A DNA stretch of 64,000 nt, from the NCBI GenBank assembly GCA_021927905.1, contig BLLK01000029.1, forward strand, positions 310,001 through 374,000, read 5' to 3'. This document shows, in pieces, positions 1 through 64,000 of this stretch (positions are counted from its first letter, which is position 1; every line of letters starts with the position of its first letter). The notes beneath the pieces were generated by a model, which saw only the letters and a program-made list of their open reading frames with translations, did no database searches and was not told the origin of the DNA. A program made the position numbers and the translations under genes. The DNA is from Chaetoceros tenuissimus. Its lineage: Eukaryota > Bacillariophyta > Thalassiosirophyceae > Chaetocerotales > Chaetocerotaceae.

Positions 1-2
1 TA

Positions 3-1586
3 CAAACACAAGGTGAAGACAAGAAAGACCTGTTACTCTCAGTAGGCAAAATTCTCGCATCAAGAGGGAATGATTCTAATAATCCAAACTTTGCAGAAAA
101 GTATCCGAAATGTTCCCGTGAAAGAGAATGCTTAAAAAGAGTTACTATCTTGCAACAGTTGATCAATATCTTTGTGCCGAGTCTATCAAGGGATGCTTGT
201 GTCATCAAAAATAATTTCTTGTTGTCTACAGTGCCCAATTCACTCTTTCAGCTCCAGTCAATTGTAAAAGGAATTATCTACTATGATCGGAATCCTTCTC
301 CTGAGACTAATATACAAAAAGCAAAATCCATGCTCTTCTTTGCTCTATATTCAAAGTTCATGCTCTCAAACATAATGTGGGTATATTCTGCAGATCTAGT
401 CTCCTCTGAAAAAACTTTCAGTAGTTTTCTTCACAGATTTGTTACAAAGCCAACATTGGGAGGCAAGGGCATTTCCTTTGATATTCAACTTTTGACATCT
501 CTCCAAGAGTTGTCGAAAGGTCAGAGTCAAATTATTTTTGAAAACGGTTGTCCAAGTCCAATTAGCTCAAGTCCAAGTGTTGTGAAAGATCTCTTATTTG
601 CTGGAATAACCCAACATTTCCGAGAACTAATTTTCTATTGTGAAAATGATGCAAATTTCCATGCAAACTTCCACAATGTACTCAATCTCTGCTCCAACGC
701 TAGTCCATCACTTTTACGTCAAGTCTTTTTCCTACCTCAAATTTTGCCCTGCTCTAGAAAACCGAATGATTTTCATCGTAACAACCTTAGTTTCGAGGAT
801 TCCATCCTGGAGATCTCTAAAGAAAGGTTGAAGTACTCCGACAACCTCGATACACTCAGAAGATTCCAGCATTTTGTTATGGAGAAGTTCCTGCCTCGAA
901 TGATAACATTGAAGACTATTACGAGGGAGAAGAGATTGTCTGCACTACACATACTAAGACAAATCATCACAAAGAAAGAATCAAATATTAGATTCCAAAT
1001 GCCTAATGATGCTTTGCGAGTTGCCGTTGAAAATATCACTAGAGAATGCGATTTTCTTGCTTTTACTTCTGTAGATTCTATCATTATTGCAATCGCCAAA
1101 TGCATAGATCAAATGATCATCAGTGGAAAACTAGATACTTCCACAATTTCTTTATGTTATATGGACCTATATTCTATCCTTCTTCTTCACACAGATACAA
1201 CCAAAAATAGGACTGTCCTTGATTATATCAAAAATAACAAGATCGGGTCCCTCAGTTTACACTGCATCGAGATCATGCAACTACTTACATATTGTTTCCT
1301 CAATCTACCGCAAGAACCAACACTTCTAAAATCATATAGAGATATGGAATTTGTAGATCATCAATGCGCATATCAACCACAAATATCACGAATAAACGAA
1401 TTATTGTCACTTGTCGACAAGGAAGGGGTCCAAGATATCAATACTGAAAATGTTTACTCTGCTAACCCAGTCGCGACAAACAACTTCGATTATGAAAGTA
1501 TTCAATTTGAAACAAGTGAGGAATTGATATATACATTGACAAAATTTCAACAACTCTCTGTTGTAAATCAAGAGACTTCAAACTGA
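3..1586 (+). CDS. Unrecognised protein, C-terminal 527 residues (5' end outside window)
   Basis: The reading frame is open from the first bases of the window to a TGA at 1584-1586, with no in-frame ATG near its left edge, so the gene begins upstream. The visible part is largely alpha-helical in character, rich in Leu, Ile, Ser and Asn, with no signal peptide, membrane segment or zinc motif. A hydrophobic leucine-rich stretch lies near residues 395-425 of the visible part. I do not recognise a family; a large helical-repeat scaffold is possible, but this is only an impression from composition. It converges with the DHH-phosphoesterase gene, leaving about 130 bp between the two stop codons. Confidence 0.7.
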   Translation, partial: QTQGEDKKDLLLSVGKILASRGNDSNNPNFAEKYPKCSRERECLKRVTILQQLINIFVPSLSRDACVIKNNFLLSTVPNSLFQLQSIVKGIIYYDRNPSPETNIQKAKSMLFFALYSKFMLSNIMWVYSADLVSSEKTFSSFLHRFVTKPTLGGKGISFDIQLLTSLQELSKGQSQIIFENGCPSPISSSPSVVKDLLFAGITQHFRELIFYCENDANFHANFHNVLNLCSNASPSLLRQVFFLPQILPCSRKPNDFHRNNLSFEDSILEISKERLKYSDNLDTLRRFQHFVMEKFLPRMITLKTITREKRLSALHILRQIITKKESNIRFQMPNDALRVAVENITRECDFLAFTSVDSIIIAIAKCIDQMIISGKLDTSTISLCYMDLYSILLLHTDTTKNRTVLDYIKNNKIGSLSLHCIEIMQLLTYCFLNLPQEPTLLKSYRDMEFVDHQCAYQPQISRINELLSLVDKEGVQDINTENVYSANPVATNNFDYESIQFETSEELIYTLTKFQQLSVVNQETSN

Positions 1587-1714
1587 CTAATGACTTGAAT
1601 AGCATCCTTGAAAAATAAAGTTGATTTTTACTGTGCATTTTCTATTCAAAATATTAAATTATTTATGTAAATTACTACCATACAACAGGTGCAAATGAGA
1701 TTGTAGCTTGTCGC

Positions 1715-4554
1715 CTATTCGTCAAGGTCGAACTTCTTCAACTTCTTTCTCAACTCAATTATTGGTTTCCGGGCGGCAACTGTGAAAATGAAATAGATGA
1801 GTTAGGTATACATTGACCAAAAGTCTTCGAAATGCCCTGAAGACTTTTGCTTACTTACTTGAATCTGAGAATCCAGGATTATGATAATGGAGAGAAGGGT
1901 AGTATCTATGCTGTCGTAGAAGATCAGTTCGGGTAACCATCCCAACGAGTTGATTAGTTCCATCTTGTACTACTGGTATACAACCTACATCGTTCTCAAG
2001 TAAAATAGCTTCAACTTCAGCCATAGTGAGACTAGCCTCAACAGTCTGTACATGTTGCTTCATCCAACCCTTCAACGCACTTCCAAGCTTGCGATCATTG
2101 TATTTTTCATTGCCCTCAACTTTTTTCTTTCCTTTATTTGACTCTGCAGCCTTAGCCTCTTGTCGAAGTCGCTTTTGTTCTTTGTTCCACAAGCGTTGCT
2201 TTGCAGCTGCTACCTCTTTGTATGTAACAAGTCCAATAACATCATTATTATCATCTACAACAGGCAACGCTCTTACATCATATCGAATGAACAAGTCCTC
2301 CACTTGTTTTTCTGTCATTGTCGGTTTGGCACTATTGAAACAAAAAGCATTGAAAAGGACTGGCGGATAGAAATTTCTTGTAACAAGTAAATGACATTTC
2401 AACTTACCTAAGAACAGGACTTGTCATAAAGTCTCCTACAGTCTGTTGATCTGTTAAGCTGGATTCGATTAGATCATCAACAAGCCCCTGTAATTTGAGA
2501 GCGGCATCTTCCTCATCCTCCACCTTGATAGTACAGGACGCAGCCTTGGCATGTCCTCCACCTCCATATGGTTCAAATAATTGATTGAGATTTACATTCT
2601 TCATATTTACTCCAGCCTTAACACGTCCAATCACAATCATAGTCGTTGACTTTTTTGAAGTTTCCTTCTCACGCTGCTCCTGCATTTCAGTAGCCAATTC
2701 TGAATACGCAACAAATTCTTCAAAATCAATTTTCCCATCACCATTTGTATCCATTGTCTCCACAAGATTCTTCAGTGCATCTTCTGATGCTATTACACCT
2801 GTCTGTGAAAGTGCAGCAGCAATTTCATCGTGATCAAGGTATCCTGAACCATCTGTGTCTTTTTGGTCGAAAGCAGCTCGGAGTCTCTTTAGTCTAAGTG
2901 CAGTCTCTCCACCTTTCCAAGCCTCAGCAAAAGTTCTCATGTCACTTTTTGCTTCATTGTCTTCTTTTTTTGCCATTAGTTTTGTAGACAGAACAACCTT
3001 GGCTTGGTCACCACTTTTTGATCCCTTTCCTCTTCGGCCAGATTTCGCTTCGTATATTACTGATAATATGTAGACATCACTACTACTCAATTCTAATGCA
3101 TCTTGTGTTACAGCAGCAAGACCATTGATAAATCCATCAGCACTGAAGAAAAAGTGATACTCTGATTAGATATATCTAAATTGTATGATCAACAAAACTC
3201 CAGAAGAATAAGCTTACCTCAATAATACAGTTGAAACTGTTACACCATGAACGATTGTAGAATTAGTGTTGATAAGCGCATTTGTCAGCACTGACTGTTG
3301 CTCTTGAGATAAAGTCGAATGTGCATGCTCCGCAATCGCAGCTTGACTTGCACCTTGAGACATCACCCACGCAAGTGCCTCTGCATCCCTGACAGTGGTA
3401 GAATCATAACATAAACTTCCAGTATCTGCATGAATTCCCAAAGCCAAAAGAGTGGCTTCTGCTTCTGATAAATCAAATCCCGCATCTCTCAACTGTTCAG
3501 CAATCATTGCAGATACTGACCCCACTTCATCAACAATATAGTCTGTGGCTTCATGAATATCACTATCACCTTCTACATGATGATCAACAATTGTTACCCT
3601 GTCAGCAGATGCGATAAGAAATTCAGCAGGGCCTACTCTTTCTCTTTTTTGTGCATCTACAAGTCCTAACCTGTTCAATCCAGATAAGTCACTGGGTAAA
3701 GACTTCAGAGATCTGATTGGAAAAAGGTGCTTATGAAGTGACAAAAACTTTTGCACTGCTGGATGCGCACCTCTAGGCAATACTACAAATGTCGGATAGT
3801 TCTTTGTCGACTCAAATTCGGAAGACTCACCCGCTTTTGAAGCAGGATGATCATTGGACCATAGCTTTGCCAATCCCACAGCACTTGCCAAAGTATCAAA
3901 GTCAGCAGTACAATGTGTCAATACCACATTGAAACCATCTCCAGATACAACAGGTTTAGGAATTTCTTCCTTTAGAAACTTATTTGTTTTCTTCATCTTT
4001 GCTTTGTTTGACTTTCTTCCAATTTTTGAGTTCTCTTCTGATATATTTTGCTTTCCACTAGATTTCGAAGTAGCTTCTTCAATTCTTCCTTTTGGAACAG
4101 CAGTGACTCTCCCATCGTCATCAGTAGTAATAACGAGACCATTATCATAATTGTATCTACCAGATATCGTTTTAAGCTCATTCTTTTTGTCCGCTGTTTC
4201 TGCCTCTATTTCTTTAGTTCCATCTTCTTCATCTGCTACTAAATCCACAATCTTTTCGGTTGCATTATCTGTAGGATTGCTTTCTGTATTGTCAGTCTTT
4301 TCGTTCACAGTTTCTTTCACACTCTTTACTGTCTCTTCTATATTTTCTATTTCCACATCTATGATATCTTCCCCTTTCACAAAAGTTATTGGCTTTTGTA
4401 TCCGTCTTGAGAATTTGGTGGACTTTACTTTTTCCTTCACATGGAATTTGACAAAACTTCGAGGGTTCGTAATGAATGAATGAGAGCTCTCTATAGCCAT
4501 TAAACATATCGTCGCAAATAATGCAATAAATCTAAAATCCATGAGTGATTTCAT
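1715..4554 (-). CDS. Plastid-targeted DHH/DHHA1 phosphoesterase with inserted EF-hand pair and two C-terminal CBS domains
   Basis: Four exons (4554-4218... i.e. 4554-3218, 3142-2408, 2331-1859, 1779-1715) join in phase to 869 codons. Residues 1-27 look like a signal peptide ending before Phe27, followed by a basic transit-like stretch, suggesting plastid import. A charged linker leads to a DHH domain (about 205-445) with metal-binding motifs around D218/D220, D300, DHH at 324-326 and HAD at 375-377. The DHHA1 part carries the GGGGH motif at 639-643 but is interrupted at about 476-610 by two canonical EF-hand loops (541-552 and 577-588, all calcium-ligand positions filled). CBS domains follow at about 679-735 and 780-845. 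DHH/DHHA1 proteins are nanoRNases or cyclic-dinucleotide phosphodiesterases; in cyanobacteria DHH-CBS pairs are joined to a tRNA nucleotidyltransferase, which is absent here. Inferred role: calcium- and nucleotide-regulated plastid oligonucleotide phosphodiesterase. Confidence 0.85.
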
Positions 4555-5066
4555 CCTGTCCTTCTAAAATTCACAAAACGAAGATACTAGTTGAAGATTG
4601 AGAGTGAATAAATTGTTGTAGGTATGTGCTTTTCTCTGTACGTCTTGTTAGGTAAATACATGAATTATTGACTTCAGCTGAATTGACCCCTGGCTCTTAG
4701 GAAGAGAAATCACCAAAAATACCACAGATTAGAGCTGTATTTTATATGCACCAATTTGAATGGAGTTTTTGTGTATTCTCTCTATCGTTCACCTCTATTT
4801 TATGTCTCCATCATCTCTCTCATCATCTATTGTACCGTCTACCGTATGGTACCTATCTTCTTTGATGCTTCTTCCTTTTTCTTCCGTCATGAAGGTTTGA
4901 AAAAGGGGATGAAAAAGGGGTGCAATAATATACTTTTAATAAATATATTAGAAAGAAAGGGGAAGAGAAGAAGAAAGAAACAATGTCAACCGTAGAATGA
5001 ACAAAGCAAAAACATTCTATTTCAGTAATTACAAAGTGAATTGGAGACCAAAGCATAAACAAAACA
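4555..5066. promoter_or_regulatory. Divergent intergenic region between DHH phosphoesterase and bL9m genes
   Basis: Both flanking genes point away from this 512 bp stretch, so it must hold both promoters. It is AT-rich with a purine-rich run near 4960-4985 just before the bL9 start. Short open frames inside have no recognisable protein features. I see no repeat or RNA gene. Confidence 0.4.
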
Positions 5067-5786
5067 ATGAACTGTCTTCGTCAAGCTACATTCCGAAGCC
5101 TTAGAGCTACGGCAATAAATAGAAACGTGAATGGTTCACAACTGTGGAACCAACAATATAGAAATGGACATTCAGTGAGAATAATCCTCACTTCTGATCT
5201 TCCAGATGGCAAAGGATATGCAGGAGATGTCATCTCTGTGAAGGCTGGATTTGCTAGAAACTATCTTGTGCCACAGAAAAAGGCTCTTTATGCAACACCT
5301 ACTAATTTTGAGCGTGTTGGTATTCCTGATCCAGACCTAATAGTTGAAACTGCAGAGGAAAGGAAGTTGAGAGAAAGTATGGAATCAGACGAAGATTTGA
5401 AAGCAGCTGACTTCCTCAGACATTATTTGCGCAATAAGACACTGAAAATTTGGAGAATGGTTGACCCAAACTCAGCAATTGGAGGAAGTATGGGAGCACC
5501 TATTCATCCAGGTATGGTTGACTATAAAAATGTAAGAGAGAAGCTATCGAAACAGCTAAAAATCGATCTTGAGGACCATGAACGTGTTCAGATTCATCCT
5601 ACTCCTATTTTACATTCTGAATTAGAAGAGGAGGAGTCTATGGAGAAAATGCTAGAGTCTATGGAAGAAATGAAAGAAGGGGAAGAATGTAAAACGCAAT
5701 TAAAAGCGTTAGGAGAATACCTCGTCAAATTGCACTTGAAGGGAGGACAAGAAGTTGGTTTGAGATTAAAAGTTGTCAAGAGATGA
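5067..5786 (+). CDS. MRPL9: Mitochondrial large-subunit ribosomal protein bL9
   Basis: Single exon, 239 aa. Residues 1-32 are rich in Arg, Asn and Ser and lack acids, as expected for a mitochondrial presequence. The diagnostic L9 N-terminal RNA-binding domain spans about 35-80, with the GKGYAGDVISVKAGFARN stretch (aligned with the bacterial L9 signature GxxGxxVxVKxGYxRNxL) and the NYLVPQKKA segment. The remaining part is longer than in bacteria and ends with a Glu-rich linker (about 190-215) and a short LGEYLVKLHLKGGQEVGLRLKV strand segment reminiscent of the L9 C-terminal domain. It works in the mitoribosome large subunit, near the L1 stalk. The absence of a signal peptide argues against the plastid. 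The gene converges on homoserine kinase with about 120 bp between stops. Confidence 0.85.
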   Translation: MNCLRQATFRSLRATAINRNVNGSQLWNQQYRNGHSVRIILTSDLPDGKGYAGDVISVKAGFARNYLVPQKKALYATPTNFERVGIPDPDLIVETAEERKLRESMESDEDLKAADFLRHYLRNKTLKIWRMVDPNSAIGGSMGAPIHPGMVDYKNVREKLSKQLKIDLEDHERVQIHPTPILHSELEEEESMEKMLESMEEMKEGEECKTQLKALGEYLVKLHLKGGQEVGLRLKVVKR

Positions 5787-5907
5787 ATGCAGACTTTCAT
5801 TGATCTGTGAGATAGCATGATCAATATTACTTCAAAGGTTGAAGTCATGTTAACTTTCCCAATACATTATTCAAATATAATTGATTTATGCTTCTTACAC
5901 ATCGAGT

Positions 5908-7351
5908 TTAAATATTGTCTCTGTATGTGATTGCACCAGTACTATATGGTGGCTCTACCTTTGTAACTCTTGCTCCTTCGTGAACAATAGATGTAACAAG
6001 CAACTTTCCTTCAATACCAAATTCCTCTGCAACTTCAAGCATCGCCTTCGCTACCTCATTATCAGTACGCTCAGTCTCTCTCTGTGTAAAAATATCTCCA
6101 CTAGCTCCACTTGTCAAAGCCATAACAGTTGGTCCAGCACCACTTAGGTATGCACAACTCGCTCCAGCATTTTGAGCTGCTTCTATCATTGGAAAAAGAT
6201 ATGGGTATAGTTTATTTCCACGTTGTGGCTGATGCATTTTATCTTCAACTCCATATCTCAAGTTATCAATGTTTCCAGTACACAACGCATGAACAAGAAA
6301 TGCAACTCTTCCAATACTGAACGCCGCTTCACTTCTTGAGATTGTGTCCTGAAGTACTCCTCTCGCATCTGAAGTCTTTCCAATGAAATCTGGAATAAAC
6401 AAAACTGCCTGCATACCTGATGGATGAGGAGCACGCTCAGTTACCCATCGAGTTCCATTGTGAATACCAATTTGAATTCCTCCGTAAATGGAAGGTGCTA
6501 CATTATCTGGGTGACCCTATTATTCACAAGACAATTAGTCTCTATTGATTCAGTAAAAAGATACAAAGATTTGATTGCATCACCTACCTCAATGTTTGAA
6601 GCAATTTGAAGAAGAGCCTCAGATCCCCAGCATGGCAACTTGTGACCTGCAAGAACAAGACCTGCAATGATTCCTCCAACAATAGCTGCACTTGAACTTC
6701 CAAGCCCACGAGCATATGGAATGCGATTAACAACATGGTAATGAAGAGTAGGTACTGGTTTGTTAGCAGCCTTGAATGCAGCTTCAAGACCGATACACAT
6801 TAGATTAGTTTCATCCTTTGGCATCTCCACTGCTCCCTCTCCTTCAGCAGTTATTCCAAATTCATCAGCACGAGAAACAGTAATTTCAGACCACAAATCA
6901 ACAGCCATTCCAATGCAGTCATCTATCGCGAGAAGAAAGATGAGATTCATGACACTTCAAAAAATGTTTTTTTCAAGATGGGTCGCTAAAGCATTATTAT
7001 GCCTTGCATAAATTCAAATATACACTTACATCCCGGACCAACATTAGCAGAAGTTGCTGGTACACGTACAGTCACACTCTTTCTTGGTGTCTTGTTTTCC
7101 TCTTCTACAGACACACGTTGAGCAATTCTCCTTCGCATCTTCTCTTCATGATTGTGAGGGAAAAGAATATCACTCTGCATTCTAGGATCACTTTGATCAA
7201 AAACCATAGACCCAGGACGAACAACTTTTGGCATCCTTGCTTTAGGTTTTTGTTCATTTGCCTTGATAACTGCATATGCAAGTGCAGCACCTGCTGTAGC
7301 TGCTCCAATAGCTGTTGCAATCAACGCATCTTTTTGGTTTGACGAGCTCAT
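5908..7351 (-). CDS. thrB: Homoserine kinase (GHMP family)
   Basis: Three exons (7351-7030, 6922-6588, 6516-5908) join in phase to 421 aa. It phosphorylates homoserine with ATP, committing carbon to threonine. GHMP landmarks are all present: PATSANVGPGYDCIGMA across the first splice junction, the glycine-serine ATP loop RGLGSSSAA, the EGHPDNVAPS motif across the second junction, and the C-terminal LSGAGPTVMAL. The catalytic core starts near residue 92. The N-terminus is unusual: residues 9-29 form an Ala-rich hydrophobic helix rather than a clear plastid signal-plus-transit sequence, followed by a 60-residue basic linker. This could be an uncleaved membrane anchor or a cryptic targeting signal. 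The gene lies head-to-tail with RF3 upstream on the same strand. Confidence 0.9.
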
Positions 7352-7717
7352 ATTCAGTTCTGTAACAATTTATTTTTAATCTTTAAGTACTAATATGGAT
7401 GATTTGAAGGATGTACTATTTCTAATACGTCTTTATGATGCAGATTATGCAGTGTGATGTAACTTGTTACCTCATCTTGTTGAATAATGCCTCTTTGCTA
7501 GCTTTGCATTCTTTCTCTTTTTTCGTGGAGTGGAGGAGGCATGTGCGTTGACACTCCTTATCCTTTTCAAGAGGGGAGTTTGTGAATGAAAATTGGCTAG
7601 GTGTTGGGCTATTTTCTTCTTCGCTTTTTCGTCCTTGCTTCATTGTGAAGAAAAATGAGATGAAAAAACTTGTGGTCTTTGTCTTTTTACAAATTCTAAG
7701 TTATGCTATGAAATTTT
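7352..7717. promoter_or_regulatory. Intergenic region upstream of homoserine kinase
   Basis: 366 bp between the homoserine kinase start and the RF3 stop, both on the minus strand. It should hold the homoserine kinase promoter and the RF3 3' UTR. AT-rich, with T-rich runs; no repeat or ORF of note. Confidence 0.35.
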
Positions 7718-9735
7718 TTAGTCATCAAAGCTTGGTGGCTTGCTCCAAGGAATGAGCTCTAGGTATTTTTCTTCTTCCCCAACCGCTTGCGCTTTCCAAT
7801 CATTTCTAAATAGCAAAACTGGTCTTTGCCAACGATCCTGTACGATCATTGTTCCAAAGAGTTTTCCATCTTTGTCAGCCTTATCGACGGCATCCCATCC
7901 ACCATCTGCCCATCGAGCCATTGTGTATCCCATAGGTTCAAGTTGACTTTGTACTCCATACTCATTTTCTAATCGCGCCTGTACAACTTCGAATTGCAGC
8001 TGACCCACAGCAGCCAAAATCAAGGGTCCACCACCATCATCATTTCGCTGACGAAGAGCTTGCACTGCTCCCTCATCCAACAATTGATCAATCCCTTTTT
8101 GGAAAGATTTGTACGTTGAAGGATTCGGGTTACGGATGTATGCAAACTTTTCTGGTGAAAAAGATGGAATTCCTGGGAATGCTACTTTTTGAGTACCAGT
8201 GTAAAGAGTGTCACCAATTGCAAAATTTCCTGGATTATTAATTCCAATGACATCACCAGCTAAAAATTAAGATTAATCAGAAAAAGGCGCCATGACATAG
8301 ACTCAAAACAAAACAATTCATACTTACGATATGCAATCTCTACAGATTCTCGATCATTTCCAAATAATGCTTGTGCCTGTGCAAGATTGTACTTTTTACC
8401 AGATTTCGATCGAGAATGCCCTACCTTCATTCCCTTTTTGTAAGTTCCAGAAACTACTCTAACATATGCAAGACGCTACAAGAAAAAGTAAGTAAAATGT
8501 ACCACAATCTGCAATCACATGAAACAATCTCACGAAACTTACATCTCTGTGCTTTGGATCCAAATTTGCCTGCGTTTTAAAAACAAAACCAGTAAAATCA
8601 TCATATTCTGGTGCAATCAACTCTTCATTGTCGTCTTCTTCTGACTCAGATTCAGATTTCTTCTTCTTCTTTGGAGCATCGTCTCTCTTTACTGCCATAC
8701 GACCTGCTGGCTTTGTTCCCATGTCACAGAATTTATCTAGAAATAACTGCACACCAAAGTTAGTCATGGCGGATCCAAAGAAAAGAGGAGACTGATTAGC
8801 AGCCATTACCCTATCCATATCCAATGGGTTGAGAAGTTCTTCCAAAAGTTCAGAATCTTCCATAAGTTTTTCGAAAAGTTCACTGTCATCAATCAACTCT
8901 TCCAATTTTGCAGTATCTTCTAATGGAACTTCAATTACTTCCGCTTTTGCCCCTCTCTTTACTGGTTTCTGATAAAAATGCACAATATTGGAAAGACGAT
9001 CAAGAACCCCCTTGAATCTATCACCATCTCCAATGGGCCAAAGTATAGGATGGGTTTCTAGGCCAAATTCTTCTTCAATCTGATCCATGATTTCATATGG
9101 TGTTAATGCTGGTCTATCCATTTTATTCACAAATGTAAAAAGAGGAAGCTTTCTCATTCTACAAACTTCGAACAATTTACGTGTCTGAGGCTCCAATCCC
9201 TTTGCAGCATCTAACAACATCACTGCATTATCTGCAGCCGCAAGGGAACGATATGTATCTTCTGAGAAATCCTCGTGACCTGGTGTATCAAGGATATTGA
9301 TACGCAGTTTGTTGTAGTCAAAGTTCATAACTGTAGACGAAATAGAAATCCCTCTCTCTTTCTCCATTTCCATGAAATCACTCGCAGTTCCCCTTTGCTC
9401 AGCCTTTTGACGTACTGCTCCAGCTTGTTGGATTGCCCCACCTGTTTAAACAGAAAGTAATGTGGTGAGTCGAATGGAAGGTGGACTGTGAAGGAAAAAA
9501 ATACATGCAACTTACCGTACAAAAGTAACTTCTCTGTCATGGTAGTCTTTCCACTATCTGGATGTGAAATAATTGCCAAGTTTCTTCTTCTTTCAATCTC
9601 CACAACTGGGGCTTTGAAATCAGTTTCTACATATGAATGCAATTCAGTGGTTGAGGTGAATGGCTGCTGGACAGGTGCAAAGCCCTGCACCTGTGCCAAA
9701 AATACTGATATCGCTACAAGATGAAATCTTCCCAT
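7718..9735 (-). CDS. prfC: Plastid peptide chain release factor 3 (GTPase)
   Basis: Four exons (9735-9516, 9441-8543, 8475-8328, 8259-7718) join in phase to 602 aa. RF3 is the translational GTPase that recycles RF1/RF2 after peptide release. GTPase motifs: G1 HPDSGKTT in exon 1, G3 DTPGHEDF, G4 NKMDRP; the MEKERGISI switch-I segment is RF3-like. Domain II and III follow, ending with the family-typical [18 protein letters not shown] stretch. The first 18 residues are hydrophobic and are followed by QGFAPVQQ, a secondary-plastid signal/transit junction, so the protein is predicted to act in the plastid. A Lys-rich then Glu/Asp-rich insert of about 30 residues lies near residues 325-355, just before domain II; bacterial RF3 does not usually have this. 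Confidence 0.9.
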
Positions 9736-10146
9736 TGCACTGTGTGAATGAAATATGATGTTCGAGGGACAATACTAGGGTAGTATGATGGAATGTCGAC
9801 TATGAAGTTGAAGTGGAGAAACGAGAAACGAGGAGGAGAAATGAATGGGTCAGAGGTTTGTCAGCTGAAGAGAAGTGCGTTTCTTGGCCTACCGGCCTAC
9901 CTTAGCTAGAAAAGCTTTTGACGCGTCTTGACACTCTAGACAAAGTAGCATTTGAGTTCGGACAATCTTGCTCTCTAAATGAAAATGACCACACCAACAG
10001 CAGCAGCGCCACACTACTACCTCTCTTCTCTTGTTCGTATTTTAGGCACACAAGTAGAGTGTAGACTCAACTCTTCCACTACTTGGTTCCCTTTCTATTG
10101 CGCACTGAATTAAACCAGTTTCTTCTCAACTAGCCAAGCTAGAGAA
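9736..10146. promoter_or_regulatory. Divergent promoter region, RF3 and membrane cyclophilin
   Basis: 411 bp between two genes transcribed away from each other. Less AT-rich than other intergenic regions, with pyrimidine-rich tracts at 10015-10110 upstream of the cyclophilin start. No ORF, repeat or RNA gene recognised. Confidence 0.35.
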
Positions 10147-10917
10147 ATGCATGTATTAGAAGACTCAGCAATTTTCGCAACTTTAGAAAACGTCAAAGGA
10201 AACACATCCGGCAGGAGACAACGGCGAGCAATCATGAGAAATTCATTTTATATATTTATCTGTGTATTGTTCTTTGCAGCTATCTATTTCCTTCACGGAA
10301 TTATTGGGGATTTGGATGATAGTGAGGGCCAAATTAAAGTCCCTGGAGGTACTTTAAGATCGAGCAGCGGTGGTAGTGCTCTTATAGAGTTTAAGGTTGC
10401 AAATCTCAACGGTGAACCGGATACCCACGGATCTTTTACAATGAAAACAAGACCAGATTGGTCTAAACTTGGAGCTGAACGAGTAGTCGCTCTAACAAAT
10501 GACGGCTTTTGGGACGACTGCAGATTCTTTCGAGTTTTGAATAATTTCATGGCTCAGTGGGGTATAAATGGAAGTCCAGAAAAGAATAAGAAATGGAAAA
10601 AGAGTATCGCAGATGAAGGTGTGAAACAATCAAACAAACGTGGTACAGTTTCATTTGCCATGGCTGGTCCTGGTACAAGAAGCCACCAGCTTTTCATCAA
10701 CTATAAAAACAACAAGTACTTAGATGAGCAGGGATTCGCTCCAATAGGAGAAATCGTAGAGGGCATGGATGTAGTTGATCGCTTGTACAGCGGCTATGGC
10801 GAAGGAGCTCCAAGTGGCAAAGGACCTAATCAAGGCAAAATACAAATGCAGGGGAATAAGTACTTGAAGGAAAACTTTCCAAAGCTGACGTATATTGTAA
10901 GTGCAGAAGTAAAGTAA
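10147..10917 (+). CDS. Membrane-anchored cyclophilin-type peptidyl-prolyl isomerase
   Basis: Single exon, 256 aa. A short basic N-terminus (RRQRR near residue 23) precedes one strong transmembrane helix at about 33-52, giving a type II single-pass topology with the cyclophilin domain (about 75-250) on the non-cytosolic side. Cyclophilin landmarks include FFRVLNNFMAQWG, the position of the active-site FHRVIxxFMxQGG motif, then NKRGTVSFAMAGP, SHQLFIN and a C-terminal glycine-rich loop ending in GPNQG. The classical His and second Gly of the active-site motif are changed, so isomerase activity may be altered. The loop and flanking sequence are nearly the same as in the lumenal cyclophilin at 15069-15921, so the two are paralogues with different targeting. 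A later in-frame ATG at residue 30 could also serve as start. Confidence 0.85.
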   Translation: MHVLEDSAIFATLENVKGNTSGRRQRRAIMRNSFYIFICVLFFAAIYFLHGIIGDLDDSEGQIKVPGGTLRSSSGGSALIEFKVANLNGEPDTHGSFTMKTRPDWSKLGAERVVALTNDGFWDDCRFFRVLNNFMAQWGINGSPEKNKKWKKSIADEGVKQSNKRGTVSFAMAGPGTRSHQLFINYKNNKYLDEQGFAPIGEIVEGMDVVDRLYSGYGEGAPSGKGPNQGKIQMQGNKYLKENFPKLTYIVSAEVK

Positions 10918-11023
10918 GTATTATTAAAGTAATAAATTCTTCGATAAGCAAAAGATGCAGGCATGTATAGATAGGGTTAGTTACAAGAAGTAAGACCTTT
11001 GTCCTGAATTTTTAAATATACAT

Positions 11024-11623
11024 TCAGTCTTCTTTTTGTACTACAACATTCCATTCCTCAATATCCCAGGACGTGACAATACCATTTGCAACATAAGGAT
11101 CGTTTTCAGCGTATTGTTTGGCAGCATCATAGTCAGTAAATACAAAAAGTGCTCCATGAGGCACTTCCATATCTTTCTTCCCTGTCGGTCCTCCAGAAAG
11201 GCATTTGTTTTCTTCAATCATCTTTTTTGCCAATGCAATGTGTCTGTATTTGTTTTCATCACAATTCATCGTTAGAGAAAATAGAGAGAAGTTTCTTTAT
11301 CTTCTCGATACAAAAACTAAGAGCACTTACGCTTCTCTATATGGTCCTCTCTTCTCCAACACATCTGGGATGTATTCATATTTCAAAAGGTAATTTGTCG
11401 CAGCCAAGTTTGATGTACGAGTAAAAGATCTAACTGAAGCAGCAGAGGGATTTTTATGTGCAAGAAATGAGAGAACCGACGAGCGTACAATTGAATGCCC
11501 AAACATTTTTGTTCCTATAGACTCAATAGAGTGAAAGTATACTAGAAGATTTGGTGGAAGAGTTTTAGTCAATGAACTAATTGCTTTCTCACTTGAGCCT
11601 TGAGCTTTCAGCTCATTATTCAT
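11024..11623 (-). CDS. YCII-domain protein, probably mitochondrial
   Basis: Two exons (11623-11331 and 11243-11024) join in phase to 170 aa. The domain begins near the junction: PYREAHIALAKK gives the His and preceding Arg typical of YCII proteins, followed by LSGGPTG, GALFVFTDYDAA and AENDPYVANGIV (matching the family pattern of Asp-Pro-Phe/Tyr-Val). YCII domains are small ferredoxin-like folds with a His-Asp pair, of mostly unknown function, related to muconolactone isomerase-like enzymes. Translation may start at the ATG at 11506 rather than 11623: this gives an Arg/Ser-rich presequence without acids, better for mitochondrial import. It shares a divergent promoter with the EDR2-C gene. Confidence 0.8.
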
Positions 11624-11859
11624 TACGAGTCAACAAGAAGAAGCACAGAAGATGTGTCATTTGGCTATATTATTCTGAATAGACAGATTTCAAAATACCA
11701 GGAAGTACGTACGTAATTACTGTAGACCAACAATGATGATGAAGTAAAAGTAGTAGTAAAGAGTGAAGATGAATCTCTACATCACATACATGTTTATTGT
11801 GATCTTAACTTCCTCTCGCACCATTTATATGCACTATTTCGACTACTTGAAAAATCACA
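11624..11859. promoter_or_regulatory. Divergent promoter region with TACGTACGTA palindrome
   Basis: Lies between the YCII gene (minus) and the EDR2-C gene (plus). A GTACGTAC palindrome containing two overlapping ACGT cores lies at 11706-11715. Similar ACGT clusters occur upstream of other genes in the window, compatible with bZIP sites, but this is inference. Confidence 0.35.
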
Positions 11860-12780
11860 ATGGAAAACAAGAAGAAACTGAATCCGCTGCATGCAATGTT
11901 TCGAAGCTGCTCGGGTGCAGCATCTTTCTCGAGTGAAGATGAAGAGTACAACTCTGATGAACTAAATGATATTGCATTGAGCCATCGCAGTGGAATCATT
12001 GGAGTTGGAATTGATCCAATTTTGCCCATGGAGCCAAAACCATTAGATGAAAAGTACTGGGCAGAACCTGACGCGCAGTCATTTCATGTTCGTGGGCCTA
12101 CATACGTCAAAGATAGAATCAAAATGGCATCAGCAGATTCTCTATTTCGGTTATTTGCGGTAGATCTTCTCAAAGTTGAAAAGCCAATCATGAAAGGTAT
12201 GTGCAATCATCCTGACGAACGGGTTCAAAAAGCTCTTGCGGCTGAAAAGGCAGGAAAACCTGAAGGCAAAGTACCACCTTTTATTTTTTGTATAAATATT
12301 ACACTTCCGGGGAAGCCAGCACATCACCTTGTTATGTATTACGCTGTAGATGATATGTCCATATTAAATGCGGAAGACGAGTCTTCAATAACGCCATTCC
12401 ACAGGTTGGCAAAGGATTTCTTCTTTGGAGAATCAAATGATTATAGGGATTCCACATTCAAGTTAATCCCTCGTATTGTCGATGGAAATTTCGTCGTGAA
12501 GAAGGCGGTCGGCAGTAAACCTACTATTTTGGGAAAGAAGGTAAAACAGCACTATATTCGAAGCGATCGATTTTTGGAACTCATTGTGGATGTTGGGAGC
12601 GACAAAATTGCCAAGAAAGTTGTAGGTCTGAGCGTGGGCTATGCGAAGACTCTGGTTGTCGATATGGGTTTTGTATTAGAGGGGAAAAACTCATCGTGTC
12701 TGCCTGAAAATATGATGGGTACAGTGCGCTTGACAAATATTGATTTCAAGGATAAGCTGAGAACAGTGAATCCCTACTGA
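11860..12780 (+). CDS. EDR2 C-terminal domain (DUF1336) protein
   Basis: Single exon, 306 aa. After about 75 polar residues comes the EDR2-C/DUF1336 domain: FHVRGPTYVKDRIKM, the RLFAVDLLKVEKP segment, an FIFCINITLPG strand, HHLVMYYAVDD, then a long region ending with TLVVDMGFVLEGK. In plant EDR2 this domain is C-terminal to PH and START domains and takes part in membrane/lipid-linked signalling; here it stands alone, as is common in algae and oomycetes. There is no signal peptide or membrane helix. Its biochemical function is not established for the stand-alone form. The gene converges on the ABC transporter gene. Confidence 0.85.
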   Translation: MENKKKLNPLHAMFRSCSGAASFSSEDEEYNSDELNDIALSHRSGIIGVGIDPILPMEPKPLDEKYWAEPDAQSFHVRGPTYVKDRIKMASADSLFRLFAVDLLKVEKPIMKGMCNHPDERVQKALAAEKAGKPEGKVPPFIFCINITLPGKPAHHLVMYYAVDDMSILNAEDESSITPFHRLAKDFFFGESNDYRDSTFKLIPRIVDGNFVVKKAVGSKPTILGKKVKQHYIRSDRFLELIVDVGSDKIAKKVVGLSVGYAKTLVVDMGFVLEGKNSSCLPENMMGTVRLTNIDFKDKLRTVNPY

Positions 12781-12882
12781 GGAAAGTGCGGAAGCTAATA
12801 TTATTAAATTAAATCTATTGAAGATGGCTGAAGTAGTTTAGCTAGTATACCTTTGTAGCTGGGGAAGCTTTTAAAAATCATT

Positions 12883-14715
12883 CTACTGCAATTCAGGCAT
12901 AAGCTGAATCAATTCGCTCTTGCTATTTTTACATAGTTCTGCAAATGATCCAGTTTCAGCAATTACTCCATCCTTGAGTACAACAATCTTATCAGCCAAT
13001 TGCAACGACCCAGCACGATGAGAGATCATCAGTAGACCTCTCTTCACTCCTTCAGAATTCCCGTCACGACATGTATGTACAATGTCAGCTACAGCACTTT
13101 CTCCTTCTGCATCCATGGCTGAATTAGGCTCATCCAAAATGAGTAAGAAAGGATCAGACAAAAGAGCCCTAGCCAAAGCTAGTCTTTGCCTTTGTCCTCC
13201 CGACAATTTCGATCCATTTCTTCCAACATTGTACTCAAGTCCTTGTTCTAGCTCAGAAACGAAACCATCACAATTCGCGGACTCGAGTGCTTTCTTGATT
13301 TCTTCTTCGGTCGCTCCAGGATTTGTGTAGGTGACATTCTCTCTTATGCTCATGTCAAAGAATGCTGGTCTTTGTGGCACAAGCTGGATGAGAGATGATT
13401 CGGTCTTGCGATCTAAAGATAAAATATCAACATTTCCGGACGAGGACTTAGCAATCACAGTACCACTCTTTGGTTCATGAAGAGCCATGAGAATACTTGC
13501 TAAAGAACTTTTGCCTGCTCCATTCGCCCCAACCAGAGCCACTACTTCACCTCTCTTAACGTCCATACTGATATTCTTAAGAACCATCTTTTCAGTATTG
13601 GAAGCATATGCAAATGAAACATTTTCAACAGTGATAGCATCAATATCAGAGACCTGAACAGTCTTTGTTTCTTTATTTGCTTCTTGAGTTTCCTCTTGCT
13701 TGTCATCTCCATCCATCAAACTGTAAACACGATCCGCACATATCATACCTTGTGAAATTTTTCCAAGTCCCTTCATAATTCCTGAAGTTCCTAGTCCAAG
13801 TAAAAAGGAGTAGGTTGCGAAACTCTTCAATTCACCATGTGTAAGCTTTCCCTTTGCAACATCTTTACCACCAGAGTGAAAAACCATGACCAATGCAGCA
13901 CTGCTGGCCGAGAACATGAAACCCATAAAGACTCCTTTCGCGAAACTTGCCATCTTTCCAAGTTTCACAACTCTAGACTGCATGTCAATATATTTTTCAA
14001 CTTCGCATTGTTCTCTTGATGAAATCTTGACCATATTTACATTTTCAACTCTCTCAGCAGCAAATGCTTCTGATTCAAGAGCCAAATCTCTCTGTTTCTT
14101 GACAACCTTTTTCACAAATTTATTCAATACAACAGCAGCGGTTCCAATGATCGGAACAATTCCAACAGAGATGGACATCAAATGTGCATCAATCTGAAGC
14201 ATATTACGTGTTGCAAAGATGACACTACATGAGGAACGAATAAGGTTTGCAACACCTGTTGTAATTGTTTCTGCTACTGTATTTACATCCTCACTGAGAA
14301 TAGATTGAATTTCTGCAGGAGATTTTCCATTGGTGTCAGAATCATTTGAAGTCTGAAACCATTCAACATTTCTCTTCATCAACTTGGAGAAAACTTGTGT
14401 CCTGAGTCTCGAAGAGATTCGAGAACTACAATGGTTCAAACAACTTGTTCTCAAGAAAGAAGATACACCTCCCCCAATCACAACAACTAGAAGAGGATTA
14501 CTTGCTGCAGAAGATGTCTTGACTGGACAAGTCTTTGCTTGCTGATCAAGAACTTTTCCTAGAAGTTTGGGTACTGCCTGGTTCGCAATAGAACTACCAA
14601 TCATGGCAAAAGTTCCAAGCAACAATGGCTTGATTTCTTTCTTCAGCTCATTCTTCAGCCGACGCTTGATCTCTTGGCGTCTAGCCTTTTCCTCTTTTGA
14701 CTTTTGACCCTTCAT
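12883..14715 (-). CDS. ABC transporter, half-size exporter (ABCB-like)
   Basis: Single exon, 610 aa. A strongly basic cytoplasmic N-terminus (residues 1-28) precedes a membrane domain of about 30-320 with several hydrophobic segments, e.g. near 30-55, 72-90, 165-200 and 258-320. The nucleotide-binding domain has Walker A GANGAGKSS (about 395), Q-loop LVPQRPAFFD, signature LSGGQRQRLALARAL (about 502), Walker B LLILDEPNSAMD and H-loop MISHRAG. The TMD-NBD order and length fit a half-transporter that dimerises, as in TAP/ABCB types. The D-loop reads NSAMD rather than the usual TSALD. Substrate cannot be told from sequence. No plastid presequence is visible. Confidence 0.9.
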   Translation of the reverse strand: MKGQKSKEEKARRQEIKRRLKNELKKEIKPLLLGTFAMIGSSIANQAVPKLLGKVLDQQAKTCPVKTSSAASNPLLVVVIGGGVSSFLRTSCLNHCSSRISSRLRTQVFSKLMKRNVEWFQTSNDSDTNGKSPAEIQSILSEDVNTVAETITTGVANLIRSSCSVIFATRNMLQIDAHLMSISVGIVPIIGTAAVVLNKFVKKVVKKQRDLALESEAFAAERVENVNMVKISSREQCEVEKYIDMQSRVVKLGKMASFAKGVFMGFMFSASSAALVMVFHSGGKDVAKGKLTHGELKSFATYSFLLGLGTSGIMKGLGKISQGMICADRVYSLMDGDDKQEETQEANKETKTVQVSDIDAITVENVSFAYASNTEKMVLKNISMDVKRGEVVALVGANGAGKSSLASILMALHEPKSGTVIAKSSSGNVDILSLDRKTESSLIQLVPQRPAFFDMSIRENVTYTNPGATEEEIKKALESANCDGFVSELEQGLEYNVGRNGSKLSGGQRQRLALARALLSDPFLLILDEPNSAMDAEGESAVADIVHTCRDGNSEGVKRGLLMISHRAGSLQLADKIVVLKDGVIAETGSFAELCKNSKSELIQLMPELQ

Positions 14716-15068
14716 ATTGGAAGGGTTACACTACAGCAGGTAGTGGAACAAGGGGTGAACAATGCTGATGCATTTAATTTGAAATTGTTCTTTCGCTGTG
14801 TGTGTACGTGTGTACGTGTGTACGTAGACGACGAGAACAGAGAAGAAAATAAGAGAGGGTTCTGCAGATGAGTGGTTTTGAAGAGGGGGGAAAGTTAGGG
14901 GGTCATATTTAACCGTCGGTGTCAACGGTTGCAAAGAAGATACCTTTCTGACTGACGATGACGATGGACGAGAGTTTTTCGTACAGTATCTTTCTTCAAT
15001 CATCTAATCAGTCAATACTATCAGAGACTATCCCGTATCTTCGCACAAATCATTAGTGATTGATAACT
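14716..15068. promoter_or_regulatory. Divergent promoter region, ABC transporter and lumenal cyclophilin
   Basis: 353 bp. A short GT/TACGTG repeat lies at 14797-14827, containing three ACGTG cores spaced 10 bp apart, about 85-110 bp upstream of the ABC transporter start. ACGT cores are bZIP-type binding sites in general; a regulatory role here is inference. Confidence 0.4.
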
Positions 15069-15921
15069 ATGAATATTCTACGTACTCTACTCGTGGTATC
15101 TTCCATTTTTGCGGTGGATGCGTTTGCTCCAGTGCAACAGTCTACTGCTCGTTTGTCTTCGCAGTTGAATGTTGCTCATGATGACCAACACATTGTCAAC
15201 AGAAGAGACGCAGGGATCAAGACTGCAGCGATTGCTGCTAGTGGTGTCCTTGCTGGCCTTCAGGTGAACACACTACAAGCAGGTGCTGAAGATGCGGAAG
15301 GACGTCTTATTGAATTTACCGTGGAAAATTTGGGAGGAGAAGCAGGAAACACTGGCAAAGTTGTAATCAGACTACGAAAGGATTGGGCACCGATTGGAGC
15401 AGAAAGATTCGAGAAGTTGACTGAGATTGGATTCTGGGATGAGGCAAGAGCATTCAGAGTTCTTCCAAACTTTATTGTGCAGTTTGGAATCAATGGGGAC
15501 CCAACCAAACAAGCACTTTGGAGAAAGTCTATTCCAGATGATCCTGTTAAAGTCAGTAACAAGCGTGGAACTGTAACCTTTGCAACTGCTGGACCTAATA
15601 CAAGAACAACACAAATCTTTATAAATACTGGAAACAATGGTGAGCACTGATTGGATGAATTCTTTTTTAGGCTATCAATGCTTTTGTATTTCTTCTTCTA
15701 ACTCTATTTTTCCAAAAGTTTTCCTTGATCGTCAAGGGTTTTCTCCTATTGGTGAAGTTGTCGAAGGAATGGACGTTGTGGAAAAATTTTACAGTGGATA
15801 TGGAGAAGGTGCTCCGTCTGGAAAGGGACCTAATCAAGGAATGATTCAAGCAAAGGGAAATGAATATTTAACAAAGAGCTTTCCAAAGCTTTCATACTTT
15901 TCCTCCGCGAAATTTATTTAA
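15069..15921 (+). CDS. Thylakoid-lumen cyclophilin-type peptidyl-prolyl isomerase
   Basis: Two exons (15069-15639 and 15719-15921) join in phase to 257 aa. Targeting is tripartite: a signal peptide ending in VDAFAPVQQ (the plastid signal/transit motif), a short transit stretch rich in Ser and Arg, then twin arginines at RRDAG followed by a hydrophobic segment and an Ala-rich cleavage site (LQAGA), as in Tat-dependent thylakoid lumen proteins. The cyclophilin domain (about 80-255) has [32 protein letters not shown] and GPNQG landmarks. Like its paralogue at 10147-10917 it lacks the classical active-site His. Inferred role: protein folding or assembly in the thylakoid lumen. Confidence 0.9.
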
Positions 15922-16168
15922 AATTTTACAATCTAAAAGTATTAAATCATAAAATATTCAATATGGTGAAACAATTACAGTAAAACTCGCGATGCTCCTT
16001 GACTGCTTTGTTATTGAGAAAATGAAAGATATGTACTCGTCGAGTGGAATAGTAAGGTAGGGCATCCGGTGATTATGTAGCCACATCCTACATACCTGTC
16101 ATACAGCTATTACAACATAAATACATTACTCCTACGTACGCACGAAGTACGTGTACCGCATGGTTTTG
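15922..16168. other. Intergenic, no gene seen
   Basis: Begins the 2.1 kb gene-poor gap. AT-rich with several ACGT cores at 16130-16155. It ends with the TTTG that forms the left target duplication of the adjoining element. Confidence 0.4.
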
Positions 16169-16189
16169 GGCTGGCGCCAAGATCAGAGT
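16169..16189 (+). repeat. Left terminal inverted repeat of MITE-like element
   Basis: 21 bp, perfect inverted match to 16967-16987, with an internal GGCGCC palindrome. Confidence 0.8.
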
Positions 16190-16966
16190 GAGGTCTGTCC
16201 GTCGAAATTTTGTCGTCAAAAATCTAGTTTATGACTTTTCTCATGAGAACATCTGTTCCGGAGTTTTTCATGAGAAGTTGCAAAATCCTCCACGATGGAA
16301 GCAAGTAATTACATTGAAATATTTCTTTGGACGCCCAATTCAAAAGTAAAACTTGCATAAATTTTTAGCCCAATACTACTTTCAATAACTTTAATGTATA
16401 TAGAATACGGCTGTGAGTTGTGGCTAAAAAATTGATCAAAAATTACCATGTCAATAGAAAATTGTCGCAACTGAATCTATTCCATATATGTACTTTGTTT
16501 GATACTTCAAAGCTTATTCTTCCTTGTTTCTCTTTCAGAAATATAAATGTATATATTTATGGTGTGAGTTGCTTCTGGAAGCATTTCAATTTCGTACTCA
16601 AAACAAATAATACCTAATCGGATGAAGCTACGTAATACAAATCGCCACTTCTTCCCACTACTACCTTCAGGTAATTGGTTTTACAAAAAAGAAAATCATG
16701 CACAACAAACAAAGATATATATATATATATAAATTGCATGAGTAAAGTTTACTACGTATATTTATCTTAGATCATCCCTTTTCCTTTCTGTATTCAAATG
16801 CATTTTTATCGAGCAACTTTGTGTGTTGAGATAGGTAGTGTTGAGTGTTGAGATGTGTTTCACTGGCTCAGAGAATAGGATATGAGCTTATTTCATTTGC
16901 ATAAAAATCTGTCGCATTTTGAGTGTTTTACTTAAGCCTCTAGATATTTAGATTTGCGACTTTTTT

Positions 16967-16987
16967 ACTCTGATCTTGGCGCCAGCC
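16967..16987 (-). repeat. Right terminal inverted repeat of MITE-like element
   Basis: 21 bp, perfect inverted match to 16169-16189; followed directly by the TTTG target duplication. Confidence 0.8.
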
Positions 16988-16991
16988 TTTG

Positions 16992-18027
16992 TTGAAGTGA
17001 AAGAATATTATATAGCTAGATAGATAGATCGATAGGTTTGTTGTGAGTAGCAGCCAATCATATCGCGCAAAACTAGGGGTACATGTTTGATCATAAAATT
17101 AGCTTTTTTGTAAGAAACCTTATACAAATAGGTGTTCTATAAAAATATAATTTTCGAAACAATAACCCTAAAGCAAAGACTCTGCTTTGTTGTGAAATCC
17201 GACCTTTCTCATTTCTCTTCTCACTTCAGCTCGTTGATGCTCAAGAAATCATCTTCAAATGGTCTGACTTGAAAAAGTGCCAACCTTGACAACATAGCAA
17301 TCTCTACCCAAAACAGGTTTCAATTCATAAAAAAAATGTTGGACAGTATAACGGGAGCGATATCTCTTTTTCTTGGTGCATCTTTCGTTCTCTATGTTGG
17401 AACAAAGCCTAAAAAAAGTTGCGAGGATGACATGCACATGCGCCAGATTTCATTCAAAGGGGCAATGAAATATAGTCCAATGGCCATGAAATTACGGTCG
17501 ACGCGAGACGAAATGCATATGTGATCCCTGATGATCAAATTATTCGATCTGCACCACATTGACGAAAGGAAAATAATGAGCAACTTAAAAAGAAGGGTTC
17601 GCAGGATAGGAATGTCTGTAACATTCGCTACTCTCATTTAAAAGCAGAGCCCTCTATTTCCAATCCTTCTCGATGTTCCAGACAAACCAAGCTATGCAAA
17701 TACAAAAATCTTTCAAGTACATAAATATCACATATTAGAACTAACTTTAAGTTTTGAATTACATGTCAAAGAAATGAATCTATTGTACTTTCTCTTTCCA
17801 TTAGAACAATTGATCACAATTATGCGATGAAACATTGTATTCCAGGGTACAATTGATAGTTCAAAGTTAAAGCACCTTTGGAATGTTTGTTGTAAATTAA
17901 ATTGATTTTTCCTGTTCCAAAATTCTCATTCTAGTTTTTCATTGAAAACACACACACACACCACTTGCACTCACACTAAGTAGGTATACTTTCATTTCGG
18001 TCGCGATAGAAGTATGAAATATTCCAA
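16992..18027. other. Intergenic, essentially empty apart from one doubtful small ORF
   Basis: About 1 kb between the MITE-like element and the PAN2 stop codon. Contains a short GATA microsatellite near 17020-17035 and a CA run near 17950. No RNA gene recognised. Confidence 0.4.
17336..17524 (+). CDS. Doubtful small ORF with one hydrophobic segment
   Basis: 62 codons with an ATG. Residues 5-22 are hydrophobic (ISLFLGASFVLYVG within), followed by a Lys/Met-rich hydrophilic tail. It could encode a tail- or signal-anchored micropeptide, but an overlapping antisense frame of similar size exists, there is no recognised family, and the region is otherwise gene-free. Most likely chance. Confidence 0.2.
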   Translation: MLDSITGAISLFLGASFVLYVGTKPKKSCEDDMHMRQISFKGAMKYSPMAMKLRSTRDEMHM

Positions 18028-21000
18028 TTACAATGTCGACACCTTCCAATCACATTGTTGACCTTTTTCATATATTTTCCTTAGAGTTTCCTCGAACGTT
18101 TCATTGGCCTTCAACGTTAATGCTTTCAAGTAAAGTTCGTGGGCAGCTCGAGAATCTTCGACACTATCATGGACTTCAATCTGCATGTCTCTCTGCAACA
18201 AGTAGTTTGCAAGGAATCGAAGTGAAATAAAGCGTCGATTTTCCTGTAGGTAGTAAATGTCAACAGTATCAATGATCTGGAGTGGATTTATTGCCAGATT
18301 AACTACCAAAAAGTCTTGTCGAAGTCCATGTCCAACAAACTTACAACCCCTACTTGGTACAACGATGATAATGAGATAATGATGGCATTAGAAAAATAAT
18401 AGAATACGAAACATCCTCACCGTTGAGCCAAATATCTAATTTTGAGATATGCATGTCTAGATGAGATCAAATGGTGACGACTTAGTTTGGGGTCAAGGTC
18501 AGCTGGTGTGATGCCACTAAATCTTGTCAGGTAATCGACTACTGGCTCGCGAGGTATAACATGATCATCAGAGAGAATATTTCCCGATTTGGAATCAAGT
18601 ATTGAAATTCTTCCTACAGCATTTCTCCCCTCTCTGACTACAACCTTTGAGCCTGTCGCAGTTAAAACAGAAGATTCATTTTCGACTTGAACAAATTCAG
18701 CATCAAACGCCACAGCATCATATTTATTTGGTTTGTCTGTGAAAGCGCAAAGGTAATGTCAGTCATTGCCAACATCATAGAAAATAATACTATGCAATAC
18801 ACTTACACGGGCGAAGTGGTGATAGATCTGTCCAGATTGCATCTGGAATATCAAGTTTTGTATTGGTAACTTCCTCAACATCTGCGTCAACTTGTCTATA
18901 TAAAATAATGCATGGCTCTTTAAAAGACACATGGAATGCCAATGCATCATCGATAGTCGTGTGAGTCACAGATGGTCCGTTAAACAATATCCAATCATCA
19001 GAACCTGGAGACTCTCTCAATTCTTTCAATTCATTTTCAACATACTCTATCCTCTTCAACAAATCTTCTTCCGGCACATCTCGCAGTAATGTAAGACTGG
19101 ATACTCTTTCATGATCATTCAGACACTCCTTCAGATTCTCTAATTGGTTCTTTAATGCACGCTCTTTGTAACTTTTCGGAACTTTAGCGTGAACAATATG
19201 CCTCCCTTGTGATGGCGTTCCTCCATCATTGCATTCTTCATTCAGATAGGAAAGAACAAGATCTAGACGATATCTTGCACATCGAGTTTCTCCTTCTTCC
19301 ATATCTCTTGCGTTTTCCTTTATTGTTTCAATGACACTTGCAGGAAGAGATTTGCCCCTGTAATCTAACCATTTTTCTGAGCCATCCTTTTTCACCAATT
19401 GGCGTGTAACAATATTAAAATCATGGTCAATTTCAATTTCGATCAGTTCAGGGAGCCAATGATCGTAATCATCAGAAGTTTTTCTCCAAAAAGGCAACTT
19501 TTCTTCCCCATGCACACCCGCACATGAACAAGAGAGTGATAAAACCTTTGGTAATGTAGTGATAATCTTCCTCTGAACGACTGTCTCAAATTTCTTGGTG
19601 GCTTCACACCATGCTCGAAGTCGTACATGTTTCGAAAGAGAATACTGAAGGACATGCATGAAATCAGGCAGCTCTTTATCAGAGTTGCCAATAAAGGCTT
19701 CATACGACAACTCAACAGTATAAGTTCTATTGAAGGTTGCAGAAGGGGGACCTGTTCCTGTGATGAAGTGGTTCATGCTGACACTATCGATTCCTTGTAG
19801 AGTATCGATTACCTTTGACTTTATCGTCTTCTTTCCTGTCTGCCTAGTGTTTCTTCCATTTTCCGATATATAAGCTAATTCTTTGTCAAGCTGATGCAAA
19901 ACAAATCGATAAAAAGCTTCCGGACGTCTAGCTTTTTCAGCTGCAGCAGGAGAATCATCAAGGAGGGCTAGAGACGAAGCTTCTTGCATAGTTACAAATG
20001 CAGATAGAAAATTTGATGGTACGAAAGTACCCAATATAGGCTTACAAGGATCTTCTTGCATTCCGGGTGGTTTAGGATGACACATTGCATGAGATGATAT
20101 ATCATTTATTTGATCAAACAAAAACCCAAGCTCTCCCGAAAGCATAGATGCTGCTTTATTTTTCTTCCCTCTAATCTCTAATGTAAATATTTTTTGTTGA
20201 GACTCTAGAATAGAATTTTGAATTTCTGGAACGAAGTAAAGAGCAAGAAGTACCGAACAGATGTAAGAATTACTCATTGTCGGTGGATAGTCATATCCTG
20301 GAAAGATAGTATTATTCAAAGCAGCAAAATCAAAAATACTGAACATGGAGCTTGGAGGACGATCTTTATTTCGATAGCGTTCGGGGATGACTGTATCGGC
20401 CTATGAAAGTATACTTTGAGTCAGTGTGTCAGATAAAAACGATTTAAAATATCAAAAACGCTCACCGTATCTCTATCATTTCCCTTCTTACTTGATTTCC
20501 GTGGATCCGAAACTTTGTAGAAAACATTTTCGAACTTCTTTGATAGAAGTCTATTTGCATTCATCATCTCATTCTTCCCTTTTCCAGCTGGATTCTGATT
20601 AATCAAATTGACACCAAGAGTTGAAGTTTGGATGCTTGAGACGTACTCATCGCGTTGAGTAGCGACTAAAATTTGAGTCAAATTCTCACTCAGCTCTTTC
20701 CTTTGCGCTGGTTTGCATACGTTGTTTGTTAAAGGACCAAAGCTGTATGGATTCCATTCATTATCCACATATGTCGGAGTAATCGTTGGTGGTTTATTCA
20801 TCAAATATGGGTTGAAGATAGACATTGAAGGAGCATCGTGTGCGGCAGATCCTTGTAAAAGAAATGGCTCGATAGAAAGCGGCGGGGGTTCCAAGAAAGT
20901 CGGCGCATCAAGTGGTTCATTGCTCATTTTAACAATATCATCTCCTCTTCTAGGAACTATATTCTCATACCCAGATAGACTATATCGAAATACATTACCA

Positions 21001-22582
21001 AGAGTTGTACCGATAGCAAGGTTTTTCCCAACATAACTCATGGCACTGATAGCTTCATTTATGTCTAATGGTGGATTCAAATAATCATGACTTGTGGTTG
21101 TTTCTTGACTTAAGGATTCAAATGGGTTTATGATTTGAAGACCACCACCATTTTGGCCACTTGCAACAAGAATTCTGTCTTCTAAATTGTGGTTGAGTCC
21201 GGGAATGAAAGTAACAAATCTAGGCCCTCCTTTCAAAACTGAAACTGGATGGCAAATTCCACCCCTTCCTAGAAAACGGATATCAAAAACTAAAACATGT
21301 TCATCTGGAAATGCATAAAGTTGCGAAGACCCATTTACTACGTTTGCTGGACTCCTACTAGAAAAACCCGTTGTACAAATCAAGTTTCCACTTGTGGCAA
21401 CGCAATTGACTCCTCCTGCATGTGCTTTTATTTTTGCTGACTCCATGAAATTTCCTCCACGCCAATTACCATCAAATATGCGTAAAGTACCATCCGAGCA
21501 AGCTGCAATTATATTGGACGTCTCGTGGTTGGTTGCAAGATCAGATATACACATTTTCTTTGACCCGTCATCTGGTCTAACAGCGTGAGAAGCTACAACT
21601 TTCAGCGCACTTGAATATAAATCCATACAAAATAAATTGGTGCCCGATCTGTTCGAAGAAACTCCACCTACTGTGACATGCGTCGCACAGGAACTTATAC
21701 TCTTTTCATCCGTACCATCTTGTGAATAGATGCCTGGATGAAATGTACCAGCTACCATTCCAACAATGTTGTTGCTGCAGACTTGCAAACCACCAGGAGT
21801 ATGTCTGATCATTTCACGGAATTAGTGAGCAGGTGTAAATGGAAAGGTTCAGACAATAAATATGATACAAAAACTCACACCCTAACACCTCCAGGTGAAA
21901 TACTACAATGATAACCTTCGGTTTTCTCATGATTTTCGTTTAAATTGCTCGATGCAACTTTCGAAGAAAACGGCAAAATCTTTGTGATACCCATATGAAA
22001 CCCTTTTGACATCATGTCCAGACCATTCTTGGAAATAGATTGGTATGGAGCTTGAAATGCATGACTTGGAACCTTGAACTTATTCAAGTCAGACTTCCCT
22101 GTTTTTGTGAAAGCACTGCCATATATCGATGATGAAATACTGTCAAGAATTTCTTTCTTTGCTTCTGGATGTGCTGCACATGCCGAATAAAGGGAACCAT
22201 CCGAGAGCAAATGTGTTGCTAGCATGGAACCTCTTTCCGATACCGATGAATTTGTATAACCTCGATGATGTCGTTTTCGATGAAGTTGAACTGTGTGGCC
22301 GGCAACATAAGTAGCATCAGAAGTAGGATCAATCGCAATAGCACTAATTGGTGCAGACTGAATATGGGGAACGAATGGTTGCATTGATTGATAGAATGAC
22401 CCTTCAGGAATATCAATATCTTCTCCAGTTTGATAACCATAGCTATCATAATAATCTCCTCCCTCCATGTATGAGTTAGTCATATCATAATGTTCACCGT
22501 TATAGCTCTCATAATTTGCATTGCCATAGTTTGGCGGATTAAATTCTTCCGCATTTCCGTTCATGCCATAGTAACTATTCAT
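18028..22582 (-). CDS. PAN2: PAN2, catalytic subunit of the PAN2-PAN3 poly(A) nuclease
   Basis: Five exons (22582-21879, 21804-20466, 20400-18807, 18736-18421, 18349-18028) join in phase to 1424 aa. PAN2 shortens mRNA poly(A) tails in the cytoplasm together with PAN3. The order is as in other eukaryotes: an Asn/Tyr-rich N-terminus, a WD40-like region through about residue 560, a linker, an inactive ubiquitin-hydrolase-like domain (about 690-1150), and a DEDD exonuclease (about 1215-1410). Exonuclease motifs are FDAEFVQVE (D1224, E1226), GHGLRQDF and HDSVEDSRAA, so all acidic catalytic positions appear kept. A GTG-initiated extension exists, but the ATG at 22582 is the natural start. Confidence 0.92.
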
Positions 22583-23075
22583 TTTATTTTGTTCAAATTT
22601 GTGAGCACTTAACACAAGTCAATGAGAGAATATCAAACGAAAAGGGGTTCTACACAAACAATATCGAAGCTTCCTTTACTACTCTTCACCTCAGGAGTTT
22701 TCATGTACCTTTCCCTAATTGTAACAACTTCTCTATCTCTGTATCTTTTTCACTTTTTATCTTTCATCTTTTCTCTATTGAACTAAACATTGAACATCAG
22801 AATCAGCTGATTGCCACAAGTACGTACTTACGTACCAAGGAACAAATGTGATAACATTCGCAGGTTATGAACACGAGTGTCGAATCGAATATCTTTCATT
22901 TTGATCAAGAAGTGCAAATGGAAGATCCGCATATCTCATGTTTGTATCATATATCTATATATATCATACATTATATATATATATATTATAGACAGGAGTG
23001 TCTACCGTGAAATTGATACATATTATAGTTATAAATTAATTATACTCATGATTATAATTTTGAAAAGAGTTTGCA
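22583..23075. promoter_or_regulatory. PAN2 promoter region with ACGT cluster and AT microsatellite
   Basis: 493 bp between the PAN2 start and the downstream end of the kinase gene. GTACGTACTTACGTAC at 22820-22836 holds three ACGT cores about 240 bp upstream of the PAN2 ATG. AT-dinucleotide runs occupy about 22945-22990. No gene seen. Confidence 0.4.
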
Positions 23076-24416
23076 CTAGAATGGTAAAGGCTCCAGTGAG
23101 TCTCCCAATCTTCTCAAATGTACAAATGCATCTGAGCCGTATCCGTCTAAAGATTCTATAGAAAGATCGCCACCAAAGTATCTAGCATAAGATTTACTGA
23201 TTGGCAGCCCATATCCCAAACCCGCAAGAGGGGCATGGACAGAGTGATCAACAAGTTCATCATCATTTCCATACATCAAGGCCTTTTGAATCTCAGGTTT
23301 CACTGTAGTAAAAAGATAGCTCCATATTTTCTTTCTGTTGCTTCTAGGAATTCCACCACCTTCATCTGATATCTTAATGACTATGTCTTCATTATTATGG
23401 CCATCAGCTATCACAACTTCTATTGGAGGCCACATGCGAGGGTCATTGCCATGATACTCTACTGTTGCTCGCATTGCATTTTTCAGTAACTCGAGAAGAA
23501 TGTAATGAAGTTGAGTAGGTATATAGGGGAAGGTTAAATCTAGCTTTCCTGATATAACAACCTCTGGAAAAGACCCAAACATATTTTCACACATGTAACT
23601 GGAATCCATCGCCGCCTTCTTCAGGATTCCATAGGGCGATGTATGCTGATCTATCAACCCAATGTATCCTTCCATTGTTGGCTCTCTCAATGCTAAATAT
23701 TGTCCAGCTAAAACTCTTATACCAATGCGACTCATATAGAACCTATCTAAAAATGCATGTGTATCATTCATGAGTTCAAATGCTTCTCCTTCAAGAGATG
23801 AAATTTCCTTATTTTTGAGCATCTGACGAAATTCAAAAGCACCCTTTGCCATTTGCACTAGCACTGAACTATGCCTTTCATAAAGTAGCTCTAATTTTCG
23901 TGCAAATAACGCTTCTCGTACTGGTGAATCTATTGTCGGTTCTTGAACTAAAGATAAAAAAGATGAAATGTAGATATCTTTAACAGCTTGAACCGAAGAC
24001 ATGTCTGATAAGTATGGAACATCATTTAAGTCCTTGATTCGTCGAGCCAATCTAATTGGTAATTCATGATGTATAAAATTTGCAACTTGCATTAAAACTT
24101 CAGGAGACGAGGAATATCTTGCCGATTTTGCTTCACCTCCATTTCTATCAAAGTTCTCCAGCAACTCCCCTCTTCCAGTTCGAAATAGTGTCTGCAATGA
24201 TACACTTGTTTGTGGTTTTAGAGAATATTCCTATGTTTCCAAGGTAGATGAGAAATCCTCTGATATACAGATCAAGTGCTATTGAAATGATTGTATGAAT
24301 AAACTTACATTCACTAAAATTGACACTTCCTCCGATAAACTGAGAGGGGTCGATGACGAATTAAAAAATCTTATAGGGAGACATCGTCGACATCTTTGTG
24401 TGCTTCTTATGAACAT
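23076..24416 (-). CDS. Mitochondrial protein kinase of the PDK/BCKDK family
   Basis: Two exons (24416-24309 and 24191-23076) join in phase to 407 aa. Residues 1-25 are rich in Arg, Phe and Ser without acids, a mitochondrial presequence. The family inactivates pyruvate dehydrogenase or branched-chain ketoacid dehydrogenase by serine phosphorylation of E1. An alpha-helical BCDHK/ADCK-type N-terminal domain spans about 45-200. The GHKL ATPase part shows the N-box LLELLKNAMRATVE, G1 ISDEGGGIPR, an ATP-lid segment WSYLFTT and G2 GLGYGLPISKSYARYFGG. The sequence fits PDK slightly better than BCKDK, but substrate choice is not certain. Upstream, the gene lies head-to-tail with eIF2B epsilon. Confidence 0.9.
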
Positions 24417-24855
24417 TGCTCAACAACGAGATCTCTGAAAAAAGAGAATGAGAAGGACAACAAATGATGGCTAAGAAGGTGGAAAAGATGAAGTGGGGTT
24501 GAGGTGTTATATTGCTCTATTTCTCTCTTTTTGGTAGATTGTGGATAATGACATATTCGGTGTGCGGGTGGTACTTTGCGAGCAGAGATTAATTTCGTCA
24601 AGAGTAGTATTATGCAATAGTATTAGTTTTTGTTTGTGTGTTTTGGTTGATTTACTATGCACACTCTAGTCTCTAATAGTCGTTTTGTGTGTGTTTTGAA
24701 CATGAATAATGAAGACCAGGAACCAATACCATAGGCCTTTTCTCACCGTTATTTGAGGGAATAACCGTAATTTCAATTGACAACATCTTCAAATTTGAAA
24801 TTTAAAGCGTATCGATGTATCGACATGATGAGCCGCGTAGTCTAGTTTATGTTGT
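24417..24855. promoter_or_regulatory. Kinase promoter region
   Basis: 439 bp between the PDK-type kinase start and the eIF2B epsilon stop. Alternating T-rich and purine-rich tracts; no repeat or gene recognised. Confidence 0.35.
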
Positions 24856-27237
24856 CTAATCTGAGTCACCATCAGACTCGCTTCCACTGGAACTACTATC
24901 GTCGTCACTATCATCATCACTATCTTCTTCAACCCACTCAATAAAGTCTTGAGTTTGCTGTTGCGTGAACAATTTCTTTCGTGGATTTTCATCATCAGCT
25001 TCGCTTGCACTCGCGGCCCATGCTAAAACAGCTTCATCGGAAATAATATCCTCAGTATGGAGGGTCTGGAGAACAAGTCGAAAAGAAGGCTCTTTGGATA
25101 AGACATCACCCACAACTCCACCGCTTATCGCTGCAGTCTCAATGGCCTTGATGAGACTTTTCTCCTCATCAACTGTATGGCATAGTTTCTCAAAAAGTTC
25201 TCCCCAATGTTTCAGCTCAGCTTTAAAAGATGTCACGAGACCTGCTGCGCCTGTGCCAGCTTTTAAATCAAGCCTTTCAAATATTGCAAGCATAGCTCCA
25301 GTCACACAATCTCCAAAGGAAGCGTTCTGACTAAATTTGTATGAATTCAATTCAATACGTAAATTCTCGATTGGCGTGGTGACTTCGTGCTCCAAGCAGA
25401 TGTTCTTAAGATCTTCAATAACATTGACACCTTCTTGTCTTCCAGTAATAAGTGTACCGTCTTCATCAAGATTCCAATCATCTTTAAAACCTCCTTCACT
25501 ATCATCTTCGCTTTTGTTGTCATCGGCCTCATCATCACTAAAACCATCTTCCTCCAACTGACTTTGCTTTCTTTGCGAGAAAACAGAGGTTGGGTCAAAT
25601 CCAATACTCTGAGCCTCGATGATGAGTTTAGTTCTTTTTTCCACATCCTCTTCATCATCTGAATCAACATCAGAATCTTCGTCAAAGACTTCAAAATCTT
25701 CGTAGTTTGCTTTCCACAATCTTCCTTTCCCATTGACTCCAAGTATTCCTGATTTGAGTACTGGTAATACTTTCTTCTTGTTTTCTTCGATACTATCATC
25801 GGAACTCTCGCTATTAGAACCGTCACTACTACTATCACTGGAGCTTGATGAATCGTCACCAAAGTCACTGAAATCATCATCGTCGTCTTTATCTTCAAAT
25901 ATAGTAATTCTTGAAAACTCCGGCAACTCTATATTTTCATCAATCACACATCCTCGTCCAATGACACAACCCTTTGGAATCACTGCTCCCTTTTTGATTA
26001 CACAATCATTACATAGAACAGCTTCGCAGATGGTTGCACCATCTTCAATGGTCACATTATCCCAGATGTGAGCATCTGTGATTGAAACACCATCTCCAAT
26101 GAGACAGCTGTTCCCAATTACAGTGCCATGAATACTGGTTTCATTGCCGACCTTGGAAAAGCTTCCAATCATTCCTGGTCCCTTCAATGACGTGCAGCGG
26201 CCTAATTTTTCTTTTCCTTTTTGTTCAACATACATCATATGACGTTGCATTTCATATCTGTAGATTTTGTCATAACCAGTAGGTTGATTATCAGGAACAA
26301 TTGGATAACACCATCTCTTCAACAAGTCTCTTGACACAGCATGATATGTCCGAAGATCATGGATACGTGCTGCATATTCATTCGACTTCAAAATACTTGC
26401 AAATATCTTGTTTTGTAGACCCTCCTCTTCTTCTGCAACAATGTTCGAAATAAATTTACTTATCTCCAAAAAGTCAAACTCGTCACTAAATCTTGCAAGG
26501 ACATCTGGGCTGCAAATATATATTCCTGTGTCAAGCAAATCATTTCTCAGTTCGATCTGCGCATTTGCTGCAAAGAAGGATGTGGGGATTTTTGTCGAAC
26601 TTGTATTTCCTGGATTAGAGTCATAGGATAGGATTCTGTTCCCCGCAGGAGATGCTGTGTTCAAAGCAATAAAAAGATCATCACTAACGCTTCTAATAGA
26701 AGAGGAATGAGATATGATCTCCCCATTCTGATCTTCTTCCACACCCCAACCTCCAACTTCTTTCATGAGGACTGTCATGATAGCTGTATTATCTTTTTTG
26801 TAGCGACGCTTGTGTTCCTCTATAGCCGGTACAATGTCTACATTAGTGATGACATCTCCGGTCATTAAGATGAATGGATCAGCTTGGGAATCACTTCTAA
26901 TCACATTCAATTTATCTAGATATCGGAGAGCATCTCCTGCATTTGTGACACTGGAATCCTTCACACATTTTACATTAATGGAAGATGTCCAATTAGATTT
27001 CTGAACGTATTCCTCAACAGTGTCCCCACTAGTCGCACAGAAAACAAAAAGTTCCTCTACTCCAGCACCAGCTAAAAATTCTATTCCATAGTCAAGTAAT
27101 GCAACATTGTTGAGCGGACATAGGACCTTTGGCGTTACCTTATCAAGAGTGATGGGCTGGAATGTGTTCAAGAAACTGTCAGCGAGCAAAACTGCTTGCA
27201 ACTTGGACTCGCGCTTGTTATCATCTCCTCCTCCCAT
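24856..27237 (-). CDS. EIF2B5: Translation initiation factor eIF2B, epsilon subunit
   Basis: Single exon, 793 aa from the ATG at 27237. The epsilon subunit is the catalytic GDP/GTP exchange subunit for eIF2. A sugar-nucleotide-transferase-like domain covers about 12-260 (LQAVLLADSF, LDKVTPKVLCPLNN). Left-handed beta-helix hexapeptide repeats run from about 330 to 460 (e.g. IGDGVSITDAHIWDNVTIED). A Ser/Asp-rich acidic linker lies at about 460-510 and a second acidic tract near 535-590. The C-terminal W2/eIF5C HEAT domain (about 620-780) ends with an aromatic/acidic segment DFIEWVEEDSDDD, typical of the eIF2-beta contact. The promoter is confined to roughly 150 bp by the retroelement inserted upstream. 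Confidence 0.92.
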   Translation of the reverse strand: MGGGDDNKRESKLQAVLLADSFLNTFQPITLDKVTPKVLCPLNNVALLDYGIEFLAGAGVEELFVFCATSGDTVEEYVQKSNWTSSINVKCVKDSSVTNAGDALRYLDKLNVIRSDSQADPFILMTGDVITNVDIVPAIEEHKRRYKKDNTAIMTVLMKEVGGWGVEEDQNGEIISHSSSIRSVSDDLFIALNTASPAGNRILSYDSNPGNTSSTKIPTSFFAANAQIELRNDLLDTGIYICSPDVLARFSDEFDFLEISKFISNIVAEEEEGLQNKIFASILKSNEYAARIHDLRTYHAVSRDLLKRWCYPIVPDNQPTGYDKIYRYEMQRHMMYVEQKGKEKLGRCTSLKGPGMIGSFSKVGNETSIHGTVIGNSCLIGDGVSITDAHIWDNVTIEDGATICEAVLCNDCVIKKGAVIPKGCVIGRGCVIDENIELPEFSRITIFEDKDDDDDFSDFGDDSSSSSDSSSDGSNSESSDDSIEENKKKVLPVLKSGILGVNGKGRLWKANYEDFEVFDEDSDVDSDDEEDVEKRTKLIIEAQSIGFDPTSVFSQRKQSQLEEDGFSDDEADDNKSEDDSEGGFKDDWNLDEDGTLITGRQEGVNVIEDLKNICLEHEVTTPIENLRIELNSYKFSQNASFGDCVTGAMLAIFERLDLKAGTGAAGLVTSFKAELKHWGELFEKLCHTVDEEKSLIKAIETAAISGGVVGDVLSKEPSFRLVLQTLHTEDIISDEAVLAWAASASEADDENPRKKLFTQQQTQDFIEWVEEDSDDDSDDDSSSSGSESDGDSD

Positions 27238-27388
27238 GATTCGACTTTTTCTACTCAGTTGCCTCTCAAATGTCTTTGCTATATAGATTGAGTTAGTGTA
27301 CACCTCTCTTTATGAACTAATTTCCATCACTTAGATTAGTAACCAGTGTACTCGGTACGTACGTAAAGTGTGTGGTGTGTGGCCAAAT
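27238..27388. promoter_or_regulatory. Short eIF2B epsilon upstream region bounded by a retroelement
   Basis: About 150 bp separate the eIF2B epsilon ATG from the retroelement end. It contains a GTACGTACGT palindrome at 27355-27365, like the motifs upstream of PAN2 and the YCII/EDR2-C pair. Confidence 0.4.
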
Positions 27389-27502
27389 ACTACGTTTCTC
27401 ACGCTAAGTAGGTTTTGGAGTGGCAAAAAAGCTGTGCATTTACTATGGCAAGCCACGCTTTTGCCAGTCCTTAACCAGCACGGGACTCTGGACGAGTTCC
27501 CG
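27389..27502 (-). repeat. Split direct repeat B2 of DIRS-order element
   Basis: Matches 27797-27924 from TACTACGTTTCTCACGCT through GAGTTCCCG; the inner copy has about 12 extra bases after the first 18. Confidence 0.8.
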
Positions 27503-27526
27503 TGGTGGTGGGGGCTGGGTGGGCGG

Positions 27527-27769
27527 GTGCCTTAAAAATCTACTATGTTAATTACCGGACTGAGCAAGAGAGTGCTTCTTATGTCGGGCTGAACTAGATG
27601 GAGATACTGAAGAATTATGTTCAATAGAAGAGTATCTCCATCTACTCCTGATGTTAGAGAGAACATGTAATTGATGGTAGTGTTCGCATATCGAGAAGGA
27701 GATCTTTAAGTCCGTTCAAGGCACAGAAGGGAAGGGAAGAGTGAGAAACGTGTGTCTCCATACTTGCCG
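27527..27769 (-). repeat. Split direct repeat A2 of DIRS-order element
   Basis: 243 bp, read as identical to 33497-33739, same orientation. Begins GTGCCTTAAAAATC and ends TACTTGCCG. Contains a short internal inverted pair around AGATGGAGATACT / AGTATCTCCATCT. Confidence 0.88.
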
Positions 27770-27796
27770 CGGTTGCCACCGCCGCCGTTTGGATCT

Positions 27797-27924
27797 ACTA
27801 CGTTTCTCACGCTTACATGAATATCTAAGTAGGTTTTGGAGTGGCAAAAAAGCTGTGCATTTACTATGGCAAGCCACGCTTTTGCCAGTCCTTAACCAGC
27901 ACGGGACTCTGGACGAGTTCCCGA
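27797..27924 (-). repeat. Split direct repeat B1 of DIRS-order element
   Basis: Inner copy of the B repeat, directly downstream of the recombinase frame in element orientation. Confidence 0.8.
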
Positions 27925-28004
27925 TGCCGCCATAGGCCATTTCAGGGTGGGTACGGGTGGGTTTTGGCGAAGGAACAGAGCAACATGTGTGGAAGGAAAC
28001 AAGT

Positions 28005-29036
28005 TTAGAACATAGGTACAACTTGGTTAGGGATTAATGTGAAGTCACCAGACTGAAGCATTCTGGCGGAGTAATCTTTCATGAGGGCTTTTGATTGAAC
28101 ATGGAGATACCGGAGCATTTCATCGGAGCGCCAGCGACGGAGGAGTTGGATGATGCATGGATCAATGTCAGCAGTGAGTAGTGCATTTGCACCAGCTGCA
28201 CGAAGGCATCTAACTGATACATCTGTTGGGAGAAATCCTAGAGATGGTCCGATAAGTGCAACATGATGGCGGAGTGTAGTGGTGATCATGGAAGGCGTGA
28301 TTTTTGTTTGCTTGTTGTTGGTGTAGATAGTGGCTAGTGGTGTATCATTGGATGCATTGTGTTGACGAAGATGAAGGATACGTCTTGCCAGTGCTTTGAC
28401 AGGGCACAAGTAAGCATCTCCAGATCTTGCAAGACCTATGACTTCTCCTTCTACTCCATTTTTCTGTTTTTCAAATGTTAATGAAGCAAAAGTAGCAGCT
28501 TGAATTTGTGCTGCTGGTGCTGTGCGCAAATCCAAGCGTTGCTCACCAATGAACAATTGCACTGATTTGAAGTCAAACGGTTGGGTATCTGAGGCTGTGG
28601 CAGTATATTCACCGGGGCGCAGAAGATAGAAAAATGCAATAGTGATCATATCACTGATTCCAATCACTAAGTGATCTGTAGCTGCTTGTGCAATGAAAGA
28701 GATAGAGCGAATAACGCGAATTGGAACTGGTTTGACTCTGTTTGGAGGTGGGTCTTGTTTTTTCCAAGCAGATATCATTCGAGACAGACGAAAATCTATT
28801 TTTCCAAATGTATTTAGGCGTGGGTCTGGGGACCCCACACCTTGGAACGTTTGCCCAACGAACCGTAGGTAATCTTCAGCTGTTCGAGCGCGAACGGGTG
28901 CTCCTCCTGCAGCAAGCACTCCTTCTCGAACTCGTAAGGCGAAGACTTGTAAGATAGGTATGGGATTTTCGACGGTTTCAAGAAAGGGATCGATGGCCAT
29001 TTCAGAACAGAAGTTGGTCCATTGGATCCAGGCCAT
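28005..29036 (-). CDS. Retroelement tyrosine recombinase
   Basis: 343 aa. A phage-integrase-type catalytic domain: an Arg-containing LLRPGEYT segment near residue 138, a Lys-containing strand, a VRCLRAAGANALL segment holding the second Arg in its box, and a C-terminal WRSDEMLRYLHV with the Tyr. This replaces the DDE integrase in DIRS-order elements and is known to insert a circular DNA copy. It overlaps the end of the RT/RNase H frame by about 220 bp in another frame, a typical DIRS layout. Confidence 0.85.
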   Translation of the reverse strand: MAWIQWTNFCSEMAIDPFLETVENPIPILQVFALRVREGVLAAGGAPVRARTAEDYLRFVGQTFQGVGSPDPRLNTFGKIDFRLSRMISAWKKQDPPPNRVKPVPIRVIRSISFIAQAATDHLVIGISDMITIAFFYLLRPGEYTATASDTQPFDFKSVQLFIGEQRLDLRTAPAAQIQAATFASLTFEKQKNGVEGEVIGLARSGDAYLCPVKALARRILHLRQHNASNDTPLATIYTNNKQTKITPSMITTTLRHHVALIGPSLGFLPTDVSVRCLRAAGANALLTADIDPCIIQLLRRWRSDEMLRYLHVQSKALMKDYSARMLQSGDFTLIPNQVVPMF

Positions 29037-31390
29037 GTTAGTGGATTTGGCTCTACCAGTGCTGATTCCGGCTTTGACTGTTTCCTCTGCAGTGCGGAGA
29101 TCACAGCTGAAACGGTCTCTTGCTTCGGGTGATGCAGATTGAAAGAGGTTTTCTGTGGATAAGTGTGATTGAAATAAGTTAGAAATTGTTCATCAGTGAG
29201 AGAGAATAAGCGGCTTGTGTCATCAGCGATCTTGTTTGAGCAACCTGGAAGATAGTCGTGTCGAGCAACGTAACGGTGATATCTTTGATGGATACCAAAT
29301 AACCGTAATAAATAAGCTGGAACTTTATCAGTTGTTGTACTTCCTTTTCGCTGCCAAAACAGTGTAGCTAGATTATCAGTTTTGGATAAGACAGTTCTTT
29401 CACGGATGTCATACGCCTGAGCTAGTGCATCGAGGTGAAGCAAGCCACCTGCAAGTTCTAGATCAGAAATGGAAATTGTGCCCAGTGGATTTTTATCAGT
29501 GATAAGTTGCTGTGCAATATGTTCTGGCCATTTTACTCTCCAGACAAAAGGACCACGTGTATGACCATTTCTGATGGGTAAGTGATCGGATGGAAACCAG
29601 CCGCCTCCTGCTCCTTCACCTGAAGCGTCATGGTGGCCAACAGCACTTGCTAGTAGAGGCACAAGTTCAGCTATTCGTGTGGGACGAGATTCAATGTCAC
29701 GCAGTATCCATTTGAAGTCAGCAATTGCTGCATGTACCCCCTTTTTCAATGATAATCTACCACCTTTTCGTTGTAGGAGTGCATGTTGCATGTGACTGAA
29801 TAGATGACGTGCACCTGGAAGTGCTAAAGACATGGATCGAAGTTCACCTAAGACTTTGTGCCATTTTCGTATGCTAATCCGTTTCTGTGTTCTTGGGATG
29901 GATGCTAATATTTCTGCTAGGCGTTGTACTCGATGCTCAGGTAGAGAAATTGTTTGGTCTACAGTGTTGATGATCCAACCTAGTACAAGCTTTACAGTGG
30001 ACCAAGAGCAATCACCCTTTAAGAGTTTCTTGATGGACACTGGTTCTCTGCGTGAAGGCTTATCATTGGGAGAAAGGGGACGGAACACTTCATCTATTGC
30101 ATTCATGAGGATATTTCTGACTCTGTTTCTGTGATTCCGTCCTTGTGCAAGTCCAATGAAATCATCCACGAAGATATCAATGTATCCGAGCAACTCTTTG
30201 GAATAGGGCAGATGAGGATCACGTAGTAGATTTAGCATAGAAGAATAGGTCTTTTTCTTATGTGACGATGGTGAAAGAGAAGGTGATGATGATGAAGTGG
30301 GTTGCGAAGAATGCTGTGGTGCAGAAGGTGCAAGAGCATTGTCGTCAAGAGAAAATGATGATGATGAAGTGGGTTGCGAAGAATGCTGTGGTGCAGAAGG
30401 TGCAAGAGCATTGTCGTCTTGAATTTGTGCAAGATTTCCTAAGGGATGGGAAGGTATTTGGTCATGACTGTATTCGATTACGGAGTTGGCTACATCAGCA
30501 ATGGTTTCTGTAACAGTAGAGAAGATAGGTGGACTGTTTTTCCAACCCATGGGTAATACTAATGGGATGGCAACTAGAGGCTCCTCGTTGGGGAGTGTAG
30601 GAAATACTACTCCTAACTTTGGAGCATCATCAGGTGACAAGTCTACTCTGTAAAAAACATCACTGAGGTCTACCTTCATGAGATATACCGGTCCGAGCTC
30701 AGGATTTGCGAGGAGGATGTGCCGTAGGATTCTATCTAGGGCATGTCCGAATTGCATACTCTCAAGGGCAGCAAGGGGTAGTGTGTCAAGGTTCACCGCG
30801 TAGAAAGAGTAGTCACAAATCCAACGAGGACATCTTTCCCTTTGTGGCACTACACCAGGGGGAGATAAACGCAGCCCAGGTAGATCTTTAACTACTGAAT
30901 AAGGGAGGATTACCCATTGGTCCTTGCTTATCATGTCAATGAACTCCTCTTCGAGGAATTCCAGATATTCAAAACAAGACTTATGAGCTCCTCTCTTGAG
31001 GCTATGGTGGAGTTGCTTTCGTGACCAAGGCTTGGTAGAAAACTTTACTGGTGCTCCGTGCTTTCGGTAGTGTTGGAGTAAGCGCTTTGCTGGATGATTG
31101 ATATTCTTCATGGAACCAAGATCACTGACCGGCCGACGTTGTCTCACGAATTCTCTCCAGCCAAGGTTTTGTAAAAGTTGGACATCACGTTGGATCAACT
31201 TACCTAATTCCAGAGGCAACTCGGTGGTCCTTGATCTTTTGGTGAAGACTGGAGGAGGAAGAACGTTGGCTCTTTTGGTAGTTTGTTGAAGTGATGGCTC
31301 TAGAGTAGGTGAGGGAGGAATAGTAGTAGATGTACTTGGACTTATTTTACTACTGACTACTGGGTCCCTTATCTTCTCCTTGCCAACCAT
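28814..31390 (-). CDS. Retroelement reverse transcriptase / RNase H
   Basis: 858 aa. RT core at about 190-480 (RWICDYSFYAVN, LMKVDLSDVFYRV, the FVDDF catalytic motif) and RNase H at about 590-740 (HHDASGEGAGGGWF, DNLATLFW). A tandem pair of 24-residue Ser/Pro-rich units lies between the RT fingers/palm segments (about 325-372). Its ATG directly follows the stop codon of the gag-like frame. RT and RNase H order and divergence fit DIRS/Ngaro. Confidence 0.88.
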   Translation of the reverse strand: MVGKEKIRDPVVSSKISPSTSTTIPPSPTLEPSLQQTTKRANVLPPPVFTKRSRTTELPLELGKLIQRDVQLLQNLGWREFVRQRRPVSDLGSMKNINHPAKRLLQHYRKHGAPVKFSTKPWSRKQLHHSLKRGAHKSCFEYLEFLEEEFIDMISKDQWVILPYSVVKDLPGLRLSPPGVVPQRERCPRWICDYSFYAVNLDTLPLAALESMQFGHALDRILRHILLANPELGPVYLMKVDLSDVFYRVDLSPDDAPKLGVVFPTLPNEEPLVAIPLVLPMGWKNSPPIFSTVTETIADVANSVIEYSHDQIPSHPLGNLAQIQDDNALAPSAPQHSSQPTSSSSFSLDDNALAPSAPQHSSQPTSSSSPSLSPSSHKKKTYSSMLNLLRDPHLPYSKELLGYIDIFVDDFIGLAQGRNHRNRVRNILMNAIDEVFRPLSPNDKPSRREPVSIKKLLKGDCSWSTVKLVLGWIINTVDQTISLPEHRVQRLAEILASIPRTQKRISIRKWHKVLGELRSMSLALPGARHLFSHMQHALLQRKGGRLSLKKGVHAAIADFKWILRDIESRPTRIAELVPLLASAVGHHDASGEGAGGGWFPSDHLPIRNGHTRGPFVWRVKWPEHIAQQLITDKNPLGTISISDLELAGGLLHLDALAQAYDIRERTVLSKTDNLATLFWQRKGSTTTDKVPAYLLRLFGIHQRYHRYVARHDYLPGCSNKIADDTSRLFSLTDEQFLTYFNHTYPQKTSFNLHHPKQETVSAVISALQRKQSKPESALVEPNPLTWPGSNGPTSVLKWPSIPFLKPSKIPYLSYKSSPYEFEKECLLQEEHPFALEQLKITYGSLGKRSKVWGPQTHA

Positions 31391-33481
31391 TCATGCTCTC
31401 AAAGCAGCATCAGCTGATGCCTGGTCCGCCGGATAGCAAGTTTGGCACCACTGTGCAAGGGGTGCAAGCTCTGTACTAGTATAAACGATATGATCAACAG
31501 ACTTTTGACAATTGCTGTTGCATTGGCCGATGGTATGCCAACCGAGACATTGTTCAAGGCTACCATCAACTTTGGATCTAGGCAATGGTGTGGTAATTTT
31601 ACCACCGGTGATCATATCCCGAATAGTTTTAGTTTTCACTTGACGCTGCTTGTAAACAAGGAAAAGGCTACTGACATAGTCTGGATTATCTACACGGCGA
31701 CTACTAACATTCCCAGGTCTAGAAGGAGGCTGAGGACCACCAGGAGCAGGCTGAGGATTTCCACCAGCGCCATCGCTGAGGGAATTGCAGAACTCTCTCA
31801 CCTTGTACTTATTCAAGAATGTCATGGATAGATGTGGTTCCCAATTTGATTCCATGGTGATAGCTGAACTGATATCAGTTGGATTTCGGCCAATTGCATG
31901 CTGCTGCTGCTTTCGTCCCTGCTGCATGAAGTAGCTAGATACTGTATTTGCTACCCACTTGCAGATAAGAACTCCAGTAGCGGCACCATTAAGAGCTGGT
32001 TGCTGGGTGACAAAGCCTGCAATGTTGTGTCTAAAACTTTCCAAGTCCTCATACAATCCGTTCAAGAATGTGACCAGTTGGTGTGTGTCTGGAAGGAGGA
32101 TCTGCATGAGAATCCTCAAACGAAGGATGTACAAGGTGTAGTTCAAGTTGGTTGGAAGTAGAATCTTGGTGCTATTTAGCAATCGATTGGTGTCCTCCAA
32201 AGAAGCGCTGGTACCTGTTAACAGTAATTGTACCTGCTGTTGATGTGTCATGGCAGCTGATTCATCTGATGCACCAAAATGGAAAGGCTGCAATCCTGCT
32301 CCAATTTCGTCCTTGTCTACCATTTCCCAGTTCATACTAGTGATGGTTGCTAGAAGAGGCATCGTGACACCAAACTGTAAATGTGGCTGATTCAACTCCA
32401 CTTTCTTCTGTGAGACCGCGGCCTGAAGGATTGGCAAACGATCAGAATGTTTAGCATTAGCCAATTGAGCCCAAATTGGAGGTAGAAGTGTTTCCTGATT
32501 GACGACACAGTAGTTAAGCAATTTTCCTGTAACCCGATCACCTAGCCAGTTTGTAACAGGGTTATTGGACTTGGCTTGTCTTCTCAACTCGTCCTGCAAT
32601 CTTCCTTGTTGGTAAGCCTGAGTTAGACTAGCGATCTGTGTTGCAATTTGAGTATTCTGCAGCTGCTGGAGATTAGTGTCCAACTGCGGAAAGTGTGCAC
32701 GAACCAGTCTATCATATCTGTCTAGTAAGTGGGTACTGCGACGACCAGTGGGAAGATTTGCTACATTTAGCATGGAATTGTTGTTGGCATCGTTGGTGAT
32801 GGCTACCTGGAAGAAACGAGTTAGAGGAAGGCATTGCTGTTCGGCGCCATCTGCTACAATAGCTGGATAAACTTGCTCAAAATAGGAGCGAGGACTCATC
32901 CTTTCTGCAGCCATGAACAGCTGAACATACGGAAAAGGAATTGTGACAACACTACGAGTACGGAGCACTTCAGTATCTGCGTCTCCATTGTTGTATGGTC
33001 CAAATCTCTGAATGGTAGCATCCGCCGCCAACTGTGCTATGATGTGTCCTACTTCCGGTACTCTCACCTGGTTCGTAATAAGGTTGAACAGTGTATCTGG
33101 AAGCTGTACCACTAGTGGACAATTACGGTAAAGGTCTCCGTCAAGAGCAAACATGTTTCCATCAATGGGTGCAGGATACTGGGTTCCCAAAGTACTAGTC
33201 ATCCGTAAAGGAAGAAGATATACACTGGCAGCGTTGTCATGGATCAACAGAAGTGCAAGAGGTTCCAAGTTGTTGGTGCTGTTAGTCAATCTTTCTCTGA
33301 CTGTAGCTGGTGTCACATTTACTGCATTGTTGTTGATGTCGATATCGAAAGGTGCAAGTAAGTTCTGATACTGTCCATTCCATGGATCTTTCGAGGGATC
33401 TCCGAAATGATCAGCCTGAAAGGTGTAATGGCGAACTGTAGGCACGTTCAATGGGTTGTTAACAGCAGCCTGTGCAGCCAT
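31391..33481 (-). CDS. Retroelement gag-like protein
   Basis: 696 aa, first frame of the element. No sequence family recognised beyond its position. Gln/Asn-rich and helical; a Pro/Gly-rich linker near 590-610 precedes a C-terminal cluster of Cys/His residues (C..HTIGQCNSNCQ) that could be a nucleic-acid-binding finger. Assigned as gag by gene order. Confidence 0.7.
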   Translation of the reverse strand: MAAQAAVNNPLNVPTVRHYTFQADHFGDPSKDPWNGQYQNLLAPFDIDINNNAVNVTPATVRERLTNSTNNLEPLALLLIHDNAASVYLLPLRMTSTLGTQYPAPIDGNMFALDGDLYRNCPLVVQLPDTLFNLITNQVRVPEVGHIIAQLAADATIQRFGPYNNGDADTEVLRTRSVVTIPFPYVQLFMAAERMSPRSYFEQVYPAIVADGAEQQCLPLTRFFQVAITNDANNNSMLNVANLPTGRRSTHLLDRYDRLVRAHFPQLDTNLQQLQNTQIATQIASLTQAYQQGRLQDELRRQAKSNNPVTNWLGDRVTGKLLNYCVVNQETLLPPIWAQLANAKHSDRLPILQAAVSQKKVELNQPHLQFGVTMPLLATITSMNWEMVDKDEIGAGLQPFHFGASDESAAMTHQQQVQLLLTGTSASLEDTNRLLNSTKILLPTNLNYTLYILRLRILMQILLPDTHQLVTFLNGLYEDLESFRHNIAGFVTQQPALNGAATGVLICKWVANTVSSYFMQQGRKQQQHAIGRNPTDISSAITMESNWEPHLSMTFLNKYKVREFCNSLSDGAGGNPQPAPGGPQPPSRPGNVSSRRVDNPDYVSSLFLVYKQRQVKTKTIRDMITGGKITTPLPRSKVDGSLEQCLGWHTIGQCNSNCQKSVDHIVYTSTELAPLAQWCQTCYPADQASADAALRA

Positions 33482-33496
33482 AGTGCCGAAGTCTCA

Positions 33497-33739
33497 GTGC
33501 CTTAAAAATCTACTATGTTAATTACCGGACTGAGCAAGAGAGTGCTTCTTATGTCGGGCTGAACTAGATGGAGATACTGAAGAATTATGTTCAATAGAAG
33601 AGTATCTCCATCTACTCCTGATGTTAGAGAGAACATGTAATTGATGGTAGTGTTCGCATATCGAGAAGGAGATCTTTAAGTCCGTTCAAGGCACAGAAGG
33701 GAAGGGAAGAGTGAGAAACGTGTGTCTCCATACTTGCCG
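33497..33739 (-). repeat. Split direct repeat A1 of DIRS-order element
   Basis: 5'-side 243 bp copy, adjoining the start of the gag-like frame. Confidence 0.88.
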
Positions 33740-34142
33740 TGGTGGATTGGATCCCTTGGCAGGATCATCATCATCATCAGGCTCATCATTCTAAATTACC
33801 TAGGCACCTAGCCATTACGAGACCTCACAATTCTAAATACTACGTTTAGTGCCTTATGTGTTCGCGAAATTAAAAGCAATAATAGTATCTAAACTCGAAT
33901 AGAAATATATTGTAAGCTTATCTTTGTTGTGCCTTCTGCCTTTTACTCCTTTCTCCAAGATGTTTTTGTATCTTCTCTGAAGGGAAGGTACAGGAGCATC
34001 GTCATTTTTCATCACGATGTACTGCCTATTTCTTCTTTTCCAAAATGCCTCTTTTCTAAAGCGCTAGAAAGGTCAGAGGAACCTGGCGGGATAAGTAAGA
34101 ATGAATTTATAAAACCGTGTTGATCGAAAACGTTCGTTTAAG
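33740..34142. other. Intergenic between retroelement and bromodomain gene
   Basis: 403 bp downstream of the bromodomain gene. An ATC-triplet run lies at about 33763-33790. A 13 bp AAATACTACGTTT at 33835-33847 also occurs at the other edge of the retroelement (27385-27397). No gene. Confidence 0.4.
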
Positions 34143-37100
34143 TTATTCAAAAAATAATCTTCTGCGCTTTTTGACTTTCTTCTTTTTGATATCCTTATTC
34201 ATCAATGTCAACGCTATTCTGGATCTTTCTTCTTGTTGTAAAAACGAAGAGACATTGGATGGAGCGTTTAATCCCTCATTGTGACAATTTTCAGCATTGC
34301 TAGTGCCTGTACCTCCACTAGCTTGATTTTGCGCAAGATTAGCCGCCACCTTATCACTCATCTCTACTGCCCACTTTATAGCCTGTGTTCTTTCTAGAAG
34401 TCGATGATGAACTATACGAGCAACATGCTTCGTTACTTTCATCATTTGAATTCTTTCACGCTGTTGTTCTTCATATAGAGCCTTTTGTTTAGACAAAACT
34501 TCGATAACCGACTGTTCTGTGGATCCTTCTTCTTCATAAAATGGAAAGTCGAAGTCCAATCCTTTTCGAACATTTGATCTTCGAACTTTTACTGCAGGCT
34601 GACGAATCTTGGGAGCACCAGCTTCGCTAGTTTCTGCTCGTTCCCTTTCTTCTTGCCACTCCTTCTTCATTCTTTCTTCCTCTTCTTTTCTCTCTATTTC
34701 TTCCTCTCTATCCAGCACCACTTGCTCAACCTTTTCTCTCTCCACCCTATCACCAATAGTTATGAGGGAGCGCTTTATGGCACTTTCCAACTTATCAGAC
34801 ATTACTTGCGCAGAATCATAGGCGTCTCTAGAAAAAGGATCTGTGTCCTTTGTACGCCCATTGTATTTCAGAGCATTCGAGAAAATCAAGCGTAGGTCTG
34901 CTATCACATCTCCAAACGTTTCATATTTTCTTTCTTTTAGTCCTTGATGAATGTTTTCCCAAGCCATTGGTTTCGAAATATAAGCAAAGTAATCGGCGGG
35001 ATAGAAAGGCGTCAAAAAGTATTTCATGCGTTTTTGGTCACTCTGATGTCTTAGGACCTTTAGAAGTTTTTCACATTCACCTTCCATCCACGTAGACCTA
35101 TCCCCTTCATCAGACAAGTCAATAACCTGACTAAAAACTATCTCTTCCATTTCTTTTCGAGCGTCGCTTAAGTTAGAAGTTGACAATCGCCACTGAGAGA
35201 TTGGTCCCCTTTCAACTGCTCCTTCACTACCAGAATCGTCGATAAGAAACTCAGAAATGGTCTCTAATGACAACCATCGTGTATATCGCAGTAAATGCCT
35301 AGAAGCATCATAGTATGCACACGAGGTTGGATCACCTTGCTCGTTTCCTGCTTTGTTGAACATTTCTGCGTTGGAGAACACTAGAGCAACATCATGTACA
35401 AATTCCTGTGGACCGGAATAAATACCCCCTTGGAGGAGTTTACACTCAGCTGTTGTCAAATCCATTGGTTTCTTTATCAGAGCCAAATAACTCTCTTTAA
35501 TTTCAGGATGGAGAAGTGTGACAGGTGCATCAAAAACAAATCTTTTACTTGACGAAATCCAAGGATGTTTTTTTAACTCGCGAAAGAATCTCGAACAAGC
35601 ACCTTCCCAGGATTCGAGGTCTTTGTGAGGCCTGCGAAGAGGAAAGTCTTGCTTTATCTTAGCAATCGCAACATGCAATGGCAGCGGCCCACTTGTACTG
35701 ATAATGATTCGAGGCAAGGCTTTTTTCTGGGGTTTGGGCTTTGCAGTGACAGCTGGAATATTTATTGGTGTTTTTCTACTTTTCTTGGAGGCAGGCAAAT
35801 CATTATTTACTCCTTCATTGTCTAATACTCTCTTCTTATCTTTCTTGTCCTGTGGCATAAACGTTGTGCCCCCACTTGCATCAAATGCTTTAATACGAAT
35901 AAAGTACTGCTTCCGAAAGTTGTTTGCGCAATGCTTGGCAAGCTTCACGATATGCCTATTGTGTTTTGGAACATTGTATAGTTCACAGTTCCGAAATATT
36001 AACATGACATCATGCTCAAAGTCTTCAGCATGTATATATTTATTTGCCATCACATTGCTTTCAACAGTTGATATATCCATTGGAACTTTCACAAATTGTA
36101 AATAGTCTGTTATGAATTGAGTATTCACAGGTCGCTCAAAATGAAATGCAGCAGGCTCAACAATTTTTGTTGTCGAATCTTTGTATTGTAGCTCTTTCAG
36201 AAATTTTAAAAGTGACAACATGAAATCTTGCCGAGGTTTCAATAAATCAGGAACAGGTGGATTTTGAGACTTTTGTCTAGCTGAAGCAGCTTTAGGCTTC
36301 TGATCATAGCTCTCAAGTTCTTCCAAGCGAGGAAATAGGAATTCTTCGAGAATTTCTGCCTGACTCATAATGAAATTAGATTCCTCTCTTCCTGTATGAT
36401 ATGTCTTGCAGTTTGTAATGACAAGACGACAATCCTGCGTAAAATCTCGGACGTCCTGATACTCTGCATTCATTAATTTGCTCTGAATAGTTCCAAAATC
36501 CATAGGAGTTTTCACCATATCTAGATATCCTTCTGGGTATGTGCCACTCAAGAAAAAAGGAACCGGATGAAGAAAGTAGTGAATAGCTGGAAGTGGATTA
36601 TTTGGACTTTTTAACGAAAGGGCATCTTCGATTATTGTAAGACATTTGTTCCAACAATACAGAAGTTTTGGATAAAGTGGCTTAGCGCTGTTGGATTGTA
36701 TAAATAAATGCATCAATTCTTCCGATGTCTTTGCGATAGCTCTAGCAACGGGTCGATACGAGTCTCCCGCCAAGGCGTTGAATCGCAAACAGTTTCCAAA
36801 TATCCTTCTCAAGTCTGAAACAAACTCTTTTACATTGGCATGGCGACTTTTATCCAGTCTAGACAAAGATTATAAGAATATTTCGGGGAAAGATAAGGAT
36901 ATAAAAAGTGTAAAAGATAAACTTACTTCTTGTTCAGTGAAGCCAAATCCATAGGATTTGCAATTTTTGCGCGATAATCTTCAATCACTGCTTTGTCATT
37001 CACAGGCTCCAGAAACCATACAATTTCTGTAAATTCAACACGCTGTAGTGCAGATATAACTTTGTAACATTGTGCCTTGACATTATGAGTCATTGTTCCA

Positions 37101-38119
37101 TCACCCATATCGATTTTTCCCGGTCCTCCAAGGGTTAGCTGTATTTTCGTTCTATTCGGTAATGCAGGTGTAGCGAGTGTTTTCGAAGTTTTAGCAGTGA
37201 TCTTTATCTTCTTGCCTGAAGCCTTTGAACCCGAAGTTTTACCTATCGATTTTGTACTTATCTTCAATGAAGGTGTTTTAGCGCTAGACTCCATACTATT
37301 TTGAATCGAGATGTTTATTTTCTTGGATGCAGACGACTTTTTCCCCTCTGCTTTTTTGGCTGCCTTGGCCTCTGCAACCGCACTTGGAAGTTCTTTGCCC
37401 CTATTCGAACCTACAGATCCTTTTGGCGTAGAGGAGCTTTTCTTGGTTTCTTTTTTCGTCGAAGACTTTTTTGGTTTTGTCGTCGTTTGTGATGGAGTAG
37501 CAGCAGGAGGCACAGCCTTTTTACTAGTTGACATTTTTAGTTTGGGTAGCTTGATTTTAGGCTTTTTGACAACTGGAGTCTCATTTGGTATTTGCGCGGA
37601 CCCAGTTCCCGATGAAGTAGTTGCGCTAGAACTACTTGGATTTTTTACTTTTAGAGAGAGCTTCTTTTTCGGTTTCACTGAGCTCGCTGAAGCTGTTTCT
37701 CCACTAGATGGTTTTTTCACACTTAATTTTAGCTTTGGTTTCTTGACACTCGCTTCACTAGTTGTAGTAAGATGGTTCTTCTCTGCTCTCTTTCGTTCTT
37801 TATCAAGATACTTTTTCAATTCTTTGCCTTTTTGAATGATCCATTGATTCTCTGGAAAATCTTTGTGAAAGGTCTCTGCATTCTTGTAGCATAGTTCCAA
37901 ATCCGCAAAGAATTCTTGCCTACTGCTGTATATTCCAGCTTCTAGATTTCTTTTTGCTGTTCCAAGATCCATAGGTTTCCTTACAACTTTGGTATACGTA
38001 GGAAAGTACGTCGTGTCTACTGGATCTAAGAAGAGATAATTACAGTCAGCATACTTTTTCGCTCTTATATTATTGATGACATCTCGACATATCTTTGCGT
38101 CAACTGAATTCATTTTCAT
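34143..38119 (-). CDS. Six-bromodomain (polybromo-like) chromatin protein
   Basis: Two exons (38119-36927 and 36858-34143) join in phase to 1302 aa. Six bromodomains are visible: about 5-110, 345-450 (spanning the intron), 455-565, 595-710, 780-890 and 930-1050. Each has the Pro-Met-Asp (or Pro-Met-Ala) ZA-loop signature, e.g. RKPMDLGTAKRNL, KTPMDFGTIQSKL, KVPMDISTVESNV. The acetyl-lysine-binding Asn is kept in domains 2, 4, 5 and 6, but is His in domains 1 and 3. A Lys/Ser/Thr-rich low-complexity linker (about 110-345) and a basic C-terminus (KKKKVKKRRR) suggest a nuclear DNA-associated protein. Metazoan polybromo also has six bromodomains, with BAH and HMG domains that are missing here. Inferred: histone-acetyl reader of a remodelling complex. 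Confidence 0.92.
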
Positions 38120-38524
38120 TAAAATACAACGCCTTGATTGCGTTAATATTACTGGGAGGATTTGAGTTGTCTGATTGCTTTCAGAACAGCCTTGAACAAA
38201 GAAATGTAGAAGAATGTTCGGATGTGGTGTGTGGTGTGTAGAAGGAAAGTTGAGAGAGCTGAACTGTACTGATTATATTTACAGATGCAGTAACCTGATT
38301 TTGAAATACCTATACACAGACACAGGTTTGCAGTCTTGGATTTTTTGGAAATCCCGCGCCTTTTAATTGGCTGGCACGCTCGCCATCTTTCTACTCCGAA
38401 TTTTTGATCTAATAGCAGGAGCAACCATTTTCATTACAGGTAGATAAGTAATTATTCTTGATTTATCTGTATACCCTTTTTATTATTATTCCTAACCCAA
38501 ATTCTTTATTCGTTTGATCGAAAG
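38120..38524. promoter_or_regulatory. Divergent promoter region, bromodomain gene and unknown gene
   Basis: 405 bp between two genes transcribed away from each other. A GTGTGGTGTGTGG tract lies near 38223. No gene. Confidence 0.35.
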
Positions 38525-40082
38525 ATGATGGAAAACGCTGAGAATGTCAAAATCACCGAGGACGGAAAGAAACAGAAACTAGAATTAAACGAGCTGCATG
38601 ATTCTATGTCCATGCACCATATAGAAGAAATCCTATGTAAAATGCCTGCAACCGACTATAGGACCTATTTTGAATGCGATTCAAATGAAACTGGTACGTG
38701 TAATAAAGTTATATTCATTCAATCTCATCAAGATCTAAATATTTTACTGTGTGTTATAGTTGGAAAAGCTAAGTCAACTGAACGGAAAAATATATCCGCG
38801 GCTAAAGTGACTGAATTCAAAATCAATATAAAATACAACATTAAACATGCAATCAACAATCATCTTCAACAAAATTATCAAGCATTGAGCCAAACTGAGA
38901 TGCATGAATTTCGGGAAGTACTTCAAGAATTCCTATTCCCTAAAGTCACCTATGATATATCAATTGATTTCAGGGAGAATAACCGTAATACCGAACAAGA
39001 ATTTTATGAGCACATGAAAGTGAGAGTACCAACTATTCTTTCTAGAGTAAGTCAAATACATCTATTCCAGTAATGTTCTCTTCACAAAAACTCATCTTTG
39101 AATGTGTGTACAGCTTTTTCATCATTTGAAATATGTAAATTCAATTCCATCATCTCCGGTTGACACACAAAGTAATTCTAGTGATAGGTTGGAACTACCA
39201 GAAATTCTCACCAAGACACTATCCTTGGACGAAATTCCATCTTACGAATCGGATTCAAATGCTGTTCTAATGGCTATAATTATGGAACTTCTATTACCAA
39301 GATTGAAATTCATCATGTTCCCATGCACCATCAAAGGGTTGCGCTCAGTTCGCACGTGGAAAGGTCTAAATATTCGTTTTATCAACTATGCCATTGCTTT
39401 AGTAATATACGGCAGGTACCTAAGACATCCAGAGTTTCCTTCTGATCTCAAAAATGAATCTTTTCCACCACCTTGGTTTATGGTAGCCAAATTTTTCTAT
39501 CAGTTTGGTCTCCCTGGATACGCTGCAGGTAAAGGTTCATTGAAAGAAGAGAAATCCAATAAAGGATTGGAAGAAAATATCGGCAATACTCATACACAGA
39601 CAGAGTCTGTTCAGAACGCCGATGCTCAAGAACATGTCTCACAACTAGAAGTAAGCCCAGTTCCAAAGGAGCTTTGTGAACTCATTGTATCCGAATATAA
39701 ACAACTTCATCTGATGATGTTGGGACTTGGTCAAGTCCAATTTCACAATGTCAAAAATCCACCTCACGAAAAAGATGATTCTTTCAAGTTAGAGCATCTG
39801 AATTGTGTTGTAGAACTGGACTGCAAGAGACCACCAAGGTTTACTGACCTAACCGACTTCATTTACAAATACCGCGAAGCCTTCAAATCAGGTAAATTTG
39901 ACGAATATCCATTCGTTTCCAAAGGAAAAGTCGAAATTGAAATCTTGAAGAATATCGCCAGGAATGGTCTGCATTATAATGAAATTGCTTTGTTAGAAAC
40001 TGTGTTCAAAGCTGATCCCTTTAAAAGATTGAAAAGACGTAAAGAGGAAGGAACAGATCGTCCCCTTCCTAAAGCGAAATAG
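38525..40082 (+). CDS. Unrecognised 496 aa protein
   Basis: Two exons (38525-39046 and 39114-40082) join in phase. No family recognised. The N-terminal 25 residues are charged, followed by mixed alpha/beta sequence; the second exon contains a hydrophobic stretch FINYAIALVIYGRY and PPPWFMVAKFFYQFGLPGYAA, then a polar Gln/Glu-rich linker and a basic C-terminus (KRLKRRKEEG). It lacks a signal peptide. It opens the accessory island and is divergent from the bromodomain gene. Likely an intracellular lineage-specific protein; function unknown. Confidence 0.72.
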
Positions 40083-40467
40083 ATAGTTCCTTTTGTATTG
40101 TAACATATATATATATATATATATATATATTAATATAAGCATAAATACATTCATTGCTTGCTCCAGTAGTCCTTCACAACCTTCATTTCCACTTGTTGTA
40201 TGGAATAGCTGCTCGTACTCCACCTCGCTACATTCCAGCCTTCCCTTCCTCTCTCTTGTCCTCTCAAACCTGGATACTCTTCAACTCTCCTTGGAGAAAT
40301 GGCCTAAATAAGCCTTTTTGGATTGAAAAGATTTTATTTTTACACTGTTTTTGTCTTAAACATGAGTTCATGATTTCAACCGGAAAACATCTGCAGTTCT
40401 CAGAACAATCTGCAAAAAGGGGATACTTAGAAAAAGTATCTTTCCAATTTTACATTAAATAATAGCA
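40083..40467. other. Intergenic with (AT)n microsatellite
   Basis: 385 bp between two plus-strand genes. A pure AT-dinucleotide run occupies about 40106-40130. A short frame with ATG lies across it but is low-complexity. It should contain the promoter for the next gene. Confidence 0.45.
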
Positions 40468-41967
40468 ATGAGTAACAGTAACAATTCAAACAATACTAAT
40501 TCAGATAGCAATGCTTCTGAACCAGAACTGCCTACAGACACTGTTGAAAACAACGAATCTGATGGTAATCTTCAGAATGCCACAGAAGAAGCTGCTAATG
40601 ATAACGGCAATGGCAGAGAGTCTCGAGGATATGGTTCTTCTGATTCCGAAGAGATTGATGATTTCAATGGGAGAGATCCTGATAATTCCGAAGATCAACA
40701 TCAAGGATATGGTTCTTCTGATTCCGAAGAGATTGGTGATGTCAATGGGAGAGAGCCTGATAATGCCGAAGATCAACATCAACATGTTGTGCCTGTTGAA
40801 AATCAAGTTGGTGCTGTAGCCAGAGGAGTTCAAATTGTTTACAACCGAGTAGGTAGACCTAGATTTGATGTTGCACATAACTTTTTCTATCCACTCAACA
40901 GAGAACCTGATGCACTTGCCAATCATCAGCGTGAGTTGGACAATAATTTTAATGCACAGTTGCTACAGCTGTTGCAGTTTTGGTGGTTAACCCACGAATA
41001 TGTGCCAGAAGACCCCCCTCTTGTACCTCAAGTTCCTGACTTTTTCGAGTTCCGTCTTTCTACGATCTTGAGAACAATTCAATTCATGTTGAATTTTTTC
41101 AATGGACACTGGTATCGTTTCTCCATTAATGGTGGTAATATTGCAGGTCATTTACCTGTGTATTCAGTTGACTGTAATACGCGTAATGCTCGTCTCGACC
41201 CAAACATGTTCCCATTGATTACCTCATTCCAATTCCAGGATGCATTAGGTGGATTTTTCAGTCGCGCGTGTAATACGGAAATGCGTGGTGAAAATGGAGG
41301 AAACAACAACATCAATTTTCAGATGTTTTGGCCATTCCACATCAACGAAACTGGAATGAACTTTCGTGTAGTAGCACATGCGACGCGCTTTGTTGAGCAA
41401 GAAGGCCTTACACTTCTTGAAGCTCTGCTCTTCTTCTATTTGAGATCCTCTGCAATCCACCTTGAGGCTGAAGACATAGCTGCTGTTTTTGGATACTATC
41501 CTCAAGACAGCATCATGGAAATCATGAACAACATGGATGAATTCATCAATCTCCATGGAAGGAACGTTTACAACGAGTTACAGATTTCCAACTTCTTCGG
41601 AGGATATATCCGCCATTTGTTCCGAGCCTTTTTCCTTCCAACTGTACCAAGATTGAATCGTAATGCAATTAATAATGGTGTTCCTCACCCATTCTTCGAT
41701 GCAGCCAACAATTTTGGTCTAGAGAGAGAGGAACGTAATGAGGAGGTAGAAGGAGAGAATATTGATGAAGATATTGATGAAGATTTTGAAGAGAATGAGG
41801 AAGAAGAGGAAGGAGAACAAATTGTCGCAAGAGAGGAGCTAAATGAGGAGGTTGAAGGAGAGAATATTGATCAAGAAATTGACGAAGATGATGAAGAGGA
41901 TGCGCAACAGGAGATGCGTATGGCACTCTTCCAAGATGGTGCAAAGAAACGACCAAGAAATGTGTAA
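40468..41967 (+). CDS. Unrecognised acidic protein with internal repeats, 499 aa
   Basis: Single exon. The N-terminal 110 residues are Asn/Ser/Glu-rich and include a 26-residue unit repeated twice in tandem (40627-40782; GYGSSDSEEI...). A globular core at about 115-415 is rich in Phe, Asn and aromatic residues (LLQLLQFWWLTHEY, FMLNFFNGHWYRF) with no family recognised. The C-terminus (about 420-490) is strongly acidic with two copies of a NEEVEGENID unit, ending in the basic KKRPRNV. The acid tail and terminal basic cluster would suit a nuclear protein binding basic partners, but this is inference only. Confidence 0.75.
   Translation: MSNSNNSNNTNSDSNASEPELPTDTVENNESDGNLQNATEEAANDNGNGRESRGYGSSDSEEIDDFNGRDPDNSEDQHQGYGSSDSEEIGDVNGREPDNAEDQHQHVVPVENQVGAVARGVQIVYNRVGRPRFDVAHNFFYPLNREPDALANHQRELDNNFNAQLLQLLQFWWLTHEYVPEDPPLVPQVPDFFEFRLSTILRTIQFMLNFFNGHWYRFSINGGNIAGHLPVYSVDCNTRNARLDPNMFPLITSFQFQDALGGFFSRACNTEMRGENGGNNNINFQMFWPFHINETGMNFRVVAHATRFVEQEGLTLLEALLFFYLRSSAIHLEAEDIAAVFGYYPQDSIMEIMNNMDEFINLHGRNVYNELQISNFFGGYIRHLFRAFFLPTVPRLNRNAINNGVPHPFFDAANNFGLEREERNEEVEGENIDEDIDEDFEENEEEEEGEQIVAREELNEEVEGENIDQEIDEDDEEDAQQEMRMALFQDGAKKRPRNV
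40627..40782 (+). repeat. 78 bp coding tandem duplication
   Basis: Two 78 bp units in register inside the 499 aa acidic protein gene, encoding 26 residues each. Confidence 0.85.
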
Positions 41968-42045
41968 AGCAACAATTTCAACTGCATATTAATCATTATA
42001 TAGTAAAAGTAACCGAAAAACCCAAACAAAATTTGAATACATTAG

Positions 42046-45000
42046 CTATGGCGAACTGAAGTTGTAACTACTTTTTTTCCTTTTTGGTGTAGACTTTGGC
42101 TTCTTATGAAAAGCATGTATCCGTTTTGTCATAGGAGAATTCGATGTATGTCTTTCACTTCCAGCAAAGATTTTGGCGGGTGATTTGGTCTTTGATTCAG
42201 TTTGTTTAAAAGATATTTGCACCGATTCTGCATGAAATTTGTCTATACTAGACGAAAATCGTGCAAAGAAATCCTCTTCTTTCGCACATTCAACTTTTTC
42301 AAAAATATCATAGACCATGTCAAGAACCTTCTTCTTGCACGCTTGCTGGTGTATAGCACTATTAACAGCATTCTTCGCACAACTATCATCATAAGTGAAT
42401 GATAGTCCATCAAAGTTGTATTCATAATGCTTAGGGATCATGTTGCTGTCTCTTTCAATATCATCATATTCTTTGCTTACATTCCAATTTTTTATTCGAT
42501 CAAACGCAGATTTTGTAATCATACCTATCGGATCACAGTCACTGGCATCCTGTATACTCTTCCCGACCTTTTTGTTTTCATCCCATTGATGCTTTAAAAG
42601 TTTCGAGTTTAAATCGACCCTATCATCTTTTGGACGAATTTCTGGTCCATATCTATTGTCATTCATAACCAAATCTATCAGATTATGCAGTAAGTCAAGT
42701 TCCTCTTTTGTATGTGTCCCATGTGGTTTGAAGCACAAAGTATATGATATTTTCCACCAGCATACTCCATAATCACTATACGAGAAATCCTCTTCGAACC
42801 AATCCAGATGTTTGAGATGATAATGACGAACATGAATAATATGCTGACACACAAGTCGATCCCTAGGGTACATGCAGCAGCTGCATTGTAATGATATGGT
42901 TCCATTTTCATTTCTAACCATTTTTACTAACCATGAATGATGAAATCTTGGGCAAGATCTTGGTACTTCATAAGTCTGTGATATATCTTCTTTCCCTACT
43001 GTCTTAGTTTTTCGTGGAATATGCATTCGAACATCATCTGTTGATAATATAGGATTCTCATCTTCGTCCTGGGTACTATGATACAGTACTGCAAAGATTG
43101 GTAATCCATCTTCCAATTTCCAAATTTGTGATACATAATTTTCACTCCATTGTATCAAACTGTATGTCAACAGAGCTCCATTCTCTACCAATTCGTTCAT
43201 CCAGCTCTTTCCAAAGAGATATCGTTTTTCATGATTTGTTGCAACAGTTGCTTGCATTTCCTTGAGTTTCATGATATCATAATCACAGGCCTTTTTGACA
43301 TAAATTGGAAGTGTATCCGTCCTTTGAACTGCTAATGAGTTATGTTTCAAGGCATTATGGGTTCCCTCTATAATGCAACATGTATAATTTGATTCATTCG
43401 CTACCATTTTACGATAATGAAATGCGAATTCCCTTTCGAATGGAAGCACTGAGGTTCTTATCCATTTGATAATAATATCGCAGACTTCTTTGGAACAAAC
43501 ATTTTCAGTAACTTCGGAACTTACAATCCATTTAAGTAGAAGGTCTTTTGATGTTTCCATTTCATCTTGGCTTGAAACTGACGATTTCATCCACGAATTG
43601 ATCCACGATTTTATCAATTTTTCGAAACTGTCTCTATTAGAAGGAGAGCAATGTTCATGAAAGATTAAGTATGGCTGTACATTATTTTCCCATCCCTTAT
43701 ATATGATATGCCATCCACACCTGGTGTAACGGGAAATGTTAGTACCTATTGTTACGCTGTATTTGTAGTGAATTGATTAGTCCTTACCGTAACCTTATGG
43801 CATTGACATAACAATCTTTTATGCTTTCGGAAATAGAACGACATAAGTAGATATCACCATCTGAGATGATCGTTCGAATACGCTTGCAAAACATATTTGA
43901 CATCAAACTAGGAATAACACTCTTGAGACAATAGTCAAAGAGATAAGACTTCTCATGTGGCAGGCCAATGCGACAGATAACAAGAGCCTTGCCTGAAGTT
44001 GTTTTACAAACAATGCTCAACTGTCTGAAATTGGAAAAGACGCATACATTGAATGTGCTGTCTATGAACAAGGTTGACCCCCTATTCAATGGAAATGAGA
44101 TAATCGCAATTCAAAATGGAGTCTTTTGCAAAATGAGTCAGTATAATAACTTACCACATGAGGGCCGCATAATAGTTTTGAGGAATCATCCAGGCCACAC
44201 TCAAATATAGATGGTATCTTTCATTGGGGTCAAGTGCTTCTTTTCTATATTTGTGCGCCGTCTCTTCCAATTCCTTGTACATATTTGGCGTAAAAATCTT
44301 ATCCTTTCCTGTGATTGACCTCAGGTCTTGACAAAGACTTCTTTCTTCCAATACTCCTTGTTGCTCTAAGTGATGAATATTGGCTGTTTTCTCACCTCTC
44401 CATACTGTTATAGACTTCCTTTCTTTCTTCAAGGATCCTACTAGTTCCACAAACTTTGTTCCACACATACCACTTAGTTCTTCCCCATTCAAAGCTATTA
44501 TTTGGTCTCCTTGACGAACTAATCCATTGAGTGGCGATTCTTCGTGGACATAGTCAATTTCAAGATAAGAGTATTCTGTCCTTATCACTCTGAGTTTTAG
44601 TTTCTCATGAGACGTATGGACCACAAATGTACCTTCTTTCATATCGTCGTGTATTTCTTCGTCCAAATGCGGGTTTGAAGCGATGATGGTAGTATCCTTT
44701 GTTGATATTCTATTGCTTGATTTTGATGTATCTATGCCAAATTTAGGTTGTACGGCCAAATATGTTACCCGAGCATTGTTCTTTTTCAATAATTCCATGA
44801 CAAGATCCATGTCTCCTTTATTCTTTCCTATCTTTACGATACTACCATCAACACAATTTTTGAGTATATTAGAGGCACGAAATTCACGCACAAGTTGTCT
44901 ATTTATAAAAGGTCCTCTTTGTAAATTCCGTATATTGAGGATTCTTTGTGTTGTAGATATAGGCATGCAAATACCTGCATCTTCTATCATCCTATTTTTC

Positions 45001-45638
45001 ATTTCTTTTGTCACTTCACTTTTTCTCAATGTTGTTTGTCCTTGGAGTTTCTTTCTGTGGCCAAGATGACATGAATATTTTTCGGTCGGTTTGATAATGA
45101 CAAAACCCAGCTTGTGGTAATAAATTTTGAATCGAAACGGACATTTCACTTTACTCTTTGTTGTACTTGTCTGTCTCGTAAGCTTTCTCCCATCTGTTCT
45201 TTGGTTCTTTCTATCTGAAATCAAACTCCTCTTTCTCCCTACAGGTTGTTCTCTTGGATCTACATCCTCTTGTTTTGGGTTCTTGATTATTGTATGATAG
45301 CATTCTCTATGTGTACAATACAAACCTCGTGTAGTTACATACTCCCCATCAATTTTGCGGCAGTATGCACCATTCAAATTCACAGAGTATCCGTTCATGA
45401 GACAATCATTCTTGATGGCAGTAATGACATCATCCCAATCTGCCGATGAGTTATACATGTGTCTTTTATAATAAATAACTTTATTATCAGTCACGCCCGA
45501 AAATATATCTACTGGTTCCTTTACAAGTGTCACCTCTTCAGTACTTTCAGACTTTAGACTGATACCGCTTAATGTAAGTGTTCCCTTCCACGGCTCGATA
45601 CTATTGTAACTTTCTACTGAATCAAGTATTTCTTTCAT
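42046..45638 (-). CDS. Mutator-like (MULE) transposase with PDZ-like insert and SWIM finger
   Basis: Three exons (45638-44155, 44081-43788, 43720-42046) join in phase to 1150 aa. An N-terminal FAR1/WRKY-GCM-type zinc region uses C108, C113, C166 and H191/H194. A PDZ-like domain at about 338-415 has the SPLNGLVRQGDQIIALNGEE core. The MULE DDE domain follows: FIDSTFNV (D502), IISDGD (D569), the CGWH motif at 594-597 and IIEGTHNALK (E711). A SWIM zinc finger (C872, C874, C884, H886) lies downstream, then a basic tail with SPxK-type motifs. All catalytic residues appear present and the frame is whole, so it is an intact autonomous transposase or a domesticated FAR1-like factor. I did not find matching terminal inverted repeats. 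Confidence 0.87.
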
Positions 45639-45665
45639 ATTTGTTGTGTTGCCCGCTTGCAAAAT

Positions 45666-45828
45666 TCAATGTTCTTGTTTGGAGCTAATGCAATGTTCGT
45701 TTTTTTCGTTTGTTCGAAAAGAAGAAAAATGGTCGTTTGGAGCAACTCAATGTTCTTGTTTGGAGCTAATGCAATGTTCGTTTTTTTCGTTTGTTCAAAA
45801 AGAAGAAAAATGGTCGTTTGGAGCAACT
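45666..45828. repeat. 81 bp tandem duplication in a divergent promoter
   Basis: Two copies of 81 bp (45666-45746 and 45747-45827) differing at one base, located between the transposase start (45638) and the next plus-strand gene (45964). Contains TTTTTTTCG and AGAAGAAAAA tracts. Confidence 0.85.
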
Positions 45829-45963
45829 CCGAACTTTGAAAAGCTATTTTCGTCGAACATTGTTGCAATTTTCATTCTACCAAATGACACACGAAATTCA
45901 ACAACTTCGGGGAACGAAACATACATGAATTCAGAAATATTCTTTTCTCAGAAATTTTAAATT

Positions 45964-46557
45964 ATGGATTCAGCACGGAACCTACGTAACTTTGGTAGAC
46001 TTTTTCATCTAAGATCAATTGATGGCTCAGAGATCGTGTTATACGAAGGCAAGCAATTGACTCTTGTCGAATGCCACTTTCTCAGCAACACACTCCTTCA
46101 CAACTACGAACTAATCGTGGGGAAGAATGCAATCATCATAGACAAGAATAATATTATCAGATCCCAAAATGTTGAGTTGAATGCCTCTAGAAAGAAATTT
46201 TTTCAGACGAGAGTACGTTGGTTGGAGCTCATACGCGCTATGAATAGCAAAATCGATTCAACATTGGTGTCTTTAGACTGTGTTATGGAAAAGTTAAATG
46301 ATAGAATCAGGTTGGATGATGAGGAAACTGAAATGAACCAAAAACATATTGTCGAGATAAAGCAGATGTTGTTGAAACAGGTTTCTATTTTAAAATCTGA
46401 CTCAAACACTCACTTGGCGAACCAAAGTACTGGAGAAACTCTTTACCAGGAGTTACGAAGAAGGGGAGGATGTTGCCAATTCTTACTCGACGAAACTGAT
46501 TTTGAAAGCACCAGTAATTCTCTATCTCAGGAAACTGTCTCTGATAATGAGGCATAG
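45964..46557 (+). CDS. Unrecognised 197 aa protein
   Basis: Single exon with ATG start. A short beta-rich N-terminus (residues 10-60) is followed by a Lys/Glu-rich helical, possibly coiled-coil region (about 75-150) and a Ser/Glu-rich tail. No signal peptide, membrane helix or known motif. It diverges from the MULE transposase across the 81 bp tandem repeat; it could be an accessory gene of that element or an unrelated host gene. Confidence 0.6.
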   Translation: MDSARNLRNFGRLFHLRSIDGSEIVLYEGKQLTLVECHFLSNTLLHNYELIVGKNAIIIDKNNIIRSQNVELNASRKKFFQTRVRWLELIRAMNSKIDSTLVSLDCVMEKLNDRIRLDDEETEMNQKHIVEIKQMLLKQVSILKSDSNTHLANQSTGETLYQELRRRGGCCQFLLDETDFESTSNSLSQETVSDNEA

Positions 46558-46822
46558 ACGCAGTGTAGGACTAATTACAAATGAGGTCTGATGTTCTACC
46601 TTGTTACAACAACAAAAGTGCCTTTTTGTTACCGAATGAAGTACAATAAGTTAAAATGCAATTACTAAGAAGGAAATTGTAACTTTAATCTTTGTCTATT
46701 TGATTTCAAAGCTTCAATCAAAGTATGCATTCCCAATCCCAAAAAAACCTAACTCAAAGGTATAATTTTCATACGTTTCTGGTTTTGGTTTATATTTAAA
46801 TTCCATTTGTGTATCAGACAAA

Positions 46823-47389
46823 TTACCAAGGTTGTTTCCAGAAGGGGATAGCATTATTGTATCCTAATGCTCCTTCAACCATACAATACTTGATCATTTG
46901 ATTATAATTTTGGTGATGTTCCTTGGTGGCCAATCCACGGTCATCTTCATTTACATGAAAACGATTTACCATGATTAGTTTCACAATATTTTCCTGAGCT
47001 TCATTGTTAACTCTCTTTTCTTCAAAGTATCGATCAAGGTATCCTAAACCGTACAAACAATAGCTTCTCAAGTAGTATCCATCTTCCCAGTTCGGAAGCA
47101 ACATAAAGTCTCCATTGTCATCTGGAACAAAGTTGGTAGCCTTACAAGCATGTGGAACACCATATTTTTTGCGTGCTGCCGAGATCAATGGGTCGATGAT
47201 TTGGTTACATTTGAGTCTATCATGGAGAACGTCATATTGCTGTGATGCAGTAGTGTCAAAAGTACCTTGGTAGATTAAAGTGAGAGTATCGTGTGCTAGA
47301 GCATATCTTGTTCTATCATATTCATTTAAATCTTGTACGTTCATACGTCCCGAATCACAGCTATCGTACTGAAAGTTATCTGTGTCCAT
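46823..47389 (-). CDS. Member of the local CN-xx-I-x-P paralogue family, 188 aa
   Basis: Single exon. Aligns by eye with the proteins at 52476-53018 and 53229-54011: a His-Asp then CNxxIxPL, a basic residue pair and KYGVPHxxx, then a VPxxxG/DF turn, a spacer, IVxxIMxxRF and a C-terminal xxYCMVEGALGYNNAIPF box (in the others YIGLEAAQGFNAMM or IIFESRSGYNGVL). The family is not recognised and looks globular, cytosolic and alpha/beta. Function unknown. Confidence 0.7.
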   Translation of the reverse strand: MDTDNFQYDSCDSGRMNVQDLNEYDRTRYALAHDTLTLIYQGTFDTTASQQYDVLHDRLKCNQIIDPLISAARKKYGVPHACKATNFVPDDNGDFMLLPNWEDGYYLRSYCLYGLGYLDRYFEEKRVNNEAQENIVKLIMVNRFHVNEDDRGLATKEHHQNYNQMIKYCMVEGALGYNNAIPFWKQPW

Positions 47390-47650
47390 ATTTTTGCCTT
47401 TTTGTTTTTATGCTAAATGAATCGAGGATAAATGGAGGAAGCTATTGAATGTACGCCTGATTTCGTGTGAAGAATTCATGGAAAATGTGGGAAGCCCAGG
47501 TCATCATTAGTTGACCAAAAATATCCCAGACAAAAGGACAAATTTATGTGGGAAGCCTAGGTTCATCATCAGCGCGTCTGGATAATCTTGAACCAACAAA
47601 TACATTGATACAAAATCATTCTTGTTCTCTTTTCTTCATAATTTTCCAAA
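47390..47650. promoter_or_regulatory. Divergent promoter region with a spaced direct repeat
   Basis: TGTGGGAAGCC(C/T)AGGT(T)CATCAT occurs twice, at 47486-47507 and 47547-47569, same orientation, between the minus-strand family gene and the coiled-coil gene. Could be a duplicated regulatory site. Confidence 0.4.
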
Positions 47651-48814
47651 ATGAGCGATAACAACAAAGAAAGAAGACTTCAAGAGTTGGGCAATGAGGA
47701 AAGAATGAAATTGGACACATTACTTGTGGAGGAACGCCAAAGATATGACGAACTAAACAGCAATCAAATTACTCTTCGTATTGAAAACGCTGAAATCAAA
47801 GACGAGAACTACAATTTAACCGAGGAAGTCATGCGTTTGACTGATGCTAATGATAATGTAAGAGAGAATATCATGCAGCTCCAGGGACAACTGAACGAGG
47901 TAACTGCTTCACGCGATGACATTACTGAGAGATATCAGAGATTGAAACAAAAGTTAACTCGCATGAGACTACAATTCCAGGAACTCGAAGAAGTTTCTGA
48001 GAACAACTGGCACATCATGGCTGGTGAGATTAATGATATCTTCGAAAAGTTATCTGACGAGAAAGGAATGATGAAAGTTTCCTTGAAGAAAGAGTTACGT
48101 AATATCATGGATAACATTCATATTGATTGTGTACAAATGTTGTGTCAAAAGTGGTACGGTGCAGTCTCTGCGATGAAAAGAAAAGGATTTGATGATGAAG
48201 AGTCTACTCCAAAGAAAACAAAAACTGATATTACTGTAATGGAAAGTAGCAAGAATGCAAGTAAGGATGATGATGATGCAACTGATGATAAGAATGAAAA
48301 GACTTGTGCAAGTGAGGACAAGGAGGATAACGATGGGACCGCTGATAAGAATACAAATATTAGTGCAAGTAAGGACAAGGTTGATGATGATGAAACCGCT
48401 GATGACAATGTCAATGCGAAGACTTGCGATGAGGTAGAAGACGACGATGCAACTTCTGAGAACACTTATAGTAATGGCGAATTTGATGTCGATGCAGCTT
48501 GGGCAAGTAAGGACAAGGTTGATAATGATGAAACCGCTGATGAGAATGCGAAGACTTGCGATGAGGTAGAAGACGATGCAACTGCAGATAAAAGTGCAAG
48601 TAAGGATGAGGTTGATGGGGCAAGTAAGGACAAGGTTGCTGACAAGACTTGCGATGAGGTAGAGGTAGAAGATGCCTTAATTGCAGATAAAAGAGCAAGT
48701 AAGGATTTGGTTGATGATGTTGCAACTGCGGATAAAAGTGCAAACACTCTAGTTGGTACTCCTGTTACCAAGCACAACGTTGAGAATGATGATGTGGTTT
48801 CACCAGAGTATTGA
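47651..48814 (+). CDS. Coiled-coil protein with acidic repeat tail, 387 aa
   Basis: Single exon. Residues about 5-130 form a long heptad-rich coiled coil (Leu/Ile/Glu/Arg-rich). A helical spacer follows, then a basic cluster KRKGF...PKKTK near 176-192, a likely nuclear localisation signal. From about 195 onwards the protein is built of imperfect, acidic, Asp/Lys/Ala-rich repeats around ASKDKVDxDETAD and AKTCDEVEDD. The repeats are similar at DNA level, pointing to recent slippage or unequal crossing-over. Role unknown; the layout suits a dimeric nuclear scaffold. Confidence 0.75.
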   Translation: MSDNNKERRLQELGNEERMKLDTLLVEERQRYDELNSNQITLRIENAEIKDENYNLTEEVMRLTDANDNVRENIMQLQGQLNEVTASRDDITERYQRLKQKLTRMRLQFQELEEVSENNWHIMAGEINDIFEKLSDEKGMMKVSLKKELRNIMDNIHIDCVQMLCQKWYGAVSAMKRKGFDDEESTPKKTKTDITVMESSKNASKDDDDATDDKNEKTCASEDKEDNDGTADKNTNISASKDKVDDDETADDNVNAKTCDEVEDDDATSENTYSNGEFDVDAAWASKDKVDNDETADENAKTCDEVEDDATADKSASKDEVDGASKDKVADKTCDEVEVEDALIADKRASKDLVDDVATADKSANTLVGTPVTKHNVENDDVVSPEY

Positions 48815-48854
48815 GGAGTGGTACTGATAATATAATTTAATTTCTTATATATAA

Positions 48855-49994
48855 CTAAGCATTCATCGATGGATTGAATGTCATAATTACTTTGGGTGCT
48901 TTTCGAAGCAGTTCATAAATCATGGATAACTGAAACAGAGAACCTTCTTCATCTTGTTCACTGGAACATGCAATAAATAATTGTTCGCCAGTAACCTCTT
49001 CCACTTGCGCACCAACACAGTTCCAAACAGAATCCCAAATCGCATGTCTATTGCCCAAAGAAGAATTTGCAATGATTGACAACACCTTCTTTTCAAAAAT
49101 CAAACCAAGTTCATGTGGAAAGAGAAAATTGGTTTCGTTTAGGACCAAAGAGAGTGAGTGCATGGTACAGGTACATAGGAATCCCATTAATGGTTTCGCA
49201 GAGTCCCTCTCTAACTTTTCTTTGTATACTTTCATGTTGAAAGCTTCAGCCACTGGATCATATACCTCATTCATGGTCTCATTGGTTATCACACTCCGAT
49301 ACTCAGCTACAATAATTTGGACATTTGTATTATACAAAAGGTTTGCATCGTCCTTCGAGTTTCTCCCAACAAATAAAGAATCTTTTCCTCCAACACGAAC
49401 CAACATACGAAACAATAAATTTCTACCCTTAAAACAAGAAGCACTCAACAAAGCATACTTATCAATTTCGTCTGGCTGGATATCCAACAAATCAAAAAAA
49501 TCGCAAATTTCATTTTCAGTATTTCTTTCGGACATGCATATGTTCTCCAAAATAGTCTGTTCACCAAATCTATAATTCACAATACAGCCCAAACCACCAC
49601 CATTACGCTCAAAACGATCTTGTGCCTTTTCCACAAGAAAAGGAATTGTCTGTAGCTGGCCTTTCTCAACAAGGTATTCAAGCACAAACACAAAACCTTT
49701 GTCTGAGGTATGAAGACCAGCAGTATTTGTTTTTGTAAAGTGTGGGTCTTCATTTAGACCGAAAGCATTAGGAAATTTTTGTAAATATTTGCTTAATTCT
49801 TGTTGAGCTTGGACACTTCTTAAATCTTCAGCTTTCAATTCGCAACAACACCTATTCAATAGATGCTCGCTTGATCTACGCAAGCTCTCTAATAGTGCGG
49901 CATTATCAAGGCCGTCGTCTTCCTTTCGATTTTTGTTACGAACAATTGCTAAATAAGCAATCTGGATATTCTCAAATGCTTCCAGCAGATTCAT
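48855..49994 (-). CDS. Unrecognised 379 aa helical protein
   Basis: Single exon with ATG start. Appears alpha-helical throughout, with a CCC cluster near residue 50 and repeated Leu-rich helices with Asn/Gly turns (about 110-230) that faintly resemble degenerate ankyrin-type repeats, though no consensus unit can be assigned. No signal peptide or membrane helix. It converges on the coiled-coil gene with 40 bp between stops. Confidence 0.68.
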   Translation of the reverse strand: MNLLEAFENIQIAYLAIVRNKNRKEDDGLDNAALLESLRRSSEHLLNRCCCELKAEDLRSVQAQQELSKYLQKFPNAFGLNEDPHFTKTNTAGLHTSDKGFVFVLEYLVEKGQLQTIPFLVEKAQDRFERNGGGLGCIVNYRFGEQTILENICMSERNTENEICDFFDLLDIQPDEIDKYALLSASCFKGRNLLFRMLVRVGGKDSLFVGRNSKDDANLLYNTNVQIIVAEYRSVITNETMNEVYDPVAEAFNMKVYKEKLERDSAKPLMGFLCTCTMHSLSLVLNETNFLFPHELGLIFEKKVLSIIANSSLGNRHAIWDSVWNCVGAQVEEVTGEQLFIACSSEQDEEGSLFQLSMIYELLRKAPKVIMTFNPSMNA

Positions 49995-50226
49995 TCTCCT
50001 CCTTATATGGAATCAATCATGTATTGAAAAGATATGTAGATGATGTGATGTTCTGATGTTGACGCTCAGAAAATCTTTGTGAGGTGATCTGATGCATCTT
50101 ATTATGAGTTGATCTGGCATGTCTAAGACATTTTCTATTAGCTATTTTAGTCAAAAAGTCTTATATTCTCATAAAACATTGATTATTGATTTAGATTTGT
50201 AAGAATCACTTATTTTGCTAAAGATC

Positions 50227-51741
50227 TTATCTTGTTGCAAAGTCTATATGTTCCAGGATAGCTTCAATTCGATCTTGTTCCAATACTTGGACTAGTCCCT
50301 GATCATTAAGAATGTCAACACTATGAGAGTTATATTCAAGAAAGTATTCCCGAACATACACACCTTCCTCTTTTGGAAGTCTATTCTTAGACAAAAGATC
50401 ATAATCTACTAGGTTCTCAAGTTGTTCATCCTCTTCGCTGAAATCACTATCATTAGAGAAGGTTCTAGTTAATGCAGGTGAAATTTCGTCTACATTTTCT
50501 TGTCCTTTTCCATGTTTCTCCTTTGAAGATTCAACCTCTAATGATTGAATCCCTTGCGCTGGCATCAACAGCGGACATTCAAATTTGCAAGTCTTGCAAA
50601 ATATAATTTGATATCCAAAGCTTGAGAATCGAAGATGTTCCTCGCCTAAAGTATCATCATTATGTGCTTTACGGAAATGGGGGAGCAGTTTGTGTAAATG
50701 GAAAGGTGCAAACCAATGACCTGCAAACTGGTCGTCCTTGATTTCAGAAATGAAACAAACAAAAATGCCTTGATCCTCTGCAAGTAGCTGAGGTATACAT
50801 TCACCCTTGCTGTGGTCATTGTGGTAGTCCTTGCGAAAGGTCTTGTAGTACCAATAAGTGAAGCTGAAAAGTTGTAACAATTTGTCAGGTTGTTGACCAC
50901 ATAGAAAATTAACCAAGTTTTCTTGATTATCGCAAGTTTTGTCAATTTGGTGCATCCATTTCCTTACTGTAGAAAACACTGCTTTACGTTCAGTTTTTAT
51001 ATACACGAATCTATTTAATTCATCATCTTTTGATTCGACATCTGTGGTCTGCTGTTGTATTGCAAAAATAAATTGTTCAGGAGCATCTTCCCACCCCTGT
51101 TCCACTTCTGCAACTGACGAAGAATGGTGTAATTGTGTTACGTTCGCACAGTATCTATCCCAGTTTCGAATCATAGGGGTTATATAGTGAATGATGAATT
51201 GTTTTGCTGCATCATTCTGATGTAATTTGTGCAAATCAAACTCACGAATATTACTTAGTACATCATCGAAGTAATTGTATTGCTTCAAGTAGTCGATTAC
51301 GAGCTCGAAATTGGGATTATATATTGGAGACAAGACATGATTCGTTTCTGGAATGTTCCTGATAGGAGCATAATTCAGTGTATTCAATTCATCAGCCATA
51401 TCACGAAACACATCAGTGTTTTCCAAGTCCAGTACACTCCAAGTTGTTTTAGAAAGAATATCACTGAAAACATATTTTGGTTTTTCCATCGGTACATATT
51501 CATCTTTTATATAAGCATAGTTCCAGTCAAAATATGCACCTTCACGTTCTGTAACGGAACGATCTGATATCTCTTCTTCATTTGCTGATGCTTCCCTGGT
51601 GTCTTGGTTTGTTTTGTTCAGACTGTCCATCTTTGAAATTATGAGAAATGGGATGCTTTGACCAAACCATGAAATGTGATTGCCTCTGTCCTTCCTAATG
51701 ATGACTGTGACGTCATCAGGTTTGCCAGTATCTCGCATCAT
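50227..51741 (-). CDS. Unrecognised 504 aa protein
   Basis: Single exon. The ATG at 51741 gives a short hydrophobic N-terminal stretch (SWFGQSIPFLIISKM); a second in-frame ATG at residue 38 (51630) starts just before a polar segment and may be the true start. The core (about 70-390) is aromatic-rich with many His and Tyr. A CKTCKFEC cluster near 395-402 could bind a metal. An acidic Ser/Glu tract (about 440-465) precedes the C-terminus. Family not recognised. It diverges from the Cys-rich gene with 59 bp between start codons. Confidence 0.7.
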   Translation of the reverse strand: MMRDTGKPDDVTVIIRKDRGNHISWFGQSIPFLIISKMDSLNKTNQDTREASANEEEISDRSVTEREGAYFDWNYAYIKDEYVPMEKPKYVFSDILSKTTWSVLDLENTDVFRDMADELNTLNYAPIRNIPETNHVLSPIYNPNFELVIDYLKQYNYFDDVLSNIREFDLHKLHQNDAAKQFIIHYITPMIRNWDRYCANVTQLHHSSSVAEVEQGWEDAPEQFIFAIQQQTTDVESKDDELNRFVYIKTERKAVFSTVRKWMHQIDKTCDNQENLVNFLCGQQPDKLLQLFSFTYWYYKTFRKDYHNDHSKGECIPQLLAEDQGIFVCFISEIKDDQFAGHWFAPFHLHKLLPHFRKAHNDDTLGEEHLRFSSFGYQIIFCKTCKFECPLLMPAQGIQSLEVESSKEKHGKGQENVDEISPALTRTFSNDSDFSEEDEQLENLVDYDLLSKNRLPKEEGVYVREYFLEYNSHSVDILNDQGLVQVLEQDRIEAILEHIDFATR

Positions 51742-51800
51742 GATTTATCTTTTGTTGGGAATCTAGACCATACGGGGAAAATCTGTTCCATTAAGTTTGA

Positions 51801-52454
51801 ATGATGCCAAAAGAAATTACTTCCCCAGCTCAAGTTCATGAGTTTCCATTTGAAACATACATTAAGTTGCCAAAACTTGCAGAACATATACCTTCAACTG
51901 TTCGAATTCATATTTTCAGTTGGATGTTCATGACACACCATGAATTCTGTGCGCATGCTCCAATAGATGAGATTCCTGCTGTACTGCGAAACTTTGATGT
52001 AGAACACAAATTTGGAAAAGAAAGAAGATCACCGAAGCTAGTTGTGAAAGATGGAAGAACTCTTCCTATCTTTGTTTTTATGGCAAAAGGAATCACTGGG
52101 CGGTGCTACTGTTGTTGGCCATGTCAGCTTTGCGGGCTAAGTCTATGTGAGGATCCATCCGACTTGACTTGCAAGCCATGTCAACCATTAGATAAAAGTG
52201 AGAAGAAGTTGATTAACCCTGAGTGGGAACCATATGATCTTCTACTTTACTACCTCACTAAATCAAGACAGGTAGATTCTACTTTTCATCCGAATAAGTA
52301 CAGAAAAAATACATTGTCAGGAAGAGCTGAAGAAATATTTTATGAAAACGCACTCAGTTATCCAGATGGAGTTGACATATTGAATTATTTGCATTCTAAA
52401 ATTGATCTTGGCCAAGCTTGGGAGGAAAAGAAAGCTGCTTTAGTTTTAAAATAA
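51801..52454 (+). CDS. Cysteine-cluster protein, probable zinc binder, 217 aa
   Basis: Single exon. Eight cysteines fall within about 26 residues near 102-127, in the pattern C-x-C-C-x2-C-x2-C-x4-C-x7-C-x2-C, which could hold two zinc ions. The flanking sequence is hydrophilic with a conserved-looking WEPYDLLLYYL helix after the cluster. I do not recognise the family; RING, PHD and LIM spacings do not fit. It shares a very short divergent promoter with the 504 aa gene. Confidence 0.72.
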   Translation: MMPKEITSPAQVHEFPFETYIKLPKLAEHIPSTVRIHIFSWMFMTHHEFCAHAPIDEIPAVLRNFDVEHKFGKERRSPKLVVKDGRTLPIFVFMAKGITGRCYCCWPCQLCGLSLCEDPSDLTCKPCQPLDKSEKKLINPEWEPYDLLLYYLTKSRQVDSTFHPNKYRKNTLSGRAEEIFYENALSYPDGVDILNYLHSKIDLGQAWEEKKAALVLK

Positions 52455-52475
52455 ATCCAAAGACGAGTTCACCTT

Positions 52476-53018
52476 CTACTTCTTTTCGTCGTCAAAATTC
52501 ATATTTGGAAACTTTGGATGTTCAGAGAGGAACGTCATCATGGCATTGAATCCTTGCGCTGCCTCAAGACCAATGTATACAATGATATGAGCAATACAGC
52601 CATCAAGAGTCAAGTTTTCTACAAAACTAGGTTCACGTTCGAACCTGGTTTTCATAATACGCTGGAGAACAATCAACTTCCGGTCATCAGTTAGATTCTC
52701 TTCATCCAACTTTTCAAGAAGCTTTTCTTTTGTTGCTCCCAAAACGATGTCTGCATCTTTCATCTCTGTCACCATTTTGAATGGACCATCTTTGCAAGGG
52801 ACAAGTTTATCTTTCTCCCAGTCTACTTTGTGGTTCACTCCATATGTTTGGCGCAGGTCATCAACGATTGGATTGATTAGAACGTTACAACTGAATCGTT
52901 CAGTGTCATGAACAGGGCGAATGTATACTGTTCCTCCCTCTTTCTGGATTTTATGGTGTGGACCAATCCCTTCAAAGCACTTACTATCAACGATTTCGTA
53001 GTATTCACTAAGGTTCAT
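52476..53018 (-). CDS. Member of the local CN-xx-INPIV paralogue family, 180 aa
   Basis: Single exon. Shares with the neighbour at 53229-54011 the pattern CNVLINPIVDDLRQTYGVNHK, a VP..DG turn, IVLQRIMKTRF and VENLT..., then GLEAAQGFNAMMTFL. Amino-acid similarity is clear while DNA similarity is low, so the duplication is old. Divergently paired with that neighbour. Function unknown. Confidence 0.75.
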   Translation of the reverse strand: MNLSEYYEIVDSKCFEGIGPHHKIQKEGGTVYIRPVHDTERFSCNVLINPIVDDLRQTYGVNHKVDWEKDKLVPCKDGPFKMVTEMKDADIVLGATKEKLLEKLDEENLTDDRKLIVLQRIMKTRFEREPSFVENLTLDGCIAHIIVYIGLEAAQGFNAMMTFLSEHPKFPNMNFDDEKK

Positions 53019-53228
53019 AATGAAGATTTAATGAGAGTAGAAGGCTTATCTGATTTGCAGTTCATGAAAGAATCGAAAATGTCTCTGTCTGATTGATTTA
53101 GTCCCAACGGAAAGCGGGTTTGGTTGGTCAAGAAGGGCTTAAACTCCTCTTTCCTTTGAAGAATCAAACCAACTCATCATAAAATCTTTTCACATTCCTT
53201 TGAAACATTCTTCAGAGATTTGCAAACG

Positions 53229-54011
53229 ATGAGTGATGTGCCCAGATATGCATATGTTGACCAAAACAGATGGGCCAATCATCCCTTAGAGGATGAAGTT
53301 TTTATCAACTTGTTACCTTCTGATGGATATAAACATATTGATGACTTGAGGTATTCAGGTAAGATTATCAACTACGTGAGAAAGATTGCATTATTTTGGT
53401 AAATTCATAATAAAATGCTTTACTATCTGCAAAATTCAGGTAATTCTCAAGTGATGAGATTTGTGTTTAATGATGGTTCAAGAGTCACGACCTTTCGGGA
53501 TGGTTTTTTGCCAAGATACGAGTGTAACGAGGTGATTAACCCAATTGTCTTCAAGCTACGCGAACAATACGGAATCAAGCATAAAATTGATGTAGAAAAT
53601 GAAACTGTTGTCCCAGCCAACGATGGAGCTATTAAACTCATTCCTACTAGGAATTTCAGGGAGATGCATCAGACATACTTCGACAAGGCCTTGGATCTCC
53701 TAGTAGATGCAATTCCTTCTGGTAACGCAGGACTTCAGATTGTACGTGACATTCTAACAAACAGATTCCTTTTGGAAGAAAGATTAGTTGAAGGGCTTTC
53801 CACTGAGGAATTGATTCGTACCATCGGAAGAAGCATTATCTTTGAAAGTAGAAGTGGATACAATGGTGTATTAAGGAAATTAGAGAATGATCCTACTTTC
53901 TCTAGTGCTCAGGTGAGGATTCGCCCATCTTTCTCTACAGGTCCAGTATCCCAGACAGTATCGCGGACCATTCGGATCGACAGACCAAGTAGCGGACTCT
54001 ATAATTTTTAA
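53229..54011 (+). CDS. Member of the local CN-xx-INPIV paralogue family, 233 aa
   Basis: Two exons (53229-53358 and 53440-54011) join in phase, with the 81 nt intron after RYSG. Core pattern CNEVINPIVFKLREQYGIKHK, VPANDGAIKL, LQIVRDILTNRF, LVEGLS and ESRSGYNGVLRKLE matches the 180 aa protein on the other strand. A Ser/Arg/Thr-rich C-terminal extension is unique to this copy. It shares a divergent promoter (53019-53228) with its paralogue, holding a TTTAGTCCCAA motif at 53097-53107. Confidence 0.75.
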
Positions 54012-54177
54012 CAATAAATTATTACTTTATTTTGTATGGTATAACATATGTTCTGTTCTTTCAAGAAGTGTTCTAATACTTCCTATTGTATTCAACTATT
54101 ATAGAAAAGCAACTACAGAGAATACTAGATGATTTAATTACTTTTAGTATCTTATACAGTATTCTAATATGAGAAAT

Positions 54178-54985
54178 TCAATAATGAAAAGAAGTCCATT
54201 CACTGTTGTTGGTTTGCTCAACCATAATCTCCATATAGTTGCGTACCTCATCCATATATAAACGCATCACTCTATGAGGTAAACTATGTTGGAGTTCTTT
54301 CGATTTTGCGTGATCGTACAAACTTTCGATTTTGGAGTTAGTTATTTCAGACATTTGTAGCATCAAAAAAGGGAAAAGGAGACACGTACCTCTCAAAATC
54401 CAAATGATTATCTGTACAAAATGGACATCTTTGAGTTTTGCCGTGCTCTTGGTATGTATTGATTGCATGACTGTTACGGCTTGTTGCCATCATGAGCATT
54501 GACTTAGTATCAACCATTTTTTCTCCAATTTCTTTCGTATATTCTTGAAATCCAACACTACGTAGCTCCTTGAATAACTTGGATTGAATACGACCAATGA
54601 ACATTTCTTGGATTTGCATTGGAATTGGGACCAATTTCCATTTATACATGAGCTGTGGAAAAGTTAGGGTTACCCTAACGCTGACTGCATTTCTGTCATC
54701 ATTGTTTACTATAGACTTTTCGTTATTACTCATTTCTTCATTTTCGATATCGTTGCTGTAGAATCCATTAGATCCTACAGCTACATGATAGTTTGTTTGG
54801 TTGATGGAATGCGGAGTTTTGGTATTGTCTCTATCATTTGATTCGTCATCCGAATGAGAGAGATCTATCACTTCTCTTTCCTTTAGAATGATCTGTTTTT
54901 CGATAACAATTTTATTAGAGGATGACATGTTAGTTTGATAAGCAAAATTGTAGATTATGAGAAAAATGGAAGACAGGTTCTTCAT
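54178..54985 (-). CDS. Protein with a C-terminal CPFC...H...H finger (XS-like), 246 aa
   Basis: Two exons (54985-54390 and 54322-54178) join in phase. Splicing builds a C2H2-type finger, C187-x2-C190-x12-H203-x7-H211, followed by a basic helix (HRVMRLYMDEVRNYMEIM). The CPFC, the spacing, and the Leu/Tyr-Asp-His-Ala segment resemble the zf-XS finger of plant SGS3-type silencing proteins, but the match is short and unproven; a C2H2 finger of another type is equally possible. The N-terminal half is polar and Asp/Asn/Ser-rich. Translation could instead begin at the ATG at 54928. Confidence 0.68.
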
Positions 54986-55055
54986 CGTGTAGACAGAGTT
55001 TGAAAAGGCCTTGAATTGGGATTGGGACTAAAAAATCAAAGTATTGAGTCCCAGT

Positions 55056-55139
55056 TTAGGTTGTACCATCTGAAAGGAGTTCCTTTTCATCGGTATTAAA
55101 CATAGCAGAATTTATAAAATGAGCACCAAAGAATAGTCT
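55056..55139 (-). pseudogene. Relic of a second SET-domain copy
   Basis: A 27-codon stretch reads RLFFGAHFINSAMFNTDEK and is clearly homologous to HLFLGAHFINSATFNTDKN of the SET gene just upstream. Nearly every codon differs by synonymous change while the residues match, so it is an old copy once under protein-level selection. It ends at a TAA; the rest of the domain is not present here. A possible splice acceptor (CACAG) directly precedes it, so an unlikely alternative is a 3' alternative exon. Confidence 0.6.
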
Positions 55140-55173
55140 GTGTAGTATTTTGTGAAGTTACAGTGCATTTACT

Positions 55174-56076
55174 TTAAGAGCTACCATGATACCACTTATA
55201 ATCAGCTAAAATTTCTTGTCCTTTTTCAATACGTGCTCTTGCTTGAACCAAATAATCAGTTCTATATTTGACATTAGCCCTTTCTTTGTTCTTTTTACCT
55301 TTCTTAGGACCTTTTATAAAAACATTATTTTTGTCAGTGTTGAAAGTGGCTGAGTTAATAAAATGCGCTCCAAGAAACAAATGATTCTTTAAATCAGTTG
55401 TGTCAACATCATGGCATCGATATTCGGATTTCATCACATTTTGTTTATATCCAATATAAATGGAGATAGAATCGCCAGTTTCAAACCTGCGGGAGGCAAA
55501 TAACCCCCATCCTCCATTCTCTCTTTTGGATTTTGCAATGTGGACCCATTTCATTCCATGAAAATGTAATTGATACATCACATTTTCATCAGTAGTATCT
55601 TTATAGCTGTTCAAACACGGGTTGTTACACTCAGAGATGATAATCTTTGACCATTGCACCTTATGGTGTATTTCCCTTTCATAAAACTCATTGGGAAGAC
55701 TATGACTCTTTTCTTGTGCTTTTCTTACATCATTCCAAAATACACCTGACTTGTCTTCAAACCAGGTATTCCACCATTTCTCCGTTGGTATATTTTGGTA
55801 AATATTTACTTTTACTTCTGATGTTGGCGGCTTATCTGTTTTCTTCAAAAGAGGTCGTTTCATTTCTTCCATGACCTCACTAGCTCCTTTCGGAGCTCTT
55901 CTTGTTGTACAAGCTAATTGATCATCATCGGCCCTCATAACATCAGGGTTCTCCCTTTGCTTTAAGAGTTTGCACATCTTCACTCTTACAGCATATAGTT
56001 CTTTCCGATTATTTTCTTCTTTTTCAGACTTTCTTTGTTCTGTTTTTTTCTTTGTTTTGCTACGTGTCTCTGGCAT
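55174..56076 (-). CDS. SET-domain protein (putative protein lysine methyltransferase)
   Basis: Single exon, 300 aa from the ATG at 56076. The N-terminal half is Lys/Glu-rich with a basic cluster (RSKTKKK) suggesting nuclear location. The SET domain is at about 178-298: GGWGLFASRRFETGD (SAM-binding GxG), FINSATFN in place of the NHSCxPN box, and QEILADYKW for the final E-x-L-x-x-Y motif. The changed NHS box resembles plant/algal SET proteins with uncertain activity. No pre-SET or post-SET Cys cluster is seen. Histone or non-histone substrate unknown. Confidence 0.82.
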   Translation of the reverse strand: MPETRSKTKKKTEQRKSEKEENNRKELYAVRVKMCKLLKQRENPDVMRADDDQLACTTRRAPKGASEVMEEMKRPLLKKTDKPPTSEVKVNIYQNIPTEKWWNTWFEDKSGVFWNDVRKAQEKSHSLPNEFYEREIHHKVQWSKIIISECNNPCLNSYKDTTDENVMYQLHFHGMKWVHIAKSKRENGGWGLFASRRFETGDSISIYIGYKQNVMKSEYRCHDVDTTDLKNHLFLGAHFINSATFNTDKNNVFIKGPKKGKKNKERANVKYRTDYLVQARARIEKGQEILADYKWYHGSS

Positions 56077-56340
56077 GGTACATTGAATAATGAATAAGCC
56101 TGCTTCATGTGAATCCTTTGATGATAATGAACGAACTTGTGCATCCACAAACTTGTGTTTTTTTTTTCTCAGATGGGACTAGCTGTGCTCTGCACAAATT
56201 TAGTTAAAGGCCATTTATGACGTTGTCTCTATCTAGAAAGATGGGACTAAAAATACTATTTGGTAAGTACGTACGGCATTGGTAATAATCGCAAGTACGC
56301 AAGAAATTTACAAAACGAATAGAAGTGATTTCATACATTA

Positions 56341-59300
56341 TCAACACTTATGCAATGGATCAAACATTTCGTCCATTTCAATATTAGACAGTTTTGTTTC
56401 TCTGTTCTTACGCGTCCCAACAACATGGGCAGATTCAGTTGAATGATCATCCCCATACTTAAACTCAATATAAATAGAATTTGAAGAGGTTGACTGCCGC
56501 ATCTTGAGTCTTCCATGAAAAATGTAAAAAATATGGCAAAAGCAATTCAAATGATCATCATAGCTATACATTTCCAATAAGTCTGTGTTCGTATGAATTT
56601 GATTTTCATAATCGTTGAAAAGATTTCTCACTTCGTTTAAGTCGCCTTCACGAAGAGCATCAATAACATCGGGATTACGGCAAATTCTATCATTGATGAA
56701 AACTAGACACTTGTAAAGAATCGCTTTCGATACGTGCATTCTACAGGTTCCACTAAAAACATGCAATATCTCTTCGAACTTTGTAACACAATTGACATCT
56801 TCTCCATACATGGTTCTCAACGTATTGTGGGCAGCATCATTTTCAAAAACTTTTGCAAACTCTGCACACTCCATAGGTAAAAGACCAAATGTGGCAACCA
56901 ACTGGAATAAAGACAATATATCAGCACTATTAAGAGCAGCAACATTGTCGAGTCGACGAAACTTGTCAAATATATCCTCTACTTCAAAATCCTCGTCATG
57001 CTTGGACAACTCTTTCACGAAGGAATACAATGAATCGCCTAGACAATCTTCAACATGAACTTTGTTTGATTGACGGATATAGTCTAAAAATACTGTTCCT
57101 TCGACTTTTATTCCTCCAAAAGAATGAAAAAGGTCTGCTAAGAATCTTATCTTGGATTTACCGATGCCAAAAGTGGAACAGAATATACAGACTTCTCTGC
57201 GTGTGGAAAGACAACATTCACGAATTAGTCTTGCGCCATAGTGAAGAACATTTTTATTTGAAGACTTTGAAATAGTTTATTGGCATGGGTAAATGTTAAT
57301 ATACATAAGAGAGAGAGAGTGAGAGCTAGAAATAAATTCACTTACCATTGGATCAAGCGTTGGCGGAAGGAAAAGCATCCTTCGATCAAATTTCTCATTT
57401 AAAGGCTTCTCATCACGTACGATCACATTGTAATCGAGAGATTTCCCCTTGAAAAAAACAAATACTTCAAATATAAGGATAATACAGTGGTCATTCATCT
57501 CTCTCCTCCTTACTATTTCACATTGCATATTAGTATAATTCAAGCAATGCTTATGCACACACTCGCGCAAGTATCCGGCAAGGAGAACATATTGATGTGC
57601 TAAGGGTACCTCTGCTACTTCTGTTTCAACATTGCCAACAGAAACACAAATCTTATTCTTTTGTATTTCGCTGTCGATATCCATTGCCAGTCTTATTTTC
57701 GAGCTTTTGGGTAGCTCCGCAGGGTAAAATTTAAATAGATATCCCAAGGTCCGTGTTAGAATAGGGCAATTTCTTTTGTCGCAATGGCGAAGCACATTAC
57801 TGATCCATCGAAGAGCCATGTTTTCAGGTAAGTACAGAAGCAATTCCTCAATGCAAGACTCATATGTAGTTGTGTCAATGTCTCTGATTCCAAAACTAAA
57901 ACCTACACTTGATACCAAAGCTTGAAACTCTCTGGGAGGGGTAGAATTCCAGACTTCAGACAAAAGATCCTTGTACATTTCTCTACGACAGCTCATTCGC
58001 TCGGGATAATAGAAGTTGGTGAAGTCTTCTTCTGGCATATCCGATGGACGTGATATTGCACAGGGAGTGTTGTCTTCAAATGATGATGCAATTCTGCCAA
58101 TTACGGCAATCATAGCAAAAACGAGGGGGTAACCAAGACTACTATCACCTTTTCTCCTATTGACAGCTGGTTTACAGTTTGGTAAGCAGCAATATGTGGT
58201 ATTGCGAAAGACATCCTTACTCGAAAGTCTACAAAGACCCTTTGTCATGATGTAGCTAGTTCCGCGTGGACTGGTTGACCTCGAGGGTCTCTGAAAACAC
58301 ATTTCATTATTTCGCAAAATTAAACAGAGCTTCGGAGTGATATTGTCATGGTGAAATAAAAGATTCCTAGAAGTATCTTTGTATTGTACCTCCAAACTTC
58401 CTGGAAATCTTTCATTTTGTGACTCGAGAGCATAATCTACATGTATTCTATTCGTCAGACCCTCACGATCGATTAACATCAAAATTTTGACATAAATATC
58501 GTAAGTTACAGTCTGATGACTTGATGTGCATTCAAGGTGAAGGGAGTACACCATGTCGTTATGAAGAGCTCTTGCCTTGGGACGCTCCATGAAAACGATT
58601 CTAATGATGGTATCTAACTTGGGAATACCACCTGGACCCAGTTTTGAACCAGATTTTATGTAGAAAATCGCTAAGAGTTGTTGACAGTGCGTAACTTCCG
58701 GGAGAGCAGTCTCAATATCTGCTTCGTTTAGCAAAGACGCGAGGGAAACATCTGGAGATATAAAGTCATTAGACTCTGAGGCAATGGAAGAATCGCTGGG
58801 TGCAAATGAACTCTCAGATGAAGAATGGCTTGAGTCTTTATGGAAGAAACTTTCTACTTTAGTATTAAAGAAGGAATTCTTTCAAAAAAAATGAATTGAT
58901 AATTACGTACTGTTTATTGAATAGGAAGAATGGGCACTGGAACTGAGAGAATCAACACAAATATGTGATGGTTGCTGCGAAATTGCTACAGTTGCAAACA
59001 ATCTTGATAAGTACATTTGTATTTGCAGATAATAAACACATTCTGTAGGTCTCTACAACGTACCATTCGAATTTCCATCTTCAACTCTTTCTTCGTTCTC
59101 TGTATTCCCCTCAGAAAGTCCAAAATGTTTCAACAAACACTCCTCGATTTCAGACCTTTTTTTCTTATAGGTAGATATACTATGATCTTTAGCAAAGTTG
59201 CGCAATTTACACCATTGCATATCTAATATATACTCCTTTGTTATTGGTGGGTTCTCTAGAACCTCGGCTTCTTTATGATGACATAGATTCAACATATATC

Positions 59301-61561
59301 ATGCAGTGGTCAGAAACAATCATGATAAGGTAATTTGCATTTGTAGATATAATACTCAATCAAACACAACTTACCATTGAGATTTCCTCTGTCTGCTATA
59401 ACACTACTGTCATTATCATTCACGGAACTCTCCTTTGGAATCTCAGAGTCCTCAACTTGCAATGATTTCTGCACACCATTGATATGGCTAATTGCAACGT
59501 CGTTATAACTGCAAGTAAGATAAGGAAACGAAGACCGAGCGTCCTCTTTGAAATTTTCCAGATCATTACCATAACAGGTTTCGAATAATTTGGATGGAGG
59601 AGAACGATTTTGTTCATCATCATCATGGAAGTTCCATGATTCTTTGAATATTTCTTCAATTGTAGTTGATGGACAGTTAGAATTTTAGTACATGATATTG
59701 GTAATAATGTGCTTCATAATAAACTTAACATACCTTTTACATCTTCAACATTTTTCGTAGACATGTTACTTGTATTTGGAGTCATCATCTCGAATGCTTT
59801 CGGAGACAATGCCCCATTTGGAATGATACCTGTATTTGGAGTCATCATCTCAAATTCTTTCGGAGACATTGCCCCATTTGGAATGAACGATGGAAATTCA
59901 GGACAATAATCATTACATGGAGAGGGGATAGGGTTGTATACATAGCCTTCTTTTTCTGAGGAATTGATTATTGCATGTTTTGGAAATGCCACTGACAACA
60001 AATCGTATTAAAATATGAATTCGGTGATAATACAATACGAGAATAAAGTATACATACCATTTGGTTGGAATAAAGAAACACCCATCCTTGTAGTGCTAAT
60101 GTTGCTTGATTCCAATGTATCGTTCACATCTAAAGTATCTTTCTTTTGTAGGCGAGGAACTAGTACGGCTTTACGACTATCAGTAATACGTTGATAGAAA
60201 CAGTAGGATAAGTAAAAACTACACGTACCTTTCGAAGAGTTTTTACTAACGGCACTTCCACCATACGTTATCATGGCTACATTTGCATTTTGTGAATCTT
60301 GATGAAAACTTTGATTAGGATAGACATGCGTCAACATCGAAGGTGGTTGCTGAGTACTCAAACCGTTTGATACATTCCGAGGCGAAGAGGTGACAGCATG
60401 ATTGAAACTTCCATAGCTGACAGACCAAGAATCAGTGAAATTGTCATTAATTTCATGACAAAGAAATTGTTTACTTGATGAAACTTGCATTGATGTTGCT
60501 GCCTGCAAACCAGCACCTGCTTCAGAAAATGGATTCGTTCTAGAACCCTTCTGAAAGATAGGTGAAACTTGCATTGATGTTGCTGCCTGCAAACCAGCAC
60601 CTGCTTCAGAAAATGGATTCGTTCTAGAACCCTTCTGAAAGATAGGTGAAACTTGCATTGATGTTGCTGCCTGCAAACCAGCACCTGCTTCAGAAAATGG
60701 ATTCGTTCTAGAACCCTTCTGAAAGATAGGTAAAACTTCCATTGATGTTGCTGCCTGCAAACCAGCACCTGCTTCAGAAAATGGATTCGTTCTAGAACCC
60801 TTCTGAAAGATAGGTGAAACTTCCATTGATGTTGCTGCCTGCAAACCAGCACCTGCTTCAGAAAATGGATTCGTTCTAGAACCCTTCTGAAAGATAGGTG
60901 AAACTTCCATTGATGTTGCTGCCTGCAAACCAGCACCTGCTTCAGAAAATGGATTCGTTCTAGAACCCTTCTGAAAGATAGGTGAAACTTCCATTGATGT
61001 TGCTGCCTGTAAACCAGCACCTGCTTCAGAAAATGGATTCGTTCTAGAACCCTTCTGAAAGATAGGTGAAACTTGCATTGATGTTGCTGCCTGCAAACCA
61101 GCACCTGCTTCAGAAAATGGATTCGATCTAGAACCCTTCTGAAAGATAGGTAAAACTTCCATTGATGTTGCTGCCTGAAAAGCACTTTGTGTAACAGAAT
61201 CACGAGAAGGACTAGAAGGAGGTGCAGTAGAATTATGATGTGATGGGGTACTAAATTTCGGTACATCCAATTGAGACGATCTTCTAGAATTCTGAGGTGA
61301 AACGTTAGCCATCCGATACTTCTTATAGTTTGATGTTCCTTCTAAATACTCAGGCTTATGAATAAGATACCCAGAGTTTATTTTTTTCCGATATTCGAAA
61401 AGTTCTCTTTGAAACTCATTATTCAAATAAGTTTCTCTGTTTTTTCTCGAAAGTTTGGAAAGAACAAAAAAACGAGCTCCAGGAGGAGGTAGGCGATAAT
61501 CATGGTTGTGACGGCAGTTTTTGCTGCGACCTTTAGGTTTGGTCTTGTTGTTTTGGGGCAT
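56341..61561 (-). CDS. Large unrecognised protein (1565 aa) with 28-residue repeat array and SAP-like motif
   Basis: Eight exons join in phase: 61561-60229, 60168-60058, 59991-59734, 59653-59375, 59270-59064, 58985-58911, 58856-57346, 57264-56341. The N-terminus is basic (residues 1-90). Residues 129-361 are eight full copies plus a 9-residue start of a 28-residue unit (QAATSMEVSPIFQKGSRT...). Exon 3 has a 20-residue unit twice (PNGA(L/M)SPK.FEMMTPNT). A SAP-like motif lies at about 675-712 (MQWCKLRNFAKDHSI). The C-terminal 800 residues are globular, Cys/Arg-rich and helical, family not recognised. The first intron is 60 nt, in-frame and stop-free, so may be retained; exon 4 has two in-frame acceptors 12 nt apart. 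Gene model is by eye; splits into two genes cannot be excluded. Confidence 0.68.
59769..59888 (-). repeat. 60 bp coding tandem duplication
   Basis: Two 60 bp units in register differing at a few bases, within exon 3 of the 1565 aa gene; each encodes a 20-residue Ser-Pro-Lys-containing unit. Confidence 0.85.
60478..61177 (-). repeat. 84 bp coding tandem array, 8.3 copies
   Basis: 700 bp made of 84 bp units nearly identical to one another; variants differ at a few bases (for example TTCCATTG/TTGCATTG and GGTAAAAC/GGTGAAAC). Encodes the 28-residue repeat of the 1565 aa protein. High identity indicates recent expansion or homogenisation. Confidence 0.93.
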
Positions 61562-61897
61562 GGTTAAAATGTAAAACTAGATTCTTAGTTTGTATTAATG
61601 AATAATAATAGAAATAAAAGAAATCACCTCAGCTCCCTTCACACCAAAAGAACACCTTCCACTCTTCTTGATTGCAGTAGGTTGTTTCCCTGGACCGAGA
61701 TGACAGTTTCGCCTGCAGAGGCTAATTTGGTGGTAAAATTATTGACTAGAAGACAAAAACCGGTGAAAACCTTGAATTTGAGGAAAGGAAGCCTGCACCT
61801 AAACCAGTTTTCACTTGATGAAACTCTAACATGAGAGTAGAGCTCTTTCGAAGCTTGCAATGTGTAACATAAAAACTTTTCATTCTACTTCCATACT

Positions 61898-62749
61898 ATG
61901 AATTACTACATGGACATCGTACACGCAAATATTGATAACAATCGTTATCCTTATGGTCATGCTAGATTGCCAAGTTGGAAGGGGAAACAATCAGGAAATA
62001 GAGACCCTTTACAAAATCCAAAACTCTTCGCCGATAATGAGATTCGAAGCATGGAATCAATTATCAAACCTACAAATACATTCATCGTTTGGGCTCATTT
62101 TCATCAGTATCGTTTAGATACTGATGATACACGACGTATACGCAATGTTTTCCATGATCTACCAGTTGGTTTTACCATTGATCATACAGAAAGTGGCCAT
62201 CCAAATCATCTTGACGTCAAACGAACGAGTGCCAGACTTTCCAACTATGTCTCACATGGAGAGATATCTGAACATAAGGTGTCACAATGTATGAGCTACA
62301 AGTTTATTCAACAAAACATTGAAAGATTCTGAATTGATACAAGGCACAACAAAAAATATTTGACATTTATTGTGCTTAACCTCTTCGAGGACGCACGCAT
62401 CAATCTACGTGAAGGGAATCCATGCAAAGAGATGAAAAAGAAGTTAAGCAACAAAGAGTCACACCTTCTCTTCTTCTTCTGTTGTTGTCGTTATAAGCAA
62501 CTTCGTTCAGATGCTTTTTATGAGTTGTTTGATTACATGGATAGAAAGGATTTGGACGCTTGTATCGAAACAATGCTTAATTGGCTCACTACTGAAGAAG
62601 GTCGTCGAACCGTCAGAAATCTGAAAAATCAGAATTACTTCAAAGATTATCTGGAGCAGTTATACTATTTAGTATTCTGTAACATCGCTTACTGTAATTT
62701 TGAAAATCCGGATAGTGAATCTCGTCCACCAGTTTACTACGAATTCTGA
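61898..62749 (+). CDS. Unrecognised 210 aa protein (two-exon model)
   Basis: Exon 1 61898-62278 and exon 2 62498-62749 join in phase across a 219 nt intron with donor AAG|GTGTCA (weak) and a strong pyrimidine-rich acceptor (62465-62497). Without splicing, exon 1 would end at 62330 as a 144 aa protein. Exon 1 encodes a polar N-terminus with a HFHQYRLDTDD segment; exon 2 a helical C-terminus (YELFDYMDRKDLDACIETML, LEQLYYLVFCNIAYC). No family recognised. The intron is longer than all others here, which lowers confidence. Confidence 0.5.
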
Positions 62750-64000
62750 ACTCCCAACATATTCAAAGTACATGTTTCTATAATAACAATAATGGTAATA
62801 ATAAGATTAAAATTTGTAATTAAAAAAATTGTATTTTACTTTCATTTATCATCTAAAATTTCTTGTCATAATCGAATAATAACATTGCTCCATAGCCGGT
62901 AATACTCATTGTACCTTGTCCATAGCTACATATCTTTCACAAATTTCAAATAATGTCAAACAGCCTGATTGACATTGCTCCAAATTCAAAAAGAGGCAAG
63001 GCCGACGACAACTAATCATTTCCAACAAAAACAAACACAAACAAACATAGACAATAGTGAAATGATATAATTAAGGTTCGATATTACGCTTAACAATGAA
63101 TACACGCGTGAGCCTCAGTAAAGTAAGCGTCTCCACTGAAATGGAAGGATGGTAAGAACACTATACTTTGGGGTCATTATTCACTATTCATATCTTTTCT
63201 CTTTTTGTTTAGGTTGAATACTACAACATACGATACATAAATGCCATGAAAACCTCTCTCCTATCCCAAGGCTATATGATCTATATTTATATCGACATTT
63301 AAATAGCACATCTACTACAACCAACAACAACAAAAGTGAGAAAGAATGAAACACAAATTGAATCCATACAATTCACATGACCGTCACTCACACTATTACA
63401 TGCATTGTTCTAAGGACCGTGTAAAACTTCACATACTCAAAATGAACGACACTAACAGAAACTTGAAGGTCTGAGTAATAAAAATATATTGAAACAAATT
63501 GTCATTGGTAGTAGTTGGATAGTTCACCAAAAACTATCTACTACTTTCACCACAAAGACAAAAAAATATTTGGTGGGTGGTGAACAATGAAAGTTAATCT
63601 TTCTGGGATTCAAAATTCAAAATGATTGTACAAGACTACATAGGCCAGCCATACAAATTTTCCTTTCGCCAATGACGGGTTTTCTTGGCTAAGTGACATG
63701 GTTTTGAGGCTAATTTAGTATAAGAATAAATAATAGGTTACTGCATCTGTAAATATAATAGGTTCCCAAACCTCTTACTCCGTCTGAATAGAATAGTTAG
63801 AAAATAGGTATGATATTTTTTCTCCTATCCCCATTTCTATCGGTTTTATTTTTGCGGATAGACCCGTACGTACTTAATACTTATTATGGTCTTCTGTCCA
63901 AAGTACTTATGTGAGACTAAGCCTAATAAGCATCAACAACAACAACCACTATCGCAACTTCGTGCTCCCATAATACTACAAATCAATAGTTTCAGCAAAA
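62750..64000. other. Intergenic, no gene seen
   Basis: 1.25 kb without an ORF of note on either strand. AT-rich, with A/C-rich tracts near 63020-63050 and a GTACGTAC palindrome near 63867-63875. No RNA gene or repeat array recognised. Confidence 0.45.

Follow-up and report, generated by a model that had tools for sequence, protein, structure and literature searches.

An EF-hand pair predicted within the DHHA1 domain of a cyanobacterial-type DHH-CBS protein of the diatom Chaetoceros tenuissimus

In the family II pyrophosphatase CBS-PPase, a regulatory CBS and DRTGG insert lies within the DHH domain, as described in PMC10742508. The calcium-activated RelA/SpoT homologue of plant chloroplasts, CRSH, bears EF-hands (PMC6881373 and PMC4844381). 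Chloroplasts are said in PMC4844381 to have very few EF-hand proteins, and CRSH was named there in 2013 as the sole stromal example identified up to then. According to PMC6881373, RSH4a and RSH4b of P. tricornutum and their clade are without EF-hands, and two other algal (CASH) RSH4 proteins have N-terminal ones. For Bacillus NrnA, PMC5593865 describes a substrate groove that faces the DHH site and is lined by an arginine strand and the GGGH motif, and a DHHA1 domain that swings between open and closed states; the two arginines that bind the 5'-phosphate are given there as missing in RecJ and in dinucleotide-preferring nanoRNases. PMC12709177 notes that some tRNA nucleotidyltransferases have DHH-DHHA1 domains.

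The window analysed here (the whole stretch of DNA, 64 kb of contig C21 in one diatom genome, a 41.0 Mb assembly of 68 contigs) contains a gene for an 869-aa protein in which DHH, DHHA1 and CBS domains occur together with an EF-hand pair. Like CBS-PPase, this is a DHH enzyme with a regulatory-type insert inside its catalytic unit. The CBS-PPase insert, however, is in DHH and the second domain is DHHA2, whereas the diatom protein has its EF-hands in DHHA1 and its CBS pair afterwards; Pfam found no DHHA2 in the 869-aa protein, the domain present being DHHA1. The probably plastid diatom protein also resembles CRSH in being a likely nucleotide enzyme with EF-hands, but CRSH synthesises ppGpp and has its EF-hands C-terminally. 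Pfam returned no RelA_SpoT match in the 869-aa protein, and no EF-hands were found at E 0.01 in the genome's three scanned RSH frames, a result that applies to those frames only. Among solved folds, NrnA, GdpP, DhhP and Rv2837c come nearest to the catalytic half of a cyanobacterial homologue, and to our knowledge these families are without the CBS pair and EF-hands. The vacuolar soluble pyrophosphatase of Trypanosoma cruzi (5cuu) presumably has a different catalytic fold, with its EF unit outside that fold. A search of the open-licence literature found no paper on the combination of EF-hand, DHHA1/DHH and CBS, and likewise none on DHHA1 in diatoms; we know of no earlier calcium-gated DHH-DHHA1 enzyme. 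What is new is a calcium-sensor domain nested in the substrate-binding domain of a cyanobacterial-type DHH-DHHA1-CBS protein that is without the nucleotidyltransferase half.

In silico splicing of the minus strand from 4554 to 1715 joined four exons into an uninterrupted frame of 869 aa, with the stop codon ending at 1715 (Table 1). The 869-aa protein with EF-hand loops at residues 541-552 and 577-588 proposed in the initial annotation was thereby reproduced, together with a GGGGH motif at residues 639-643. All three introns (75, 76 and 79 nt) are GT-AG, and their donors match GTAAG in full. Exon 2 is a single uninterrupted frame of 244 codons that runs through the two EF loops, the DHHA1 strands on either side and GGGGH, so that they are joined without any choice of splice sites. 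Against this stands the reading of the EF-hand segment as an artefact: an alternatively used exon, a leftover of an intron or a piece of a second gene. The model was built from sequence alone, and two weak donor-like sites (4/6 bases; codons 457 and 474) lie upstream of the EF-hands, as that reading would have it; other sites of this strength fall between the loops (codon 562) or downstream (603, 616 and 681), and the better matches to GTAAGT (5/6 bases; codons 624 and 629) are both downstream. Given the one open frame in one exon, the full donors and the intron lengths of 75-79 nt, we regard such an artefact as highly improbable, and the gene model and domain anatomy as almost certainly correct. 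The SHS/F end of the presequence (Table 1) is of a kind that we take to resemble the diatom plastid presequence type; for comparison, the RSH locus L044 reads AFAPTRD. The protein is probably located in the plastid, as judged from its N-terminus.

Table 1 Features of the DHH-CBS gene; positions are those of the window and residues those of the 869-aa protein
Feature	Positions	Strand	Basis
Exon 1, with presequence, long charged stretch, complete DHH domain and first strand of DHHA1	3218..4554	-	donor GTAAGC
Hydrophobic signal-peptide-like stretch, codons 1-27, ending SHS/F	4474..4554	-	read by eye
Region between presequence and DHH domain, 178 residues (28-205), highly charged and net-neutral	3940-4473	-	sequence
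DHH domain, residues 210-374; motifs THCTADFD, VDAQ, VDHH, HADTG	3433..3927	-	Pfam PF01368
Exon 2, with the greater part of DHHA1, its EF-hand insert and the beginning of CBS1	2408..3142	-	gene model and Pfam
DHHA1 strand before insert, residues 469-477 (model residues 23-31)	3049..3075	-	AlphaFold2 model of exon 2
Insert in DHHA1 hairpin turn: linker and EF-hand pair, residues 478-611	2647..3048	-	model and alignment-based loop lengths
EF-hand loop 1, DTDGSGYLDHDE, residues 541-552	2824..2859	-	Pfam and loop pattern
EF-hand loop 2, DTNGDGKIDFEE, residues 577-588	2716..2751	-	Pfam and loop pattern
DHHA1 strand after insert, residues 612-620, carrying R619	2620..2646	-	model and alignments
GGGGH motif of DHHA1, residues 639-643	2551..2565	-	sequence and alignment
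CBS1, residues 681-734, interrupted by intron 2	2202..2439	-	Pfam
Exon 3, with the remainder of CBS1, the charged spacer and CBS2	1859..2331	-	gene model and Pfam
Charged CBS1-CBS2 spacer, some 45 residues (735-779); that of the Pseudanabaena homologue is far shorter	2067-2201	-	alignment
CBS2, about residues 780-830 (exon-3 piece, residues 89-139)	1914..2066	-	Pfam
Exon 4: short tail; the cyanobacterial protein continues into the nucleotidyltransferase at this point	1715..1779	-	gene model and alignment

Pfam was run on the whole 869-aa protein with curated cut-offs. DHH (PF01368) scored 34.1 bits against a cut-off of 28.1, with the catalytic motif residues present; the EF-hand pair (EF-hand_7, PF13499; residues 531-592) scored 54.1 against 30; DHHA1 (PF02272; residues 609-662) scored 28.2 against 25.9, as a match to the second half only (profile positions 28-94 of 102); and CBS scored 86.6 against 24 in two stretches, from residue 681 on. 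The domain order that had been read from the DNA initially (DHH, EF-hands splitting DHHA1 before GGGGH, two CBS domains) was therefore recovered with every domain above its cut-off. The residues of each EF loop follow the canonical ligand pattern, within two canonical helix-loop-helix units. A generic EF-loop pattern fitted the protein at exactly two places, the two loops; when the protein was shuffled 20000 times, at least one fit arose in 153 of the shuffled sequences, a rarity that argues against chance for two adjacent fits. From these loops we infer that the EF-hand pair binds calcium.

The initial annotation had placed the EF-hands inside DHHA1 and had set structure prediction as a refuting test. 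When run on exon 2, AlphaFold2 put the pair in the turn of the DHHA1 beta-hairpin, with the exit helix ending 4 residues before the strand that bears an invariant arginine. Confidence in the model was moderate (mean pLDDT 71.8, pTM 0.52), at about 66-75 for the EF pair and below 50 for the linker that precedes it (about model residues 41-76). Foldseek matches were weak (2 of 1004 at E <= 0.001, DHH enzymes from 2.2e-3); solved RecJ-type and AlaRS DHHA1 chains aligned across model residues 1-231, with EF-hand chains falling within ~69-165. In alignment, the same turn measured 136 residues in the diatom protein versus 2-36 in 34 cyanobacterial homologues, these loop lengths covering 34 of 54 sequences (L007-L040). 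Ten more homologues (L081, L085-L093) had short turns when read by eye, and L074-L080, L082, L083 and L084 had no GGGH in the frame taken. The structure prediction did not refute the initial placement: the EF-hands are modelled as nested within the DHHA1 fold.

The best family for the 869-aa protein was the NCBIfam A-adding tRNA nucleotidyltransferase (NF041569; E 2.7e-41), with a score of 141.7 bits against a cut-off of 1440, below which the Pseudanabaena homologue also fell (508.1). As a genome search this profile gave no discrimination: all 14 controls matched and none was above the cut-off. From about residue 208 to 831 the diatom protein has the domain order of the family, with 28-39% identity in the best segments and the same catalytic positions; it differs from the family in being without the nucleotidyltransferase head, in its EF-hand pair in the DHHA1 hairpin, in an N-terminal extension of about 200 residues and in the charged spacer between the CBS domains. 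The first homologue found, the 890-aa Pseudanabaena protein (34% identity in a two-row alignment), has DHH, DHHA1, two CBS domains, PolyA_pol and the RNA-binding domain of the latter; its DHHA1 match was just below the cut-off (24.1 versus 25.9 bits). A pattern scan of one genome per species yielded 230 matches, of which 33 were confirmed, within residues 190-864; all 33 were cyanobacterial, the patterns being biased that way by their origin in the two-row alignment with a cyanobacterial row.

Across 194 sampled genomes of the cyanobacterial phylum, the A6 profile matched in 124 at E <= 1e-3, in many of them over the CBS part only, and in 80 (two of them in two pieces; counted manually from the listing) the match spanned DHH to CBS. 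In 78 of the 80 cases the frame was of 860-1087 aa, enough to hold a nucleotidyltransferase; the other two were G049 (495 aa) and G068 (318 + 681 aa). In the latter (L082; G068:C1:41000-45500) the DHH half and the remainder are in separate frames. G049 was considered as a natural DHH-CBS protein without the nucleotidyltransferase and was rejected, since by our own reading its frame apparently frameshifts into nucleotidyltransferase sequence. In a tree from which L082 was left out and in which five of the seven outgroup rows were of odd composition, giving weak support only, the diatom protein grouped with 46 typical homologues versus seven divergent ones of the cyanobacterial phylum (100/100); its place among the 46 was unsure (81/76) and its branch long (2.24). 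Seven divergent homologues (L074-L080) are without the DHHA1 GGGH, and their substrate-binding half may have degenerated. No relatives were confirmed in viral contigs among 10 and 57 pattern matches. Of 19 plasmid records, only that of Pseudanabaena gave a DHH-to-CBS match; a Mycoplasmopsis NrnA matched in its DHH part alone (26%), and the rest matched in CBS. With the Pseudanabaena protein as query (E <= 1e-20), three other plasmid records matched its nucleotidyltransferase half only. The plasmid and viral searches thus offered no outgroup beyond Cyanobacteriota. Cyanobacterial kinship of the diatom protein is very likely, and ancestry in the plastid endosymbiont would be the natural reading of it, but not proof, because sampling was confined to the cyanobacterial phylum.

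Whereas PolyA_pol was confirmed by Pfam in the Pseudanabaena protein, and the family profile covers the nucleotidyltransferase domain in the two genomes searched, Pfam found no PolyA_pol match in the 869-aa protein, which ends in a linker after CBS2. The diatom genome has at least two PolyA_pol matches, both in other genes. A nucleotidyltransferase half in a later exon was also considered and rejected, as the downstream frame (3-1586) runs the other way and gave no Pfam match at E 0.01, and PolyA_pol lies elsewhere. The DHH-CBS kinship, the end after CBS2 and the location of PolyA_pol in other genes suggest that the diatom enzyme corresponds to the detached DHH-CBS N-terminal half of an A-adding tRNA nucleotidyltransferase. 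This kinship and the absence of the nucleotidyltransferase half are additions to the initial annotation.

Ten positions (H214, D218, D220, D300, D324, H325, H326, D377, G639 and H643) were identical in all 35 aligned sequences, which include the 34 homologues. The strand after the insert reads IVIGRVK and has one arginine, R619, which all 30 rows of the DHHA1 alignment share and which aligned, via the cyanobacterial profile, with an arginine kept in GdpP and Rv2837c. Of the R-x-R-x-R of Bacillus NrnA, only the last arginine apparently has a counterpart here. The model of a cyanobacterial homologue had GdpP, Rv2837c, TM1595, DhhP and NrnA as its best PDB matches, and its CBS pair matched nucleotide-bound AcuB. 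These data suggest that the diatom protein is likely to be catalytically active. The single arginine, read with the NrnA arginine pattern, points to dinucleotide-type substrates. The initial proposal of c-di-AMP as a substrate was weakened for host-made c-di-AMP: the diadenylate cyclase (DAC) domain had no match at E <= 1e-3 in the diatom genome, with the control positive in 11 of 14 genomes (including Synechococcus elongatus), so that a substrate role for the diatom's own c-di-AMP is unlikely and was set aside, although c-di-AMP of bacterial origin may be a substrate. On this sequence evidence, short dinucleotides would be likelier substrates than host c-di-AMP.

These observations are consistent with the following mechanism. 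The intact, metal-dependent DHH site would cleave short oligonucleotides, most likely dinucleotides, given its kinship with GdpP, NrnA and DhhP. The EF-hand pair takes the place of the turn in the DHHA1 hairpin, the second strand of which bears the substrate-groove arginine, and calcium binding would shift the exit helix and hence the arginine strand. The DHHA1 lid would then move relative to DHH and alter substrate binding, with adenylates at the CBS pair as a second input. In the model, calcium gating of the enzyme is geometrically plausible, and we hold it tentatively, at a little under an even chance; the direction of calcium control is something that we infer. If gating holds true, calcium would be linked directly to the turnover of RNA or nucleotides in a diatom plastid, and the enzyme would be a clear example of regulation that evolved by domain insertion in a loop of variable length in bacterial homologues. 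The fuller proposal, in which calcium (through the EF-hands in DHHA1) and adenylates (through CBS) jointly set the turnover of short RNAs or dinucleotides in the plastid, is possible but doubtful; if true, the diatom plastid would have a calcium-to-nucleotide link separate from RSH, derived from half of a cyanobacterial tRNA-tailing enzyme.

Because the turn is already variable in length in cyanobacteria (2-36 residues across the 34 homologues), the insert could be neutral: a passenger, buffer or docking module in a permissive turn of an ordinary nanoRNase or pAp phosphatase under CBS control. The low-confidence linker ahead of the EF pair would suit such a non-regulatory role, which sits less easily with two loops of canonical ligand pattern and with an exit helix only four residues from the arginine strand, a tight coupling on that side; we consider this role unlikely, though conceivable. 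It is improbable that the protein is instead a sensor that has no catalytic role or acts in another way, with a DHH part that binds nucleotide or RNA but does not cleave it: the nucleotidyltransferase half of the parent family is absent and the seven homologues without GGGH indicate that parts of the family are degenerate, but all eight DHH positions checked are kept, together with GGGGH. Taken together, a nuclear-encoded, probably plastid-targeted phosphodiesterase without the nucleotidyltransferase and with a calcium-responsive DHHA1 insert stands at about even odds in our judgement.

The diatom genome has three DHH matches, namely the DHH-CBS gene, L002 and L003, and the last two look like DHHA2-type enzymes from frames read by eye. 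It also has three DHHA1 matches, the DHH-CBS gene and two others. The divergent neighbour of the gene is of ribosomal protein L9 type (5067-5786, plus strand; Ribosomal_L9_N, E 3.8e-16), and a bacterial DHH/L9 fusion family (PRK14538.1, NCBIfam) was among the weak matches of the 869-aa protein; the adjacency of L9 and DHH in the diatom may be coincidental. Beyond it lies the C-terminal piece of a GHMP-type kinase gene (5908-6414, minus strand; GHMP_kinases_C, E 1.9e-8), of which frames at 6498-7351 look like earlier exons. On the other side, the plus-strand frame at 3-1586 (527 aa; no Pfam match at E 0.01) is convergent with the DHH gene and runs off the window start. Elsewhere in the genome, the silicon transporter domain PF03842 had 11 matches (best 705.6 bits), while the control matched in 1 of 14 genomes, below the cut-off, which is in keeping with a diatom host. 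Three adjacent matches lie in a listed 1459-aa frame (L100, L101; G000:C17:442278-446357), possibly a fused triple transporter, and the third of these contains two stop codons.
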